Positions 1-64,000 of a DNA stretch of 64,000 bases are shown piece after piece (position 1 is the stretch's first letter; the number at the start of each line of letters is the position of its first letter). Under the pieces are notes generated by a model. That model searched no databases. It was not told the origin of the DNA and saw only the letters and a program-made list of their open reading frames with translations. Location: the NCBI RefSeq assembly GCF_016595415.1, contig NZ_JAENIO010000009.1, forward strand, positions 1 through 64,000. The letters run 5' to 3'. Made by a program: the position numbers and the translations under genes. This DNA is from Roseibacillus ishigakijimensis (GTDB lineage Bacteria > Verrucomicrobiota > Verrucomicrobiia > Verrucomicrobiales > Akkermansiaceae).

Positions 1-219
1 ACCAGCTCGCCCAAGACCACCGCCTTCGCCAAGAAAGTGCGTTGTGAACTCCACGAGCAGGGCTACGAGGAAGAGCTTGCCTTGATTACGCCCGTTCTGT
101 TCTGCGGAGTTCGCGAGTCGCTGTGCTTTTGCCTCCGGCTACCTCCATTCCGTTCCGGTTCCGCTGCGGCCTCCGTTCCGAAGCTCAGCGACGACTTAAC
201 CCCTAACAATCTCTCATAA
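1..219 (+). CDS. Unidentified ORF fragment entering from the left edge
   Basis: An open frame runs from base 1 to a stop at 217-219. The first 25-30 codons have protein-like composition (KKVRCELHEQGYEEEL); the rest is rich in Ser, Arg, Leu and Cys and looks less like folded protein. It could be the 3' end of a gene that starts outside the window, or chance. No family is recognised. Confidence 0.25.
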   Translation, partial: TSSPKTTAFAKKVRCELHEQGYEEELALITPVLFCGVRESLCFCLRLPPFRSGSAAASVPKLSDDLTPNNLS

Positions 220-409
220 GAGCTGGAACAAAGGAGGCTCTGGTGACCTTTTGGTGTTTGAGAGTTCAGGCGTTCTGCGGATTGTGGCATAGCGCATTCA
301 AGTTCTACGGGTGCCACTTGTGGTTGTAAAGGAGTTGGTGTGATGGGCTATTAATCTTGACAGTTTTTATTCTGGGTGGCACTAACTGGAATGAGAGTAT
401 TTAATTTAT
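220..409. other. Non-coding stretch before the first PEP-CTERM gene
   Basis: Together with the doubtful ORF fragment this makes about 400 bases without a convincing gene. No repeat, tRNA or strong hairpin is visible. The only regulatory hint is the promoter-like pair listed at 357-385. Confidence 0.4.
357..385 (+). promoter_or_regulatory. Possible sigma-70-type promoter for the PEP-CTERM gene
   Basis: A perfect TTGACA at 357-362 is followed after 17 bases by CACTAA at 380-385, a poor -10 element. It lies 25 bases upstream of the ATG at 410. The -35 match is exact but the -10 is weak, so this is only a candidate. Confidence 0.25.
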
Positions 410-964
410 ATGAAAACAAACAGGAAAATTACTAATTCCCTGAGGATGGCTCTCATCACGTTGGGAACGCTCGTGGGGGGAGTGAAGGCAGCCGTGATTG
501 CGGATGTGACAATTGACTCTTCAACGCAACTTACGATTACGTTGTCAGGGACTCTTGAGGGACCAGCTCCCTCGATCTTCTATGAGGATCTTATTTTCGA
601 TTTTGGCACGACTATGCCAGCGTTTAATCAAACTGTGGTTTCTGTTTCTGGAGGGTATACAGTTGGTGCTGCGATTGGGACTCTATTTAATAATCCAAAT
701 GCTGTAGGGGACTCGATTCATCTGATCGGTTTAATGGATAGTTCGTTATCCGGAGCAAGTGTTACTGGCACGGCAGTTTTTGAGTATGGATCGCCACATC
801 AAATTTCTGCTTTTCAATCGTTTGATATTTTTTGGGGGGGATCCGCTTCGGGGGGGATCTTTCAATCGTCCGGGATGACGATTGCAGTTCCGGAATCCTC
901 TAGCGCTCTGTTTCTTGCAATCGGTTCGCTTGGCTTGGCTGCGAGCCGGCACAGAAGAAAATAA
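410..964 (+). CDS. PEP-CTERM sorting-domain protein
   Basis: Secreted protein of 184 residues. An N-terminal signal peptide (hydrophobic stretch about residues 10-28) is followed by a beta-rich, Ser/Thr/Gly-rich body without a recognisable catalytic domain. The last 25 residues have the PEP-CTERM layout: a short motif reading VPES (Ser in place of the last Pro), a hydrophobic helix, then a basic end SRHRRK. In this family the tail is recognised by exosortase, which anchors or releases the protein at the cell surface. No exosortase gene is in the window. The gene stands alone, with a strong hairpin 15 bases after the stop. Body function unknown. Confidence 0.8.
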   Translation: MKTNRKITNSLRMALITLGTLVGGVKAAVIADVTIDSSTQLTITLSGTLEGPAPSIFYEDLIFDFGTTMPAFNQTVVSVSGGYTVGAAIGTLFNNPNAVGDSIHLIGLMDSSLSGASVTGTAVFEYGSPHQISAFQSFDIFWGGSASGGIFQSSGMTIAVPESSSALFLAIGSLGLAASRHRRK

Positions 965-978
965 CTTTGAATCGGGTA

Positions 979-998
979 GGTGGTGGGTTCCCACCACC
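979..998 (+). terminator. Strong GC hairpin after the PEP-CTERM gene
   Basis: GGTGGTGGG (979-987) and CCCACCACC (990-998) form a perfect inverted repeat separated by TT. It starts 15 bases past the stop codon. No U-tract follows, so it may protect the 3' end or be a weak terminator. Confidence 0.45.
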
Positions 999-1137
999 GC
1001 CCCTCACTCTGTCGGACAATCAGCTTTGTCTGTATTTCGCAGTGGTCTTCTTGCAGCCCCTCAAGAAGATAGATGCCGATTCGCGAAGGCCTTTGTGAGG
1101 TCTCCTTACTGTTCTTGATTGGATGCTTCAGCGAACA

Positions 1138-2712
1138 TCAGGGCAGGGGGGCTTGTTTGAGTTGGTCCTCTTCTTGGAGATAGGCGCTTTCGCTGATCCA
1201 GGTGAGGTCGTCCCAGTAGCCGGTGTCGTTGGGCACTCTGGGGCCGGGGGTGCTGCGGCCATTGGTGACGATTTCGGTCAGTTTTTGCTTCATGGCGAGC
1301 ACGCGCTCGGGGTGCCCGGGCGCGAGGTTGTGCTTTTCTTCGGGGTCTTGGGCGAGGTGATAGAGTTCCTCCCTTTTCTTGCCGTGTGGGAGGAGTAGCT
1401 TCCAGTCTCCCAACCGGATGGCGAATTGTCCGTCGAAGCCGTGGTGGACCAGCGGAGCTTGTGCCTGCCGGGACTCTTCGTTTTTGAGGAGGTGGAAAAA
1501 GCTCACGCTATCCTCCCCGCTGTGGGCGTCGAGTTCGCTGCCGACGAGCTCGGCGAGGGTGGCGAGGAGGTCGGTCTGGCAGATGGGCTCGTCGCAGATG
1601 CGGCCGGGATTGCTGATTCCTGCGGGCCATCGCATGAGGAAGGGGACGCGGTGGCCTCCTTCGTAGACGTCGCGCTTGCCTCCCCGAAAGGGACCGGCGC
1701 TATCGTGGCCGTAGGTGGCGACTCTCTTGCGGTAGGTTGTCTCGGGGCCATTGTCGCTGGAAACGATGAGGAGGGTGTTGTCGCTGATCTTTTCTTGTTC
1801 CAGGAAGGAGAGGATGGTGCCGATGTGGTGGTCGGTTTCCATCATGAAGTCGCCGTAGGCACCCGCCTGGCTCTGGCCGCGGAAGTTGCGACGGGGTATC
1901 ACGGGCTTGTGGGGCGAGGTGTAGGGCAGGTAGAGGAAGAAGGGCTTTTCTTCCTCTTTTTGCGCAAGCTGAAGCTGCATCCAGGCGAGGGCCTTTTCGG
2001 TAAAGCGGGTGAGGCAGAGGAGATCATCGAAGTCGGGCGCGACTTCCAGGCCTTCGCTGAGATCGTAAGGGGGGGTGATGCGGTAGTCGCTGAAGACTCC
2101 GGGAAGTTTGTTCGGCTTTTTGCGAGTGAACAGGGTGGGAGGCTGGGCGGTGTGGCGGCCTTCAATCCACGCGAGGTAGCCGAAATTGAGGGAAGCGGGG
2201 AGGCCGTAGAAATAATCGAAGCCGTTGTCGAGGGGCATGTCGCGGATGGGTTCGGCGAAATCGCGTGCTCCATTTTGGCCGGGGATGTCCATTCCCAGGT
2301 GCCACTTGCCGACCATGGCGGTGGCGTAGCCTCGCTGGCGCAGCAGAGAGGCCAGGGTGAGCCGATCGGCGGGAATGAGTGCGGGTTCGTCCGCTCCCAG
2401 AACGTTCCTTTTCAATCTGGTGCGCCAGCAGTAGCGTCCGGTGAGGAGTCCGTAGCGGGAGGGCGTGCAGACGGCGTCCGGGGAATGGGCATCGGTGAAG
2501 TTCAGCCCTTCGGCGGCCAGTCGGTCGAGGTGGGGGGTGGCGAATTTGGCTTCCGGGTTATTGGCTCCCAAGTCGCCATAGCCCTGATCGTCGGTGTAGA
2601 TGAGGATGATGTTCGGCAACGCCGGGGGAGAGTCTTCCGCCTGCGAGGGGATGGAGGTGAAGAGGCAGAGGAGGAGAAGGCAAGGGACTGAGCGGATTGA
2701 CAAAGAGGGCAT
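1138..2712 (-). CDS. Secreted type I sulfatase (arylsulfatase A-like)
   Basis: Formylglycine-dependent sulfatase of 524 residues, with a signal peptide over the first 25. The metal-binding pair is Asp41-Asp42 (YTDDQGYGD). The sulfatase signature C-T-P-S-R at 82-86 carries the Cys that a formylglycine-generating enzyme converts, and is followed by LLTGR. A second signature, GKWH, is at 135-138. These are the standard active-site elements, so activity is expected; the substrate is unknown, though Verrucomicrobiota often use such enzymes on sulfated polysaccharides. It lies 99 bases downstream of the DUF1552 gene on the same strand and may share its transcript. No Shine-Dalgarno precedes the ATG. 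Confidence 0.92.
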   Translation of the reverse strand: MPSLSIRSVPCLLLLCLFTSIPSQAEDSPPALPNIILIYTDDQGYGDLGANNPEAKFATPHLDRLAAEGLNFTDAHSPDAVCTPSRYGLLTGRYCWRTRLKRNVLGADEPALIPADRLTLASLLRQRGYATAMVGKWHLGMDIPGQNGARDFAEPIRDMPLDNGFDYFYGLPASLNFGYLAWIEGRHTAQPPTLFTRKKPNKLPGVFSDYRITPPYDLSEGLEVAPDFDDLLCLTRFTEKALAWMQLQLAQKEEEKPFFLYLPYTSPHKPVIPRRNFRGQSQAGAYGDFMMETDHHIGTILSFLEQEKISDNTLLIVSSDNGPETTYRKRVATYGHDSAGPFRGGKRDVYEGGHRVPFLMRWPAGISNPGRICDEPICQTDLLATLAELVGSELDAHSGEDSVSFFHLLKNEESRQAQAPLVHHGFDGQFAIRLGDWKLLLPHGKKREELYHLAQDPEEKHNLAPGHPERVLAMKQKLTEIVTNGRSTPGPRVPNDTGYWDDLTWISESAYLQEEDQLKQAPLP

Positions 2713-2811
2713 CGGATTTCGCTACGCGGACCCGGGAAGGTCCTTTCGCGAAGGGCGGGAAATCAACTGGGTGACTCTCATTCGGGGTCGCGAGGGGCGG
2801 CGGTTTTTCAC

Positions 2812-4092
2812 TTACCCCATGAGCTCGAGCCCCTTCATGTTGCCGGTGGAAGTGGCGAAGTTCTCGTGCATCAGGCCCATGTTGTGGAGGGCGCTGAGGT
2901 AGAGATTCGGCAGGGGATAATTGTCATTTTGGTCAAAGGCGAGGTGTTGGCCGTGTTTGAATCCTCCCCCGGCAAAGAGGACGGGCATGTTGCGGGTGTT
3001 GTGGGAGGAGGCGTTGCCGAGATTGGAAGTGAGGAGGACCATGGTGTCGTCGAGGAGGGTGCGGCCCTGGTGCTTGTCGGCCGCCAGTTGGCGCAAGAAG
3101 TTGCCCCAGGAGTCGATCATCGCCTGTTCCACGATGGCCAGTTGGCGGAGCTTGTCTTCATCAAGGCCGTGGTGGCTGAGCCCGTGATAGCTCTCGTCGA
3201 CGCCGTCGAGGCCGCGCACCACGTTGCCAGTGCAGTGGAGGGTGACGAAGCGAGTGGAATCGGTCTGGAGGGCGAGGGCCACGATATCGAGCATAGCGCG
3301 CGTGATGTCGGCGGCATTGTTTCGGTCGGCAATACGGGGTTCTTTGCCGATGCGGGGCTTGGGTTTGTCGAGCCAGGCCTTGTTCATTTCCAGGCGTTGT
3401 TCCAGCTCGCGGACACTGGTGAACCAGGAGTCGAGCTTTTCGCGGTCACCCGGGCCCACCTCGCGCTGGAGGGCTTTGGCCTCATGGGCGACCAGGTCCA
3501 TGATGCTTTTGCCGCTGCGGAGGAGTTCGCCCTTGCGTTGGAGCTCTTTGGCGCTGTCGTCGACGAAGAGTTGCTGGAAGAGGGCGCGGGGGTTGTCGAG
3601 GGCGGGAATCATGGAGCCATTTGCGGTGTAGCTCGGGCTCTGTTGTCCGGAGGTGGTGAGGACGAGGGAGGGAAAGCGGGTCTGGTGGCCCAGGTGTTGC
3701 GCCATGAGTTGATCGAGGGAGATGGTGTTGGTTTCCGCTTTGCCGCCTTGATTGGGACAGGCGGAGAAAATGCTGCTTTCCGACCGGTGACCGCCGGAGA
3801 CGCCGGGATGGGAGGTCCCCGAAATCACGGTGAAGTGCTTGCGGATGTCTTGCAGGGAGCGCAGATAGCGGGAGGGGGTGTAGGCGAAGCCTGCCTCGCG
3901 GGGGACGAGATTGGGTCCATGGAGGCCGAGGGAAAAGCTCACCCCGACGAAGCGCTTGGGGGTGGCGAGGGGGGCCTGGGCGAAGGCCGGGGTCATGGCA
4001 TCGAGCAGGGGGAGACCGAGGGCGAGACCGGCATGGCGCAGGAAGCGGCGGCGGGAGAGGCGCGCGCCGGTGTGGATGTGGAAGGTGTTCAT
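2812..4092 (-). CDS. DUF1552 secreted protein with Tat signal
   Basis: Protein of 426 residues of the DUF1552 family common in Planctomycetes and Verrucomicrobia. The N-terminus carries a twin-arginine signal (SRRRFL, residues 13-18) and a hydrophobic stretch ending AFAQA, so it is probably exported folded. The body matches the family: a long alpha/beta domain with GTSHPGVSGGHRSE near residue 95, and SYHGLSHHG and NLGNASSHNTRNMPVLFAGGG in the C-terminal half. The catalytic role is not established. It starts 2 bases after the DUF1592 gene, the usual pairing for these families. Confidence 0.88.
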   Translation of the reverse strand: MNTFHIHTGARLSRRRFLRHAGLALGLPLLDAMTPAFAQAPLATPKRFVGVSFSLGLHGPNLVPREAGFAYTPSRYLRSLQDIRKHFTVISGTSHPGVSGGHRSESSIFSACPNQGGKAETNTISLDQLMAQHLGHQTRFPSLVLTTSGQQSPSYTANGSMIPALDNPRALFQQLFVDDSAKELQRKGELLRSGKSIMDLVAHEAKALQREVGPGDREKLDSWFTSVRELEQRLEMNKAWLDKPKPRIGKEPRIADRNNAADITRAMLDIVALALQTDSTRFVTLHCTGNVVRGLDGVDESYHGLSHHGLDEDKLRQLAIVEQAMIDSWGNFLRQLAADKHQGRTLLDDTMVLLTSNLGNASSHNTRNMPVLFAGGGFKHGQHLAFDQNDNYPLPNLYLSALHNMGLMHENFATSTGNMKGLELMG

Positions 4093-4094
4093 GA

Positions 4095-6512
4095 TTATTT
4101 GCTGAGAAAGGGTTCGCTGGTGGTGATGGCGTGGAGGAGGGAACGCAGGCCGTAGTCGGACACTTTGGTTTTCTGGAGAATGGCTTCCAAGGCGGGACGG
4201 TCGCTGAAGCGGGCCTCCGCGCCAGTGGCGTAGGCGAGGAGGTTTTTGCTAAAGGCGCGGGCGAGGATCTCGGGTTCCTGCACAAAGGCTTCCTTCCAGC
4301 CTTGGATGTCGGAAAAGGGGCGGCCGTGGAGAGTCACGCCCGAGGGATCGACGGGAGCGGATTGACCGGGTTTGCCATAGAAATCGCGCCATTGTCCGGT
4401 GGGGTCGTAGCTTTCCAGAGCGAAACCGGGGGGATCGATCTTGCGGTGGCAAGCGGCGCAGCCGGGATCGGCCCGGTGTTTCTCCAACTGCTCGCGGATG
4501 CTGGTTGCGCCGCGGATATCGGGCTCGATGGCGGGGACATTGGCCGGTGGCGGAGGGATGTGGCGGCCGAGAATACGCTCGCCCAACCACACCCCGCGAA
4601 TGACGGGAGAGGTCACCGAGCCATCGGCGGTGACTTTCAGGATGGAGCCTTGGGTGACCAGGCCGCTGCGGAGGCCTTGGCTGAGGGGCACTTTCTGGAG
4701 GCCGGCTCCGATTTCGAGGGGAACCTCTTCCAGACCGTAGTGGGTGCGGAGGCGGGTATTGAGGAAGGCGAAGTCCGAGCGGATGAAATGGCGCACGCTG
4801 AGGTTGGCGCGAAAGAGCTCCCGCACGAAAGCTTGCGTCTCAGCCACGAAAGAATGCTGCACGACGGGGTCGAAGTGGCGGAAGCGCTGGGGGTCCGGAG
4901 TGGTGAAATCGATGTTCTTCAGCTCCAGCCACTGGTCGGTGAAATTGGCGATGAAGCGCTCGGACTTGGGGTGGGCGAGCAGGCGATCGACCTCGCCCAG
5001 CAGCACCTTCTCATCCTGCAGGCGGTTCTCGCGGGCGAGCTTGCGCAGGTGGTCGTCGGGGATGCTGGACCAGAGAAAATAGCTGAGGCGGGAGGCGAGA
5101 GCATGGCTGTCCAGCGGACCGGGGCTTTCCACGAAGGTGAGAAAGCGAGGTGAGCAGAGGATGGCCCGGTAACCTTCGTGCAGGGCGGCGAAGAGGTCTT
5201 CGGTTTCGCGAAAACGGGCCCAGGCGAGTTCCCTGTAGGGGGCGACTTCGCTGGCAGAGAGGGGGCGGCGGAAGGCTTTTTCGGCGAAGTGGGTGACCAG
5301 ACGATTGAGATCGGCCTGGGGATGGGACAGGATGGGTTCGTTGTCCTCATCGAAGGTGAGGCCCGGGAGCAGGAGGCGGCGCAGGTCCCCGCGTTTTCCC
5401 GCCGGATAGATGCGCTGGAGGGAAACTTCGTCAAAGACGAGTGCGGCATACCCTTCTTTCGCCAGATTCCGCCCCGCGTAGTAGGGTTTGCTCCGATCGT
5501 AGTTGGGGCCGCGGTAGAGGAGCTTGTTGGTTCCTTCCGCAGGCCGAATCTCGAGGAGGTGTCCCTCCGGCATCCAGGCTTCAAGGACGTAATCTTGTTT
5601 CTCACTGGTAGCTTCGATGAGTCCGGCGACGACGTGAATGGGTTCCGAGGATTTACCGGCACCGATGCGGAGGGTGCCCCAGACCGTGCCGTCGGGACCG
5701 GGATTGAGTCCGTGCAGGTTCTTGACGACGATGCGATACCAGCCGGCTTCGGGCACCCGGGTGGCCTCCATTTTGCCGTTGAAAGTCATCGCCCGTGCCC
5801 AGGCGTGGACCTGCCCGGCGATATTCTGGGGTCCCCGGTAGTTGCTGCGGGTGCGGGCCGCGTCCGCCGTTAGCTCTGGTCCGTGGTAGCGGCGGAAAAA
5901 GCGCTTCACTCCCCAGCGAGCGCGATTAAGTGCGACTTCCAGGGCCTGGTCGGCAGCATCCAGGTATTGGCTCAGGTGGTGGTGACTCAGTTGCTGGGCC
6001 TCGGCAATCGTTTCGAAATCGCCTCCGGTCTCATCAGCGGGCAGCAAGTCTTGCATGGGGATGCGAATACCGAGGAGATCGTGCAGGGAATGCTCGTATT
6101 CCACCCGGGTGAGGCGGCGTCCGTGCACGCGGCCTTCCCGCTCGATTTTCTGTCGATCCGCTTTTTGCAGGAGGGCCCCGAGTTCGGCGAGGAAGGCCTG
6201 GGCCTCCTCGCTTGTCGGCTGGTCTTCCCCGGCAGGAGGCATTTCCCCGTGTTGAACGCGGTCAAAGACATGGGCCCAGGTTGCGAAATGGCTTTTGTCA
6301 CTTAGGTCAAAGGGCGTCTCCTCCAGATTGAGACCGCCTTTTTGGAAAGAGCGGTCGTGGCAGTCATAGCAGTAGAAGAAGAGCAAGTCATCGAGTGTCT
6401 CGCCGGGTGTCGGGCTCGTTTCCTCCGCTTGGAGGGAGGAGGCGAGGGCCATGAGCAGAGTGGCAGGCACAAGCAGTTTGCGGAGTGGAGAGGAGAGAAG
6501 GCAGGGCATCAT
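4095..6512 (-). CDS. DUF1592-family secreted cytochrome-like protein (planctomycete type)
   Basis: Large secreted protein of 805 residues. A signal peptide covers about residues 1-29. A haem-binding motif C-Y-D-C-H at 48-52 opens the planctomycete cytochrome C domain. The middle and end show the DUF1587-DUF1592-DUF1588-DUF1585 order typical of this family, including DFETIAEAQQLSH and RLSYFLWSSIPDD. A second haem motif C-A-A-C-H lies at 685-689 and is followed by the conserved KIDPPGFALESYD. A redox role at the cell surface is inferred; substrate unknown. It heads a leftward unit with the DUF1552 protein and probably the sulfatase. Confidence 0.9.
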   Translation of the reverse strand: MMPCLLSSPLRKLLVPATLLMALASSLQAEETSPTPGETLDDLLFFYCYDCHDRSFQKGGLNLEETPFDLSDKSHFATWAHVFDRVQHGEMPPAGEDQPTSEEAQAFLAELGALLQKADRQKIEREGRVHGRRLTRVEYEHSLHDLLGIRIPMQDLLPADETGGDFETIAEAQQLSHHHLSQYLDAADQALEVALNRARWGVKRFFRRYHGPELTADAARTRSNYRGPQNIAGQVHAWARAMTFNGKMEATRVPEAGWYRIVVKNLHGLNPGPDGTVWGTLRIGAGKSSEPIHVVAGLIEATSEKQDYVLEAWMPEGHLLEIRPAEGTNKLLYRGPNYDRSKPYYAGRNLAKEGYAALVFDEVSLQRIYPAGKRGDLRRLLLPGLTFDEDNEPILSHPQADLNRLVTHFAEKAFRRPLSASEVAPYRELAWARFRETEDLFAALHEGYRAILCSPRFLTFVESPGPLDSHALASRLSYFLWSSIPDDHLRKLARENRLQDEKVLLGEVDRLLAHPKSERFIANFTDQWLELKNIDFTTPDPQRFRHFDPVVQHSFVAETQAFVRELFRANLSVRHFIRSDFAFLNTRLRTHYGLEEVPLEIGAGLQKVPLSQGLRSGLVTQGSILKVTADGSVTSPVIRGVWLGERILGRHIPPPPANVPAIEPDIRGATSIREQLEKHRADPGCAACHRKIDPPGFALESYDPTGQWRDFYGKPGQSAPVDPSGVTLHGRPFSDIQGWKEAFVQEPEILARAFSKNLLAYATGAEARFSDRPALEAILQKTKVSDYGLRSLLHAITTSEPFLSK

Positions 6513-6944
6513 TGGGGTGGAGAGATCGTCTCCGTGTTGCCTGATGGGATGTGCCGGGAATCGTCGCTTGTGCAGGCTTTTTTGCAGAAAGGCGCGCCTT
6601 ACGAACAGGGTCTGGCAGTCTTTTCAGGGGACGGGAAAAAGGGAATGTTTTGCCGCTTTTTCCCAAGGGGAGACGGAGGGCGAATTACTGCCAGACCAGT
6701 CGGGTGGGAAGAGTGGCGGGAAATAGGGCTGGCAGCTGGCCGGGGGCGGAGTTTCTTGTTTGGGGCGCCGGAAAAGTGGAGGCCCGGAAGGCGGCGCGGC
6801 TTTCCTCGCCAGCCATGAGGCGGGCTACCAGTTCCACGAGGGGAGAGTCTGGACTCTTTCTTTCCAAGGCTCTTTCAATCTGGAAAGGTCCCGGGGGGAG
6901 GAAAAGCGAAAAGAGGGTCCTATTCTGTCAGTCTTTCGGGGCCC
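6513..6944. other. Intergenic region between the DUF1592 and rpmE2 genes
   Basis: About 430 bases with no supported gene. Short ORFs exist on both strands, including a 60-codon one on the minus strand at 6685-6867 with a TTG start, but none has family features or good composition. It should contain the promoter of the leftward DUF1592 unit; I could not place one with confidence. Confidence 0.5.
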
Positions 6945-6975
6945 AAAAAAAGACGGAGCCGAAGCCCCGTCTTTT
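6945..6975 (-). terminator. Intrinsic terminator of rpmE2
   Basis: Read on the minus strand, AAAAGACGG (6975-6967) pairs perfectly with CCGTCTTTT (6956-6948) around a CTTCGG-type loop and runs into a seven-T tract. It lies 32 bases past the rpmE2 stop. Confidence 0.85.
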
Positions 6976-7006
6976 CAGGTAAAACTGTCTGCTTCGTCCT
7001 TTTGCC

Positions 7007-7309
7007 TTAGCCTTCGCTCTTCTCCTCGGCAGCCGCAGTGGGCTTGAGGGAAGGACGCTTGGCGCGGCGGATGGAGCCGAAACGCTTCTGGAACTTGTCG
7101 ATGCGGCCTTCGGTATCGACGAAGGTGGAGCGACCGGTGAAGAAGGGGTGGGAGTCGGAAGTGATACCCATTGAGATGACGTAGTGCTCGACGCCGTCGA
7201 TTTCTTCGGTTTTATCAGAGGTCGCGGTGGAGCGAGTGATGAAGCGCTTGCCCGAGGTCATGTCTTGGAAGACGACGGGATGATAATCGGGATGAATGTC
7301 TTTTTTCAT
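7007..7309 (-). CDS. rpmE2: Large ribosomal subunit protein bL31, type B
   Basis: Ribosomal protein bL31 of 100 residues. The N-terminus ([16 protein letters not shown], then [10 protein letters not shown]) and the HPFFTG motif are diagnostic. It has the type B form: the zinc-binding CxxC of the type A protein is absent, and there is a longer C-terminal tail rich in Lys, Ala and Glu. It is a single gene with its own terminator. Only 'cggaatcct' precedes the ATG, so no Shine-Dalgarno is evident. Confidence 0.96.
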
Positions 7310-7357
7310 AGGATTCCGAGGTGGAGTGCGACGTTACCGACGCCGCGGGAGGCGAGG

Positions 7358-7385
7358 GTTAAACACGGTCCCCGGGAGGAGTCAA
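7358..7385 (-). promoter_or_regulatory. Possible promoter for rpmE2
   Basis: On the minus strand TTGACT (7385-7380) and TTTAAC (7363-7358) are separated by 16 bases, about 48 bases upstream of the rpmE2 ATG. Each deviates from consensus, so the call is tentative. Confidence 0.3.
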
Positions 7386-7412
7386 GGTCGACGTGCGAAG
7401 GGAGGTCATTTT

Positions 7413-8369
7413 TCAACCCCACAGGCGGTCGTAGACGGGTTCGACGAAGAGATCGCTCCAGTTGTTATACCAATTGAAGACGAAATCGTGCCACCAGTCG
7501 AGGTCGGGGGAGGCGAAGCAAAGGAGTCCGGAGAGGAGGACGATATTAGCCAGCAGGATGAGCATGAGAGAGAAAAAGGTCTCGTTTTCCTTCAGGTCGG
7601 GCTGGTCGCGGGGAATCATCCAGCAGGTGAAAAGGAGGTGGAAGGTCCACGTGCTGCCGATGACTGCGAAGAGGATGGGGCGGTAGGCGGGGAGGGGAAA
7701 AAAGTGATTGAGGGGGGCGAGGACGAGCAAGGCCACGAGGGACCAGAAGGGCACGAAGTAGGGGGAGAGGGCGATGAGGATGTTGGATTTATTGCTGACC
7801 ACATAGCCGCCATCGAGGCCGACCGAGAAGCCCGAGACCCTGCCCAGGGAGAGGTAAATGAAGATGACGTGGGTGAGCTCGTGACCCAGCACATAGAGGT
7901 AGAGCCAAGTCTGCCGGGCGAGACCACTGAGGAGCCAGGCGGCGCAGAGCACCGACCCGATGGAGAAGAAAAAGAACTCGGAGGTATACCAGAACTTGAG
8001 CACAAAGCCGCGCTCGGAAACGCGCTGAAAGAGAGTGGCCAAGGTGACCGCACAAGGGAGGACGAGGAGGAGGCCGAGGAAGAAGCGCAGCACCCGGGTG
8101 GGCAGGGGAAGGGTGTAGTCGTCCTCCTCGAAATCGAAGGGGCCGATGTCAGGCAAGGGGACGTCGAGGGAAGCCTGGATGGTGCGATGGCCTTTGCGGC
8201 CTTGCACCCGGCGGTTGGCCCGGGCCCGGGCCACGCGATCCGCAGTGCGCAAGGCCTCTCCCAAGGAGGGGCGCCGACTCAGTGGAGTCCGGCTCGCCCG
8301 GCGACTCCGTTTCCGGGGGGGCTGAATCTTGAGCTGCTTTCTGGTCGTTCTCCCACGCGCCATCGCCAA
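7413..8369 (-). CDS. Membrane protein with HELTH motif (M50-like, uncharacterised)
   Basis: Protein of 318 residues. The first 65 residues are strongly basic (many Arg) and probably cytoplasmic. About six hydrophobic segments follow from residue 92 onward. The fifth block contains LGHELTHVIF (HELTH at 163-167), the zinc-binding HExxH of metallopeptidases embedded in a membrane segment, which resembles the M50 site-2-protease arrangement. No clear second motif (such as LDG) is visible, so proteolytic activity is uncertain. It is transcribed divergently from pheT. The far C-terminus is Trp/Asp-rich (NWYNNWSDLF). Confidence 0.6.
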   Translation of the reverse strand: MAMARGRTTRKQLKIQPPRKRSRRASRTPLSRRPSLGEALRTADRVARARANRRVQGRKGHRTIQASLDVPLPDIGPFDFEEDDYTLPLPTRVLRFFLGLLLVLPCAVTLATLFQRVSERGFVLKFWYTSEFFFFSIGSVLCAAWLLSGLARQTWLYLYVLGHELTHVIFIYLSLGRVSGFSVGLDGGYVVSNKSNILIALSPYFVPFWSLVALLVLAPLNHFFPLPAYRPILFAVIGSTWTFHLLFTCWMIPRDQPDLKENETFFSLMLILLANIVLLSGLLCFASPDLDWWHDFVFNWYNNWSDLFVEPVYDRLWG

Positions 8370-8545
8370 GAGCTTACTAATAATTAGGGCATGTTAAAGA
8401 TTTTTTCTGCCCCCAGCGCCTTCCTTGTCAATTGGCCGCCTCTCTGCAGGGCATTCCCGGGGTGGGGGCTGGGAGTCTGTGGCGAGGGACGAACGGAAAA
8501 ACCCTTGCGCGCCGGGGCGGAATCTGGAAGCTCTGCCCCCGACTG

Positions 8546-10918
8546 ATGAACACCTCACTTTCCTGGCTCAACGACCATATCGACCTCGCGGGATTATCCA
8601 CGGCAGAACTCTCCAAGCTGCTCACTTTTTCAGGTATTGAAGTCGAGGGTGTTGCATCCAAGGGGGTGCCCTCCGAGCACATCGTGGTGGCTCAGATTAA
8701 AGAGGCCCAACCCCATCCCGATGCCGATAAACTGAAGGTCTGCCAGGTGGATGCCGGGGAAGGGGAATGGCGCCAAATCGTGTGTGGGGCCAAGAACTAT
8801 GCGGTGGGTGATAAGGTGCCCTGTGCGCTGCCGGGTTCGGACCTGGGGGGAGGCTTCGTTATCCGTGAGGGCAAATTGCGGGGCGTGGCCTCTCTGGGCA
8901 TGCTCTGTGCCGCTTCCGAAATCGGGCTCCCCGATGCCGAGGACGGGCTCATGATTCTCCCCGCTGAGGCCCCGGTGGGGGAAAAAATGCAGAATCTCTA
9001 CCCCTCGGACACCATTTTCGAGCTCGAAGTGACCCCCAATCGCCCCGATTCCCTGTCCCATCGCGGGGTGGCCCGGGAGTTGTCCGTTCTTTCCAAGAGG
9101 GACTTGAAGGAGCTGGCGGATTCCCCCTTGGTTTCGACTCCTGGTAGCGTCAAGTTGGAGTCGGCCACCTGTCCTTACTACTCCGCCACCCGCATCACGG
9201 GGGTCACCGTCGGGGAGTCTCCCGCCTGGCTGAAGAGCAAGTTGGAGGCAATCGGGCTCAAGTCCATCAATAACGTGGTCGATATCACCAACTATGTTCT
9301 TCACGACTTGGGCCAGCCCCTGCATGCCTTCGATGCGGCCAAAGTGAGCGGAAATCTGGTCGTCCGGCAGGCCAAAGAAGGTGAACTATTCAAGGCGCTC
9401 GACGACAATGAATACCTGTTGACTGGCGAGGATTGTCTCATTTCAGATGAAAGCGGGGCCGCCCTGGCGCTCGCGGGGGTGATGGGAGGTCTCGACTCGG
9501 GGGTCACGGAGTCCACGACGGATTTGATTCTGGAGTCGGCCTGGTTCACCCCCTCCGAGATTCGCCGCACCTCCCGGCGTCTCATCCTCAGCTCCGATTC
9601 CTCTTACCGCTTCGAGCGCCAGGCCGATCCGGGGCAAGTTCTCCCTGCTGCCGCCCGGGCCATCGCCTTGATTCTCGAGCTCGCGGGCGGAAAGGCCGAG
9701 CCCACCGCAGTCTCCGGAGAGCGGCCTGCCGCTTTTCCCGCTGTTTCTTTTTCTGAGGAGCAATTGGCCCAAGTCAGTGCGGGCAGCATTTCCTTGTCGG
9801 AGGCGGTCGACTGCCTTACCCGGTTGGGCTTGACGGATAACGGTGACGGCACTTGGCAGATTCCCTCCAATCGCCCGGACCTGGTTCGTCCCATCGATCT
9901 GGTGGAAGAAGTGGTGCGCGTCATCGGCTTCGATCGCATCCCGGTGCGCACCTTGGCCCACGCGGTGCCGAGTTCCTCTAGCGACCATTTTTACGATGCG
10001 GAAATTTCCGTAAAAAAACACCTAAGTTCGTTGGGTTTCTATGAGTGCCAGACAATCAAGCTCATCGCCGAGGGTCAGGTGGCGGATTTGCTGCCGCTCA
10101 AGCCCTTGCAGGAGGCCGATGTCATTCGGGTGGCGTTGCCGCTCTCTGAAGATCACGCCGTGATGCGTCCTTCTCTGGCTCCCGGCTTGGTGGCTTCTGC
10201 TGCGAACAATGCCCGGCAGGGGGCAAAAGCCATTCGTCTTTTCGAGAGTGGCACTTGTTTCCGTCATTTTGGCGGAGGCAAGAAGAAGGACAACGAGTTC
10301 CCCGTTCTCGCCCTGCTCATGACCGGGCAGCAGAATCCGCCTTCGTGGGCCGCCACTCACCCCGCGGGCAGCGACCTCTACGACCTGAAGGCCATTCTCC
10401 AGTCTCTCGCTCCCAATTTGCCCCTGACTTTCAAGCCCAAGGACCTGGCGGGCTACTTGCTCACGGCGACCGTGCATTTGGGCGAAGCCAATATCGGGGT
10501 CGTGGGTCGGCTCGCGCCCCAGCGTTGCCGCGAGCTGGATCTGCCATTGGAAACCCATGTGGCGGAGTTGGATTTGGCAAAATTGGTGAACCTGCTGCGG
10601 CAGGAGTCTCCGGTCGTGGACTTGCCCCAGTTCCCGGGCTCCAGTCGCGATGTGGCCATGGAGCTGCCCCTCGACTTGCCGGCGGCCGATATCGAGAACG
10701 CTTTGGCCAGGTTCAAAGAGCCTCTTCTGGTCTCCGCGCGTTGTGTGAGCCTCTTCAGCGATCCTTCCGGGGAAAAGATTGCCGCGGACAAGAAATCGGT
10801 AGCCTACTCCTTGCTCTATCGCTCGGAGAACAAAACCCTGAAGGCGAAAGAGGTGGATGAGGCGCACCAGGCGCTTCTGGCCCATCTCGAGAAGTCGCTC
10901 CCCGTGGCTTTCCGGTAG
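8546..10918 (+). CDS. pheT: Phenylalanine-tRNA ligase beta subunit
   Basis: Beta chain (790 residues) of the (alpha-beta)2 phenylalanyl-tRNA synthetase. The start at 8546 gives MNTSLSWLNDHIDLAGLS, the canonical PheT N-terminus; the frame is open 38 codons further upstream but those residues do not belong to the family. An EMAP-type tRNA-binding OB domain (about residues 38-148, VGDKVPCALPGSDL) is followed by the B3/B4 editing domain, the B5 domain (LVEEVVRVIGFDRIP), the core and a C-terminal FDX-ACB anticodon-binding domain (QFPGSSRDVAMEL near 690). The partner pheS is not in the window, so the two subunits are encoded apart. Confidence 0.97.
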   Translation: MNTSLSWLNDHIDLAGLSTAELSKLLTFSGIEVEGVASKGVPSEHIVVAQIKEAQPHPDADKLKVCQVDAGEGEWRQIVCGAKNYAVGDKVPCALPGSDLGGGFVIREGKLRGVASLGMLCAASEIGLPDAEDGLMILPAEAPVGEKMQNLYPSDTIFELEVTPNRPDSLSHRGVARELSVLSKRDLKELADSPLVSTPGSVKLESATCPYYSATRITGVTVGESPAWLKSKLEAIGLKSINNVVDITNYVLHDLGQPLHAFDAAKVSGNLVVRQAKEGELFKALDDNEYLLTGEDCLISDESGAALALAGVMGGLDSGVTESTTDLILESAWFTPSEIRRTSRRLILSSDSSYRFERQADPGQVLPAAARAIALILELAGGKAEPTAVSGERPAAFPAVSFSEEQLAQVSAGSISLSEAVDCLTRLGLTDNGDGTWQIPSNRPDLVRPIDLVEEVVRVIGFDRIPVRTLAHAVPSSSSDHFYDAEISVKKHLSSLGFYECQTIKLIAEGQVADLLPLKPLQEADVIRVALPLSEDHAVMRPSLAPGLVASAANNARQGAKAIRLFESGTCFRHFGGGKKKDNEFPVLALLMTGQQNPPSWAATHPAGSDLYDLKAILQSLAPNLPLTFKPKDLAGYLLTATVHLGEANIGVVGRLAPQRCRELDLPLETHVAELDLAKLVNLLRQESPVVDLPQFPGSSRDVAMELPLDLPAADIENALARFKEPLLVSARCVSLFSDPSGEKIAADKKSVAYSLLYRSENKTLKAKEVDEAHQALLAHLEKSLPVAFR

Positions 10919-11009
10919 GAGTCCGGGTGGGCGCGCGGGCGCGGGCTGTGTGTCAAAGCTCCATTTGGGTCTTTTCAAGCGCCCTTGGAGTGGTCACTTT
11001 CCCCGCCGC

Positions 11010-11882
11010 ATGGATAGAACGATTTGGTTGGACGGGAAGCTTGTCCCGGAGGCAGAGGCAAAGGTGTCTGTCTTCGATCATGGCTTGCTTTATGGCGATG
11101 GTATTTTTGAAGGCATCCGGTTTTACAATGGCCGGGTCTTCCGGCTGGAAGAGCACACCAAGCGCCTCTTCCAGTCCGCCAAAGCCATTTTGCTCAAAAT
11201 GCCCTGGAGCGAGGAGGAAGTGAATCAGGCGGTTTGCGAGACCATTCGAGCCAACGGGCTGCAGGATGGTTACGTGCGCCAGGTGGTGACCCGTGGGGTC
11301 GGTGGGCTGGGCCTCAATCCCTACCTCTGCGAGAAGCCTTCCATGTTCATCATTGCCTCCACCATTTCTCTCTATCCCCAGGAGCACTACGAGAATGGCC
11401 TGGAGCTGATCACCTGTGGCACCCGCCGGCCCACTCCCGGCGCCCTGAGTCCCCAGGTCAAGTCTCTGAACTACCTCAACAACGTCATGGCCAAGGCCGA
11501 GGCTATCAAGGCTGGTTGCGTCGAGGGATTGATGCTCAATGAGCAAGGCTATGTCGCGGAGTGCACCGGAGACAATCTTTTCCTAGTGAAGAATGGACAA
11601 GTCTACACCCCTCCAGTGAGCGACGGGTCTCTGGATGGCATCACCCGGCAAGTGATTTTCGAGCTCTGTGCGAAAGAGGGCATTGCCATCAGCGAGCGCA
11701 GTCTGACCCGCTACGACGTCTTCACTGCGGAGGAATGTTTCCTCACCGGCACTGCTGCGGAGGTGATCCCGGCCACCAAGCTGGATGAGCGCGAGATTGG
11801 GGATGGTCAGCCCGGCCCCGTTACCCGCCGCATGTTGGCTGCCTTTCGCGAATTGACGCGTTCCACCGGGACCCCGTTTTAA
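11010..11882 (+). CDS. ilvE: Branched-chain amino acid aminotransferase (class IV)
   Basis: PLP enzyme of 290 residues that transfers the amino group between glutamate and the 2-oxo acids of Val, Ile and Leu. The ATG at 11010 gives the family start MDRTIWLDGKLVPEAEAKVSV; the frame is open further upstream without homologous residues. FDHGLLYGDGIFEGIRFY (about 22-39) and QVKSLNYLN with the PLP lysine Lys151 are diagnostic, as is the C-terminal SDGSLDGITRQ. D-amino acid aminotransferases share this fold but usually differ around FDHG. It lies 91 bases after pheT and may be cotranscribed. Confidence 0.92.
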   Translation: MDRTIWLDGKLVPEAEAKVSVFDHGLLYGDGIFEGIRFYNGRVFRLEEHTKRLFQSAKAILLKMPWSEEEVNQAVCETIRANGLQDGYVRQVVTRGVGGLGLNPYLCEKPSMFIIASTISLYPQEHYENGLELITCGTRRPTPGALSPQVKSLNYLNNVMAKAEAIKAGCVEGLMLNEQGYVAECTGDNLFLVKNGQVYTPPVSDGSLDGITRQVIFELCAKEGIAISERSLTRYDVFTAEECFLTGTAAEVIPATKLDEREIGDGQPGPVTRRMLAAFRELTRSTGTPF

Positions 11883-11959
11883 TCCTTTTGTCATCCCGGG
11901 GGCAGGATGGCGCGGATTTTCTTTCGAATTCCGTCCAGTCGAGGCTACCTTGGAATCCA

Positions 11960-12478
11960 ATGAAGTGCCAAAACTGTCAGGAGAAAGCCACTGTGCATTT
12001 CACACAGTTGGAAAACGGACAAATGAACAAGATGTCCTTTTGTGAGAATTGCGCCATCGCAAAAGGGATCATGGACTTGTCGAATTTTGGCCTTGAGAGC
12101 GCGGTGGTGCCGAGCGAATTGCCCTCGAAAGAGGAAGGGCAAGGAGGCGCGTGCCCCGGGTGTGGATTCACTTTGGAAGGGTTTCAGAAAACCGGCCGCC
12201 TCGGTTGCAGCCAGTGCTACCTGACTTTCTCGGACGAAATCCTTTCCCGGCTCGGGCCCATGCACCGGGGATTGCGCCACTTTGGCAAACACCCCGAGGG
12301 ATACCAGGGCGATGCTTACTCCAAGCGCCTGCTGCAAGAGAGCGAAGAGCGTCTGGCGGCGGCCGTGGAGGCGGAAAATTACGAGGAAGCGGCTCGCATT
12401 CGCGATGAGATCGAGCAACTCAAAGGCGGGCGAAAACCGACCGCCACCGGGGACTCGCCCGGCAAAAAGGACCACTGA
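11960..12478 (+). CDS. mcsA: McsA-like zinc-finger/UVR-motif protein
   Basis: Protein of 172 residues with the McsA layout. CxxC pairs at Cys3/Cys6 and Cys28/Cys31 and again in CPGC and CSQC form two zinc modules. A C-terminal UVR (UvrB/UvrC-like) motif, AENYEEAARIRDEIEQLK, mediates contact with ClpC and McsB in Bacillus. McsA activates the arginine kinase McsB. The ATG at 11960 is chosen because it places MKCQNCQ at the N-terminus; the open frame continues 24 codons upstream without homology. It is followed 5 bases later by mcsB, then clpC, the Firmicutes gene order, but without the repressor gene ctsR. Confidence 0.9.
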   Translation: MKCQNCQEKATVHFTQLENGQMNKMSFCENCAIAKGIMDLSNFGLESAVVPSELPSKEEGQGGACPGCGFTLEGFQKTGRLGCSQCYLTFSDEILSRLGPMHRGLRHFGKHPEGYQGDAYSKRLLQESEERLAAAVEAENYEEAARIRDEIEQLKGGRKPTATGDSPGKKDH

Positions 12479-12483
12479 ACGCT

Positions 12484-13605
12484 ATGATGCGATTCTCCAC
12501 TTTACTGAAAAATCCCGCCGATTGGATGGCGAATGACCGGGAGGAACCTTCGGTGGTTCTCACCAGCCGGGTGCGCTTGGCTCGCAATCTGGCCAACGAG
12601 CCCTTTCCGGGCTGGTCACGCAAAGAAGAACGGGTGACTATCCTGAGCCGCCTCCGGGAAGAGGTCGAGGACCTGCCCGGGATGAAGGGGGCCTTTTCGC
12701 AGGGGCTGGAAACTCTGAATTCTCTGCAAAAACAGACACTCGTGGAGCGCCATTTGATCAGCCGGGAGCAAGCGGCGCGGGGCGAGGGGAGTGCGGTGGT
12801 GGTCAATCGCAAGCAAACGTTCAGCCTGATGCTCAATGAGGAAGACCATCTGCGGATGCAATCCATTCGACCGGGGCTGAATCTTTCCACTGCCTTTTCC
12901 CGCCTTTCCGATTTGGAAAGCGAGCTCTCCCGACGGGTGGAATTCGCTTTCGACGATCGCTTGGGCTATCTCACCGCCTGCCCCACCAATCTGGGCACGG
13001 GCATGCGGGCTTCGGCCATGCTGCATCTCCCCGGTCTCGTGCTTTCCGATGAAGTGGGACCGGTCTTGCAAGGGGTGGCCCGGCTGCGATTGGCGGTGCG
13101 CGGCTTTTATGGAGAAGGCACCGAGTCCTTGGGTAATCTTTTCCAAATCTCCAACCAATCGACCTTGGGCGAATCGGAAGAAGACATCATTGCCCGTTTG
13201 GAGCGGGTGATCAGCGATGTCGAGGCTCATGAACTCAATGCCCGCCAGCGTTTGCTGGAAAAAGATCCGACCATGATTCTCGACCGGGTGGGGCGTTCTT
13301 ATGGCATTCTCCGCCACGCCCATGCCATGGAGAGCAAGGAGGCTCTCAATTTGCTCTCGCTGCTGCGGCTGGGAGGTGAACTCGGCTACTTTGAAAAAGG
13401 TTTGCGGCGGGTCTGCGACCTGCTTTTGATGGATATTCAGCCGGCCCATCTGCAGTTATATGCTGGGGACCAGCTGGATCCGGCGCCCCGGGATGTGCTG
13501 CGGGCAGAAATCATCCGCGCCCGGTTGCAAAGCCTCGCCCCCCCTGCTATAACTACTACAACCTTAAAAGAGCCGGACGAACCCGGTAAAACTGACGATG
13601 AATAA
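12484..13605 (+). CDS. mcsB: Protein-arginine kinase
   Basis: ATP:guanido phosphotransferase of 373 residues that phosphorylates arginine in proteins and so marks them for ClpC. Diagnostic stretches are [13 protein letters not shown] (about 24-36), the catalytic-loop NEEDHLRMQ (about 119-127), [12 protein letters not shown] and the C-terminal RDVLRA, which in Bacillus McsB is part of the allosteric phospho-arginine pocket. All catalytic blocks are present, so an active kinase is expected. Its end overlaps the clpC start by 8 bases, implying translational coupling. The gene is best known from Firmicutes. Confidence 0.94.
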
Positions 13606-16108
13606 TTTTACTCCCAGAGCCCAACAGGTGTTGGCCTTGGCCCGGAAGGAAGCGGACCGCTTCAATCACAACTACGTGGGAACCGAGCACATTCTTCTCG
13701 GTCTCATCAAACTTGGACAAGGAGTGGCCGTGAGTGTTTTGGAGCGGCTGGGGCTGGATCTCGACACTGTCCGCATGGAGGTGGAAAAAGAAGTGGGCAC
13801 GGGCCCGGATACCAAGCTCAGCGGCAGTGTGGCCTACACGCCGCGGGTCAAGAAGGTGCTCGCCTTGGCGAACAAGGAGGCCAAGAATCTCAATCATTCC
13901 TACGTGGGCACGGAACACCTTTTGCTGGGGCTTCTTCGCGAGGGAGAGGGCATTGCCGCCCGCGTCCTGCAGCGCCTCGAGGTGGACATCCAGAGCACGC
14001 GCAATGAAATTTTGTCCGAAATCGATCCTAACTTTGCTCCCGACGATGACGACTTGTTCGAAGATTTCGAGTCCGAGGTCGACGACGAGGAGGACGACGA
14101 CGAAAATGAGGGGGATGGCAAGAGCAAGACTCCGGCCCTGAAAGCTTTCGGCCGTGACTTGACCAAGCTGGCCCGCGAGGGGAGCCTCGATCCCGTGATC
14201 GGCCGTGCTTCCGAGATAGAGCGGGTCATCCAGATTCTCTGCCGCCGGACCAAGAACAACCCCGTGCTCGTGGGGGAAGCGGGGGTGGGCAAGACCGCCA
14301 TCGTGGAAGGTCTCGCCCAGGAAATCACCTCGGGAAATGTGCCGGAGATCCTGCGGGAGAAAAAGGTCATCACTCTCGACCTGGCGCTGATGGTGGCCGG
14401 GACCAAGTATCGCGGCCAGTTCGAGGAACGCATCAAGGCGGTGATGGACGAAATCCGCAAAGTCGGCAACGTCATCCTCTTCATCGACGAGCTGCACACC
14501 ATCGTGGGGGCAGGCTCGGCGGAAGGGGCGATGGACGCTTCCAACATCATCAAGCCCGCGCTCAGCCGTGGGGAGTTGCAGTGTGTGGGTGCCACGACCC
14601 TCAACGAGTTTCGCAAATTCATCGAAAAGGATGCCGCCCTTGAACGCCGTTTCCAGAAGGTGAAGGTGGAAGAGCCTTCCCCAGAAGATGCCGTCGCTAT
14701 TCTGAAGGGGCTGCAGGACAAGTATGAAGCCCACCACAAGGTCAACTACACCGAGGAAGCCATCGAAGGGGCGGTGAAGTTGAGTGCGCGCTACCTCACC
14801 GACCGCTATCTCCCGGATAAGGCCATCGACATCGTGGACGAGGCCGGGGCCAAGGCCCGCATCAGCACCCTCACCCGGCCGCCCTCCATCAAGGAGATGG
14901 AAATGAAAATTGAGGAAATTCTCAAGAGCAAGACCGAGGCCATTTCGGAGCAGGACTTCGAAAAGGCGGCCTCCTTGCGTGACGAAGAGAAAGAGGCCAA
15001 GAAGAACCTCGATGACACCATCAAGAATTGGAAGGCGGATTCGGAGGAAAAGGTGGTCGACGTCACTGGAGATGATGTGATGGCCGTGGTCTCGAAGTGG
15101 ACTGGCGTGCCTCTCCAACGGATGGAGGAAAAAGAAGCGAGCAAGCTGTTGGCGATGGAAGAGGAGCTCAAGGAGCGCGTCATCGGGCAGGATCCGGCGG
15201 TGGAAGCTATTTCCAAGGCTTTGCGCCGTTCTCGGGCCGACCTCAAGGACCCCAAGCGCCCCATTGGCTCGTTCCTCTTCCTTGGACCTACAGGTGTGGG
15301 CAAGACCTATCTCGCCCGCAATCTCGCCGAATTCATGTTTGGGGATGCCGATTCCCTCATCCAGCTCGACATGTCGGAGTATATGGAGAAGTTCACCTCC
15401 AGCCGTCTCATCGGCTCGCCTCCGGGCTATGTCGGACACGAGGAGGGAGGGCAGCTTTCCGAGGCGGTGCGTCGTAAGCCTTACTCGGTCGTTCTCTTTG
15501 ACGAAGTCGAGAAGGCCCATCCGGACGTCATGAACTTGTTGCTGCAGATTCTCGAAGAGGGGACTCTGACTGATAGCCAGGGCCGCAAAATCGACTTCCG
15601 CAACACTATTATCATCCTGACTTCCAACGTGGGAGCCAGCACGATCAAAAAGCAGACTTCGCTCGGCTTCAATGCCATGACGGCGGAAGATGGCGGCTTT
15701 GATGAAATGAAGGGCAAAATCCTGGAGGAATCCAAGAAGCACTTCCGTCCCGAGTTCCTCAATCGCCTCGACGAACAGGTGGTCTTCCACACTTTGGAGA
15801 AACCGGCCTTGACGCAAATTGTCGACTTGGAGGTTTCCAAGCTGGAGAAACGGCTTGGGGAGCGCGAAATCGACCTCGAAATCGCCGCCGAAGCCCGCGA
15901 CTTCCTCATCGACAAGGGTTATGACTCTGACTACGGAGCCCGGCCCATGCGACGGGCGGTGGAGCGCTATCTCGAGGATCCTCTGGCGGAAGCTCTCCTG
16001 CGGGGCGACATCAAAAACGGTGATCTCGTGGAGGTGAGCTTTGCGAAGGAGGAGAAGGAGCTCCAGTTCCATCCCAAAGAGCGTAAGGACGACAAAGCCG
16101 CCGTCTAA
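13598..16108 (+). CDS. clpC: ATP-dependent Clp protease ATP-binding subunit ClpC
   Basis: AAA+ unfoldase of 836 residues that feeds substrates to ClpP. Two N-terminal Clp-N repeats (about 1-70 and 78-145) are followed by an unusually acidic linker (149-174). Walker A sites GEAGVGKT (226-233) and GPTGVGKT (about 565) mark the two AAA modules. Between them lies a UVR motif ([19 protein letters not shown]), the hallmark of ClpC against ClpA/ClpB and the likely McsA contact. The [11 protein letters not shown] loop is in the second module. It is the last gene of mcsA-mcsB-clpC, with an intrinsic terminator 26 bases after the stop. No CIRCE or CtsR box is seen upstream of mcsA. Confidence 0.96.
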
Positions 16109-16133
16109 AATTAGGCGGAAGGAAAGACTTTTC

Positions 16134-16170
16134 ATCCCCGTGCCTCGCGAGAGTGCGCGGGGATTTTTTT
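16134..16170 (+). terminator. Intrinsic terminator of the mcsA-mcsB-clpC operon
   Basis: ATCCCCGTGC (16134-16143) pairs with GCGCGGGGAT, one mismatch, and is followed by a run of seven T ending at 16170. It lies just past the clpC stop and 40 bases before hemB. Confidence 0.88.
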
Positions 16171-16209
16171 GTTTTGCGAATCGGGTCCTTTTTCCCGACT
16201 GTCGCCGCC

Positions 16210-17214
16210 ATGGATTCGCTTGAACTCGATATGCTCAGCCGCCCGCGTCGCAACCGCCAGTCCGCCGGGGTGCGGGCTCTCGTGCGCGAGACCACGCTTT
16301 CCGCCGGAGACCTCGTCTTGCCGCTCTTTTTTCACGAAGACGAAGAGGATGTCGCCATCGAGTCCATGCCGGGTTGCACCCGCTGGTCGTTGGACGGGCT
16401 CGTGAAGGAGGCGGGCGAAGCCCATTCCCTCGGCGTGCCGGCGGTGGTGCTTTTTCCCAAAATTGAGGAAGAGCTAAAGACGGCGACTTGCGAGGAATGC
16501 CATAATCCCGATGGCCTCGTGCCCCGGGCCATCCGCGCTCTCAAGGCAGCCCATCCGGAGTTGGTGGTGATGACCGATGTGGCGCTCGATCCCTACAACG
16601 CGGACGGTCACGACGGTCTGGTGGTGGAGGGTGAAATCCGCAATGACGAAACGGTGGCCGTTCTCTGTCGCCAGGCATTGGCCCATGCCGAAGCGGGCGC
16701 GGACATCGTGGCCCCCAGCGACATGATGGACGGACGGGTTGCCGCGTTGCGGGATGCTCTCGACGGCGCTGGTTATCAAAAGGTGGGCATCTGCAGCTAC
16801 ACCGCCAAGTATGCCAGCGCCTTCTACGGCCCCTTTCGCGGAGCGCTCGATTCCGCTCCCAAGGCCGGGGACAAGAAAACTTACCAGATGGACCCCGCCA
16901 ACGCGCGCGAGGCTCTCCGCGAGCTGGAGCTGGATGAACTCGAAGGGGCCGACATGGTGATGGTCAAACCCGGGGGACCTTACCTCGATATTGTGAAGAC
17001 CGTGCGGGACCACACCCGGCTCCCGGTGGCGGTCTATCAGGTCAGTGGCGAATATCTCATGATTCAGGCCGCTTCCGCCGGGGGTTGGCTCGACCGGGAG
17101 AAAGTGGTTTTCGAGAGTCTTCTCGGCATCAAACGGGCGGGGGCGGATTTTATTCTGACTTACTTTGCGAAAGAAGTGGCCGCCAAGCTGGCCGAGACCC
17201 ACTCCCGGGACTGA
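16210..17214 (+). CDS. hemB: Delta-aminolevulinic acid dehydratase (porphobilinogen synthase)
   Basis: Enzyme of 334 residues that condenses two 5-aminolevulinate molecules into porphobilinogen in tetrapyrrole synthesis. The two Schiff-base lysines lie in SYTAKYASAFYGPFR and MVMVKPGGPYLDI. The metal site reads DVALDPYNADGHDG: the three cysteines of zinc-type enzymes are replaced by Ala, Asp and Asp, the pattern of magnesium-type HemB as in Pseudomonas. The ATG at 16210 is used because it begins MDSLELDMLSRPRRNR; upstream codons in the same frame encode the terminator region. Its stop overlaps the next start by one base. Confidence 0.96.
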   Translation: MDSLELDMLSRPRRNRQSAGVRALVRETTLSAGDLVLPLFFHEDEEDVAIESMPGCTRWSLDGLVKEAGEAHSLGVPAVVLFPKIEEELKTATCEECHNPDGLVPRAIRALKAAHPELVVMTDVALDPYNADGHDGLVVEGEIRNDETVAVLCRQALAHAEAGADIVAPSDMMDGRVAALRDALDGAGYQKVGICSYTAKYASAFYGPFRGALDSAPKAGDKKTYQMDPANAREALRELELDELEGADMVMVKPGGPYLDIVKTVRDHTRLPVAVYQVSGEYLMIQAASAGGWLDREKVVFESLLGIKRAGADFILTYFAKEVAAKLAETHSRD

Positions 17215-17396
17215 TGAGCGATATCTTCTTCGATCTTTTCCACAGTCGGGTCAGTGACTCCCTGGCCGCCGTCCGTCATTTCCGCTCGGAAAAGCTCAAT
17301 GCCCAGCACGCCAATGAGCGCACCGGAATCAAGGCCAGCCGTCGTTGTCTGTATTGCGGCGCGGAGCTGAAATCCGAGCACATCGTGGAGGGCTGA
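17214..17396 (+). CDS. Uncharacterised 60-residue protein with a CxxC motif, coupled to hemB
   Basis: Small acidic/basic protein of 60 residues. The first 40 are predicted helical (MSDIFFDLFHSRVSDSLAAVRHFRSEKLNAQ is rich in Leu, Ala and charged residues), followed by RRCLYCGAEL. The single CLYCG could bind metal only as half of a site, for example in a dimer. Its ATG shares its A with the hemB stop (TGATG), a classic reinitiation arrangement that supports real translation. No family is recognised. A role next to haem synthesis is only suggested by position. Confidence 0.65.
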   Translation: MSDIFFDLFHSRVSDSLAAVRHFRSEKLNAQHANERTGIKASRRCLYCGAELKSEHIVEG

Positions 17397-17598
17397 GGGG
17401 GCGCTGCCTAAAAAAACACTTTCGCCCGGGCCCGCTCTATGAGAAGCGGGGTTCGTGAATAATGAGGCCGACTCTCGAGGGGCCCCATGAATCCGCTTCA
17501 TTTGGTCCGAAACTGGAATGCTGCTTGCTTCTGCTTGAAAAGCGTTCCGTTCCTGTTCATTTTGCGCGGCCCTTCACCGGAACATTCTCTTTTACATT

Positions 17599-19332
17599 AT
17601 GGCTGGTCCACTCTTTGTCCCTGAAAACGCACCCTTCTCGCCCGAGCAACGGGCGTGGCTCAATGATTTCTTCGCCAAGCAACTGGCTGCCGGAGGTGGC
17701 GCTCCTGCTGCCGATAGCGGTCCCGCCGTTCCGGTAACCATCCTCTGGGGTTCCCAGACCGGAAATGCGGAGGGTTGCGCCAAGCGCATGGCCAAGGCTC
17801 TCAGTGGGGGACGGTTTGAGCCGCAGGTCTTCGACTTGGCCGACTACGAGGTGGCCAAGCTGGCCCAGGAAAAGAACGTGCTTCTCATCACCAGCACTTA
17901 CGGTGACGGCGAACCTCCGGACAATGCCGCTGATTTTGTCGAGACTCTCCTCAGCGACGAGGCCCCCAAGATGGAAGGGGTGAAGTTCTCCGTGCTGGCT
18001 CTCGGAGACAGCGAATACCCGGATTTCTGCGAGACCGGCAAGGTCATCGACCAGCGCTTTGGCGAGCTAGGCGGCGAGCGCATCTATGACCGCGTCGATT
18101 GCGATGTCGACTATGACGAGCCCTTTGATGTCTGGAAAAAAGGGATCATCGATGTCCTTGGAGCGGGTTCCGCGGTCGCCGAACTGGCCGAGATTCCGGC
18201 AGAGGACATTCCCTACGGCAAGAGCAAGCCTTTCCCCGCGCCCATCCTCAACAATTACGACCTTAACAAGGAAGGCGCCTTCAAGTCGACCCATCACCTC
18301 GAATTTTCCCTCGAAGGCTCCGACATGGAGTATGAAGTGGGCGATGCGCTCGGTGTGGTGCCGGTCAACCCCGAGGACGTGGTGGACGAGATTCTCGCCG
18401 CCTTGCCCTTCAACACCAATCGCGAGGTTCCCTTGCCCGGTGGTGGCGAGGCCCCTCTCCGCGAGGCCCTGCTCCATCACTACGATATCCGGAGCTTGAA
18501 CAAGAATCTTCTTACCGAGTGGAGCTCCCGCAGTGGCTCGCCCTACTTGCGTTCCGTGGTGGAGACCGAGGACAAGGCCGTTCTGGACGATTTCTGTTGG
18601 GGCCGCGAGCTCATCGACCTCGTGGTCGACTACCCGGCCGACTTCCGCGATGGCGAGGAGCTGGTGGGGGTGCTCAAGAAGCTCCAGCCCCGTCTCTATT
18701 CAATCTCTTCCAGCCCCAAGGCCCATCCCGGCGAGGTCCATCTGACCGTGGCTGTGGTCGACTACCAGTCCTATGGCCGGGTGCGGGGTGGGGTTTGCTC
18801 CACCTTCTTGGCGCGGCGCAGCGAGGGACTCCAGCCCGGGGTCTACGTGCACACCAACAAGGCCTTCCGTCCCCCTGCCGATAAAGAGGCCCCCATGATC
18901 ATGGTCGGTCCCGGCACCGGGGTTGCTCCTTTCCGCGCCTTTTTGGAGGAACGGGAAGCGACTGGAGCGAAGGGCAAGAACTGGCTTTTCTTTGGCAATC
19001 CCTACCGTGCCACCGACTTCCTTTACGAAGAGGAGTTGGCTGCCAAGCAGGAAAGCGGAGTTCTCAACAAGCTGTCCCTCGCCTTTTCCCGGGACCAGAA
19101 AGAGAAGCTCTACGTGCAGCACCTCATGCTGCAGGAGGGGGAAGAACTCTGGAAATGGCTCGACGAGGGCGCTTATTTCTACGTCTGTGGTGACGCCTCC
19201 CGCATGGCCAAGGACGTGGACGCGGCCCTTCATCAGGTCGTGCAGACCTACGGTGGCAAGAGCGAAGAAGAAGCCATCGACTTCGTCAAGCAGCTGAAGA
19301 AGGACAAGCGCTACGCCCGCGACGTCTACTAG
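17599..19332 (+). CDS. cysJ: NADPH-dependent diflavin reductase, CysJ-type (sulfite reductase flavoprotein subunit)
   Basis: Diflavin reductase of 577 residues. An FMN-binding flavodoxin domain (about 48-195) starts with VTILWGSQTGNAEG and contains STYGDGEPPDN. A FAD domain carries RLYSISSSPKAHPGEVHLTV and a connecting region. An NADP(H) domain shows MVGPGTGVAPFRAFLEER and ends KRYARDVY, the terminus typical of CysJ. It passes electrons from NADPH to a haem partner, normally the sulfite reductase haemoprotein CysI, which is not in this window. About 45 extra residues precede the flavodoxin domain. It could serve another acceptor. Confidence 0.85.
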   Translation: MAGPLFVPENAPFSPEQRAWLNDFFAKQLAAGGGAPAADSGPAVPVTILWGSQTGNAEGCAKRMAKALSGGRFEPQVFDLADYEVAKLAQEKNVLLITSTYGDGEPPDNAADFVETLLSDEAPKMEGVKFSVLALGDSEYPDFCETGKVIDQRFGELGGERIYDRVDCDVDYDEPFDVWKKGIIDVLGAGSAVAELAEIPAEDIPYGKSKPFPAPILNNYDLNKEGAFKSTHHLEFSLEGSDMEYEVGDALGVVPVNPEDVVDEILAALPFNTNREVPLPGGGEAPLREALLHHYDIRSLNKNLLTEWSSRSGSPYLRSVVETEDKAVLDDFCWGRELIDLVVDYPADFRDGEELVGVLKKLQPRLYSISSSPKAHPGEVHLTVAVVDYQSYGRVRGGVCSTFLARRSEGLQPGVYVHTNKAFRPPADKEAPMIMVGPGTGVAPFRAFLEEREATGAKGKNWLFFGNPYRATDFLYEEELAAKQESGVLNKLSLAFSRDQKEKLYVQHLMLQEGEELWKWLDEGAYFYVCGDASRMAKDVDAALHQVVQTYGGKSEEEAIDFVKQLKKDKRYARDVY

Positions 19333-19359
19333 ACCTCTGCCGGGTTGACAGGGCCGCTT

Positions 19360-19393
19360 GGGAAGGGGAGAACAAGGTGTTCTCTCCTTTCCC
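19360..19393 (+). promoter_or_regulatory. Long hairpin abutting the start codon of the ZIP-like gene
   Basis: GGGAAGGGGAGAACA (19360-19374) and TGTTCTCTCCTTTCCC (19378-19393) form a stem of about 15 pairs with small imperfections and a three-base loop. It ends 3 bases before the ATG at 19397. No U-tract follows, so it is not a standard terminator for the upstream gene; it could control initiation of the transporter gene. Confidence 0.5.
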
Positions 19394-19396
19394 GTC

Positions 19397-20116
19397 ATGA
19401 ATCTGCCCGAATGGTTCGTTATCCTGCTCCTCAGCCTTGGTGCTGGTCTCTCCATGCCTCTCGGGGCCTTGTTGGCCCGCATCGAGCATCTCCGGCCTGA
19501 CTGGCTGGAAAATGAATTCCGTCATGGTGTGATCGCCTTCGGGGGCGGTGCCCTCCTCTCGGCGGTGGCCCTCGTTCTCGTGCCCGAGGGCTCGGCCAGC
19601 AATTCCCTCATCGTCACCGCCCTTTGCTTTGGCGGCGGAGGGCTGGCTTTTGCTTGGCTCGACAGCTTTTTGGCCCGCAAGGAGAGCAAGGCCGGACAAC
19701 TGGTGGCCATGCTTTCGGATTTTATCCCCGAAGCTTTTGCCCTGGGCACCGTCTTCGCCGCTTCTCCTTCCGTGGCCATGCTCCTGGCCGGCCTCATTGC
19801 CCTGCAGAACCTGCCGGAAGGCTTCAATGCCTTTCGCGAGCTGCAGGAAGGCGACTCTGGTCGACCCTGGCGGCTCATTGGGGTGTTCTCCCTCATGGCC
19901 CTGCTCGGTCCCGTGGCCGCCCTCTGCGGACACTTTTTTCTGCGCGAGCAGGAGTCTCTCGTCGGAGCCATCCAGCTCTTCGCGGCCGGGGGCATCCTCT
20001 ACCTCGTCATTGAAGACATCGCTCCCCAGGCCAAGCTGGAGAACAATCGGCGTCCCGCCCTGGGCGCAGTGGCGGGGTTCCTTCTCGGCCTTCTGGGCCA
20101 CATGTTGACGCAATAG
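19397..20116 (+). CDS. ZIP-family-like metal transporter
   Basis: Integral membrane protein of 239 residues with about eight hydrophobic segments. The pattern fits ZIP (zinc/iron permease) proteins: DFIPEAFALG (about 113-122) and ALQNLPEGFNAF (about 134-145) correspond to the metal-binding helices whose usual motifs are HxxPEG and HNxPEG. Here the first His is not conserved (SDFIPEA; QNLPEG has Gln), so metal specificity is uncertain. The ATG at 19397 is preferred over an in-frame TTG at 19358, which would place the hairpin inside the coding region. Confidence 0.72.
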   Translation: MNLPEWFVILLLSLGAGLSMPLGALLARIEHLRPDWLENEFRHGVIAFGGGALLSAVALVLVPEGSASNSLIVTALCFGGGGLAFAWLDSFLARKESKAGQLVAMLSDFIPEAFALGTVFAASPSVAMLLAGLIALQNLPEGFNAFRELQEGDSGRPWRLIGVFSLMALLGPVAALCGHFFLREQESLVGAIQLFAAGGILYLVIEDIAPQAKLENNRRPALGAVAGFLLGLLGHMLTQ

Positions 20117-20163
20117 ATGCCTTTTCTCGGAACTAAGGGGCGCACTGGGGAACCGGACGGGGC

Positions 20164-20694
20164 TTAGCGGAAGGTGTCGAGTGATCTGCCGGCGCGGTCG
20201 CGCTCGGAGAGGATGGGGTGTTGCAGGGGCCAGTCGATGGCGAGGGCGGGGTCGTTGTAGGCGAGGGTGTGCTCGTGGGGGGGAGACCAGGGGGTGGAGA
20301 CGAGGTAGGCGATGGTGGCCGGACCATCGGGGGTGGCGAAGCCGTGGGCGAGGCCGGGTGGGAGGTAGATTTGTGAGGGCAGGCCGTCGTCTCCGGCGGC
20401 GAGCTGGACGGTCAGGGAGCGACCGAAGTTTGCGCCCGGACGGAGGTCGACGACGACGTCGAAGATGCGGCCGGAGACGACGGTGATGAGCTTGGCCTGG
20501 GCGTCGGGGTGCTGGCAGTGGAGGCCGCGAATGACCCCGGCTTCGGTGTGGGAGAGGTTCATCTCGGCCCAGGGGTGGCGGAAGTCCTCATGCAGGCGGT
20601 CGGCGAAGACGGGGCGGAAGCTGCCACGCGCGTCGTCGTAGCGGGGAGGGAAAAGGAGGGTGACCCCGGGGAGGGCGGTGGCTTGGGTTTTCAT
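20164..20694 (-). CDS. dTDP-4-dehydrorhamnose 3,5-epimerase (RmlC)-like protein
   Basis: Cupin epimerase family protein of 176 residues. The RmlC signatures GSFRPVF, WAEMNLSHTEAGVIRGLHCQ (with the family His) and LPPGLAHGFAT are present, so it probably epimerises a nucleotide-linked 4-keto sugar. The region that usually reads DYYxPxxE is TPWSPPHE, so the catalytic tyrosine context differs and the substrate may not be the rhamnose precursor. The ATG at 20694 overlaps the stop of the upstream gene by 4 bases (ATGA). It is the last gene of the coupled glycan-type operon; rmlA, B and D are absent. Confidence 0.78.
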   Translation of the reverse strand: MKTQATALPGVTLLFPPRYDDARGSFRPVFADRLHEDFRHPWAEMNLSHTEAGVIRGLHCQHPDAQAKLITVVSGRIFDVVVDLRPGANFGRSLTVQLAAGDDGLPSQIYLPPGLAHGFATPDGPATIAYLVSTPWSPPHEHTLAYNDPALAIDWPLQHPILSERDRAGRSLDTFR

Positions 20695-22040
20695 GACAAG
20701 AGTTCGTGGGCCGCCTCCGCGCCCATGCGCATGGCGGTGTGCATGTTGGGGTAGGTGAAGGCTCCCTGGCGGCCGGTGCTGCGCAGATTGGCAAAGCCGG
20801 CGAGGTAGTCGGTGACCACCGCGAGGTGTTTTTCGAAGCCGAGGGCGAAGACGGGGTAGGCGTGGCGGGCGTGGATGAGGCGTTGGGAGACGACCTCCTC
20901 CGCCGTGCAGAGGCCCTCCGCGGCGAGGTCGGCGAGGATGTCGGGCAGGGCCTCCCCCGTCCACTTGCGGTCGCCCACCTCGCAGGTGGTTTCGACGATG
21001 AGGGTAGTGTGTCCGGCGGGGGTGACCTCCAGACCGGCGTTCTTGGGCTCGCCCACGCGGTGGAAAATACGGTCACGGTAGTAGGTGTAGAGGGCGTCCA
21101 TGCAGCGGTCTTTTTTGAGCAAAAGGGCGTAGACGGTCATGGGCTTGAAGCGCAGGCGGGCCGCCGCCGCACGCACCGCCTCCGGGGCGGCGGGGCTGAG
21201 TTTTTTCACCAGCTCCGGCAGTGGCAGAGTGGAGAGGACGTTGTCCACCGGGAGCTGACCTTGGGCGGTTTCCACCGCCTGGATGCGTCCGTGCTGGTGG
21301 TGGATGCGTTCCACGGGCTGGGCGCTGCGCAGTTCCGCGCCCTGAGCCCGCGCGCTTTCGGCCAGCTTGCGGGGCAGGGCTTCGGAACCCGTGCGGGAGT
21401 AGTGGAGGGTCTCGAAGCGCAGGGCACCCTCGGTGGCGTCGCGGGGCCGGGCGAGGTGGAGTTTTTCGAGGAGGTTTTTGAAGACATCGAGGGCGGAGAG
21501 GCGGGGCATCTTCCGCCGCACGAATTCGGCCGAGAGCTCGCGCGGGTGGAGCCCCCAGTAGCGGTGGGTGAAGTCTTCGAAGAAAAACTCGTAGAGCGGT
21601 TCGCCGTAGAGCTCGATGAGGGCGCTCTCGGCATCGGCTCCCGGGGGACGGCTGGGGAAGCGGGATTCCAGCTCGGCGAGAGCGAGTCCGCCCAAGCAGC
21701 GGGCAAGGGTGAGGGGCGGGATGCCGGCGAGGATGTCGCGACCGCGCAGGGGGTAGTGGTAGAGCTTGCCGCCCCATTTGATGTGGGACTTTAGGGGCAC
21801 CTCCAGGCGTTCCCCGCCCATGGCCTCCCGACAGGTCTCGAAGACCTCGCGGTCGAAGGCGTGCAGCATGTGGACGCCGAGGTCGAACCAGTTGCCATCG
21901 CAGAGATGCCCGGCGGCGAGGCCACCGTAGCGTTCTTCTTTTTCCAAAAGCACGACGCGGGCGCCACGGGCCAGGGCGTGGTGCGCGGCATAGAGACCGC
22001 AGACTCCGCCGCCGAGAATGGTGAGCTGGGGCGGGGTCAC
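20691..22040 (-). CDS. FAD-dependent oxidoreductase, amine-oxidase/protoporphyrinogen-oxidase-like
   Basis: Flavoprotein of 449 residues. The Rossmann motif GGGVCGLYAAHHA with ERYGGLAAGH lies at the N-terminus and the FAD-binding tail STGRQGAFTYPNMHTAMRMG at the C-terminus, the layout of the NAD(P)-binding/amine oxidase superfamily that also includes UDP-galactopyranose mutase. LGVHMLHAFDREVFE and the CLGGLALAELESRFP region resemble family members found in polysaccharide loci. The substrate is unknown. The start is taken at a GTG (22040) that overlaps the upstream stop as GTGA; an ATG 13 codons earlier would overlap the upstream gene by 43 bases. Confidence 0.75.
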   Translation of the reverse strand: MTPPQLTILGGGVCGLYAAHHALARGARVVLLEKEERYGGLAAGHLCDGNWFDLGVHMLHAFDREVFETCREAMGGERLEVPLKSHIKWGGKLYHYPLRGRDILAGIPPLTLARCLGGLALAELESRFPSRPPGADAESALIELYGEPLYEFFFEDFTHRYWGLHPRELSAEFVRRKMPRLSALDVFKNLLEKLHLARPRDATEGALRFETLHYSRTGSEALPRKLAESARAQGAELRSAQPVERIHHQHGRIQAVETAQGQLPVDNVLSTLPLPELVKKLSPAAPEAVRAAAARLRFKPMTVYALLLKKDRCMDALYTYYRDRIFHRVGEPKNAGLEVTPAGHTTLIVETTCEVGDRKWTGEALPDILADLAAEGLCTAEEVVSQRLIHARHAYPVFALGFEKHLAVVTDYLAGFANLRSTGRQGAFTYPNMHTAMRMGAEAAHELLS

Positions 22041-23221
22041 GGTTGTGGAAGGGCGAGGAGTTCTTGTTGTTTTTTCCAAAGGGTGGTCAAGGGGCAGTCG
22101 GGCAAGTCGAGGTGGTCCCAGGTGAGGGCCTCATCTTCCGCGACATCCTTTCGCAAAATGCTCTCATTTTCCAGCAAAGTGATGGGCACGCGGCGCGGGT
22201 TGAGCGGTTCCACCAGCCCGTAGCATTCCGCCGAACCGATGGCGTGGCGCAGGGGCTGGCCGGCCCGGAGCGGGCGCTTGGCGTAGGCGTAGACCGCGCA
22301 GCTCTGGCGGCGGGTGGTGAGGAGGGGGCGGCCCTCGGCGGCGGCGAGAATGGCCTTGGGCGTTTCCAGATGACAGAGGTGGTAGGGGCGGTAGAGGAGG
22401 TATTCCGGTCCGCTGCCGAGCTTGTAATAATTGAGATAAAACGCCTGTTCCGCAGGCAAGTCCGGGCGCGGTCGCACCACCAGGTAGACCCCGCCACCGG
22501 GCTCGGCGCCGAGCAGGTAATCGATGCGCGGGGTGTCGCCGTAGCCGGAAAAATCGAAGGCGGTGAGGGCCTCCTGCACGGTGGCGGCGCGGGGGCCGGT
22601 CATCCCGCCTTCGGGAGGCAGGTAGCCCAGGGCATTGGCGAGCACGGCCATCTCGATGTGGAGCTTGGTGCCATCAGTGTAGGCGCAGCACTGGGTGGCT
22701 GAGAGGCGGCGCTTGGCGGCTTCGTGGCGAATCGATTCCGGGGTGGCCCGGCGGTCGAGAAAGCCCTTGATATTGCCCGCCTGCACAATCTCGAAACCCA
22801 TCAACTCCGCCTCCGCGATGAGGCTGGCGAGGACTCCGTGCTGGTCGCCGGCATCGCTGGTGACGCTCACTCCGTGCCGTTCCGCTTCGGCCGATAAAAG
22901 CGGTCCCAGGGCGAGGTCGACCTCGGCGTTCATGAGCACGACGTGGCTTTTGGCGGCGAAAGCGGCGAGGCAATACTCCGCCGCCGCGCCGATGGAGTTG
23001 GTGCATTCGACGAGGACATCGACCGGGTCGTTTTTGAGAAAAGCGAGGGCGTCCGGGCCACTGCGCGCGCCGGGGGCGAGTTCGCTGGCCGAGCGGGCGG
23101 CCTCGGCTTGCTGGTCCGCGACCCAGGCGACGGACATCCCGGGGGTGGCTTGGACTTGCAGGGTCACGCCCCGGCCCATGCAGCCGGCGCCGACGATGCC
23201 GATACGGAGATTTTTTTTCAT
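22037..23221 (-). CDS. NAD(P)-binding oxidoreductase with SAF domain (homoserine-dehydrogenase-like)
   Basis: Protein of 394 residues. An N-terminal Rossmann fold (IGIVGAGCMGRGV) is followed by a homoserine-dehydrogenase-like middle (ECTNSIGAAAEYCL, SDAGDQHGV) and a C-terminal SAF-like domain (about 300-370, containing YAYAKRPLRAGQPL and GSAECYGLVE). This domain order is known in proteins of surface-polysaccharide clusters, where the reaction is undefined. It overlaps both neighbours by 4 bases (ATGA with asnB, GTGA with the FAD gene), showing a coupled operon. Confidence 0.8.
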   Translation of the reverse strand: MKKNLRIGIVGAGCMGRGVTLQVQATPGMSVAWVADQQAEAARSASELAPGARSGPDALAFLKNDPVDVLVECTNSIGAAAEYCLAAFAAKSHVVLMNAEVDLALGPLLSAEAERHGVSVTSDAGDQHGVLASLIAEAELMGFEIVQAGNIKGFLDRRATPESIRHEAAKRRLSATQCCAYTDGTKLHIEMAVLANALGYLPPEGGMTGPRAATVQEALTAFDFSGYGDTPRIDYLLGAEPGGGVYLVVRPRPDLPAEQAFYLNYYKLGSGPEYLLYRPYHLCHLETPKAILAAAEGRPLLTTRRQSCAVYAYAKRPLRAGQPLRHAIGSAECYGLVEPLNPRRVPITLLENESILRKDVAEDEALTWDHLDLPDCPLTTLWKKQQELLALPQP

Positions 23222-25077
23222 GATTGCGGGGAAAAGGAGAGGAGCCAGATTTGCAAAATGAGGAGGGCGGCGAGTTGTTTCAGGGGGAGAAAGGTGGTGG
23301 CGGAGAAGAGGGGCTCGATGGCTTTGGCGTTCAGCCAGCCGGTTTTGGCCAGCTCGGACGGGGCGAGATGCTCGCGGGCCAGGCGCAACAGCTCCGCGCG
23401 CCAGGCGGGCTGTTCGAGGGGAAGGTAAAAGGGCTGTTTCGGCCGCTGGGTGAGGCTGCGCGGCAGATGGCGCGCGGCCAGTTCGCGCCAGAGGGCTTTG
23501 TCCGGGCGCGGGCGACCTTTTCCTGCCTGGGCAAGGGCAAAGTCGATGAGGCGGTGGTCGAGAAAGGGGGCGCGGTATTCCAGCGAGTGGGCCATGGCAT
23601 TTTTATCCTGCCGGATGAGCGACCAATCGGGCAGCCAGTGGCGGTATTGCAGGGCGAGGAGAGCGGAGAAATCGCGCCGGGCGGGCTCGTAGGCGGCCAG
23701 CGGGTGGGGCTGCTGGAGGGCGCGCAGGTCGGGGTGGAGAAAGCGGGTGAGGTCCTCCGCTGCGAAGAGGGTGTGCAGGCCGGTGGCTTGCTGGAAGAAG
23801 GAGGCTTTGCCAAAATCGCGCAGGTAGCGGGCGGTCTTGGCGCGTCCTTCCGGCCCGAGGCTGGCGGGAAATCGCGCGAAGCGGTCGAGGAGGCCGGTCG
23901 GCAGGCCCGCGATGGCGGTGGCCGCCAGGGGACGACCGCAGGGACCGAGTTTTTGCGCCAGCAGGAAGGCTTTTTGAAAAGAATAGCCCGCGAAATGCTC
24001 GTCCGGTCCCTCGCCCCCGAGTGCGACCCGGCAGCCCAGTGCGGCGGTGTGGCGGGCGAGTTCGTCAAAGGCGAGAATGAGGGCGTCACCCACGGGGCGG
24101 TCCATCTGCGCGACGACGCGGGGCAGCTCGCGCAGGGACTCCGGTCGCAGGAAGGTGGGTTCGTGGAGGAGGCCGAGGTGGTCGGCGGTGGCCTGGGCGG
24201 CGGCGGTCTCGTCACTGGCCGCGCCGAAGCCGAGGGAGACGGTGGTGACCTCCGCGCCCAGCTCGCGGAGGTAGTGGGCGAGGAGAGCGGAATCGACCCC
24301 GCCGGAGAGGTAGGCAGCGAGGGGGACTTCGGCGTGCAGAGCCAGCTCCACGGCGGAGCGGGCGAAGTGGTCGAGCTCGTCCAGCGGCGAGCGGGAGCGC
24401 GTTTCTTGGCTCGGAGCCGGATTTTTTCCCGCCTCCCAGTAGCGCTGGAGGTGAATGTCACCCCCGGCGGAAACCGTCATCCAGTGGGCGGCGGGCAGGG
24501 TGGTGAGGCCCCGGAAAAGGGTGGCGGGTTCGGGCAGGTAGCGCAGGGAAAGCCAGCTGGCGAGCTGGGTGGGGTCCGGCTCCCGGGCCAGGCCGAGGGC
24601 TTGCAAGGCCTTGACCTCGGAGGCGAAGTGAAAGCCGCCCTCCCGGCAGTAGTAGAGAGGCTTTTGCCCGCAGCGGTCGCGCGCGAGGTAGAGGCTGTCG
24701 GTGGCGGCATCGTGGATGGCGAGGGCGAACATGCCATTGAGCCGACCGGCGAGCTCCGGCCCCCATTCCTGCCAGGCGGCAGGGAGGATTTCGCAGTCAC
24801 AGCGGGTGTGGAAGCGGTGTCCGCGGCTTTCCAGCTCCTGCCGCAGCTCGCGCCAGTTGTAGATTTCGCCGTTGCAGATGGCGCGCACCTGCCCGTCGGC
24901 GCTGGTGAAGGGTTGTTGGCCGGATTCGGGGTCGAGAATGGCCAGGCGCGTCATGCCCAGGACGAAGGAACCGCTGGAGAAGAGACTGCGGTCGTCCGGT
25001 CCCCGGTGCGCGAGTCGGTCGCGCACGGAGCGGAGCGCCGAGGGGTCATTACCGAGACTGCCGCAGATGCCACACAT
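23218..25077 (-). CDS. asnB: Glutamine-dependent asparagine synthase-like amidotransferase
   Basis: Class II amidotransferase of 619 residues. The nucleophile Cys2 begins the mature protein (MCGICG), followed by AHRGPDD, ICNGEIYN and NGMFALAIHDA of the glutaminase domain (1-210). The synthase domain has the ATP pyrophosphatase loop LSGGVDSALLAHYL (about 262-275) and GGEGPDEHFAGY. Chemistry is amide formation from glutamine and ATP. In free amino acid metabolism the acceptor is aspartate; in glycan loci such paralogues often amidate sugars or other acids, and that is more likely here given its neighbours. Confidence 0.85.
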   Translation of the reverse strand: MCGICGSLGNDPSALRSVRDRLAHRGPDDRSLFSSGSFVLGMTRLAILDPESGQQPFTSADGQVRAICNGEIYNWRELRQELESRGHRFHTRCDCEILPAAWQEWGPELAGRLNGMFALAIHDAATDSLYLARDRCGQKPLYYCREGGFHFASEVKALQALGLAREPDPTQLASWLSLRYLPEPATLFRGLTTLPAAHWMTVSAGGDIHLQRYWEAGKNPAPSQETRSRSPLDELDHFARSAVELALHAEVPLAAYLSGGVDSALLAHYLRELGAEVTTVSLGFGAASDETAAAQATADHLGLLHEPTFLRPESLRELPRVVAQMDRPVGDALILAFDELARHTAALGCRVALGGEGPDEHFAGYSFQKAFLLAQKLGPCGRPLAATAIAGLPTGLLDRFARFPASLGPEGRAKTARYLRDFGKASFFQQATGLHTLFAAEDLTRFLHPDLRALQQPHPLAAYEPARRDFSALLALQYRHWLPDWSLIRQDKNAMAHSLEYRAPFLDHRLIDFALAQAGKGRPRPDKALWRELAARHLPRSLTQRPKQPFYLPLEQPAWRAELLRLAREHLAPSELAKTGWLNAKAIEPLFSATTFLPLKQLAALLILQIWLLSFSPQS

Positions 25078-25092
25078 GGTTTTCCAGGATGT

Positions 25093-26904
25093 TTAGGGGA
25101 AATGAGGGGCGAATTGTGGCAGAGCTGGGTGCCAGGGGGCGACACGGGCTAACATTTTGGCGTAGCCCTGGGCCTCGCCAGGCTGGCCGGTTTCCAAGTG
25201 CGCGACCACGAGGGCGACGAGGACCTCGGCTTGGTCCGGCTGGTCGGGCTGGAGGGCGAGCGATTTTTCATACCAGGGGATGGCCCGGGCGGGCTGGCGC
25301 TGCAGGGAGTGAAAGAGCGTGCCGAGGGTGAAGGGCAAGCGGGGGTCGCGCGGAAAACGCTCCATGCCAGCGTGCAGAGCTTGCTCAGCCTCGGCGACTT
25401 TGCCCGTTTTCCCCAGCCATTCGGCTTCCATGAGAAAGGCATCTGGCCGGTGCAACAAGGGAGCGCGCTGGGCTTGGCGGAGGTAGCGCAGGGCGTCTTC
25501 CGGGCGGGCCAGTTGCAGTAGGGTGCGCCCCGCCTCGGTGGCGGCGGCTCCGGAATTCGGGTCGACTTCGAGGGCGCGCTGGAAGGACTGCAGGGCTTTC
25601 TCGGGCTGGTCGTTTTTGCGCTGGTAAAGCCCGAGGTGGAGAGGCGCGAGGAGGCTGCGGGGGTTGATGCGTTGCTCGTGAGCGAAGAGCGTCTGCGAGT
25701 TTTTCCACAGCGGCAGTCGCTGCCAGGTCACTCCCGCCAGTGCCAAGGTCGCGAGCAGGCTAAGGGCGGTGAGGCCACGCTGGAGGGCGGGTCTTTTTTC
25801 CAGATGAATCCAGAACCCCACTACCACCAGCAAGGGGCCGAGGTGGATGAGATAGGAGTAGCGGTCGGCGACGAAGTAGAAGCTGACCCCCACGATGCCG
25901 CTGTGCGGGAGCCAGAGCAGAACGAGGGTGGCCATTCCCAGGAGCACCAGTTTTTGCCTTCTTAGAAACCACAGGGCGACGAGTAGGATGAGGAGGGCGG
26001 GCAGCGGGACGAGCCAGTCGCGCAAGGTGCCAGGCGGCGGGTAGTTCCAGAAGTGGCCGGGCAGGGGCCAGAGGAATTGCTCCAGATACCACCAGAAGGA
26101 GACCGGCAGCAGCATCAGGCGACGGGAGAGCGGCATCATCTGCTCCATGCCTGCCGAGAGACTGCCGGTCTGCTGGAAATAGATGGCCAGTGCCGCGGTG
26201 AGAGCCGAGAGGCCGAAGAGCGGGAGCAGTTGCCCGAAACGCAGGCGGGAGAGCTTCTTTTCCCGGAAAAATTCTGCCACGAGAAGCACCAGCGGCAAGG
26301 GAACCACGCTGGGCTTGGACAGGCAGGCGGCGGTGAACGAAAGGGTGAGGACGAGGGTCCAGAGTCCCTGACGCGGGCGACCGCGCATCTGCTCCCAAAT
26401 CAACCAGGTGAGGAGAAAAAAAGCGCCGCTGAGAACGTCCTTGCGCTCGCTAATCCACGCCACACTCTGCAAGCGCGCGGGATGCAGGGCCCAGAAAGCC
26501 GCCAGTAAGAGTGCCAACCAGAGCCGCCCGGTGAGGCGATGTAGCAGCAGGAGGAGAGCGGCGGCGGCCACGGCATGCCAGGCGAGATTGACCAAATGAT
26601 GCGCCCCCGCATTTTCCACCCCGAAGAGGCTGACATCGAGCATGTGGCTGGCGAAGGTGAGCGGGTGCCAGAGATTGGTCTCGCCCGCGGAGCTTGCGGC
26701 CCAGGCGAGATTTTCCGTGCTGAGACCGGAATTGATGCGCGGATTCTCCGTCACATAGTTCGGGTCATCGTAGCTGATGAAGTCAAAACTCGCGAGCGGG
26801 GAGTAGAAGAGGGCGCTCAAGAGGACGAGGAGCCCGGCCGCCATCGCTACGGGAAGAATGGGGCGGCCCGTATGGCCCGGGAGAGAAGTGGACGCGGTCC
26901 TCAT
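25093..26904 (-). CDS. TMTC-like polytopic membrane protein with TPR repeats
   Basis: Protein of 603 residues. About ten transmembrane segments cover residues 20-375. The first loop has FISYDDPNYVTENPRI, an acidic pair typical of GT-C mannosyltransferase-like proteins. NLWHPLTFASHMLDVSLFG, HHLVNLAWHAV and HPARLQSVAWISERKDVLSG match the TMTC/TPR O-mannosyltransferase-like family. The C-terminal 200 residues are TPR repeats (PLHLGLYQRKNDQPEKALQSFQRALEVDPNSG and following). A role in lipid-linked sugar transfer is inferred. It is the first gene of the leftward operon, 15 bases before asnB. Confidence 0.8.
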   Translation of the reverse strand: MRTASTSLPGHTGRPILPVAMAAGLLVLLSALFYSPLASFDFISYDDPNYVTENPRINSGLSTENLAWAASSAGETNLWHPLTFASHMLDVSLFGVENAGAHHLVNLAWHAVAAAALLLLLHRLTGRLWLALLLAAFWALHPARLQSVAWISERKDVLSGAFFLLTWLIWEQMRGRPRQGLWTLVLTLSFTAACLSKPSVVPLPLVLLVAEFFREKKLSRLRFGQLLPLFGLSALTAALAIYFQQTGSLSAGMEQMMPLSRRLMLLPVSFWWYLEQFLWPLPGHFWNYPPPGTLRDWLVPLPALLILLVALWFLRRQKLVLLGMATLVLLWLPHSGIVGVSFYFVADRYSYLIHLGPLLVVVGFWIHLEKRPALQRGLTALSLLATLALAGVTWQRLPLWKNSQTLFAHEQRINPRSLLAPLHLGLYQRKNDQPEKALQSFQRALEVDPNSGAAATEAGRTLLQLARPEDALRYLRQAQRAPLLHRPDAFLMEAEWLGKTGKVAEAEQALHAGMERFPRDPRLPFTLGTLFHSLQRQPARAIPWYEKSLALQPDQPDQAEVLVALVVAHLETGQPGEAQGYAKMLARVAPWHPALPQFAPHFP

Positions 26905-26942
26905 GGCAGGGAGTTAAATCGCTTTCCCCTTCTGGTGGATAG

Positions 26943-26976
26943 AAAAAAACCGAAGAGCTGGAGCAGCTCTTCGGTT
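26943..26976 (-). terminator. Intrinsic terminator of the second PEP-CTERM gene
   Basis: A perfect 13-bp stem (AACCGAAGAGCTG at 26948-26960, complement at 26964-26976) with a three-base loop. On the minus strand it runs into a seven-T tract. It lies between the PEP-CTERM gene and the TMTC-like gene, separating the two units. Confidence 0.92.
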
Positions 26977-27000
26977 ACCGGGAAAAGGGGCGGGGGAAGA

Positions 27001-28068
27001 CTAGCGACGACGGCGGAGAGTCAATCCACCCATCGAAATGAGGCCGAGCAACACCACCGAGGGCTCGGGAATGATGGAAAAGCCGGTGGGATAGGCTTCT
27101 TCCCAGTCGAGTACGAGCTCCGAGCCGTAATCATTGGAGCCGCTTCCTTGGTTGAAATTGAATCCAAAGGCGGGGCGAAGGGAGGTCAAATCGAGTTGGG
27201 TATCCGTCAGATCAATGAGCATCTCTCCTTGAAATAGGATGTCAGACGAAATGAGGGAATCCTCCGCACGGCGCCCGGATAGTAAAAGCTCTGCCACTCC
27301 AAGTTGAAGACGGAGTTGGTCATTACCAATGTTGGTGAAGGTCAGCTCGAAGGCGTGTGCGTTTCCGGTTCCCCCGTCATCATCAAGAAATTCGCTTGTC
27401 AAACTATCCGATGCACCTCCAAAGGAAGCCAATGCTGTCCAGTTCCACGTCTGATCAAGGGGGGCATTATCCGCACGTCCTCCGAAAGTATCGTAAAGAT
27501 TCAGATCATAGGTAAAATAGGCGGGGTCAGCACCTTCTCCCCGCTCCTCGATGGAGACCATGTCCATAGCCACGAAGAGCGCTTGGTTACCGGCAGAACC
27601 GATGGTGTTGGCATTGTTCGAGAGGCCGAATTGGAGAATGTGTCCAAGAGGTGTGGTCGAGCCCAAGGAGGAAATGGTGTCAAGGTAAGCCGTGCGAATG
27701 GTGGCCTTGGAGCCTACGGGCGAGAGGTCGAAAATCGCATTCGGGTCAGTTCGGGTGTAGACCCCTCGCTGCCGATCATATCTCGTGTAACCCGCAGTGC
27801 CATCGTAAGGGCCATAAGAGATCCCATTGAAGGTTCCACTCACTCCCCGGTCGTCTCCCAATGAGGGTCCCGTGTAGATGAGATCGGCAGCCCGGGTGTA
27901 TGTCCCGCCCTCGGTGGCTACTGACGACACGAAAGGGTCCCCAGGAGGGTCTTGATGGCCCCATTCGTCCCCTTCGTCGGACATGGTCCAGTCATAGATA
28001 TTCTGAGCGAAAGAAGGCAGGGTTCCGAAAAGGAACCCACAGCAGGCGATGAATTGAGGAGTGCGCAT
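27001..28068 (-). CDS. PEP-CTERM sorting-domain protein
   Basis: Secreted protein of 355 residues. The ATG at 28068 gives a compact signal peptide (MRTPQFIACCGFLFGTLPSFAQ); an in-frame start 15 codons earlier would add a polar N-extension. The body is beta-rich with many Asp, Gly and Thr and ends in a jelly-roll-like region; no enzyme motif is visible. The tail is a standard PEP-CTERM: IPEPS, a hydrophobic helix and RRRR. It is expected at the cell surface after exosortase processing. Lower G+C than the operon next to it. It has its own terminator. Confidence 0.85.
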   Translation of the reverse strand: MRTPQFIACCGFLFGTLPSFAQNIYDWTMSDEGDEWGHQDPPGDPFVSSVATEGGTYTRAADLIYTGPSLGDDRGVSGTFNGISYGPYDGTAGYTRYDRQRGVYTRTDPNAIFDLSPVGSKATIRTAYLDTISSLGSTTPLGHILQFGLSNNANTIGSAGNQALFVAMDMVSIEERGEGADPAYFTYDLNLYDTFGGRADNAPLDQTWNWTALASFGGASDSLTSEFLDDDGGTGNAHAFELTFTNIGNDQLRLQLGVAELLLSGRRAEDSLISSDILFQGEMLIDLTDTQLDLTSLRPAFGFNFNQGSGSNDYGSELVLDWEEAYPTGFSIIPEPSVVLLGLISMGGLTLRRRR

Positions 28069-28414
28069 AAAAATGAAATTCCGGACAGCAGAATAATTAT
28101 TGTGTTGGGCCACGCAAGAAAATTCTAAAATAGTTTATATGAGTGAAGTAGTATTTTCGGGGATTTCATGTAAATAGGTAGTGCGCTAATGCTGCCATCT
28201 TGAGCGGGCATTGGCGGGTTCCCTCTTCCCTGTGCCGAGCTAGTGCGAGGAGTGTTCGCTTTGCCGCATGGTAGGATGGAGTCGAAGGGCAGTTTATTTG
28301 CGGCGGCAAGAGGACGGAAGGGCAAGCGTCTCGGAACGGGATTTGCTTCATTCCCGGGTTGCGCAATGGCCCGGCACTCGGTAGCGTCCGCCTCCCTTTC
28401 AACGGCATTCATCC
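28069..28414. other. Divergent intergenic region between a PEP-CTERM gene and cimA
   Basis: About 346 bases, AT-rich on the PEP-CTERM side and GC-rich toward cimA. It must hold promoters for both divergent genes, but no pair close to consensus with good spacing was found. No tRNA-like fold, T-box or other recognisable leader was seen before cimA. Confidence 0.4.
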
Positions 28415-29983
28415 ATGAGCAAAGCAGTCACTATTTACGACACCACCCTTCGCGACGGCACCCAGGGCGAGGGTTTTTCCCTTTCTGGTCTCGATAAACT
28501 CCGTTTGGCAGAACGGCTGGATGCCTTTGGGGTGGATTACATTGAAGGTGGTTGGCCGGGCTCCAATCCCAAGGATGTGGAGTTTTTTACCGAGGTGCGG
28601 AAGCTGAAGCTGAAGCAGGCCAAGGTGGCGGCCTTTGGCTCCACCCGGCGGGCTGATTTGGCAGTGGAAGAGGATCCGCAAATTCAGCTCCTTCTCGATG
28701 CTGAGACTCCGGTGGTGACCATTTTTGGTAAAACCTGGTCCCTGCACGTTACGGAGGTCATTCGCACCAGCTTGGAGGAAAACCGGGCCATGATTCGTGA
28801 TTCCGTGCGTTATTTGAAGGAGGCCGGGCGTGAGGTGGTCTACGATGCGGAGCACTTTTTCGATGGTTACAAGGACGATCCCGAATATGCCTTGCAGACC
28901 TTGGAAGCGGCGGCGGAGGGCGGGGCCGACGTCCTGGTGCTCTGCGACACCAATGGAGGCACCTTGCCCATGGAGGTGAAGGAGATTTGCCAGGCGGTGA
29001 AAAGCCGGCTCCCCGAGGTCGCGATGGGCATCCATACGCACAATGATTGCGAGTTGGCCGTAGCCAATGCCATTGCGGCGGTGGAGGCGGGAGCGGTGCA
29101 GGTGCAGGGAACCATCAATGGTTACGGTGAACGCACCGGGAACTGCAACCTCACCTCGGTGATGCCCATTTTGGAACTCAAGAAGGGAATTGAGGTTGTG
29201 CCCGACCTTTCCCAGTTGAAGACGTTGTCCTTTTTTGTCGACGACCTCTCGAACAATCCCCACTTCCCGCGCGCGCCCTTCATCGGTCGCACCGCGTTCT
29301 CTCACAAAGGGGGAATGCACGTCAATGCGGTGCAAAAGGTGGCTCATTCTTACGAGCACATCCGCCCCGAGTCAGTGGGCAACGAGCAGATCATCCTTGT
29401 CAGTGAGCTCAGCGGGCAGTCCAACATTTTGCTGAAAGCGGAAGAACTGGGTCTCCCGCTGGAAAAGGGGAGCACGGAAGCCAAAGCCGTTTTGAGCCGG
29501 GTCAAAGAGCTGGAGAAAGATGGCTATTCTTACGAGTCGGCGGGAGGATCGCTCGAGCTTCTCATTCGGCGGGAACTCGGTCGCTACCACAAGAAGTGGT
29601 CCCTGAGCGAATATCACTGCGCCTTCCGTCAATACCGCGACGGTCATGCCCCGGTCTGTGAGGGGGTGGTCAAGCTCCTCGTCGATGGCGAACCTGCCTT
29701 CTGCGTGGCCGAGGGACATGGCGTGGTCAATGCCCTTGATAAGGCCCTTCGCAAGGCCCTGGCTCCTTTTTATCCAGCCATCGCCGATATTCGGCTCATC
29801 GACTACAAAGTGCGCATCATTGACGGGGAAGAGGCCACCGCTGCCAAAACCCGGGTCCTGATCGTCCAGTCCGACGGGGAACGCTCCTGGGGCACGGTGG
29901 GGGTTTCCGATTCCATCATTGAGGCCAGCTGGATCGCGCTCACCGATGGCATCGACCTCTTCTTGCAACGACAGAGTTCCTGA
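28415..29983 (+). CDS. cimA: (R)-citramalate synthase
   Basis: Enzyme of 522 residues of the alpha-isopropylmalate/homocitrate synthase family that condenses pyruvate with acetyl-CoA to citramalate, a threonine-independent route to isoleucine. DTTLRDGTQGEG (9-20) and the metal-binding GIHTHNDCELAVANA (about 204-218) are present. It has the length and C-terminal LeuA-type allosteric domain of CimA (about 390-520), and the second half has the CimA-specific RTAFSHKGGMHVNAVQK. Feedback control by isoleucine is known in the family and plausible here. LeuA is shorter in its middle part. Confidence 0.93.
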   Translation: MSKAVTIYDTTLRDGTQGEGFSLSGLDKLRLAERLDAFGVDYIEGGWPGSNPKDVEFFTEVRKLKLKQAKVAAFGSTRRADLAVEEDPQIQLLLDAETPVVTIFGKTWSLHVTEVIRTSLEENRAMIRDSVRYLKEAGREVVYDAEHFFDGYKDDPEYALQTLEAAAEGGADVLVLCDTNGGTLPMEVKEICQAVKSRLPEVAMGIHTHNDCELAVANAIAAVEAGAVQVQGTINGYGERTGNCNLTSVMPILELKKGIEVVPDLSQLKTLSFFVDDLSNNPHFPRAPFIGRTAFSHKGGMHVNAVQKVAHSYEHIRPESVGNEQIILVSELSGQSNILLKAEELGLPLEKGSTEAKAVLSRVKELEKDGYSYESAGGSLELLIRRELGRYHKKWSLSEYHCAFRQYRDGHAPVCEGVVKLLVDGEPAFCVAEGHGVVNALDKALRKALAPFYPAIADIRLIDYKVRIIDGEEATAAKTRVLIVQSDGERSWGTVGVSDSIIEASWIALTDGIDLFLQRQSS

Positions 29984-30338
29984 AAAGTCGGCACCCGTTC
30001 AAGTTGAGACAAACCGTTAAACTGACGGTTCCAAGACCCTGTTGGCGAGGAAGGTGGCCAAACATTTCATTTTTCTTCCTAAAAATCACCCGTCCCCGTG
30101 GAACATTTGTTTGAATGTTCTTCGTTTTTCCGTCGGTCTGTTAGAACTCGCTTTGAAGGCTATTGCCTGTAAATGATTGATTTTTCGATGATAAAAAAGG
30201 TCAATTTAGGAGAATTTTAAAAAAATGGAAAACAAAATTCTCCTGAACTACTAGGAAGATCGTTTGTTTTTGTAAATTAGGGGACTGGCGTTGGAACTAC
30301 GTCATCGCTAGGAGTTTGCGTCCAGCATAGTCCCAATT
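29984..30338. other. AT-rich intergenic region between cimA and the CAP lipoprotein gene
   Basis: About 355 bases, visibly AT-rich. A small inverted repeat (AACCGT at 30012-30017, ACGGTT at 30025-30030) lies 28 bases after cimA without a U-tract. The clear feature is the 11-bp inverted repeat listed at 30208-30244. No gene is supported. Confidence 0.5.
30208..30244 (+). repeat. Perfect 11-bp inverted repeat with an embedded minimal ORF
   Basis: AGGAGAATTTT (30208-30218) and AAAATTCTCCT (30234-30244) are exact complements around a 15-base A-rich loop. The left arm contains AGGAG, and an ATG in the loop (30225) opens a nine-codon ORF (MENKILLNY) ending at 30254. It lies 95 bases upstream of the CAP lipoprotein gene. 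It could be an operator, an RNA hairpin or a leader. Confidence 0.5.
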
Positions 30339-30920
30339 ATGAAAACGATTACCCGATTCGCGAGCTATCTCGCACTCCCTGCCGTCGCTCTTCTTGTGAG
30401 TTGCTCATCCCCTGAACTGGCTGTCAGAAAATCCGTTAAGAGTTCTTCGGTGTCCTATAACGCGGAAGAGAAACTAGCCCTCGAGATCATGGATGTGGTC
30501 AACGAACATCGCCGTAGCAAAGGGCTACGTGAACTCAATATGCACCGTGGCCTCAACCTGATGGCTAAGAAGCACTCTGACTACATGCGTAGTAATGCGG
30601 GTTCCTTTTCGTTGCAAGGGGAGCTCATCACCCACTACGGCTTTGAAGCCCGCCGCACCCTGGCCTATAAAAAGTATCGTATGGAGACGCTGAGCGAAAA
30701 CGTGATCGCCAGTTACGACATGGGACAAGATCTGGATCTTGCCCGGAAGATGGTCGATGGGTGGCTTCGCTCTCCCAACCATCGGCGTAATATGGAAATG
30801 AAGTGGACTAATACCGGCATTGGGGTCTCCTTTGATGCCAAGGGGCGCGCCTTTGTGGCCCAGCTCTTTGGCTCCGCTCCGTCCAAGGCCTTGACCGTTG
30901 GAGGGCCAATGAGCTTCTAG
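30339..30920 (+). CDS. CAP (SCP/PR1-like) domain lipoprotein
   Basis: Predicted lipoprotein of 193 residues. The signal peptide ends in a lipobox LLVSC with the acylated Cys22. The CAP domain (about 45-185) shows VVNEHRRSKGLRELNMHRGLNLMAKKHSDYM, then LSENVIASY, VDGWLRSPNHRRNME and the family strand TNTGIGVSFDAKGRAFVAQLFG. Bacterial CAP proteins are extracellular or periplasmic and mostly without known activity. It converges with the TolC-family gene, with one base between the two stop codons. Confidence 0.85.
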   Translation: MKTITRFASYLALPAVALLVSCSSPELAVRKSVKSSSVSYNAEEKLALEIMDVVNEHRRSKGLRELNMHRGLNLMAKKHSDYMRSNAGSFSLQGELITHYGFEARRTLAYKKYRMETLSENVIASYDMGQDLDLARKMVDGWLRSPNHRRNMEMKWTNTGIGVSFDAKGRAFVAQLFGSAPSKALTVGGPMSF

Positions 30921-30921
30921 G

Positions 30922-32328
30922 TCAGATGCTTCCGCCCAACGCCAGCAGGAGATCGAGATGGTTCTGCAAGCGTTGGTTGCGGAGGGAGATCAGGCTGGCC
31001 CGGGCATTGAGCGCCCGGCGCTGGGCCTCGAGAACTTCCAGAATGCTGGGTCGATTGCCGACGTCGAGTCCCTCGACAAAGTCGCTCTCGGCCCATTTTT
31101 CGGCCAAGGCGGTATTGCCGACCTCGGTCAGGAGGGATTCTTCCTGCCGGGCGAGGGATTCGTCGGTGGCGAGGGATGACTCCACTTCCCGGAGGGCTTG
31201 TAAGACATCCCGCTGGTAGAGGTGGATTTGATTTTCGTTGTCGGCGAGGGCTTGCCGGGCCCGGGCTGACAGTTCGCCGCCCGAGTAGAAATTTTGCGCG
31301 ATGCTGGCGGCCAGTGAGGAGGCCAGGCGGCTGGCATCGAGGAGTTGCATCAGTTCCGGAGAGCTGGAGCCCGTCCCTGTGGTGAGGCGGAAATTGGGCA
31401 AGAGGTTCTTGCGACTGGCGTCCGCTTGACTGGCACTGGCTAGAATCTGCCAACGTCTCGCGGTGAGATCCGGACGGCGGGCGAGGAGCTCGGAGGGGAG
31501 GCCCGCCCTCACGGCAGGGATTTCGGGCAGGTCGGCCTGGGTGGTGAGAGCGGCATCGGGATAGGTTCCCAAGAGCAGCTGCAGCGAGCGGGCTGCTTCG
31601 TCGCGATCCAGTTGACGCGCCTTGAGCGAGCGCTCGGCCGAGGCGATGTTGCTGCGGCCAAAGGCGTCATCGAGGGGACGGAGGGTGCCCAGCTTGTAGC
31701 CCCGCTGGATGATTTGGTAATTTTTCTGGAAAGAGGCGAGGGTTTCGCGCGCGAGGGTCAATTGCTTTTCGGCCGTGATGAGGTTGCACCAGCTTTGGGC
31801 GGTATTGACGGCCAGAGAGAGGCGGGCGGAGCGAAAATCGGCGACGGTGGCTTCGTAATTGGCGAGGGCCACTGTTTCCAGGTCGCGTAAACGTCCCCAG
31901 ACATCGGGCTCCCAGGAGGCATCCAGCGAGAGACCAAAGGAATCGCTACTATCGCCATCCTGGCGGGAAAGTATCGTTCGGCCCGAGCCATCCACGCTGG
32001 GCAAGCGATTGGCCCGCCCGATGATGGTGCCTTCGCGCGCTGACTTCAGTCGCGTGGCCGTCGCTTGCAAGTTGGGATTGTTGGCCAAGGCTTGCTCCAC
32101 AATTCGGGTCAAGGTCGCATCATTCAGGCTGCGCAACCAGCCGGTGGCGACCTCGCCATTGTTGTCAGCTTGGGCGGCGGCGTAGGCCGATCGCAGGTCG
32201 AGGGAGACCTCCCGGACCGGGCGTTCAGTCGGCAGCGACTGGCAAGCCCCGAATGCAAGCGTCAGAAAAAGAGGGGAAAGTGATTTCCAGTGACCAAAGT
32301 ATTGGAAGTTTTGTCTTCTGTGTTGCAT
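30922..32328 (-). CDS. TolC/NodT-family outer-membrane efflux lipoprotein
   Basis: Outer-membrane channel protein of 468 residues. A lipobox LAFGAC places the acylated Cys at 29. Two repeated OEP domains follow, with ALANNPNLQATATRLKSAREG, YEATVADFRSARLSLAVNTAQSWCNLI, and GLPSELLARRPDLTARRW, the signature of RND-associated NodT lipoproteins. It would form the outer-membrane duct of a tripartite exporter, but no RND pump or membrane-fusion protein is in the window. Divergent from the protease gene with only 33 bases between starts, so their promoters must overlap coding sequence or each other. Confidence 0.9.
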   Translation of the reverse strand: MQHRRQNFQYFGHWKSLSPLFLTLAFGACQSLPTERPVREVSLDLRSAYAAAQADNNGEVATGWLRSLNDATLTRIVEQALANNPNLQATATRLKSAREGTIIGRANRLPSVDGSGRTILSRQDGDSSDSFGLSLDASWEPDVWGRLRDLETVALANYEATVADFRSARLSLAVNTAQSWCNLITAEKQLTLARETLASFQKNYQIIQRGYKLGTLRPLDDAFGRSNIASAERSLKARQLDRDEAARSLQLLLGTYPDAALTTQADLPEIPAVRAGLPSELLARRPDLTARRWQILASASQADASRKNLLPNFRLTTGTGSSSPELMQLLDASRLASSLAASIAQNFYSGGELSARARQALADNENQIHLYQRDVLQALREVESSLATDESLARQEESLLTEVGNTALAEKWAESDFVEGLDVGNRPSILEVLEAQRRALNARASLISLRNQRLQNHLDLLLALGGSI

Positions 32329-32361
32329 TCTGTGGTGAAAGAGTCAGATACAGCGCACGCA

Positions 32362-33159
32362 ATGATAGGATTTCAAAAAACAGCGGTCATGCTCTCCTGG
32401 GGCATTTTGCTAGCAATTCATCCCGCCTTTGGCCAGTCCCAAGAACCGGGGCCAGAGGAAAAGTCTCCCCGCGAGGAGGCGGTTGCCGAGGCGGAAGAGG
32501 CTGCCGAGCAGGCGGAGGAAGCGGCCGAAGAGGCCAAGGTCGCGGCGGAAGAAGCGGCCCGCTTGGCTGAAAAGGCTGCCGCCCAGTTGGGAGAAGTCGA
32601 AGCGCAAGAGGGAGCCGAAAGCGCGGAAGAGGGTGCTGGCGAGGTGGTGGAGACGAGCGAAAGTGAAAAAGCGGCCGAGGCTGCGGAGGAAGAGCGCGAC
32701 AAAGCCAATGAAGTCGATCCCAGTGAAGTGCGCCAAATCCTTGGTTGGAAAGAATGGGTGCAGGTGGGCTCGGTGGCAGACAAGATGCGGGCCAAGCTGG
32801 ACAGTGGTGCGCGCACCTCGTCCCTGCATGCCGAGAATATTGAGGAGTTCGAGCGCGATGGTCGCCGCTGGGTGCAGTTCACCCTGGGTGAGCATCGCGA
32901 CAAAGACGCCAAGTCTGTTCTCATCAAAGCTCCCGTGCAACGGGTGGCGCGGGTGAAGAATACCGATGGCACCATGGAGCGCCGCTACGTGGTCGAGCTG
33001 AACTTCCAGGTAGGAGACCGTAAATTGCGGGATGAGTTCACGCTCAATGACCGTTCCGGCATGACCTGCCCGGTTCTCCTTGGGCGCAATGCTTTGCGAC
33101 ATCTTGGTTTTGTCGACTGTGGCCGGGTGGACCTCGCTCCCAAAAAGCTCTATAAGTGA
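32362..33159 (+). CDS. Retropepsin-like 'ATP-dependent zinc protease' family protein (RimB-like)
   Basis: Exported protein of 265 residues. A signal peptide (1-25, ending AFGQ) is followed by an 80-residue segment of Glu/Ala-rich helix (about 36-115). The C-terminal domain (125-265) belongs to the RimK/LysX-associated retropepsin-like family: LGWKEWVQV, the active-site-like LDSGARTSSLHA (DSGA 147-150), DRSGMTCPVLLGRNAL and FVDCGRVDL. It is the first gene of a three-gene cassette with a 7TM transglutaminase-like protein and an ATP-grasp ligase, a known association. A protease or esterase that trims the ligase product is inferred. The ATG at 32362 is chosen for its signal peptide. Confidence 0.78.
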   Translation: MIGFQKTAVMLSWGILLAIHPAFGQSQEPGPEEKSPREEAVAEAEEAAEQAEEAAEEAKVAAEEAARLAEKAAAQLGEVEAQEGAESAEEGAGEVVETSESEKAAEAAEEERDKANEVDPSEVRQILGWKEWVQVGSVADKMRAKLDSGARTSSLHAENIEEFERDGRRWVQFTLGEHRDKDAKSVLIKAPVQRVARVKNTDGTMERRYVVELNFQVGDRKLRDEFTLNDRSGMTCPVLLGRNALRHLGFVDCGRVDLAPKKLYK

Positions 33160-33180
33160 GCGGCTGTTGAGAAACGATTT

Positions 33181-34707
33181 ATGAAACGAAAAAGCGCCCT
33201 CTTGTGGGGCTTGGTGCTGGTCTTCTGTGTGCTGGGATTGGGTTTGGCCATTCACAAGCACCGGAGTCTGGGCGTCCCATTGCTGCCGGGTCAAAAGCAA
33301 ACCTCTTGGACGGTCGAGGCCACGGTGAGCTTCGAGGCCAATGGCAACGAAGTGGAAGTGGCCTTGGGACTGCCTCCCTTGCAGGAAAGCAGTGAGGTGC
33401 GGCAAGAGGTCGCCTCGCTGGGCTACGGGTATCAGGAGCGCCGGGAGCCGGGACAGGGACGACGCGGGATCTGGAGCGCGCGGAGTCGTTCTGGACCGCA
33501 GCGACTCTATTACCAGATTTCGCTCGCGGAGGACAAGCTGCGTGGTCTCAACCAAATCAGCGGTCCGGCTCCCGTAGTGGAGCCAGCTGCGGTCGGGGGG
33601 AGCGAATCGGAGCGCCTGGCCCGCGAGACCCTGCGCAAGGAATGCCGGGAGCGCTCCGCTAACGCGGAAACTTTCGTCAGCCAGCTGCGCGAGCGCCTTT
33701 TCGGGCAAAGTCTCAGCCAGGAGGCAGGATTTTTGCGCCGCAGCTATGAGGCCCGCATCGGGAGCGGGTGGGAGATCAGCCTCTTGCAGGATTTCCTTTC
33801 GCTGGAAGGCATTCCCTTTCGCAATGCCTGGGGGGTGGTTCTCAATGAGGATCTGGGTTCGCAGCGGCCTATTCCCATGATCGAGTTTCATGACGGTCGC
33901 AACTGGGAGTCCATGGAGGTGGTCACCAGCCGGGAACCGGGCGAACTCATTGTCTGGTCCCGGGGGGACTCTCTCCTTGATGTTCGCGGGGGTAGTCAAA
34001 GCCAGGTCTTTTTTACTTCCATCAAGAATCTGGCGCCCTTGAGTGCGCTCGATGCTCTCAAGGATGGCCCGATGTGGATTGGTTCCATCGCGGCTTTGCC
34101 AGTGAAGGAGCGACGGGTGTTCCGCTACATTGCCCTCATTCCGGTGGGAGCGTTCATCATCGTTTTCCTGCGCAATATCGTTGGCTTCAATATGCTGGGG
34201 ACCTTCATGCCGGTGCTGCTGGCCTTGAGCTTTCTGGAGATTCCCCTCGGACCCGCGCTATTGATGTTTTCGGCTCTTCTCGCGGCCGGACTCTTTTTCC
34301 GTTTCTTCCTTAGTCGCCTGAATCTCCTCGTCGTCCCTCGGGTGGCCGCTTGTGTGGTGGTGGTCAGCTTGCTGATGATTGTCTTCGGTCTCCTGAGCTG
34401 GCGGTTGGGACTCACCGTGGGTCTGGAGGTCACGGTCTTTCCCATGGTGGTGCTGGCCTGGACCATTGAGCGGATGTCCATGCTCTGGGACGAGGAAGGA
34501 CCCGGGGAAGCCCTCAAGCAGGCGGGGGGTAGCCTGGCCTCTGCCGTCTTGGCCTATCTGGTCATGCGCATTCGCGTCGTCGATTACTGGGCCCAGTATT
34601 TTCCGGAATTGCTCCTTATCCTGCTGGCCGGGATTTTACTGATCGGGCGCTACACGGGTTACCGCCTGTCTGAATTGATGCGCTTCAAAAGTTTCGCCAA
34701 AATATGA
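33181..34707 (+). CDS. Inactive-transglutaminase/7TM membrane protein (UUP1 family)
   Basis: Membrane protein of 508 residues. One N-terminal transmembrane helix (about 7-24) anchors a large periplasmic domain (25-310) of the inactive transglutaminase-like type, including the conserved LSLEGIPFRNAWGVVLNED. The C-terminal 200 residues hold six or seven transmembrane helices (from RVFRYIALIPVGAFIIVFLRNIVGFNMLGTF onward). No transglutaminase catalytic triad is visible. It lies 21 bases after the protease gene and overlaps the ligase gene by 4 bases (ATGA). It is probably the membrane scaffold of the cassette. Confidence 0.8.
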   Translation: MKRKSALLWGLVLVFCVLGLGLAIHKHRSLGVPLLPGQKQTSWTVEATVSFEANGNEVEVALGLPPLQESSEVRQEVASLGYGYQERREPGQGRRGIWSARSRSGPQRLYYQISLAEDKLRGLNQISGPAPVVEPAAVGGSESERLARETLRKECRERSANAETFVSQLRERLFGQSLSQEAGFLRRSYEARIGSGWEISLLQDFLSLEGIPFRNAWGVVLNEDLGSQRPIPMIEFHDGRNWESMEVVTSREPGELIVWSRGDSLLDVRGGSQSQVFFTSIKNLAPLSALDALKDGPMWIGSIAALPVKERRVFRYIALIPVGAFIIVFLRNIVGFNMLGTFMPVLLALSFLEIPLGPALLMFSALLAAGLFFRFFLSRLNLLVVPRVAACVVVVSLLMIVFGLLSWRLGLTVGLEVTVFPMVVLAWTIERMSMLWDEEGPGEALKQAGGSLASAVLAYLVMRIRVVDYWAQYFPELLLILLAGILLIGRYTGYRLSELMRFKSFAKI

Positions 34708-35720
34708 AAAGCAAATGGTGGCACCGCTGGTTCCTGACCCCGGGCGAGCTCTCGACCCTGGGGGTGGTGGGGATCAATGCCCGCAATGGCCGCTATCTAT
34801 TGCCTAACAATTCCCGTAAATACTATCCTTCGGTGGATGACAAGGTGATGTCCAAGCGCTTGGCGCAGGGCATGGATATCCCGGTGCCCGATCTCTATGG
34901 CACCATCGAGAGTCCCGGCGACTTGCGGAAATTGGGAGCGATGCTGCAGGACAAGGAGGCCTTTGTGATCAAACCCGCGCGGGGCAGTGGCGGCAAGGGC
35001 GTGCTCGTCATTCAAGGGCGCTCGGGTGACGCTTATCTAAAGGGCAGTGGCACCTCTCTGACCTTGGAAGAAATCCGCTTCCATACCGCCAATATTTTGG
35101 GAGGGCTATTCAGTCTCGGCGGTCAGCGGGATGTGGCGATGGTGGAGCAATACATCTCTTGTGCCGATGAGGTGATGGCGATGAGCTATCGGGGGGCTCC
35201 CGACGTCCGGGTGGTCATGCTGCACGGTTACCCGGTGATGGCCATGCTGCGGGTGGCGACCAAGGAATCCGACGGGCGCGCCAATTTGCACCAAGGAGCT
35301 ATCGGAATCGGGATCGATTTGGAAACAGGCATTACCCACCATGCGGTGTGCCACGGCCATCCGATTGAGATTCATCCCGATCTGGAATCTCCTTTAATCG
35401 GGCAGCAGATTCCCGATTGGGACACGGTTTTGAAATTGGCCGGTCTTTGCTATGAGATGACCCATCTCGGCTACCTGGGAGCCGACATCATGATTGGCAA
35501 GGAGTTGGGCCCCATGATCATCGAGATTAATGCCCGTCCGGGTCTAGCCATTCAGTTGGCCAACGGAGAAGGTTTGCGCAATCGTTTTCAGTGGGTGCAT
35601 GAGGAAGCCGTGCGCATGCAGCGGACGGCTTCCTTGGAAGAGCGCATCGATTTCTCGCGGGGGCCGCTTATGCGAAAAGCGCGTCAGAGCAAAGCCTCTT
35701 TAGCGGCGGCGGCCAAGTAG
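34704..35720 (+). CDS. ATP-grasp ligase, alpha-L-glutamate ligase-like (RimK-related)
   Basis: ATP-grasp enzyme of 338 residues. The ATP-binding lysine and loop lie in [17 protein letters not shown] (about 90-106); [15 protein letters not shown] and the metal-binding [26 protein letters not shown] (about 259-284) complete the fold. This subfamily regularly accompanies the 7TM transglutaminase and RimB-like proteins and is predicted to form peptide or amide bonds, by analogy with RimK adding glutamate. Substrate unknown. Its last 37 bases overlap the 3' end of sdhB on the other strand. Confidence 0.85.
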
Positions 35721-36436
35721 TCGCGGTTGAGCTTCGCAATGTTGTCGGCCGAGATTTCCTTGGGGCAAGCGGCTTCGCACTCGTATTGGTTGGTGCAGTT
35801 GCCAAAGCCTTCCGCATCCATGGCGCGCACCATGGCTAGGGTGCGCTTGTCCTTCTCGGGCTTGCCCTGGGGCAGGGAATTGAGGTGAGCGGCCTTGGCG
35901 GCGACGAAGAGCATGGCGGAAGCGTTTTTACAAGCGGCCACACAAGCGCCACAGCCAATGCAGGCGGCGGCGGAGAAGGCGTCATCCGCAACGGGCTTGG
36001 GAATGGGCACCGAGTTGGCATCCGGAGCGGAACCGGTCCGCACGTCGATGAAGCCGCCTGCGGCCACGATTTTGTCAAAGGACGAACGGTCGGTGACGAG
36101 GTCCTTGACCACCGGGAAAGCATTGGCGCGGAAGGGCTCGATCCAAATGGTCTCGCCATCCGAGAAGTGCCGCATGTGCAGTTGACAGGTCGTGATGGCT
36201 CGCTCATTGGAGTGGGGAACACCATTGATGGTCAGGGAGCACATCCCGCAGATGCCTTCGCGACAATCGTGATCGAAGTGGATGGGTTCCTCTCCTTTGT
36301 TGATCAGGCCTTCATTGACAATGTCGAGCATCTCCAGAAAGGAGGCCGAAGACGGGATGTCTTTCGCTTCGTAAGTTTCGATATGGCCCTGGGCATCGGG
36401 GCTTTCCTGGCGCCAGACTTTGAGAGTGAGGTTCAT
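35684..36436 (-). CDS. sdhB: Succinate dehydrogenase/fumarate reductase iron-sulfur subunit
   Basis: Electron-transfer subunit of complex II, 250 residues. The [2Fe-2S] site is [11 protein letters not shown] with a later Cys in ITTCQLHM. The other clusters are bound by [11 protein letters not shown] and [10 protein letters not shown]. The sequence resembles the Bacteroidetes/epsilon type that pairs with a five-helix cytochrome b. It is last in the order sdhC-sdhA-nucleotidyltransferase-sdhB; the start lies 9 bases after the nucleotidyltransferase stop. The final codons overlap the ATP-grasp gene tail. Confidence 0.95.
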
Positions 36437-36445
36437 GAGATTGGA

Positions 36446-37084
36446 TTATTGAAAGCGGTTGCGACGTTCTTCGATTTCGACAGTGATTTGGGTGACCTCT
36501 TTGAGATCAGATGAAGAAAGGTGATTGGAAAGGAGGGAAAGAACCTTGGGGAGGTCAATTTCGTTGGAGTAAAGCAAGGCGGCGAGGTCCGATTCGTAGA
36601 TGGCGGCCCGTGTAATTTGACCCTGACGATACAGTGAGGGCAGGGCAAAGAGCTTGAGGGCGACGAGGCCATCCGGTGTCGCGCATCTCAAGCGGTGACC
36701 GGCGAAGTCACGTTGGCAGGATTCCTCGGCTTGAATGTGGGCGAAGAGAGGTTGTTCGGCTCTGAGAATATCAATTCGGAGTTGACCCAGCTTTCCGGTG
36801 GCGAACATCTCATTCCCATCGGTCACTTGGTATCCGGGGATTTTGGCAATTTGGCTTTTGGCGAGGATCAGATCGATGTCTTCGGTATTCCGCCCTGCGG
36901 TGTATTGGAGAAGGGCCAAACCTCCGACAAGGAGGTAATCGACCTCCTTGCCTTCCAGAAGAGAGAGGAAGGCCTCCACTTCCTGCAAAAATGAGGACGG
37001 AATCATGTCGTCTTCCCGCCAGGACAACGCTCGGGCGTGAGTGAGGATTTCAGGAATATCGACGACATGGCTCATGGAGGACAT
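36446..37084 (-). CDS. Nucleotidyltransferase-fold protein inserted in the sdh operon
   Basis: Protein of 212 residues. VDYLLVGGLALLQYTAGRNTEDIDLIL (residues 48-74) is the nucleotidyltransferase signature: GG followed by the metal-binding D69-x-D71, as in AbiEii-like and related MNT families. LRIDILRAEQPLF and CATPDGLVALKLFAL follow, also typical of that group. The function is unknown: some relatives are toxins, others housekeeping or unassigned. No antitoxin-like ORF is adjacent. It is packed between sdhA (2-base gap) and sdhB (9-base gap) on the same strand, so it must be cotranscribed. ATG at 37084; a second ATG three codons later is possible. Confidence 0.78.
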   Translation of the reverse strand: MSSMSHVVDIPEILTHARALSWREDDMIPSSFLQEVEAFLSLLEGKEVDYLLVGGLALLQYTAGRNTEDIDLILAKSQIAKIPGYQVTDGNEMFATGKLGQLRIDILRAEQPLFAHIQAEESCQRDFAGHRLRCATPDGLVALKLFALPSLYRQGQITRAAIYESDLAALLYSNEIDLPKVLSLLSNHLSSSDLKEVTQITVEIEERRNRFQ

Positions 37085-37086
37085 TC

Positions 37087-39060
37087 TTACACGTAGCTTC
37101 GCACGCTGGGTTTGATTTCGTCAAATTCGAGGTCCTCGCGATTGAGTTTGGGGTCCTGGCCGACACCGGTGAATTCCCAAGCGGCGACGTAGGCGAATTT
37201 ATCATCGTAGCGCTTGGCTTCGCCCGGCCCGAGGAGGCCTTTTTTCACTTCTTCGTCTTCTTCGGTGAACTGGTGCTCGCTGCGGAAGTGCCCCCCGCAG
37301 CTTTCCTCGCGCTGAAGGGCATCGTAGCAAAGGGTGTAGGCGAATTCGAGGAAGTCGGCGACACGGCCGGCTTTTTCCAGTTCCGCATTCATTCCGTCCG
37401 CACGACCGGGCACGCGCACGTTTTTCCAGAAATCCTCCCGGATGCGGTTGATTTCACCTAAAGCCTCGGTGAGGCCCTCTTTGGTGCGGGCCATGCCACA
37501 CTTGTCCCAAACGAGGAGGCCGAGCTCGCGGTGATAGGAGTCCACCGAACGCTCTCCTTTGATGTTCATGAGGGTATCGATGCGCTCCTTGACCGATTTT
37601 TCGGCTTCGTCAAAGGCGGCGTGGTCGGTGGCGATGGTGCCGGGCTTTTCACCTGCCAGGTAGTTGGCGATGGTGGTGGGAATGACGAAGTAACCATCGG
37701 CGAGACCCTGCATGAGGGCGGAGGCGCCGAGGCGGTTGGCCCCGTGGTCGGAGAAGTTGGCTTCGCCCAACACGTGCAGGCCGGGCACATTGGACATCAG
37801 GTTGTAGTCCACCCAAAGCCCGCCCATGGTGTAGTGGACGGCGGGGTAAATCATCATCGGCTGCTGATAGGGGTTTTCGCCGGTGATCTTTTCATACATC
37901 TGGAAGAGGTTGCCGTAGCGGGCGCGGATGGCGTCCTCGCCGAGACGCTCGATGGCATCGCGGAAGTCGAGGAAGACTCCGAGGCCGGTCTTGGCCACTC
38001 CCCGGCCTTCGTCGCAGACCTCTTTCGCGGAGCGGGAGGAAATGTCGCGGGGGGCGAGGTTGCCGAAGCTGGGGTATTTCCGCTCCAGGTAGTAGTCGCG
38101 GTCTTCGTCCGGAATGTCGGAGGCGACCTTTTCGCCTTTGCGAATGGCTTCCGCGTCTTCCTTGGATTTGGGCACCCAGATGCGGCCGTCATTGCGGAGA
38201 GATTCCGACATGAGGGTGAGCTTGGACTGGTAATCACCGCTCACCGGAATGCAGGTGGGGTGAATCTGGGTGTAGCAGGGGTTGGCAAAGTAGGCCCCCT
38301 TCTTGTGGGCCTTCCACGCTGCCATCACGTTGCAGCCCATGGCATTGGTGGAGAGGTAGAAGACGTTACCGTAGCCTCCGGTGGCGAGGATGACGGCGTC
38401 GGCGGAATGACGGCTGATTTCACCGGTCTTCATGTCGCGCATGATGACGCCCTTGGCGTGACCGTCGACGAGGACCAGCTCCAGCATTTCGTGGCGGTTG
38501 AACATTTCCACGCCGCCCTTGGCCACCTCTTTTTCAAGAGCTTGGTAACAGCCGATGAGGAGCTGCTGTCCGGTCTGGCCGCGAGCGTAGAAAGTTCGCG
38601 AGACCTGAGCTCCCCCGAAAGAGCGGTTGTCGAGGAGGCCACCGTATTCACGGGCGAAGGGCACTCCCTGGGCGGTGCATTGGTCGATGATGTTGCCCGA
38701 GACTTCGGCGAGGCGGTAGACATTGGCCTCGCGGGAGCGGAAGTCGCCCCCTTTGAGGGTGTCGTAGAAGAGGCGGCGGATGGAATCACCGTCGTTGCGG
38801 TAGTTCTTGGCCGCATTGATCCCGCCCTGGGCCGCGATGGAGTGGGCGCGGCGGGGGGAGTCCTGGTAGCAGAAGCACTTCACCTGATAACCCAGCTCGG
38901 AGAGAGTGGCGGCGGCGGAACCACCCGCGAGGCCGGAGCCCACTACGATGATGGAGTATTTGCGCTTGTTGGCCGGATTGATGAGCTTGGAGTCCATCTT
39001 GTGCTTGGTCCACTTTTCAGAGAGGGGACCGTCCGGAATCTTGCTGTCGAGAGTGCTCAT
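37087..39060 (-). CDS. sdhA: Succinate dehydrogenase/fumarate reductase flavoprotein subunit
   Basis: Flavoprotein of complex II, 657 residues, oxidising succinate in the TCA cycle. The FAD fold begins [21 protein letters not shown]; the covalent-FAD histidine region reads [14 protein letters not shown]. Active-site segments [18 protein letters not shown] and [11 protein letters not shown] are present, and [30 protein letters not shown] closes the FAD domain. Length and sequence match the Bacteroidetes-style enzyme that works with a single cytochrome b subunit and menaquinone. Second gene of the operon, 30 bases after sdhC. Confidence 0.96.
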
Positions 39061-39090
39061 GAATGGAAAGGTAGTAAAAAAGGTGAAGGG

Positions 39091-39771
39091 TTAGGCGCCG
39101 TAACCAAAGATCCGGATGGCGATGGGAATGGAAAGGAAGCCGACGAGAATGAGGATCGAATAGGCTTTGCCGAGAATATCGAGGAGGTCGCGGGTTTTCT
39201 TGGAACGGAAGCCGAGAGTTTGGAAGGCGGAGGAGAAGCCGTGGCTGAGGTGCGAGCAGAGGAGGACCATGGAAACGATGTAAAAGAGAACCACGAACCA
39301 ATTCTGGAAGCCTAGAATGACCATCTCGTAAGGGCTGACTGCCCCGACGCGGGCGAGCTCGGCATCCACGCGCACGGTGTAGTGCAGAATGTGGAAAATG
39401 ATGAAAGAGAGGACGGTCAGTCCGGACCAAATCATGATGCGAGAGGACTTGCTGGCCTGGATGGTTTCCTCATGAGCGTAGGCCTGGCGCGCGGCCCGGT
39501 TCTGCCGGGTGAGGGAAATGGTGGCCACCACGTGGAGAATGAGGGAGCCCAAGAGCACAAAACGGGCGATCCAGACCACTGCGCCATGGCCGAGATGGTG
39601 CAACCAGTGGGCGTAGTCATTGAAGCTCTTTTCTCCCGCGAAGATGAGAAGGTTTCCAGTGAGGTGACCGACCAAGAAGCCGATGAAGATGAGGCCGGTG
39701 ACGGCAACCACCGTCTTTTTGCCAATCGAAGAATCCCAGAGGGCGTAAGCGGATTGCGTGAGTGCAGTCAT
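39091..39771 (-). CDS. sdhC: Succinate dehydrogenase cytochrome b subunit
   Basis: Membrane anchor of complex II, 226 residues with five transmembrane helices. It is the single-subunit cytochrome b558 type that binds two haems. Likely haem or quinone ligands are histidines in LVGHLTGNLLIF, YAHWLHHLGHG, LILHVVATISL and FHILHYTVR. It would pass electrons to menaquinone, consistent with the ubiE/menG gene in the window. First gene of the sdh operon, divergent from the NAD(P)HX repair gene with 99 bases between starts. Confidence 0.92.
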   Translation of the reverse strand: MTALTQSAYALWDSSIGKKTVVAVTGLIFIGFLVGHLTGNLLIFAGEKSFNDYAHWLHHLGHGAVVWIARFVLLGSLILHVVATISLTRQNRAARQAYAHEETIQASKSSRIMIWSGLTVLSFIIFHILHYTVRVDAELARVGAVSPYEMVILGFQNWFVVLFYIVSMVLLCSHLSHGFSSAFQTLGFRSKKTRDLLDILGKAYSILILVGFLSIPIAIRIFGYGA

Positions 39772-39870
39772 GAATTGGTGCGGCCAAACTAGCGCCGAAT
39801 TGACAACTTTCGCAAGGGGGAAACGCGCGCAATTTCTTTTCCCCTGTCAGCATTTTGCTAATTTCGCTTC

Positions 39871-41319
39871 ATGATCACTTGTGGCGAGATGAAGAGAGTG
39901 GAGGAAGAGGCATTTGCCACTGGGGCGACGGCGGAAGGGCTCATGGAAAAGGTGGCTTTTCGCATGGCCCGGGTGCTCCTGCGGGAGTTTTCCCAGCCTG
40001 GGCGGGTGGTCGTCTATATGGGCAAAGGGCATAATGCCGGCGATGCCCTGGTGGTGGCGCGCCATTTGCGGAGCCAAGGTTGGCAAGTGGAGCTACGCTC
40101 TCCCTTTGCTAGCGATCAATTGTCAAAATTGACCCGACAGAAAAAAGAAGAGCTGGGAGTAACCAGCGAAGCTCCCTCTCTGCGCGATGGTCCCCTCCTC
40201 CTCTTGGATGGCCTGGTGGGAATCGGCGCGAAGGGGGCCTTGCGCGGGCCGATCGCCTGCCTGGCCCGGGAAATGAACGAACTCCGGCGCAGCAGCGGAG
40301 CCCTGACGATCGCGATGGACATTCCTTCGGGGCTGGATGGCGATACGGGGGAGGGGGGAGAAGTCATCGCCGATCACACCCTGACGGTCGGGATTCCCAA
40401 GCGGGGGCTCGTCGCCGATGGGGCCTCGCATTTCGTCGGACGCCTCCATCTGATCCCGGTGGAGGAATTGGCGCTGCCGGAGAGGGGGGACGGCCTCATC
40501 ACCCCCGAGTCCTTGCGGCCCCATTTCCCGCCGCGTTCCTTCGATTTTCATAAAGGGCAAGCGGGGCGAGTCAGTCTCCTTGCGGGCGGGCCGGGCACCT
40601 GGGGGGCGGCCGTTCTTTGTGCGCAGGGAGCCTTGCGAGCGGGGGCCGGGCTCATCACTCTCTGGGTGGAGAAGGAGGCTCTCCCGACCCTCTTGCCCTT
40701 GGTGGACCCGGAAGTGATGATCCGTCCCCGTCCGCGTGACTGGGGCGATATCCCTGGCGATGCCCTGGTCATTGGGCCCGGGCTTGGGCAGGGAGAGGAG
40801 GTAGCGCAATCGCTGCAGAATTTTCTGGTCACCAATCGGCGTCCCACGGTGCTCGATGCCGATGCCCTCAATCTTGTTGCGGCCAAGGGTTGGCATGAGG
40901 AACTGGGGGCCAATTATCTTCTCACTCCGCACCCGGGAGAAATGAAGCGGCTGTGGTCTGGAGAGGGAACCCGTGCGGAACGAGCCTCAGCCTTGGCTGA
41001 GAAAACGGGGGCCACGGTTCTGCTCAAGGGGTCGCGCACAGTGGTTACCCGGCCGGACGCGGATGTTTTCTACAACACCACCGGTCACCCCGGCATGGCC
41101 ACCGGGGGGCAGGGGGACACCCTGTCCGGGGTGCTGGGGGCCTTGCTCGCGGGAGGACGGGAGCCCCTTGTCGCGGCTCGGGCGGGGGCCTGGCTCTGTG
41201 GCCGGGCCGCCGAACTCGCCCTCTGCCGGAGAGAGAGAGCCCTCTCGCTCACCCCCTCCGAGGTCGCCCGCCATCTGGGACCAGCCTTTTGCGATCTTTG
41301 GCAGAGTCGGACCAAGTAG
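39871..41319 (+). CDS. nnr: Bifunctional NAD(P)H-hydrate epimerase / ADP-dependent NAD(P)H-hydrate dehydratase
   Basis: Metabolite-repair enzyme of 482 residues. The N-terminal YjeF-N domain (1-215) epimerises damaged NAD(P)HX (GKGHNAGDALVVARHL, DGLVGIGAKGALRGP, IAMDIPSGLDGDTG). The C-terminal ribokinase-like domain (225-482) dehydrates it with ADP: LLAGGPGTWGAAVLCAQGAL, VLDADALNLV, LTPHPGEMKRL and GHPGMATGGQGDTLSGVLGALLAGG. Both halves are intact. The gene ends at a hairpin shared with the convergent glutamine synthetase gene. Confidence 0.94.
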   Translation: MITCGEMKRVEEEAFATGATAEGLMEKVAFRMARVLLREFSQPGRVVVYMGKGHNAGDALVVARHLRSQGWQVELRSPFASDQLSKLTRQKKEELGVTSEAPSLRDGPLLLLDGLVGIGAKGALRGPIACLAREMNELRRSSGALTIAMDIPSGLDGDTGEGGEVIADHTLTVGIPKRGLVADGASHFVGRLHLIPVEELALPERGDGLITPESLRPHFPPRSFDFHKGQAGRVSLLAGGPGTWGAAVLCAQGALRAGAGLITLWVEKEALPTLLPLVDPEVMIRPRPRDWGDIPGDALVIGPGLGQGEEVAQSLQNFLVTNRRPTVLDADALNLVAAKGWHEELGANYLLTPHPGEMKRLWSGEGTRAERASALAEKTGATVLLKGSRTVVTRPDADVFYNTTGHPGMATGGQGDTLSGVLGALLAGGREPLVAARAGAWLCGRAAELALCRRERALSLTPSEVARHLGPAFCDLWQSRTK

Positions 41320-41331
41320 TATTTCGGAAGC

Positions 41332-41366
41332 AAAAAAAAACCCGGAGTCTGGCGACTCCGGGTTTT
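41332..41366. terminator. Bidirectional terminator between nnr and glutamine synthetase
   Basis: AAAACCCGGAGTC (41337-41349) pairs perfectly with GACTCCGGGTTTT (41354-41366) around TGGC. On the minus strand it is followed by nine T, and on the plus strand by four, so it is strongest for the leftward glutamine synthetase gene. Confidence 0.92.
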
Positions 41367-41395
41367 CCGAAAGAAGGAATCAGGCAAAAAGAGGC

Positions 41396-42403
41396 TTACT
41401 CCACCTCGGCGATGGTGTGGAGGATGCGGGCCGCGATGGCGTAGGGGTCACCCTGGGAGTTAGGGCGACGGTCCTCGAGGTAGCCCTTCCAGCCGTTCTT
41501 GACAAAGCTGTGGGGCACGCGGATGGAAGCTCCACGGTCAGCCACCCCCCAAGAGAACTTGTCGATGGACTGGGTCTCGTGGAGGCCGGTGAGGCGTTGC
41601 TCGTTGTCGGGGCCGTAGACGGCGATGTGCTCTTCCTTGTTGCGGTCGAAGGCTTCCATGAGGCGCTCAAAGTATTCCTTGCCACCCTCGGTGCGGAGAC
41701 GCTCGGTGGAGAAGTTGGCGTGCATGCCGGAGCCGTTCCAGTCGCCCTTAATGGGCTTGCAGCGGAAGTCCACGTCGACGCCATACTGTTCGCAGTGGCG
41801 CATGAGGAGGTAGCGAGCCATCCAGATTTGGTCGGCTGCTTTGCGGGAGCCTTTGCCGAAGATTTGGAATTCCCACTGACCGGAAGCCACTTCGGCATTG
41901 ACGCCTTCGTGGTTGATGCCGGCTTCGAGGCAGAGGTCGAGGTGCTCTTCCACGATGCGACGACCGATGGAGCCAACGGCCTTGTGACCGACACCGCAGT
42001 AGTAAGGCCCTTGGGGCTCGGGGTAACCGTTGCGGGGGAAGCCGAGAGGGCGTCCGTCTTGGAGGAGGAAGTATTCCTGTTCGAAGCCGAACCAGGCGGT
42101 CTCGTCGTCAATGATGTCGGAGCGGGTGTTGGTGGGGTGCGGGGTGCCGTCGGGAAGCATCACCTCAGTCATGATGAGGAAGCTGTTCTCGCGGGTCGGA
42201 TCGGGGAAAAGAGCGACGGGCTTGAGCACGCAGTCCGAGTCTCCACCTTCCGCTTGTCCAGTCGAGGAACCATCAAAGCCCCATTCCGGAATGTCTTCCA
42301 GAGTGGGCTCGGAGGCGAACTCCTTCATCTGGAATTTGCTGCGGAGTTCTTGGGCGGGAGTGGAGCCGTCGAGCCAAACGTATTCGAGTTTGTATTTTGC
42401 CAT
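41396..42403 (-). CDS. glnII: Glutamine synthetase type II (eukaryotic-like)
   Basis: GSII enzyme of 335 residues, far shorter than the roughly 470 of bacterial GSI. It makes glutamine from glutamate, ammonia and ATP. MAKYKLEYVWLDGS begins the beta-grasp domain; WGFDGSSTGQAEGGDSDCVL, FGFEQEYFLL, YYCGVGHKAVG and GDWNGSGMHANFST are the class signatures, with DRGASIRVPHSF near the end. In other bacteria, for example rhizobia, GSII is controlled by nitrogen through sigma-54; a near-consensus sigma-54 promoter lies just upstream here. No Shine-Dalgarno precedes the ATG. Confidence 0.95.
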   Translation of the reverse strand: MAKYKLEYVWLDGSTPAQELRSKFQMKEFASEPTLEDIPEWGFDGSSTGQAEGGDSDCVLKPVALFPDPTRENSFLIMTEVMLPDGTPHPTNTRSDIIDDETAWFGFEQEYFLLQDGRPLGFPRNGYPEPQGPYYCGVGHKAVGSIGRRIVEEHLDLCLEAGINHEGVNAEVASGQWEFQIFGKGSRKAADQIWMARYLLMRHCEQYGVDVDFRCKPIKGDWNGSGMHANFSTERLRTEGGKEYFERLMEAFDRNKEEHIAVYGPDNEQRLTGLHETQSIDKFSWGVADRGASIRVPHSFVKNGWKGYLEDRRPNSQGDPYAIAARILHTIAEVE

Positions 42404-42460
42404 TTGTTCTTTTGGTTCTTTTGAGAGTCCCTCGTGTTGCTTGGGATTCGGGTGGAGAAA

Positions 42461-42477
42461 AGCAGCATCCGTGCCAA
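42461..42477 (-). promoter_or_regulatory. Sigma-54 (RpoN) promoter of glnII
   Basis: On the minus strand the sequence TTGGCACGGATGCTGCT matches the sigma-54 consensus (TTGGCACG, four bases, TTGCT) with one substitution. The GG doublet (42475-42474) and GC doublet (42463-42462) are separated by exactly 10 bases. Predicted transcription start is near 42450, giving a leader of about 47 bases before the ATG at 42403. No clear NtrC site was seen further upstream. Confidence 0.8.
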
Positions 42478-42562
42478 CTTAATCTGCCGCCGGAGAGAAA
42501 AGCGTTTTGCAGGGCCGGGGTCAATGATGGACTTGCAAAACCCTGTTCACGGCGGGAGGGCT

Positions 42563-43798
42563 TCAGGCATGGGGGTTGTCTATGTCCGCTACGATGAGGG
42601 TGGTATCGTCTTTTCCCGCGAGACGGTAGGCTTTTTCGAGCACCTCATCGCGTAGCTCGCGGGCTTCTTTGTCGGACTCAAGGGCGGCGGTGAAGTGCTT
42701 TTCCCAAAAGCCGTCGGAGATGCCGTCGGTGCAGAGGAGCAGACGGGCGGGGAGGCTGAGATTGAGGCTGCCGATATCGGGATGGATCTTGGCATGGTTG
42801 GCCCCCATGACGTCGTAGAGGACGGAGCGGCGTGGGTGCATGCGGTACTTGATCTCGGTGATTTTGCCCGCTTTCCAGTCGCGCCAGGCGTAGGTGTGGT
42901 CGTTGGTGAGGGCGCGGGGGGGCTGGCGGCTTTCGGGCTCGTGGAGGTAGATGCGGGAGTCGCCGATGTGGGCGTAGTGGAGCTTGCCCGGGGCGAGGTA
43001 GACGAGGGATAGCGTCGCGCCCATGCCTTTGAGGTGTTCTTGGTCCTGATTGGCGATTTCGTTGATGCCGGCATGGGCATCGTCGATGAGGGATCGCAGT
43101 CGCTTGCCCATGAGTTCGTCGTCTTGCGCGGTGGCGTAGAGCTGGGAGGCGTGCTTGCGGATCCAGTTGATGACGAGGCGGGAGGCGAGTTCACCGGCCG
43201 CATTGCCTCCCATGCCGTCGGAGACCGCTAGCACGAGGTGTTCGGGGTCGAGGAGGAGTTCGCCGTCTTCGGTGGCGTTGGTGGTGCCATCGGGATGGAT
43301 TTGCAGGGCCAGCCAGTAGTCGTCGTTGGCTTTGTGGGTTTTTCCCTGCCGGGAGGCGGCGGCCCACACGGCGCGCACCACGCCGCTGAAGCCATGGTCC
43401 TCTTCGGCGGCCATTTCTTCCTCGCTCAGGACGGTGGCGAGCTCGAAGTCAATGAGGTTGAAGCGACCTTGCCGGTTGTTGTAGGTGACGTTGCGGGGCT
43501 CGGGGTCGTCGTGGCGCACGCCGTATTCGTGCTCCAGCTCATGGAAGAGGGCATCCGCTTTGGTTTTGGAAATGCCGTCGGCCGGGGCTCCGCAGTTGGT
43601 GGACACGAAGTAGAGCTCTTCGGGATGTTCTTCCAGCACTTGGGGAACGTAGGGGCAGCCGCGTTCCTCCAAGGTCTTGAGCACAAATATTTCGTTCTCA
43701 TACCGTTTGTCGGCATCGGTGCCCCGGAACCATTTGTGGACCCGACCTTGGAAGTCGAGTTTAACCTTGGAGCGGATCCCATCTTTCAATTCGCGCAT
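42563..43798 (-). CDS. Fusion of a small protein-kinase-like domain and a PP2C-type phosphatase
   Basis: Protein of 411 residues. Residues 1-130 resemble a compact kinase: HKW (Lys22), ENE (34-36), a catalytic loop H96-D-D-P-E-P-R-N103 and a metal-binding D117-F-E. No glycine-rich loop is obvious. Residues 145-411 are a complete PP2C domain: KANDDYW, SDGMGG (193-198), GATLSLVYL, HIGDSRIYL, CTDGISDGFWE and GKDDTTLIV. The phosphatase should remove phosphate from Ser/Thr; the kinase half may phosphorylate a protein or small molecule. The two activities in one chain suggest a switch. Soluble, no signal or membrane segment. Confidence 0.8.
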   Translation of the reverse strand: MRELKDGIRSKVKLDFQGRVHKWFRGTDADKRYENEIFVLKTLEERGCPYVPQVLEEHPEELYFVSTNCGAPADGISKTKADALFHELEHEYGVRHDDPEPRNVTYNNRQGRFNLIDFELATVLSEEEMAAEEDHGFSGVVRAVWAAASRQGKTHKANDDYWLALQIHPDGTTNATEDGELLLDPEHLVLAVSDGMGGNAAGELASRLVINWIRKHASQLYATAQDDELMGKRLRSLIDDAHAGINEIANQDQEHLKGMGATLSLVYLAPGKLHYAHIGDSRIYLHEPESRQPPRALTNDHTYAWRDWKAGKITEIKYRMHPRRSVLYDVMGANHAKIHPDIGSLNLSLPARLLLCTDGISDGFWEKHFTAALESDKEARELRDEVLEKAYRLAGKDDTTLIVADIDNPHA

Positions 43799-43858
43799 GG
43801 GCCGATTTCACTCGACCCGGCGCGGAAGTTCACGACCAAAGTTGCTTCTTTTTCGCGG

Positions 43859-44227
43859 TCAGGCTGCCTTTTCCTTGGCGAGAAAGGTGCCCAGCACGTT
43901 GACGGAGAGCTTTTCGGCGGCTTCAGTTTTGAGGAGGAAGGCTGCCATGTAAGCTCCGGATTCCGTGAAGAGGAGGGGGGCTTTGCTCCGGCTGGCGGCT
44001 TTTTTCTTCGTCAAGTGGCCGCTTTCGATCAAGTGGGCCACTTCCTTCTTCTTCGCAGAGAAGCAGAAGGGGTCGGGAAAGCGGCTCTTGTTCTTTTTGA
44101 CGATTTGCAAGAGGTTGGATGTGGTGGTGCCCAACATTTTGGCGAGATCGGAATCGAGGAAGACCTCTTCTTCGCGGAGGGTGATGACTTTTTCGGTGAG
44201 CAGGGTCAAGGTATCGGACTGGTTCAT
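43859..44227 (-). CDS. ORF6N-domain DNA-binding protein (phage-type)
   Basis: Protein of 122 residues. The N-terminal 60 residues, LREEEVFLDSDLAKMLGTTTSNLLQIVKKNKSRFPDPFCF, follow the ORF6N pattern found in phage and mobile-element regulators (related to KilA-N/Bro families). The C-terminus AAFLLKTEAAEKLSVNVLGTFLAKEKAA is helical. No other phage gene is near, so it may be a domesticated regulator or a remnant. It lies between gltX and the kinase-PP2C gene on the same strand, with a 60-base gap to the latter. Confidence 0.75.
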   Translation of the reverse strand: MNQSDTLTLLTEKVITLREEEVFLDSDLAKMLGTTTSNLLQIVKKNKSRFPDPFCFSAKKKEVAHLIESGHLTKKKAASRSKAPLLFTESGAYMAAFLLKTEAAEKLSVNVLGTFLAKEKAA

Positions 44228-44281
44228 GATGAGGGAATTTTGCTTGCGTCAAGCAGGCCATGAGCCAATCCGATTTTGGGC

Positions 44282-45616
44282 TCAATTGAAAAGTGCGACT
44301 GTGCGACGAATTCGCCGCACACATTCTTCCTGGCCCAGGATTTCGAGAATGACAGCGAGGTCGGGGCCGCCGCCTTTGCCGGTGAGGGCGATACGGAGGG
44401 GGAACATCAGTTGACCTGGTTTGGCATCGTTGGCTTTTGCGGTTTCTCCCACCGCGTCCTTGGCCTGGGCCCAGTTGGGGAGGCTCTCGAAGGCGTCGGC
44501 CAAGGCGGTGAGCAGGCCGGGAGCTTGTTCGTTTTTAGCCACCTTGGCCAATTGCCCGGAGTCGATGGGATAGTCGGGATCGTTGTAGAAGGCGATGGCT
44601 TCGGGAACCTCGGTGAGGAGAGAGACCTTTTCCTGCACCGAAGCGGCAACGGCGGAAAAATTGTCGGGGAGGGGCTCGCAGTAGGGGGCCGCAGCGGTGA
44701 CGAATGCTTCCGGGCTCAGCGCCAAGAGGTGTTGTTGGTTGAGCCACTGGCACTTCTTGGCATCGTATTTCGCGGGAGCCCGGTTGACCGCTTCCAAGGA
44801 GAAGCGTTCGATGAGCCCGGCAATGGAGAAGACTTCGCTGTCATTCTTGGGCGACCAGCCGAGGAGGGCGAGAAAGTTCACGGTGGCAGCGGGGAGAAAG
44901 CCTTTGGCGGCATATTCGGCCACTGCGGCTCCCTCGTCGCGCTTGGACATCTTGGAGCCATCCGCATTTAGAATGAGCGGGATGTGGGCGAATTGGGGAG
45001 GTTCCGCCCCCAGAGCCTCGAAGAGCTGGATGTGCTTGGGGGTATTCATGAGATGGTCTTCGCCACGGATGACGTGACTGATCTTCATCTCCAGATCATC
45101 GACGACATTGACAAAGTGGAAGACGAAGGAGCCATCGGCCCGGCGGATGACCAGATCGGGCAGGTAGCCTGCGCTGCGGTTGTCTTCTTCGCTCAATGAT
45201 TCGTCGTATTGCCGGGAATAGTCGACGGTGACCTCTCCGCAGACGAGGTCGTTCATGACCACGGGTTTGCGCTCGAAGCGGAAGCGCCAGGCTCCCCCGT
45301 CTTCATACACCCGTCCGGCTGCTTTCAAGGTTTCAAAGTGTTTTTCGTAGATTGCGGTGCGCTCGGACTGATTGTAGGGGCCGTAGTCGCCGCCCTGGCC
45401 TTCGCCTTCGTCCCAATCCAGTCCCAACCAGGCCATGCCTTCGAAGATGGCCTGGCGTGCTTCCTCGGTGTTGCGTGCCTGGTCGGTATCCTCCACGCGG
45501 AGGACGAAGGAACCGCCGTGCTTGCGGGCAAAGAGCCAGTTGAAGAGAGCGGTGCGAGCTCCGCCGACGTGAAGGTAGCCGGTGGGCGAAGGGGCGAATC
45601 GGGTGCGGATGGACAT
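44282..45616 (-). CDS. gltX: Glutamate-tRNA ligase
   Basis: Class I aminoacyl-tRNA synthetase of 444 residues that charges tRNA-Glu. The HIGH-type motif is in RFAPSPTGYLHVGGART and the KMSKS-type motif is KMSKRDEG. LRVEDTDQARN and HVIRGEDHLMNTPKHIQL are family signatures. At 444 residues it is somewhat short, mainly in the C-terminal anticodon-binding half. The Cys-rich zinc site of E. coli GltX is missing. It may also charge tRNA-Gln if the indirect amidation route is used; no gatCAB is in the window. Confidence 0.95.
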   Translation of the reverse strand: MSIRTRFAPSPTGYLHVGGARTALFNWLFARKHGGSFVLRVEDTDQARNTEEARQAIFEGMAWLGLDWDEGEGQGGDYGPYNQSERTAIYEKHFETLKAAGRVYEDGGAWRFRFERKPVVMNDLVCGEVTVDYSRQYDESLSEEDNRSAGYLPDLVIRRADGSFVFHFVNVVDDLEMKISHVIRGEDHLMNTPKHIQLFEALGAEPPQFAHIPLILNADGSKMSKRDEGAAVAEYAAKGFLPAATVNFLALLGWSPKNDSEVFSIAGLIERFSLEAVNRAPAKYDAKKCQWLNQQHLLALSPEAFVTAAAPYCEPLPDNFSAVAASVQEKVSLLTEVPEAIAFYNDPDYPIDSGQLAKVAKNEQAPGLLTALADAFESLPNWAQAKDAVGETAKANDAKPGQLMFPLRIALTGKGGGPDLAVILEILGQEECVRRIRRTVALFN

Positions 45617-45899
45617 TGGCGTGCTAGTTAGCGTGGGCCCGCCGGGTGCGCAACTCCGAAAGACGTTCGCCCCCTGGCGGGGAGGAAGGGCGCTAGATAG
45701 GAATGTCGGCTTCTCTGAGGTGGACTTTTTCCGCCGTTTTCTCCAAGGGGGGCGATGAGCCTGCTTCGGCTGAGAAGGGGCTTGCGCGATTGAAAACCCA
45801 TATTTGCCAGGGAAGAGGTGGTTTCCGATCCGGCTCCGGACGGGGAGTCGTGCCGGGAATTGGCATTGCGGCGGCGGTCCGGTGGGTTACTCTCTGCCC

Positions 45900-46388
45900 A
45901 TGATCGACATGCTCGTCCGGCTCTACGACCTGCCGGAAATGGAAACCACCTACCAGCGGGTTGCGGAGGCGGGAATCATCCTCCGGCGCCCGGGAGTCTA
46001 CGAAAAGCACCTCGTGGCCCGGTGGGTGGGTGAGCACTTTTCGCCCAAGTGGGTGAGTGAGGTGGAGGTGGCCCTGACCCGGCAACCGGTGAGCTGTTTC
46101 ATCGCCACGCGCGAGCGGGAGATTGTGGGATTTGCTTGCTACGAAACGACTTGCAAGGCCTTCTTTGGCCCCACCGGGGTGGGCGAGGCCGCCCGCGGGC
46201 AAGGGGTGGGCAAGGCGCTACTCTACAAAGCTCTTGAAGGCCTGCGGGACTGTGGCTACGCCTACGGCTTCATCGGAGGCGTCGGGCCCCGGGAGTTTTA
46301 CGAAAAAGCCTGTGGTGCCATCGCCGTGCCGGGAAGTGATCCCGGAATTTATCAGGACATTTTACCCGAGCCCGTCGCAACCGCTTAA
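45900..46388 (+). CDS. GNAT-family N-acetyltransferase
   Basis: Protein of 162 residues with the GCN5-like acetyl-CoA fold. The CoA-binding loop is GVGEAARGQGVGKALLYKALEGL (about 93-115, Q/RxxGxG/A in RGQGVGKA). EREIVGFACYETTCKAFFGPTGV precedes it and GGVGPREFYEKACGA follows, as in small GNAT enzymes. Substrate unknown. The ATG at 45900 is chosen because homology starts there; upstream in-frame codons read through non-coding sequence. It is 12 bases before ubiE/menG. Confidence 0.85.
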   Translation: MIDMLVRLYDLPEMETTYQRVAEAGIILRRPGVYEKHLVARWVGEHFSPKWVSEVEVALTRQPVSCFIATREREIVGFACYETTCKAFFGPTGVGEAARGQGVGKALLYKALEGLRDCGYAYGFIGGVGPREFYEKACGAIAVPGSDPGIYQDILPEPVATA

Positions 46389-46400
46389 CAAGACACGATC

Positions 46401-47111
46401 ATGGCAGAAGGACGGGACAAAGCAGGGGTTGGGGGACAGGATGCTAGTTACGTGCGCGAGGCTTTTGCCAAAATCGCAGACCGTTATGTGGTCACCAATC
46501 ACGTGCTGAGTGCGGGCACCGACATTTTGTGGCGAAAGAAGGTGGCCCGCCAGGTGGCTTCCTGGCAGCCGCAACGCATCCTTGATGTCGCTTGCGGCAC
46601 GGGAGATTTGGCGTTGGAGATGCAGCGGGCTTGTCCTGCGGCCGAGCTGGTGGCCACTGATTTTTGCCCTGAAATGCTGGCCCATGCCACTCGGCGTGGC
46701 GTGGGGGAGACCCAGGTTGCCGATGCCATGGATCTGCCCTTCGTGGATGGAGCCTTCGATGTCGTTACGGTGGCCTTCGGCTTGCGCAATATGGCCGATT
46801 GGGCGGGTGGACTGCGGGAGATGGCCCGGGTGGCACAGGGAGGCCGGGTGGTGGTGCTCGACTTTTCTCTTCCCAAGGGGCCGCTCGCCAAGCCCTATGG
46901 TTTCTACCTCGACCGGGTCCTGCCCAAAATCGCCGGCCTTTTGACCGGGCAAGGGCAGGCTTTTGAGTATTTGGCGGGCTCAATCGAGAAGTTTCCCAGC
47001 GGACCGGACATGGTGGCACTTTTCGAAAGCTGCGGCTTGCGGGAAGTCACGGCCAAGCCCTTGAGCGGGGGCATCGCCTCGCTCTATACTGGCTTTTCGC
47101 CCGCTCCCTAA
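46401..47111 (+). CDS. ubiE: Demethylmenaquinone/demethylubiquinone methyltransferase
   Basis: SAM-dependent C-methyltransferase of 236 residues acting late in menaquinone synthesis (menG function). The N-terminal VREAFAKIADRYVVTNHVLS, SAM-binding ILDVACGTGDLALEM, ATDFCPEML and FGLRNMADW, and the C-terminal SIEKFPSGPDMVALFESCGL all fit UbiE/MenG. Given the menaquinone-type succinate dehydrogenase nearby, demethylmenaquinone is the likelier substrate. It is convergent with hslO, with 24 bases between stops and no clear terminator. Confidence 0.92.
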   Translation: MAEGRDKAGVGGQDASYVREAFAKIADRYVVTNHVLSAGTDILWRKKVARQVASWQPQRILDVACGTGDLALEMQRACPAAELVATDFCPEMLAHATRRGVGETQVADAMDLPFVDGAFDVVTVAFGLRNMADWAGGLREMARVAQGGRVVVLDFSLPKGPLAKPYGFYLDRVLPKIAGLLTGQGQAFEYLAGSIEKFPSGPDMVALFESCGLREVTAKPLSGGIASLYTGFSPAP

Positions 47112-47135
47112 CCCTCCCAAGCCCCGGCCGGGCAG

Positions 47136-47912
47136 CTATTGATCGCTGGCGAAATCGGCCGGAGTGATGGTGTGCTTGGCGGCACAGCGGGGACATTGCA
47201 CGGTGATGCGGTCTTCGCCCTGAAATAGCTCGTCGAGCTTGTCTTGCCAGACGGAGAGGGCGGGCATGATGCGCTCGCGGGTGCAGCCGCAGTGATAGCG
47301 AAAGAAGCGGTTCTCCAGCGGGGAGAGTTCTTCCTCCTCAGCCAAGGCCGCGACCTTTTCCGTGGTCAAGCTCTCGAACCACTCTTCGTCGAAGGCGGGC
47401 TGGGCGGCGAGAAGGACAAAATTTTCGTCTGGCAACTCGAAGAGTCGGGCCGGGCGTTGCTCGGATTGGCTGTAGTAATGGGTGAGCCAGTCGAAGGGGT
47501 TTTCGTTGTCCAGCGCCACCGTGGAGCGGCGGGGCTCGCCGCCTTGGCCGTCGTTCACTTGCACATAAAGCAAGTTTTGCGGGGGTTCGCGGACATCATC
47601 GGTGAAGACGCGGCCGACCACATTCTCATGGGTGGAGGAGGCGGTCGCAAAGAAGTTCACCCGGGGAGCGCGCAGATTGGCCGTCCAAGCGTGGACCTCG
47701 GACCAGGGGCGGGCCGTGGCATGCAGGGTCAGGGCGACATAGAGCTCCTTCAGCTTGTGGTCCAGTTCCGGCGGGTAGCGGAGGTTTTGGTCCGCGAGGT
47801 GCAGGTAATGATCGGTAAAGATGTCACAGAAGTTGGCTCGCACCATCAGGGTATTGCGATGACGGACGAAAATGGATTCGACCCGGGTGCGGTCGTCGGA
47901 AGCGGTCGGCAT
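47136..47912 (-). CDS. hslO: Redox-regulated chaperone Hsp33
   Basis: Holdase chaperone of 258 residues, activated when its zinc centre is oxidised. The C-terminal redox switch is intact: CGC in FRYHCGCTRERI and CPRC in VQCPRCAAKHTI, with 31 residues between the two motifs, the usual spacing. The N-terminal substrate-binding domain has VRANFCDIFTDHYLHLADQ and LTLHATARPW. The ATG at 47912 is preferred; a TTG at 47948 would add 12 residues. It forms a protein-rescue group with McsAB/ClpC and MsrA. Confidence 0.92.
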   Translation of the reverse strand: MPTASDDRTRVESIFVRHRNTLMVRANFCDIFTDHYLHLADQNLRYPPELDHKLKELYVALTLHATARPWSEVHAWTANLRAPRVNFFATASSTHENVVGRVFTDDVREPPQNLLYVQVNDGQGGEPRRSTVALDNENPFDWLTHYYSQSEQRPARLFELPDENFVLLAAQPAFDEEWFESLTTEKVAALAEEEELSPLENRFFRYHCGCTRERIMPALSVWQDKLDELFQGEDRITVQCPRCAAKHTITPADFASDQ

Positions 47913-47996
47913 GGGCCAAGGAGGGCCGAAAGGAAGCCTGCGAGTCAAGAAACAAGACGCTGTTTCGGCTGGTTTTGCGCCGGATTCGGAAAGAGA

Positions 47997-48554
47997 ATGA
48001 GGGGGATGAAAGTCAGTCTCCTGCTACTCGCCCTAACCGCCAACCTTCTTGGGGTGACCAAAGAGGTGGTGCGGGTTTTCCATCCCGTCTCTTATCATGA
48101 GACAGACAGCGTGAGTGAATTTGGCGTCAAGGGGGAGCTTCTCCAGGCTGCGGTCATTGATCGCCCGGTGGTTCTTTCCGGTGCCGTGCCCGAGGATTTG
48201 GCCAAGGCGGTGGCGATGGCTTTGCAGCTGCCGAGCAATAATCCCACTTATCAGGTGGAGGAGGCCAATCTCGTGGTTCTCAGTGGACTGACGCTGGAGG
48301 CCAATCGGGAAGGGGAGGCCTTGGAAGTGCTTGTGGTTTGTGGGGACTTCAAGGTGCCGGAAGACTTGGAAATCACCGCTCGGCAAGTGCTGACCCTCAC
48401 GGTGACAGCGGTGCGGCGCACCTTGGTCACCTACTATAGCGGGGCGGATCACGCCAAGCTGCAGTGCCATGTGCGCTTGGTGGGGCTGCCGGAGGAATGG
48501 GCCGGACTCAAAGAGCTGGAAGCCTCTTTCAAGGTGGGCTCGGCTCAGGATTAG
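47997..48554 (+). CDS. Uncharacterised exported protein
   Basis: Protein of 185 residues with a short signal peptide (MRGMKVSLLLLALTANLLGVT). The body is mixed alpha/beta with many Val and Leu: PVVLSGAVPEDLAKAVAMALQLPSNNP, LTLEANREGEALEVLVVCGDFKVPE and LTLTVTAVRRTLVTYYSG. No known motif. The start could be either of two ATGs, 47997 or 48006; neither has a convincing Shine-Dalgarno. It is divergent from hslO and convergent with the coiled-coil gene. Confidence 0.62.
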   Translation: MRGMKVSLLLLALTANLLGVTKEVVRVFHPVSYHETDSVSEFGVKGELLQAAVIDRPVVLSGAVPEDLAKAVAMALQLPSNNPTYQVEEANLVVLSGLTLEANREGEALEVLVVCGDFKVPEDLEITARQVLTLTVTAVRRTLVTYYSGADHAKLQCHVRLVGLPEEWAGLKELEASFKVGSAQD

Positions 48555-48563
48555 GCTGCTGCC

Positions 48564-49442
48564 CTAGCGTCCGATGACGGCCTTGTGCCGGATGGAGGAG
48601 GCACGGATTTCAAGCACGGTCTTGAGGAGGCCGCGCTGCTCGCGAACCCGTTCGCGAATGGCCGGGTCTTGTGCGTTCTCGATGACAAAGTGGCCAATCT
48701 CGGCGCAGAGTTCCAGGCGTTCGCTATCCAGAGGACTCAGTTGACTGCGGACGGTGGTGAGCGCTTTGTTTGTTTTGCCAATGGAGCTGAATTGCTCTTC
48801 TGCCTTCTCGCGAATAGCCTGATTCTTGGCCTCGATGGTAGCGGTGAGCTGGGAAAGCTTGCTCTGCAGGGCTTCTAGTTGCTCGTCGATCTGGTCGCGC
48901 TTCTTCTTGACCTCTTCGAAGTCGTGCCGTTTTTGCTGCAACTCTTGGTGGGTGCGGTCGATGACGGCCTGATTGGGGCCCTGGGCTTCTTCGCTGGCTT
49001 CCAGGAGATACTCCAGTTTGGTTTTCAGGCCGGCATGATTGCGCTTGATGGCGCGACCATCGCGTAGAATCTCGTCACGCTCTCCGGTGAGGGTCTTCAT
49101 CCTGGCGAGCACTTCATCCCGTTCCTCCACTTGTTCTTGGGTCATCTCCGCCACTTCTTCCAAGGCCTGGGCCCGCGCTTCCTGCGCTTCTTCCAGGAGC
49201 GCTTCCAGGCGCTCCTCTTCGGCGAGGAGTTCTTGGTAGCTTTTCTGAATTTTGCGCAGCTTCCAATATTCGGCGGAGATCTCCTCGATGTCTTCGAGAT
49301 TTTCCCAAACCAGCTCGCCGACCACGGTGCGGGCATCCGTCAAGAGATGGGTCTCGAAGGCGGCATTGGTGCGATAGCGCTCCATGGGGGCCAAGCCGAG
49401 GGTGGCGAGGGTTTTAGCGAGGAGGAAGGAAGCAAGCGTCAT
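48564..49442 (-). CDS. Long coiled-coil protein
   Basis: Protein of 292 residues, dominated by heptad-type coiled coil from about residue 55 to 240 (repeated Glu, Leu, Lys, Gln: EERLEALLEEAQEARAQALEEVAEM, RDQIDEQLEALQSKLSQLTATIEA). The first 30 residues (MTLASFLLAKTLATLGLAPMERYRTN) are hydrophobic but not a clear signal. The final 50 residues form another helical segment. No family is recognised. It follows acs by 4 bases on the same strand, so it is probably cotranscribed. ATG at 49442; the frame extends 15 codons upstream into acs. Confidence 0.7.
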   Translation of the reverse strand: MTLASFLLAKTLATLGLAPMERYRTNAAFETHLLTDARTVVGELVWENLEDIEEISAEYWKLRKIQKSYQELLAEEERLEALLEEAQEARAQALEEVAEMTQEQVEERDEVLARMKTLTGERDEILRDGRAIKRNHAGLKTKLEYLLEASEEAQGPNQAVIDRTHQELQQKRHDFEEVKKKRDQIDEQLEALQSKLSQLTATIEAKNQAIREKAEEQFSSIGKTNKALTTVRSQLSPLDSERLELCAEIGHFVIENAQDPAIRERVREQRGLLKTVLEIRASSIRHKAVIGR

Positions 49443-49446
49443 GGGC

Positions 49447-51405
49447 CTAGGACTTGGCTTGTGCGATGCTTTTTTGCAAGGCTTCAATCACTTTGACATC
49501 TTCCAGTGTCGTCATATTGCCAGAAACTTCGCCCGAGGAGACCAGTTCCTTGAGCAGGCGTCGCATGATCTTCCCAGAGCGGGTCTTGGGCAGGGCGGGC
49601 GCAAAGTGGATTTCGTCGGGGCGGGCGATGGCCCCGATCACTTCCGCGACATGGCCGCGCAATTCATCATTGAGTTCGGCACTTTCGCTCACCTTTTCTT
49701 TCAAGGTGACGAAGGCGACCACGCCTTGCCCTTTGATTTCGTGAGGACGGCCCACTACGGCGGCTTCGGCCACTGCCGGATGGCCCACGAGCGCGGATTC
49801 GACTTCCGCGGTGCCGAGGCGATGGCCGGAGACGTTGAGGACATCGTCGAGGCGGCCCACGATCCAGAAGTTCCCTTTTTTGTCGCGGAAGGCTCCATCG
49901 CCAGCGGTGTATTGGCCGGGATAGTCGCTCCAGTAAGTCTTCTGGAAGCGTTTCTTATCCCGGTAAATGGTGCGCGTCATGGAGGGCCAGGGCTGGCGGA
50001 TGACCAGCTTGCCGCCCTCATTGGGTGGGCACTCTTTACCCTCTTCATCCAAGATGACGGCATCGATGCCAAAGAAGGGCAGGGTGGCCGTGCCCGGGAT
50101 GGTGGGAGTGGCACCCGGGAGGGGGGAAATCATGATCGAGCCGGTCTCGGTCTGCCACCAAGTGTCTACGATAGGACAGCGGCCTCCTCCGATTTTTTCG
50201 TGATACCACATCCAGGCTTCCGGGTTGATGGGTTCACCCACGGTGCCGAGCAGACGGAGAGAGGATAGATCGTGTTTCTCCGGGAAATGGTCGCCCGCCT
50301 TAATGAAAGCGCGGATGGCGGTGGGCGCGGTGTAGAAAATGGAGACCCGGTGGCGCTCCACCATGTCCCAGAAGCGGCCGAAGTCGGGATAATTGGGCGC
50401 GCCCTCATACATCACCTGCGTCACGCCATTGGCCAGCGGGCCGTAGACGATGTAGGTGTGGCCGGTGATCCAGCCGACATCGGCGGTGCACCAGTAGACG
50501 TCATCATCCTGCATGTCGAAGATGTATTTGCAGGTGGTGTAAGCTCCCAAGAGATAGCCGGCACTGGTGTGGAGAATGCCCTTGGGCTTGCCCGTGGAGC
50601 CCGAGGTGTAGAGAATGAAGAGGGGATGCTCGGAGTCGAAGCCCTTGGCCTCGTGCTTGTCGGACACCTCCCGGATGGCCTCGTGCCAGTAAAGGTCGCG
50701 TCCCTCCTGCATCTCAATCGCTTCCCCCGTGCGCTGAAAAACAAAGACTGTTTGCACCTTGTTCTCTCGCTCCAGGGCTTTGTCGACGTTTTCCTTCAGG
50801 GGCACGATTTTTCCCCGGCGGTAGCCCCCGTCGGCGGTGATGACTGCCTTGGCTCCGGAATCGTCGATGCGGTCCGCAATGGAATCAGCTGAGAATCCGC
50901 CGAAGATCACGGAGTGGACCGCTCCCAAGCGGGCGCAGGCCAGCATGGCAATGGCCGCTTCTGGGACCATGGGCATGTAGATGATGACCCGGTCCTTCTC
51001 CTTGATACCCTGGGCCTTGAGAGCATTGGTGAATTGGCAGACCTCGCGATGAAGCTGGAGAAAAGTCAGGGTGCGGGACTCGCCGTTCTCGCCTTCCCAG
51101 ATAATGGCCGCTTTGTTGCGACGGTGGGTTGAGAGGTGTTGGTCAAGGCAGCTTTCGCTGACATTCAACTTGCCGCCCACAAACCACTCCGCGTAGGGCG
51201 CTTCCCACTTGAGCACCTTTTTCCACTTTTCTTGCCAGGCCAGCTCTTTGGCTTCGCGTCCCCAGAATACACCCGGCTTGTCGATGGACTCCTGGTAAAG
51301 TCGCTTGTATTCAGCCAAGGAGGAAATACGGGCCTTCTTGGAAAATTCCTTGCTCGGTTTGAAAACGCGCTTTTCGGAAAGATGGGTTTCGATCGTGTTG
51401 CTCAT
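49447..51405 (-). CDS. acs: Acetyl-CoA synthetase
   Basis: AMP-forming acetate-CoA ligase of 652 residues, the standard length. The adenylation signature is [45 protein letters not shown], the ATP/AMP-binding [12 protein letters not shown], and [15 protein letters not shown] are present. The catalytic and acetylation-regulated lysine lies in [13 protein letters not shown], so control by protein acetylation is possible. It activates acetate for the TCA cycle. The first gene of a leftward unit with the coiled-coil gene. Confidence 0.96.
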
Positions 51406-51487
51406 GAATTTTCAGACTCTACTACCCAAGCGAAGTTGGCGGGGGGAGACAACCCCCAAAATGGAGTAAATGCGACTGCGTTGGAAG

Positions 51488-51519
51488 AAAACGAGGGAGC
51501 CCTGGACCGGGTTCCCTCG
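51488..51519 (-). terminator. Intrinsic terminator of msrA
   Basis: CGAGGGAGCCC (51492-51502) pairs with GGGTTCCCTCG (51509-51519), 11 pairs with one mismatch or wobble. On the minus strand it is followed by TTTTCTT. It lies about 50 bases past the msrA stop and 85 bases before acs. Confidence 0.75.
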
Positions 51520-51567
51520 CTGCAGAATGGGGAGTGAGAATGAGAATGGGCGCGCAACGGGGGCTTC

Positions 51568-52218
51568 TTATTTCTTTAGCTTGAGCTTCTCCAGCTTGGG
51601 CTTGATCACGTATTGGCAGTAACCTTGGCTCTTGTTCTGGAAGTAGTAATCCTGGTGCTCTTCCGGTGCGAGGTAGAATTTTTCGGCTTTGCGCACTTGG
51701 GTCACGATGGGTTTGTCGAACTCCTTCTGGGCGTTTTGCAGGGATGCTTCCACCACGGCTTTATTCTCGTCCTCGTGATAAAATATCGCGGAGGCATACT
51801 GGGGACCGACGTCATTGCCCTGCCGGTTGAGAGTGGTCGGGTCGTGGGCCGCCCAGAACCAGGCCAAGGCATCGCCGAGGGAAAGCACTTCCGGATTGTA
51901 AACCACCCGGACGACCTCGATGTGTCCGGTCTTTTTGCCACAGACTTCCTCGTAGGTGGGGTCGGCCACGTGGCCGCCGGTGAAGCCCGCAACCACCGAG
52001 TGGACTCCTTCCAATTGTTGGAAGACGGCCTCCACACACCAGTAGCATCCCCCGCCCAGCGTGATCATTTTGTAGCCCTCCGGGACGCCCTCCTTGTCAT
52101 TGAAATCGCTTTTGAGCTTCACCTCGGCGGGGGCCGGGCCGGTCTGGGCGGCCGGCTCGCAGGAGGCGAAGCCGAGCAGGGAGAGGAAAGTGAGCAGGTG
52201 AGTGAGGACAGATTTCAT
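51568..52218 (-). CDS. msrA: Peptide-methionine (S)-S-oxide reductase, lipoprotein form
   Basis: Methionine sulfoxide reductase of 216 residues that repairs oxidised methionine in proteins. A signal peptide with lipobox GFASC (Cys20) predicts a lipid-anchored envelope enzyme. The catalytic site is GGGCYWCVEAVFQQLEGV with Cys58; GYTGGH in most MsrAs reads GFTGGHVADPTYEEVCG here. HDPTTLNRQGNDVGPQYASAIFYH is the second signature. No MsrB domain is fused. It has its own terminator. Confidence 0.94.
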   Translation of the reverse strand: MKSVLTHLLTFLSLLGFASCEPAAQTGPAPAEVKLKSDFNDKEGVPEGYKMITLGGGCYWCVEAVFQQLEGVHSVVAGFTGGHVADPTYEEVCGKKTGHIEVVRVVYNPEVLSLGDALAWFWAAHDPTTLNRQGNDVGPQYASAIFYHEDENKAVVEASLQNAQKEFDKPIVTQVRKAEKFYLAPEEHQDYYFQNKSQGYCQYVIKPKLEKLKLKK

Positions 52219-52328
52219 AGAGAGAAAAAACTAGGCCAGACTACGAGGAGGGAAAGCGCTTTTTTGCGATCGAAAATTGGGAGGAGAATAATCTTGAGCA
52301 AAGGGCGATCTTTCCGAAAGCAAGGGGC

Positions 52329-52622
52329 ATGGACACACGCGTATTTGTTCCCGAAAATCAGCCTCCCGCGACCATCAAGGAAGTTCTCTTTGCTTTGAAA
52401 GAACAGAAGCTTCCCGTGCGCCACGACAAGCAGAACTGGGGCGACTGGTTGGTCTTCGAGCGGGCGGAGACGGTGATTTCCATTGACTCCCAGCGTGGTT
52501 TGGCCAGCTCGGCCACCATTGAAGAGGCCGAGGGGGAAGACGAAATCGCGGGCAAAATCATCGCGGCCTTTCGCCAGCTGGGCTGGGAAGGGGAGGACGA
52601 GGACGGTCGCTTCCAGCTCTAG
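52329..52622 (+). CDS. Uncharacterised 97-residue acidic protein
   Basis: Small soluble protein of 97 residues, acidic at the end (EGEDEDGRFQL). MDTRVFVPENQPPATIKEVLFALKEQKLPVRHDKQNWGDWLVFERAETVISIDSQ suggests an alpha/beta fold. No signal, membrane segment or known motif. Good codon composition and open-frame position between two genes support translation. A cotranscribed membrane protein gene starts 58 bases downstream. Confidence 0.6.
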   Translation: MDTRVFVPENQPPATIKEVLFALKEQKLPVRHDKQNWGDWLVFERAETVISIDSQRGLASSATIEEAEGEDEIAGKIIAAFRQLGWEGEDEDGRFQL

Positions 52623-52680
52623 CCGGGGAAAAATCCAAACCAAAAGGGGGCGGAGCTTCGTTGCAGCAGACAACGAGGTG

Positions 52681-53250
52681 ATGAAGAAACGGAGTCTACG
52701 ATGGCCCAATGGGTGGCAGGGCCTTTTGCTGGTCTTGCTGTTGGGCTCTCTGGTGTTCCTGATAGCCCGAGTGGTGAAGGTGGCGGGGACGGAGCGGCTC
52801 TATGAAAGCCGGACTGTTTTGCGATTGAATCTGGCTCCGGATGAGGAGATGGACTGGGGGCATGAGCGCTTGGTGGTGCGCTCGGATGAGGTGTTGCTCC
52901 CCGTGGTCGAGGATTTTTCTCTTTCGGAAAGGTGGTCGCTTTCCGAAACTGCGGCTTTGCGCCTGTTGCGCGAGCGGACCCAGGTGCAAAAATCTGAAAA
53001 AGGAGGGAACCGTTTGCTCATTGTGGTGCGCGCACCAGATGCTCGCTTGACTCGTGATTTGGTTGCGGCCATTGGCGAGAGTTACCGGAATGTTCTGATT
53101 GAGAGGGGGCTGAAGCGAGAAAAAAGGGCTTTGGATGCCTTGGAGCGAGAACTGGCCGAACAGAGAGATCAAGTCGCCCGAAAGCGGGAGAGGCTGGATG
53201 TCTTATTGCGTGAAATACAGGAAAAAAACGGCCAGAACGGGGGATTGTAG
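52681..53250 (+). CDS. Wzz-like single-pass membrane protein with coiled coil
   Basis: Protein of 189 residues. One transmembrane helix (about 12-33, GLLLVLLLGSLVFLIARVV) is followed by a domain (40-135) resembling the N-terminal part of Wzz/chain-length determinants: LYESRTVLRLN, TQVQKSEKGGNRLLIVVRAPDARLTRDLVAAIGESYR. A coiled coil (140-185) ends the protein. Full-length Wzz proteins have a second transmembrane helix, which is missing here. No polysaccharide gene is adjacent. It could be a truncated or minimal relative. Confidence 0.55.
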   Translation: MKKRSLRWPNGWQGLLLVLLLGSLVFLIARVVKVAGTERLYESRTVLRLNLAPDEEMDWGHERLVVRSDEVLLPVVEDFSLSERWSLSETAALRLLRERTQVQKSEKGGNRLLIVVRAPDARLTRDLVAAIGESYRNVLIERGLKREKRALDALERELAEQRDQVARKRERLDVLLREIQEKNGQNGGL

Positions 53251-53303
53251 AGGCCTTGGCAGGCAAGCCTGGAAGAGAGTGAGTCAGTAGAAGCATCGAT
53301 TTT

Positions 53304-53343
53304 GGAGAAGTCGGTGAGGGTTGTTGACTAACCGACTTTCTCC
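53304..53343 (+). promoter_or_regulatory. Hairpin between the Wzz-like gene and sucA
   Basis: GGAGAAGTCGGT (53304-53315) pairs with ACCGACTTTCTCC (53331-53343) with a one-base bulge and a 15-base loop. No U-tract follows. It lies 67 bases before the sucA ATG and may be a leader structure or a weak terminator of the upstream gene. Confidence 0.45.
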
Positions 53344-53409
53344 CCTTACGACTACGGGGTCCCCGGCGTGCGGTGTTTGCCGGGATTTCAGCCTCCTCTA
53401 CCCTATCTC

Positions 53410-56214
53410 ATGAGTTCTTCTGTTTCGGCGCGTTTGAATGCCAACCTTCTGGACGAGAATTACGAACGTTGGCTCGCGGATCCACGCTCGGTGGACAGCA
53501 CGTGGGCCGCATTTTTTGAAGGATTCGAACTCGGGGTGGTCCAGGCCAAGCCCAAGCCCGGAGAAGAACCGGCGGCGGCCTCAAGCACGGGTCCGGCCAA
53601 TGGCGCTTCAGCGGTCGGGGCCGACCTCGATGGGGACCACAATCTCAACTTCCTCGGCCGGGTGGTGAGCCTGGTTTACAACTACCGGACCTTGGGCCAC
53701 ACCCAGGCGGCGATTAATCCCCTGGACGAGGAGCCGACCGTGAATCCCCGTCTCCAGCTCGATCGTTTTGGTATCGGCGAGTCCGACCTCGACCGGTCGG
53801 CCGCGACCCAATTTTTCCGCAAAGGGGAAGAGATGACCCTGCGGGAAATGGTCGCCGCGCTGAAGGATACCTACTCGGGCTCAATCGGCTTCGAGTTCAT
53901 GCACATCCACAATACCGAAATCCGCAATTGGATCCGGGAGCGCATTGAACACCGCAACGAGCGCGAGGGAATGAGCAAGGAGCAGCAGGCGCAAGCCTTG
54001 CGCTGGCTCTTCGAAGCGGAGATTTTCGAGCAATTTGTGGGCAAGCGTTTCCTAGGAGAAAAGCGCTTTTCGCTGGAAGGGGGAGAGGGCGTGATGGTTC
54101 TTCTCAACCGCATCCTGCAGCTTTGCCCGACGCAAGGGGTGAAGGAAATCGAGATGGGAATGGCTCATCGGGGTCGCCTCAATGTGCTCGCCAATTTTGT
54201 CCGCAAGTCCATTCGCACTCTTCTCTATGAGTTCACGCCCAATTACGTGCCCGATCTGGTGGCGGGAGATGGAGATGTGAAGTATCACCTGGGTTATGAG
54301 AGTGTTCGCGAAGTGGCGGATGGCAAGGTGCGCGTCAATCTAGCGGCCAATCCCAGTCACCTCGAGGCTGTGAATGCGGTGGTGGAGGGCAAGGCCCGCG
54401 CACGCCAGCGTCTGATTGGTGATGACGGGGTGAAGACGGATCGCACGCAGGTTTTGCCTTTGCTTTTGCACGGAGATGCCGCTTTCGCGGGACAAGGCTC
54501 GGTGGCCGAGGTGCTCAACCTTTCCCAGCTTCCCGGTTACCGCACCGGAGGCACCATTCACCTCATTATCAACAACCAGATTGGTTTCACCACCATGCCG
54601 GCGGATGCGCGGTCTTCGAGCTACGCGACCGATGTGGCCAAGATGATCGAGGCCCCCATCCTGCACGTTAATGGAGAGAAGCCGGAAGAGCTCTGGTGGG
54701 CTGCCCAGTTTGCCCTCGAGTTTCGCCAAAAGTGGGGTCGGGACATCGTCATCGATATGCTTTGTTACCGTCGCCAGGGTCACAATGAGACCGATCAGGC
54801 GGCGTTCACCCAACCGCACATTTACCGCAAGCTCGATGAGCGCAAGACTGCCGGACAGCTTTATCGCGAGGAGTTGGCGGCGAGCCAAGCCGTCAGCGAA
54901 GAGGAGGCCAAGGCCCTGCACGACAAGATTTGGAACCGTCTCGAGGAAGGTTACGAGGAAATGCGCCGACTGGAAGAAGAGGGCGAGCGCACGGTCTTCA
55001 GTGGTTCGACTGCGGTGGAGCAGGAGGCTTACAAGCACGATACCGTGATGACCGGAGTTTCCGAAGAAGTGCTCAAGAAGGTGGGTCACGTGCTGACCGA
55101 CATCCCGGCTGACTTCAATTTGCACCCGACCCTCAAGAAGCGCTTCGTGCCCCGGCGGGCTCAGGCCATGGCCGAGGGCGAAGGCATCGATTGGGCCTTG
55201 GCGGAATCTCTGGCATGGGGGTCTTTGCTCTTGGAGGGCTACCCGGTCCGCTTGTCGGGGCAGGATTGTCGCCGGGGAACTTTCAGCCAGCGGCATGCCG
55301 TCTTTTACGACCACAATACGCGTGAACGCTACACGCCGCTCAAGAATCTGGGGGAAAATCAAGCTAAGTTCTGTGTCTACAACAGTCTGCTCTCCGAGGC
55401 TGCCGTGCTGGGATTCGATTACGGCTACTCGCTGGGCTGCGACAAAATGCTTATCATGTGGGAGGCCCAGTTTGGTGATTTCGCCAACGGGGCCCAGGTG
55501 ATTATCGACCAGTTCATTGCCTCCGCCGAGTCAAAGTGGCAAACGCCCACCGACTTGGTGATGCTTCTGCCGCATGGTTATGAAGGGATGGGGCCGGAGC
55601 ACTCCAGTGCCCGTCTGGAGCGCTTCCTGCAGTTGTGTGCCGAGAAGAACATGGTGGTGGGGAACTTCACCACCCCGGCGCAATACTTCCATGCCTTGCG
55701 CCGGCAAAAATTGCGTGGCTTCCGCAAGCCTCTCATTCTGATGACTCCCAAGAGTCTGCTGACCAAGCCAGAGGCGGTTTCCACCCTGGCCGAGTTGAGT
55801 GAAGGCACGTCCTTCCACGAGGTCATTGGTGATGCCGAGATGGAGAAGAAGCCCGCCGAGGTGGAGCGCGTGATTTTTTGCTCGGGCAAAGTGTATTACG
55901 ACTTGTTGGAGTACCGCGCCAAGCAGGGCATCGACAACGCCGCCATCGTGCGCGTGGAGCAAATTTACCCCTACGACGAAGAGTCAATCCGGAACGCGAC
56001 CAAATCCTACACCAACAATACCAAGTGGGTGTGGTGTCAGGAGGAGCCGCTCAACATGGGCGCCTGGACCTTCATCGGACCGCGCCTGGAAGAGACCTTC
56101 GACAGCCGCATCCGCTACGCTGGCCGTGATCGTGCTTCCAGCCCGGCGGCGGGCTCCAAGGCGATGCACAAGCGGGAGCAGGCGATGCTCGTGGAAGGGG
56201 CCTTCGAAGTTTAA
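53410..56214 (+). CDS. sucA: 2-oxoglutarate dehydrogenase E1 component
   Basis: Thiamine diphosphate-dependent dehydrogenase of 934 residues in the TCA cycle. The N-terminal [28 protein letters not shown] is the E1o segment that contacts E2. [17 protein letters not shown] and [41 protein letters not shown] bind TPP, and the transketolase-like C-terminal domain has [19 protein letters not shown]. The ATG at 53410 is used because [14 protein letters not shown] is homologous; 14 upstream in-frame codons are not. It is 13 bases before sucB. Confidence 0.96.
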
Positions 56215-56227
56215 CGAATCAGAAAAG

Positions 56228-57712
56228 ATGGCAGAGGAAGTGAAAATACCGCCGTTTGGCGAGTCGATTACCACCGCAAATGTGTCCCGTTGGCATGTGT
56301 CCGACGGCGATGAAGTGAAGAAGGGCGATACGTTGGTTTCGCTCGAAACCGACAAGGTCTCGCAAGAGCTGGAAGCGGAGTCCAGCGGGGTGATTAAAAT
56401 CCTCGTGCAAGAGGATGAAGAGGTGGAAGTGGGAGCGGTGATCGCGGAAATCGACGCCTCTGCCACTGGTGAGGGCGGGAGCCCGGATAGCGCCGCCCCC
56501 GCGCAAGAGGAGACTTCAGCCCCGGAGGCCCCGGCAGCGTCCGCCAACAAAGATGCCGATGCCGGCGGAACGGGTGAGACTCATGAGGTGACCATCCCTT
56601 CTTTTGGTGATTCCATCACTACGGCCAGTATTGCGGCTTGGAAGGTGAAATCCGGCGACACGGTGGCCAAGGGCGATATTCTCGTGAGTCTGGAAAGTGA
56701 CAAGGTGTCCCAAGACTTGGAGTCCGAGTATGCAGGCACGATCGAGTTGCTCGTCGAGGAGGATGAAGATGTCGAGATCGGTGCGGTCATTGCTCGCATC
56801 ACCGAAGGAGCTGGCGGAGCCGCGCAGAGCGCCCCGTCCGCAGAATCTGCGTCGGCCAAGAAAGAGAGCAGCAGCGGGGAATCCAAAGCCACCCCTGCGG
56901 CGAAGTCCGAAGCGCAACCCGCCGCCAAGGCGAGCGAAGCTCCCCGGCAGAAGCCCAATTTGGGCACTGCGGCGCCTCCCTCCTCCCAGTCGGCCGGCGA
57001 GCCGGTGCGCGAGGGGCGGGCTACTCGCAAGAAGATGAGCATGCTGCGCCGTAAGATTGCCCAGCACCTCGTCAATGCCCAGCAAACGGCCGCTATCCTT
57101 TCGACTTTCAACGAAGTCGACATGACCGCCATCATGAAGCTGCGCAAGGAAGTGCAGGAAGACTTCGTGGCCAAGCATGGGGTGAAGCTCGGCTTCATGT
57201 CGCTCTTTACCAAAGCGGTGGTTAATGCCCTGAAGAACAACCCCGGCATTCGTTCCTTTATCGAGGGCAATGAGATTATCGAAAATGATTTCTACGATAT
57301 CGGCATTGCGGTGGGCACGGAAAAGGGTCTCGTTGTTCCGGTCATCCGGGATTGCGATGAGAAGAACTTTGCCGAGATCGAGCAGGCCATTGCCGATGCG
57401 GCTAAAAAGGCTAAGGACGGCACAATGCAGATCGAGGATTTGCAGGGTGGGGTCTTCACCATTTCCAATGGCGGGGTCTATGGTTCTCTCCTCAGCACGC
57501 CCATCTTGAATCCGCCCCAGAGCGGTATTCTCGGCATGCACACCATCCAGCAACGTCCGGTGGCGGTTGACGGCAAGGTCGAGATTCGTCCCATGATGTA
57601 TCTCGCCCTCAGCTACGACCACCGTATTGTGGATGGCAAGGAGGCGGTGACCTTCCTGATCGATGTCAAAAACAGTCTCGAGAATCCCGCCCGCCTCCTG
57701 CTGGAGTGCTAA
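56228..57712 (+). CDS. sucB: 2-oxoglutarate dehydrogenase E2 (dihydrolipoyl succinyltransferase), two lipoyl domains
   Basis: E2 core of 494 residues. Two lipoyl domains lie in tandem: the first (about 1-78) with the lipoylated Lys in [12 protein letters not shown], the second (about 119-195) with [13 protein letters not shown] long Ala/Ser/Glu/Pro-rich linker (about 196-270) leads straight to the catalytic domain, beginning [20 protein letters not shown] and containing [13 protein letters not shown]. The peripheral subunit-binding domain that usually holds E3 is not visible in the linker. No lpd (E3) gene follows; the operon ends in a terminator. Confidence 0.93.
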
Positions 57713-57742
57713 GGGGGCTTCTTAAGGAGAAAAGCGTTTTCC

Positions 57743-57779
57743 ATACCCGCTCCGATTCGTCGGTGGCGGGTATTTTTTT
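57743..57779 (+). terminator. Intrinsic terminator of sucA-sucB
   Basis: ATACCCGC (57743-57750) and GCGGGTAT (57766-57773) form a perfect 8-bp stem followed by a run of seven T. It lies 30 bases after the sucB stop. Confidence 0.88.
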
Positions 57780-57803
57780 GGGTGCGGGAGCAAGGCTTTT
57801 CCG

Positions 57804-58781
57804 TCAGGTGAGCTTGAGGCTGGCTAAGTCCTGGGAGTCGACGAGACCGAGGACTTCGGTGGAGTCGGCAGCAAGCACGATGAGGTCGTCGATGTTTCGC
57901 TCGGCCACCAAGCGCACGGCCTCGGCCGCTAGCGCGGTGGCGGCGATCGTGATAGGGCGGGGAGTCATGAGCGTGGAGACGGGCCGGGCCCCGATGTCGG
58001 GTCGGGTCTGAAAAGAGCGGGCAAAGTCGCCGTGGGTAAAGATGCCAGCCAGGGTGCGATCGGCGTTGAGAATGACCGCAGCGCCCGATTTGGCGCGGGT
58101 CATGGCGTTGAGGGCCTCGAAGACGGTGTTGTCGGGAGCGACAATTGCGAGTCGTTCTCCGGTGCGCATGATATCGCCCACGGTGGTGAGGAGGGCACGA
58201 CCGAGGGAGCCACCGGGATGGAACTGGGCAAAATCCTCGGCCGTGAAGCCCCGGGCACTCATCAGGGCCATTGCGAGGGCGTCTCCCGCTACCAGCATGG
58301 TCGTCGAGGAAGAGGTGGGGGCAAGCTCCAGCGGACAAGCTTCCCGGGGCACGGAGGTATCGAGGAGATGGTCGGCGTGGACGGCCAGGGTGGATTGCTT
58401 TTTGCCGGTCAGGGCGAGGAGAGTGCCCGAGCGGCGTTTGAGGTAGGGCAGGAGATTGAGCAGTTCGTTCGTTTCGCCGGAGTAAGAGAGGGCGATGACG
58501 GCGTCACCTTCCGCAAGGAGGCCCAGGTCGCCATGGAGGGCGTTCTGGGAGTGGAGAACGACGGCGGGCGAGCCGGTGGAGGTGAGGGTGGCGGCGATTT
58601 TGTGAGCGATGTTTCCCGATTTTCCGATCCCAACGAGGACAATTTTTTTTCCCTCTGAGAGAACCGCCAGCAAGCTGTCAATGGCGTCATTGAAGGAGGA
58701 GTCGAGCCGCTTCTCGAAAGCTTGCAAGGCTTCGCTTTCCAGTCGGATGACTTGGCGGGCAGTGGTCAGGTGGTCGCTCAC
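57804..58781 (-). CDS. kdsD: Arabinose-5-phosphate isomerase (KpsF/GutQ family)
   Basis: Enzyme of 325 residues that converts ribulose 5-phosphate to arabinose 5-phosphate for KDO synthesis. The SIS domain (about 35-185) has VLVGIGKSGNIAHKIAATLTSTG and ALSYSGETNELLNLLP. Two CBS domains (about 200-325) follow FHPGGSLGRALL, giving the KdsD architecture. Its presence supports an LPS outer membrane. The start is a GTG at 58781. Convergent with sucB across a terminator. Confidence 0.92.
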   Translation of the reverse strand: MSDHLTTARQVIRLESEALQAFEKRLDSSFNDAIDSLLAVLSEGKKIVLVGIGKSGNIAHKIAATLTSTGSPAVVLHSQNALHGDLGLLAEGDAVIALSYSGETNELLNLLPYLKRRSGTLLALTGKKQSTLAVHADHLLDTSVPREACPLELAPTSSSTTMLVAGDALAMALMSARGFTAEDFAQFHPGGSLGRALLTTVGDIMRTGERLAIVAPDNTVFEALNAMTRAKSGAAVILNADRTLAGIFTHGDFARSFQTRPDIGARPVSTLMTPRPITIAATALAAEAVRLVAERNIDDLIVLAADSTEVLGLVDSQDLASLKLT

Positions 58782-58843
58782 GGAAGCTGGAGTCTACGCC
58801 AGCAAGGAGGCGCTGGCAAAGGGAGCCTTGGTCTTAACGGGAT

Positions 58844-58870
58844 AAAAAAACGCGTCGGTGAGGACGCGTT
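58844..58870 (-). terminator. Intrinsic terminator of the third PEP-CTERM gene
   Basis: AACGCGTC (58849-58856) and GACGCGTT (58863-58870) form a perfect 8-bp stem with a six-base loop; on the minus strand a seven-T tract follows. It separates the PEP-CTERM gene from kdsD. Confidence 0.88.
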
Positions 58871-58902
58871 GGGAGGGGGTGAGGGCGAGGAGGGTGGTCA
58901 CT

Positions 58903-59628
58903 TTAGCCTTTGCGGCGGCGCAGCAGCAAGGCACTGCCGGCCAGTGCGAGGAGAGCGGTCGAGCTGGGCTCGGGCACGACGCTGAGGGAGAAGCCGTTGA
59001 GGGCAAAATAGCGGTTGCCGTTTTCGCTCACCACAAAGGAGACCTCGTCGGTGACCCCATCGGTCACAAAAGCGGTTTGCAGGAAGGGAACACTGCCGGT
59101 GCTGCTGGTGCGGGCTTCGCCAGCGCCGTTGTAGACGGTAGTGCCGGTGAAAATCGGGCTCCCCGCGTAGTTGACGGTGAGGGTGGAGCTTTGGCCGATG
59201 TTGTCCCCAATGCCATACATTGTCAGGGTCGCGGTTTGTCCAGCTCCCAGAGCAGCCAGGCCCGCAATCGTGATGGTGGGAGTGGCACCGGGCAGGCCGT
59301 TGGTGTCGACGTAGAGGTAGCCCTCCAGAATGGGGGTATTGTCCGTCCAGGCGGCGGCTCCGGCGGCGGATACGCTGGTGGCCTGGCCCGAGGCTGTCAC
59401 GGTGAAGGCTCCGAAAGTGGTGGAGTTGAGATCGCTAAAGGGGGCGGCAGTCGTGCCCGAGCGCTGCTCGAAGGCTCCTCCGGTCTCGAGGTTGGCATCG
59501 TTGGCCTGATAATCGGCATAGCTCGTTGCCACGGAATTGTTGTTGCGAGTGAAGTCGATCGCCATGGAAGCTCCCTGGACTTGAGGGAGAAGGGCTGGCA
59601 AGAGAACAAAAGAGAACGGGATTTTCAT
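58903..59628 (-). CDS. PEP-CTERM sorting-domain protein
   Basis: Secreted protein of 241 residues. Signal peptide MKIPFSFVLLPALLPQVQGA; a Thr/Ser/Ala/Gly-rich beta-type body (ASGQATSVSAAGAAAW, LGAGQTATLTMYGIGDN) follows with no enzyme motif. The C-terminal tag is canonical: VVPEPSSTALLALAGSALLLRRRKG, i.e. VPEPSS, hydrophobic helix, basic end. Expected to be surface sorted by exosortase. Its terminator and a 168-base upstream gap make it monocistronic. Confidence 0.87.
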   Translation of the reverse strand: MKIPFSFVLLPALLPQVQGASMAIDFTRNNNSVATSYADYQANDANLETGGAFEQRSGTTAAPFSDLNSTTFGAFTVTASGQATSVSAAGAAAWTDNTPILEGYLYVDTNGLPGATPTITIAGLAALGAGQTATLTMYGIGDNIGQSSTLTVNYAGSPIFTGTTVYNGAGEARTSSTGSVPFLQTAFVTDGVTDEVSFVVSENGNRYFALNGFSLSVVPEPSSTALLALAGSALLLRRRKG

Positions 59629-59796
59629 GGGTGTTTGCGAATGGAATGGTTTGAGACGCCCCCGTAAACCGGAGGGGAGTCTTCTCTTCCAGAATAGCTG
59701 TTCCGTCGAAAAGGCAATGGTTAAGACGGGTTTCCCTGTTGAATTGCGCTAGGGATACAGCGTCAGGGCCAGTCCTTGCCCACTGCAGGCCCGGTA

Positions 59797-60510
59797 TCAG
59801 AGGGCAAGCAAAGCGCGTTGTGCCAGGAGACTGATGAGAAGGGCCCAGCCGAAGCTGAGGAAGGTGCCGATGATGATGTATTCGGTGATTTTCCGCTGGC
59901 TGGGATCCTTGATGTCACCGAAGCGGAGAATGGACTTGGCGGCCACCAGAAAGCCGATGCCGGCGGGCTGGCCTGCGATGATGAAGAGAAAAACCAGGGC
60001 TCGTTCGAGATAACCGATGATTTTTCCGCCGTCGGTGAGACCATTCAGCTCTTCGCCGATTTCCTTTGCAAAGGGTTTGACGGTGAGGCTGATGACCATT
60101 CCGCCCACCGGGATGAGGAGGAGGTAAACGGAGAGGAAGACGAGTGCTTGGGAGTAGAGCTGGAGAAAGGGAGGGGGAAAATTCGCCCAGAGCGTCCCCT
60201 TGATAGGGAAGAAGAGAGCCAACCAGGCGATGACGGCGAGGTGCGCGGCCTGATCGAGGAGGAAGGTGCGGAGGTTGTTCTGCAGATGGCGCACTTTGTA
60301 GGAATCGATGGCGTAATGGGTGAAGAAAATAACGAGGAGGGCGCTGATTTGCAGACGGCCGAGAAGGAGGAGGGAGAGTCCGGTGACGATGGCAACGTGC
60401 TTGAGCAGGACTTGCGGTTTTTCTTTAGTCCGTGCCATTTGGTCGCTCTGTAAGAGAAAATCTCCCAAGAGGTGCCCGGCGAGAAGGGCGAGAAAAGTGA
60501 AGAGAGTCAT
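59797..60510 (-). CDS. DUF3307 membrane protein
   Basis: Membrane protein of 237 residues with about six hydrophobic segments. The N-terminal LAGHLLGDFLLQSDQMARTKEKPQVLLKHVAIV is the DUF3307 signature; YAIDSYKVRHL also fits. Function unknown. It lies downstream of the SatD-like gene on the same strand, separated by 165 bases that hold the 28-bp repeat array, so the array is in its promoter or leader position. SatD-like and DUF3307 genes are, to my knowledge, often adjacent in Bacteroidetes. Confidence 0.82.
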   Translation of the reverse strand: MTLFTFLALLAGHLLGDFLLQSDQMARTKEKPQVLLKHVAIVTGLSLLLLGRLQISALLVIFFTHYAIDSYKVRHLQNNLRTFLLDQAAHLAVIAWLALFFPIKGTLWANFPPPFLQLYSQALVFLSVYLLLIPVGGMVISLTVKPFAKEIGEELNGLTDGGKIIGYLERALVFLFIIAGQPAGIGFLVAAKSILRFGDIKDPSQRKITEYIIIGTFLSFGWALLISLLAQRALLAL

Positions 60511-60543
60511 GGGCGGGGCTTCAGGTCAGGATGAATGGAGAAG

Positions 60544-60672
60544 GCAAAACCTTGTTCTTGTTTCTTGAAAGCAATTGATTTCGGTTGCTTTTTGAAAAGC
60601 AATCGATTTCGTTTGCAATTCAAAAGGCAAATGATTTCGTTTGCAATTCAAAAGGCAAATGATTTCGTTTGC
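60544..60672. repeat. Tandem 28-bp repeat array of GCAAA/TTTGC palindromes
   Basis: Copies begin at 60571, 60599, 60627 and 60655 with a strict 28-base period; the last is cut after 18 bases. Each core reads GCAAATGATTTCGTTTGC or a close variant, whose ends GCAAA and TTTGC are complementary, followed by a 10-base linker (AATTCAAAAG in copies 2 and 3). Copies 3 and 4 have identical cores. A degenerate further copy may occupy 60544-60570. The array starts 3 bases past the SatD-like stop and precedes the DUF3307 gene. It looks like iterated operator sites. Confidence 0.85.
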
Positions 60673-60675
60673 ATT

Positions 60676-61341
60676 TTAGGGGTTGGGAAAAGTTTTTTCA
60701 AAGACCTGCACCACCTGTTCCAGGACTGAGCCCTGTGCGCTGTCCAGGGTGGCGGTCACGTTCTGGCGACTGGTTCCCAATTGCCGACTGATTTCCTCGT
60801 GGGTGAGATCGGCGGGATGGAGCGCGAGGGTCATCATTTCGGCTTGGCGTCGCGACCAGCGATTGAGAATGCTGTCGCAAAGTTGGCACACCACGGGCAG
60901 CCAGTGATGGAGTTGGCCGTCACGTTCCCGCGCGATGGCCGCCGTTAGATTGACCTTGGGTGATAGCTTGTCCAAAGCGTGACCCGACAAGAGGAAGGCC
61001 TCTCCGCTGGAACGCGAGATGAGCTCGCGATCGAGATGATCAACCGCGCCCAGTCCGATGGCGGTGCGGGTATCGGACAGGCCCTGGCTGATGAGGTGGG
61101 CCCGGAGAAAGAGAACGGCCCGGAGGGCAAAGCGGGCTTGCTCCAGAGCGGCTTGCCAACTGTCTCCCCGGAAAAAATCGACTTCTCCGGCCACGACCGG
61201 AGAAGTCGGAGAATCCCAGGTTGCCAACTCCGCAAAGGCCTCGCTGATCTGGGCGCGAACGGTTTCCAGTTCGTCGGGCGAGAGCTGCGAGGACTTGATG
61301 AGGTCGCCGGTGAGAACGGCAACAAAGGGAGTTTCGGCCAT
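60676..61341 (-). CDS. SatD-family-like regulator with C-terminal HTH
   Basis: Protein of 221 residues. The N-terminal two thirds (PFVAVLTGDLIKSSQLSP, VDFFRGDSWQAAL, TRTAIGLGAVDHL, SGEAFLLSGHALD) resemble the SatD family, a domain that looks related to nucleotide cyclase-type folds. The C-terminal 60 residues carry a helix-turn-helix: LTHEEISRQLGTSRQNVTATLDSA. It is a likely DNA-binding regulator, perhaps of the adjacent palindromic array. It starts 10 bases after the PhoD-like phosphatase stop and precedes DUF3307. No target is known. Confidence 0.72.
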   Translation of the reverse strand: MAETPFVAVLTGDLIKSSQLSPDELETVRAQISEAFAELATWDSPTSPVVAGEVDFFRGDSWQAALEQARFALRAVLFLRAHLISQGLSDTRTAIGLGAVDHLDRELISRSSGEAFLLSGHALDKLSPKVNLTAAIARERDGQLHHWLPVVCQLCDSILNRWSRRQAEMMTLALHPADLTHEEISRQLGTSRQNVTATLDSAQGSVLEQVVQVFEKTFPNP

Positions 61342-61351
61342 TGCCGCGAGC

Positions 61352-63019
61352 CTAGTCGAGCGAGATGGTCTTTGGCCAGCCGGGAAACTGTTCCGCGCTT
61401 TCTTCCGTCAAATCGGCAAAACGGGGCCAGCACTCGAAGGTGACATCTTTGTCCTCTTTGTGGAAGCGGATGAGGCCCCAGCCATCGCCCCAGCCCTCGG
61501 GGTCGAATTTGCCTGCATTGCGTTGGCTCGGGTCGTTGGTGGGATTGGCGTAGGCATACATGGTGATCTTGTTGCCAAAGCCGTCCTGGTAATCACCCAC
61601 CCAGGGGAGGGGAGAATTGGCGGGAGGGTTGCCTCCGGCTTTCTCGTCCTCCGGCCACCACCAGCGGCCGTAGTAGGTGTTGACGATGGCCGGGACTACA
61701 AAGGCCCAGGGGCCGTCCCCATACTCGTCGATGCCATGCTTGATGAGGGTGGAGAGGTGCTGGTCGCCAGCAATGTGCACCGCATTGGCCTTTTGGATGA
61801 GCCGAAGAGCTTCGTTGCGGGGAGTCTGTGGCCAGCCATTGGAATCCATGTCGGCATGGAGGCGGTTTTGCGGTGAACCGTGGAGGTGGGCGCCGCCACA
61901 GAAGCCGGTCTGCGAGAGGACGGCCTTCATGGAAACGCCCTCGGTGTCGTCGGACCAATCTTCCAGGAAGTAAAGCTGGCGATCGCCGAGGAGCTTGAGC
62001 CCCGGCACATCGACCACTTGGGGATCGTAGTTTTCATCCCGGATATGGTCGGGACGGGGCCCCTTCATGGGATGGCGATCCTTGGGTCCGGTCTTGAACT
62101 TGCGGTCTTCCAAGATGGCGAAATCAATCCCCCCGACGAGGAGATTGGTGTAGTAAACGCCGATGCCCTGCTCCACCGGGGTGGGATCGTAGGGGTCGGG
62201 CAAGTGGCCGCACTGCTGCCGCTCCACCATCTGGACATACTCGGGGTGGAAGAAGTAGCCGCCATCGGAGCCCGCAGGAAGCAGGCATTTTTTCCCTCCT
62301 TCGCCCCAGAGATTGCCCTGCCCGATGTCGTGGTCGTCCGGAATGGTGACGCAGGGGCGGTTGCGGAAGAGCTCTTTGAAGGCCAGACCGAATTTGAGCC
62401 AGGCGGCGGTGTGCTGGCGGTGGTCGTAAGACTGATCGCCGGCGAAGAAAATCAGGTCGGGATCCACCGCGTTGATGTTGCGGGTGTATTCCGGACGCAG
62501 ACCCCGGTCGCGATTGGAGTTGCAGGAGAGCGCGGCGACCGTGATGTCCTTTTTGCCCACTGGATCCTTGCGGATGAGACCTTCGAAGCTCGCTTTCGCG
62601 CCATGGCGCAGACGATACTTCACGTCCTTCGTCATCTCCCAATCGGCGATGCGGAAGCTCGTGCACCAGCCGAGATCGTTGACCTCTTGACGGGCGATTT
62701 CAACCCATTGGCCCTCGCGCTCGACTTCCAGCCGCACTTCGCGCGTTTCTTCCGGGTAGAGGGGATAGAGCTGGGCACTCAGCTTGAGCACGCCCTGATG
62801 GGTGGTGTAGATTCCGAAAGCGACCACCTCATCGCGAGGCACCCGCAAATCGATGATATCGGTCTCTTTGCGATTCCACCAGTCGTTGGTAGCAAGGGAA
62901 TCTTCTCCTTTCTCAAAAGGCGCTTTGACGGGGGGCTCGCCACGATCAACTTCAGCGCCTAATGGGGAGGTCAAAATCCAGGCTAGAGGCAGAAAGGTTA
63001 ATTTCATCGTTAATTTCAT
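61352..63019 (-). CDS. PhoD-like (alkaline phosphatase D family) secreted phosphatase
   Basis: Secreted metallophosphatase of 555 residues. A signal peptide covers about residues 1-22. Metal-binding motifs are visible: ALSCNSNRDRG, FFAGDQSYDHRQ, VTIPDDHDIGQGNLWGEGG, and AVHIAGDQHLSTLIKHG. These fit the PhoD family, calcium/iron-dependent phosphatases or phosphodiesterases active at the cell surface. Substrate unknown. Two ATGs (63019 and 63007) lie in a duplicated 12-base sequence; either could start. It is the first gene of the unit with the SatD-like and DUF3307 genes. Confidence 0.85.
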   Translation of the reverse strand: MKLTMKLTFLPLAWILTSPLGAEVDRGEPPVKAPFEKGEDSLATNDWWNRKETDIIDLRVPRDEVVAFGIYTTHQGVLKLSAQLYPLYPEETREVRLEVEREGQWVEIARQEVNDLGWCTSFRIADWEMTKDVKYRLRHGAKASFEGLIRKDPVGKKDITVAALSCNSNRDRGLRPEYTRNINAVDPDLIFFAGDQSYDHRQHTAAWLKFGLAFKELFRNRPCVTIPDDHDIGQGNLWGEGGKKCLLPAGSDGGYFFHPEYVQMVERQQCGHLPDPYDPTPVEQGIGVYYTNLLVGGIDFAILEDRKFKTGPKDRHPMKGPRPDHIRDENYDPQVVDVPGLKLLGDRQLYFLEDWSDDTEGVSMKAVLSQTGFCGGAHLHGSPQNRLHADMDSNGWPQTPRNEALRLIQKANAVHIAGDQHLSTLIKHGIDEYGDGPWAFVVPAIVNTYYGRWWWPEDEKAGGNPPANSPLPWVGDYQDGFGNKITMYAYANPTNDPSQRNAGKFDPEGWGDGWGLIRFHKEDKDVTFECWPRFADLTEESAEQFPGWPKTISLD

Positions 63020-63106
63020 CTTTCCAATGATACGCCGCCCGTGGGGTAAATGTTAGCAAAAAAATTTGCGGACGGCATTCCGCCAAGAGGTGAGGGATTT
63101 TTTCCG

Positions 63107-63134
63107 AAAAAAAGACGCCCGGGAGGGGCGTCTT
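63107..63134 (-). terminator. Intrinsic terminator of the mS38-like gene
   Basis: AAGACGCCC (63112-63120) and GGGCGTCTT (63126-63134) form a perfect 9-bp stem with a five-base loop; the minus strand then reads seven T. It lies between the mS38-like and PhoD-like genes. Confidence 0.9.
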
Positions 63135-63196
63135 GCAAAGTGCGGTCCGAGTCCCGGGAAGGGACGGGCAAAAAGATCTCGAAGGCGGAAGAAGCC

Positions 63197-63301
63197 TTAG
63201 GACTTGTAGCGGAGGCGCTTCTTGTGACGGTTCGCGCGCATGCGCTTCTTCCGCTTGTGCTTGTTGATTTTAGTTTTTCGGCGTTTCTTTAACGAGCCCA
63301 T
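63197..63301 (-). CDS. AURKAIP1/COX24-type (mS38-like) small basic protein
   Basis: Very small protein of 34 residues: MGSLKKRRKTKINKHKRKK then RMRANRHKKRLRYKS. About half the residues are Lys or Arg. The KKRRKTKINKHKRKKRMRANRHK pattern matches the AURKAIP1/COX24 domain, known from mitochondrial ribosomal protein mS38 and small bacterial homologues associated with the small ribosomal subunit. The ATG at 63301 is chosen because the homology starts there; the frame is open 35 codons upstream. It has its own terminator and would be easily missed in gene calling. Confidence 0.82.
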   Translation of the reverse strand: MGSLKKRRKTKINKHKRKKRMRANRHKKRLRYKS

Positions 63302-63356
63302 AAGTTGGTTGTTTGGGTTGGGGTTCTTGCTTTCTTGAGAGTGGTTGAAAGGGGAT

Positions 63357-64000
63357 TCAGGGAACGATTTTGTTGAGGGGGAATTCAATGATACCCTCCG
63401 CTCCAAGAACTTTCAAGTCAGGGATAATTTTCCGGGCGATGGATTCGCAGATCACGGTTTCCACGGCCACCCAATCTCCGTCGGCGAGTGGGGAGACTGT
63501 TGGGCGGCGCAGGGAGGGAAGAATTTCCAAGACGGCAGCGAGTGCGCTTTTGGGAAGATTCAGTTTGAGCCCCACTTTGTCCCGGGCTTCCAGAGCGCCC
63601 TTGAGCATGAGGACGATGCGGTCCATTTTTTCCTTTTTCCACTCTTCCTGGTAGGAGGAGGGATTGGCGTAGAAGTGAGGGAAAGAGCTGAGGAGCTCGT
63701 CGACGATACGGAGCTTGTTGGCGCGCAGGGAAGAGCCGGTTTCAGTGACGTCGACAATGGCATCGACCAGATCGGGGACCTTGACCTCGGTCGCCCCCCA
63801 GGAAAATTCGAGTTTGGCGGAGACTCCTTTTTCAGCCAGATAGCGTTCGGTGATGCCGACTCCTTCCGTAGCGATGCGCTTGCCCTCCAGATCTTGCACG
63901 GTCTGGACTTCGGAATTTTCGGGCACGACCAGAACCCAGCGGGTGGGGCGGGTCGAGGCTCGGGAGTAGGGCAGCTCGGCCAGATCGGTCAGGTCGACCT
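63357..64000 (-). CDS. hisG: ATP phosphoribosyltransferase, long form (partial, 5' end beyond the window)
   Basis: First enzyme of histidine synthesis, joining ATP and PRPP. About 214 C-terminal residues are in the window; the start lies past the right edge. RPTRWVLVVPENS, DLEGKRIATEGVGITERYLAEKG and the PRPP loop region VDAIVDVTETGSSLRANKLRIVDELL identify it. After this the C-terminal regulatory domain is present (KVGLKLNLPKSALAAVLEILPSLRRPTVSPL, AEGIIEFPLNKIV), so it is the long hexameric, histidine-inhibited type that needs no HisZ. Confidence 0.95.
   Translation of the reverse strand, partial: VDLTDLAELPYSRASTRPTRWVLVVPENSEVQTVQDLEGKRIATEGVGITERYLAEKGVSAKLEFSWGATEVKVPDLVDAIVDVTETGSSLRANKLRIVDELLSSFPHFYANPSSYQEEWKKEKMDRIVLMLKGALEARDKVGLKLNLPKSALAAVLEILPSLRRPTVSPLADGDWVAVETVICESIARKIIPDLKVLGAEGIIEFPLNKIVP

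What the first reader, a model, noticed from the sequence alone, without database searches (positions are those of the whole stretch)
60544..60672. Iterated 28-bp palindromic array between a SatD-like HTH protein and DUF3307
Four tandem copies with exact 28-base spacing carry cores with complementary ends (GCAAA ... TTTGC). The period is close to 2.7 helical turns. The array fills the gap between a gene with a C-terminal HTH and a DUF3307 membrane protein gene on the same strand. This suggests cooperative binding by the adjacent regulator and control of DUF3307, an autonomous two-gene circuit of unknown purpose, possibly extended by the upstream PhoD-like phosphatase. Copies 3 and 4 have identical cores, so the array is recent or under selection.
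Basis: partly seen in the sequence, partly recalled or inferred. Interest (0 to 1): 0.65.

Follow-up and report, generated by a model that had tools for sequence, protein, structure and literature searches.

The report
Repeated DNA switch beside two genes
A row of evenly spaced mirror-image DNA sites beside an unstudied pair of genes recurs across many bacterial phyla, and its letters change in step with the part of the neighbouring protein that should touch the DNA, which marks it as that protein's likely binding array.

Summary
The array is real: four 18-bp palindromes at exact 28-bp steps (60571-60672) plus a decayed fifth, between a SatD-related HTH gene and a DUF3307 gene. In 88 loci with this pair, an iterated palindrome of step 28 or 29 bp lies between the genes in 52 of 66 loci with a gap of at least 40 bp, and upstream of the first gene in 20 of 22 with a shorter gap or overlap (shuffles expect under 0.2 loci). 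Half-site letters differ between lineages and track recognition-helix residues 192, 193, 194 and 197. On independent tree pairs this holds for three of the four; hold-out loci support it, weakly for 192. Best explanation: the SatD-related protein binds the array and controls DUF3307, and itself where the array precedes it. Its N-terminal domain has a cyclase-like predicted fold with both presumed metal aspartates in 138 of 138 sequences, so a nucleotide is the likely signal. Binding, direction of regulation, ligand and purpose are unproven. The literature searches made found no description.

The parts
60655..60672 (.). palindrome 1 (nearest the SatD-related gene), GCAAA-8-TTTGC
60627..60644 (.). 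palindrome 2, 18-bp core identical to palindrome 1
60599..60616 (.). palindrome 3
60571..60588 (.). palindrome 4
60544..60561 (.). decayed fifth copy, one base out of step (27)
60676..61341 (-). SatD-related regulator: N-terminal class III cyclase-like domain (about residues 1-160) plus C-terminal HTH
60733..60774 (-). codons of residues 190-203, containing the recognition helix (R192, Q193, N194, A197 covary with half-site bases)
60673..60701 (-). promoter-like site TTGAAA-17-TAAAAT abutting palindrome 1; would start transcription inside the array (consensus match only)
   Evidence: 1 found in 60400-61500, 0.2 expected
59797..60510 (-). DUF3307 predicted membrane protein, the presumed controlled gene

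Best explanation
The array is the multi-site operator of the SatD-related protein. The C-terminal HTH reads each half-site (supported by covariation, not by binding data), a dimer reads each 18-bp palindrome (inferred from symmetry), and neighbouring dimers contact each other at a fixed 28- or 29-bp step (inferred from the conserved step). In the window the array sits just downstream of a promoter-like site at the end of the regulator gene and before DUF3307, so bound protein most likely blocks DUF3307 transcription (inferred). Where the two genes overlap or nearly so, the array lies upstream of both, so there the regulator also controls itself (inferred). The N-terminal domain resembles class III nucleotidyl cyclases, whose active site lies at a dimer interface (general knowledge), so binding or making a nucleotide is the most likely switch that loosens or tightens DNA binding (inferred).
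For: Gap of at least 40 bp: array in the gap in 52 of 66 loci, upstream in 2 of 64; gap under 40 bp: array upstream in 20 of 22; shuffle expectation 0.02 to 0.12 loci; DUF3307 coding control 0 of 66 and 0 of 22. Hold-out of 52 loci: 33 of 43 upstream where the gap is short; all 39 detected arrays have period 28 or 29 although 27 and 30 were allowed; coding control 0 of 52. Covariation of helix residues 192, 193, 194, 197 with bases -9, -8, -6, -5: z 18.1, 16.7, 12.1, 10.8. Rules fixed on the first set, tried on 45 hold-out sites: 63, 5, 0 and 1 of 2000 shuffles reach the observed accuracy for 192, 193, 194, 197. Independent contrasts on a tree of the N-terminal domain: base changes as predicted vs opposite 9:0, 4:1, 10:1, 12:0. 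Arm mismatches show no G:U preference (T:G 45 vs C:A 57; G:T 19 vs A:C 21), which favours duplex DNA over RNA hairpins. Fold; D13 and D60 present in 138 of 138 and aligned with aspartates of cyclase Ma1120 in the profile match.
Against: No binding or expression data exist. 14 of 66 gap loci, 2 of 22 short-gap loci and 13 of 52 hold-out loci fall below the detection threshold in the place expected, among them L013 of the window's own genus (21 of 24, step 30). Residue W62, outside the HTH, correlates with base -8 as strongly as the helix residues do (z 18.1; still 13.4 and 7.0 after thinning to 50% and 40% identity; odds ratio 23.6); I read this as common descent because the tree offers only one independent contrast. 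Residue 193 alone is not significant on the tree (4:1, p 0.19), and many contrasts show no base change (5 of 14, 2 of 7, 13 of 24, 3 of 15). On the hold-out, a constant guess does as well for base -8 (0.69 vs 0.67) and nearly as well for -9 (0.64 vs 0.67). Some hold-out loci break the rules (L161, L124). Promoter placement is one consensus match, and the scan for Bacteroidota-type promoters was inconclusive (13 of 48 overlap the array).
Confidence: 0.85

Rival explanations
1. The palindromes act as RNA hairpins in the transcript between the two genes, tuning translation, decay or termination of DUF3307.
For: In most gap loci the array lies between two same-strand genes, and the arms could pair in RNA.
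Against: With overlapping or nearly overlapping genes the array is found upstream of the first gene; no excess of G:U over C:A mismatches (45 vs 57); hairpins need no fixed 28/29-bp step; the letters track an HTH recognition helix.
Confidence: 0.05
2. The array is bound by the regulator but serves a DNA-maintenance role (iteron- or centromere-like) rather than transcription.
For: Iterated palindromes with an HTH protein resemble partition or replication sites (general knowledge); the pair occurs on plasmids; the profile shows weak similarity to Spo0J and nucleoid occlusion HTHs (E 0.2 to 0.63).
Against: Where detected, the array lies before DUF3307 or before the pair, as a transcriptional operator would (only these two places and a coding control were examined); one query matched just 9 of 72,556 plasmid records; no replication or partition family is among the 25 most frequent flanking families listed.
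Confidence: 0.06
3. A neutral local tandem duplication without function.
For: Copies 3 and 4 have identical 18-bp cores, so duplication may have been recent here.
Against: Same architecture with unrelated letters at the same gene pair across phyla.
Confidence: 0.01

Closest known systems
SatD family (Pfam PF16264)
   Same: 21 of 86 aligned relatives match it (best E 1.5e-12).
   Different: The window protein does not match at E <= 1. In the one paper whose passages I read, the name carries an acid-tolerance role as an annotation (PMC10326533); those passages mention no HTH, DUF3307 partner or operator array.
Class III nucleotidyl cyclases (light-regulated cyclase 5mbg, Ma1120, Rv1900c)
   Same: Predicted fold of the N-terminal domain (5mbg Z 10.7, 135 residues, 3.1 A; Ma1120 4wp8 Z 10.1, 130 residues, 2.9 A; Foldseek best E 4.6e-4 to Rv1900c, query TM 0.44) and two invariant aspartates.
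   Different: No Pfam cyclase match for the window protein; activity unknown; GGDEF, Cas10/Cmr2 and GTP cyclohydrolase III domains score nearly alike, so the exact subfamily is open.
Zinc-transport regulators of the AdcR/ZitR kind (MarR family, recalled)
   Same: HTH similarity (zinc transport transcriptional regulator 5yhz, E 0.0011, residues 155-205; AdcR 3tgn E 0.039); use of a palindromic operator is recalled.
   Different: Here the other domain is cyclase-like and the operator is an array of 2 to 8 palindromes at a 28/29-bp step.
Pycsar (cyclase plus membrane effector)
   Same: Cyclase-like fold next to a membrane protein; one plasmid copy sits beside genes annotated as a Pycsar effector family protein and a cyclase.
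   Different: The window regulator matches no PADLOC model; 1 of 86 relatives weakly matches a model named Effector (2TM), E 0.0062. It carries an HTH and an operator array; DUF3307 has no clear solved-structure match.

Membership tests
DUF3307 (PF11750) | match above Pfam's gathering score | tested here: met
   69.4 bits against 23, E 3.9e-19
SatD family (PF16264) | profile match of the window protein | tested here: not met
   no hit at E <= 1; 21 of 86 relatives do match at E <= 0.01, hence 'SatD-related'
Class III nucleotidyl cyclase | cyclase fold | tested here: met
   AF2 mean pLDDT 96; the five Foldseek hits with E <= 0.001 are cyclases; Z about 10, nearly tied with GGDEF and GTP cyclohydrolase III, so fold class rather than subfamily
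Class III nucleotidyl cyclase | two metal-binding aspartates | tested here: met
   D13 and D60 in 138 of 138, aligned to Ma1120 aspartates by profile; their metal role is recalled
Class III nucleotidyl cyclase | nucleotide product | not testable with these tools
   needs biochemistry
HTH regulator acting on an operator array beside its own gene | operator half-sites covary with the recognition helix | tested here: met
   (residue 193 not significant on the tree; W62 outside the helix also correlates)
HTH regulator acting on an operator array beside its own gene | protein binds the array and changes transcription | not testable with these tools
   needs gel shift and reporter assays
CRISPR array | repeats separated by unique spacers | tested here: not met
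   28-bp units run head to tail
Pycsar / known anti-phage system | match of the regulator to a PADLOC defence model | tested here: not met
   window protein 0 families; 9 families each match 1 of 86 members, best E 0.0008 (E <= 0.01)

The most novel reading that the evidence does not exclude
The pair is an uncharacterised, mobile nucleotide-signalling cassette: a DNA-bound cyclase-like enzyme sits on its own operator array, senses a nucleotide change (for example on phage infection), releases and/or makes a messenger, and thereby switches on the DUF3307 membrane effector, a Pycsar-like defence or stress system with a built-in regulator.
Probability: 0.22. Interest if true: 0.88.

Novelty: new variant of a known kind. 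Interest (0 to 1): 0.72.

Why it matters
It turns a pair of unnamed genes, whose regulator was found in 101 of 345 sampled genomes of the phylum of a Bacteroidales genome and patchily elsewhere, into a testable regulatory circuit with a partly readable protein-DNA code, and it links a cyclase-like domain directly to DNA binding. The code suggests, for a new genome, which half-site the regulator should bind, and the array gives a ready reporter for finding the signal.

Tried and rejected
A search for the window's exact motif was too narrow: half-sites change between lineages, so I scored palindrome geometry instead. RNA hairpins: no G:U preference. PhoD as a third member: not seen beyond the nearest relative among the families listed. 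Phages: one regulator sequence (L061) found no tblastn match in 50,697 records, and a viral contig scan gave 4 pattern matches, none a relative; DUF3307 itself was not searched in phages. DUF3307 fold: no Foldseek match at E <= 0.001; best VIA Z 6.2 to a TRPV3 segment (83 residues, 3.4 A), too weak to use. Defence context: 58 PADLOC families at E <= 1e-8 match among 140 flanking proteins (25 families shown), but I ran no control set, and the most frequent flanking Pfam families are Fe-S assembly proteins (13 and 9 of 140), so I draw no conclusion. Bacteroidota-type promoter scan inconclusive. Literature (open-access library only; 9 searches): DUF3307 (1 paper, a phage gene table; passage read), 'SatD family' (1 paper, passages read), SatD with cyclase and helix-turn-helix (0), SatD with palindrom and operator (0), satD with Streptococcus mutans and acid tolerance (3; listing only, save the paper), SatD-like (0), pEC34A (2; passages of one read, DUF3307 not mentioned there), cyclase homology domain with HTH, repressor and palindromic (1 review, listing only), Pycsar or DUF3307 (114, first 6 listed, none of those 6 holds DUF3307).

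Selections made before counts. One search left out ten loci as duplicates of others and the loci where no regulator or no DUF3307 was found in the stretch held (L011, L033, L079, L088, L100, L111, L115, L117; several are cut by contig ends), leaving 92; one search dropped four more duplicates (L023, L024, L104, L066), leaving 88. The threshold of 22 was set after seeing and then kept for the hold-out. Alignment A3 holds 86 of 87 listed regulators (L109 left out of my list; L113 and L114 too short); A4 holds 78 of 84 DUF3307 proteins. One search kept 81 of 86 loci (score at least 20), and its register choice gave a bonus to C at -8 and A at -7; searches removed that bonus. One search started from pairs chosen at step 28 or 29, so its step counts lean that way; allow other steps. 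Hold-out: 80 new loci (including the three plasmid loci), 78 paired (L148 and L199 not), 52 left after removing those 70% or more identical to training or to each other, 45 with a usable site. Array detection looked at two places per locus and one coding control, not at whole genomes.

Full report
OBSERVATION. The gap between the two - strand genes holds four 18-bp palindromes at 60571, 60599, 60627 and 60655, step 28 bp, and a decayed fifth at 60544. The geometry scores 37 of 40, against at most 29 in 1000 shuffles of the gap and at most 27 in 200 stretches elsewhere in the window. In the own genome (4.14 Mb) matches to the motif with at most two mismatches are the four copies here and one further place, discussed under noticed items.

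NEIGHBOURS. Downstream on the - strand is DUF3307 (PF11750), predicted all-helical at mean pLDDT 95.5. Upstream is a 221-residue protein. Its AlphaFold2 model (mean pLDDT 96, 86 sequences) has an N-terminal class III cyclase-like domain (Foldseek best E 4.6e-4 to Rv1900c with query TM 0.44; Z 10.7 to the light-regulated cyclase 5mbg and 10.1 to Ma1120, nearly tied with GGDEF and GTP cyclohydrolase III folds) and a C-terminal HTH (profile match to a zinc transport transcriptional regulator, E 0.0011). D13 and D60, which align with aspartates of Ma1120, are present in 138 of 138 sequences. The protein itself does not match Pfam SatD, but 21 of 86 relatives do; I call it SatD-related.

THE PAIR ELSEWHERE. 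A scan of named genomes gave 152 related stretches, of which the best 80 from many phyla were kept; 77 of the 80 also carry DUF3307. After Roseibacillus persicicus (61%) the next best matches of the window protein are labelled Thermodesulfobacteriota, KSB1, Chitinivibrionales, Caldithrix and Alphaproteobacteria (41-45%), ahead of a Verrucomicrobiota (Opitutia) genome at 43%; most of these are metagenome bins. In 58 near genomes, the window's own included, only 3 match at E <= 0.001, all of one genus. This suggests horizontal movement; I made no test of it with a gene tree against a species tree. The regulator was found in 23 of 387 genomes of the window's phylum, its own included, 3 of 337 of the class of a Brevundimonas genome, 101 of 345 of the phylum of a Bacteroidales genome and 7 of 321 of the class of an Idiomarina genome, each with the starting genome included. 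Query alignments and E limits differ, so the rates are not strictly comparable.

THE ARRAY ELSEWHERE. Reading the gaps showed iterated palindromes with different letters: GCAACC/GGTTGC, GCAAGC/GCTTGC, ACAGCC/GGCTGT, ATAGCC/GGCTAT, TCACCC/GGGTGA (eight in L107). Centre-to-centre distances of all palindromes with arms of 5 or more peak at 14/14.5 and 28/29 bp. In 68 gaps 51 have such a pair, against a mean of 3.0 and at most 8 in 100 shuffles. A detector of two palindromes with a shared half-site (score at least 22 of 24, period 27-30 allowed) finds the array in the gap in 52 of 66 loci with a gap of 40 bp or more and upstream in 2 of 64; with shorter gaps or overlaps it finds it upstream in 20 of 22; shuffles expect 0.02 to 0.12 loci; DUF3307 coding stretches give 0 of 66 and 0 of 22. 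Of these arrays 3 of 72 (52 plus 20) have period 27 or 30, the rest 28 or 29. So in 74 of 88 loci an array lies before DUF3307 or before the pair, and which of the two depends on whether there is room between the genes. On 52 hold-out loci: short gaps 33 of 43 upstream; long gaps 4 of 9 in the gap and 2 upstream; coding control 0 of 52; all 39 periods 28 or 29. Arrays hold 2 to 8 palindromes; of 169 steps 101 are 29 and 42 are 28 (which started from pairs at these steps).

WHO READS IT. Across 81 of 86 loci, half-site bases depend on residues of the recognition helix in order: 192 with -9 (R with G; Q or K with A), 193 with -8 (Q with C; P, A, S, V mostly with T), 194 with -6 (A or N mostly with A; T mostly with G), 197 with -5 (K mostly with C; D, E, Q with G). 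With 1266 residue-base pairs tested, these four are among the six strongest; the others are W62 and T91 with base -8, in the N-terminal domain. After thinning to 40% identity (34 loci) the z values are 8.1, 6.3, 3.7 and 4.5 for 192, 193, 194 and 197, and W62 still has 7.0. Stratified by overall identity the odds ratios are 49, 10.9, 7.8 and 6.1 for 193, 192, 197 and 194, and W62 shows 23.6. On a tree of the N-terminal domain alone (126 tips), independent contrasts give 9:0 (192), 4:1 (193), 10:1 (194) and 12:0 (197), with 5, 2, 13 and 3 contrasts showing no base change; W62 has one contrast only, so I read it as descent. A scan of 716 residue-base combinations puts 197/-5, 191/-6 and 194/-6 first, but with two-sided p of 0.001 to 0.004, not corrected for 716 tests. 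Rules fixed on the first set predict hold-out bases better than shuffles: 0.62 vs 0.35 for -6, 0.47 vs 0.25 for -5, 0.67 vs 0.50 for -8, and only slightly for -9 (0.67 vs 0.61); for -8 a constant guess (0.69) does as well. Failures such as L161 and L124 are in the table; some may be sites read in the wrong register.

DNA OR RNA. Mismatched arm pairs show no preference for T:G (45) over C:A (57), nor for G:T (19) over A:C (21), and the array also occurs upstream of the pair, so a duplex operator is favoured.

MECHANISM. Shown by computation: array, geometry, position, covariation, predicted folds. Inferred: dimer per palindrome, cooperative binding along the array, repression of DUF3307, nucleotide as signal. 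In the window a promoter-like TTGAAA-17-TAAAAT (60701-60673) abuts palindrome 1, which would put the start of transcription inside the array; this is a consensus match only. The Bacteroidota promoter scan was inconclusive.

PURPOSE. Unknown. The pair is the only annotated cargo besides Rop, MobA and one small hypothetical protein on the 3770-bp E. coli plasmid pEC34A, which shows palindromes upstream of the regulator (score 21, just under the threshold). On a Sphingomonas insulae plasmid it sits beside genes annotated as a Pycsar effector family protein, a cyclase and a TIR protein. But many flanking genes are housekeeping, so the defence reading is kept as the novel case, not the verdict.

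NOVELTY. A regulator acting on an operator array beside its own gene is a known kind; a cyclase-like domain on an HTH, a 28/29-bp multi-palindrome array shared across phyla and a partly readable helix-to-base code at an unnamed gene pair make it a new variant. The searches listed under Tried and rejected found no description; the library holds only part of the literature.

Noticed in passing
L011:5117-5162 (own genome C124:39116-39161): A second pair of related palindromes at 28-bp spacing lies at the junction of an S24-type repressor gene and a small signal-peptide-like ORF, near an integrase-like gene. With two mismatches it is the only off-locus match that good, but a reversed control pattern gives 2 forward and 2 reverse matches at up to three mismatches. 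Possibly a second target, possibly chance.
   Followed up: partly
L122:1792-3481 (plasmid pEC34A): A 3770-bp mobilizable E. coli plasmid carries the regulator-DUF3307 pair as its main cargo, with palindromes upstream; five Klebsiella pneumoniae records of the same length also match the regulator.
   Followed up: partly
L123:2983-6630 (Sphingomonas insulae plasmid): The pair lies next to genes annotated as a Pycsar effector family protein, a cyclase and, on the other side, a TIR-domain protein.
   Followed up: no
L034, L108, L109 gap regions: Some gaps hold two different kinds of palindrome (for example CCGATA-type and GCAAGC-type in L034), as if an older array were kept beside a newer one or a second protein were involved.
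   Followed up: no
PMC8504454, phage RsoM2USA ORF187: A jumbo phage is reported to encode a short (134 aa) protein with best match to a DUF3307 protein (passage); whether it acts against the bacterial pair is a guess.
   Followed up: no
window 58903-59628: Protein with a PEP-CTERM motif between DUF3307 and the SIS-CBS gene; in the R. persicicus locus DUF3307 is followed directly by the SIS-CBS gene.
   Followed up: no
window 32488-32557: 21-bp tandem repeat, 3.3 copies, second in score among the window's tandem repeats; its multiple-of-three period suggests coding sequence.
   Followed up: no
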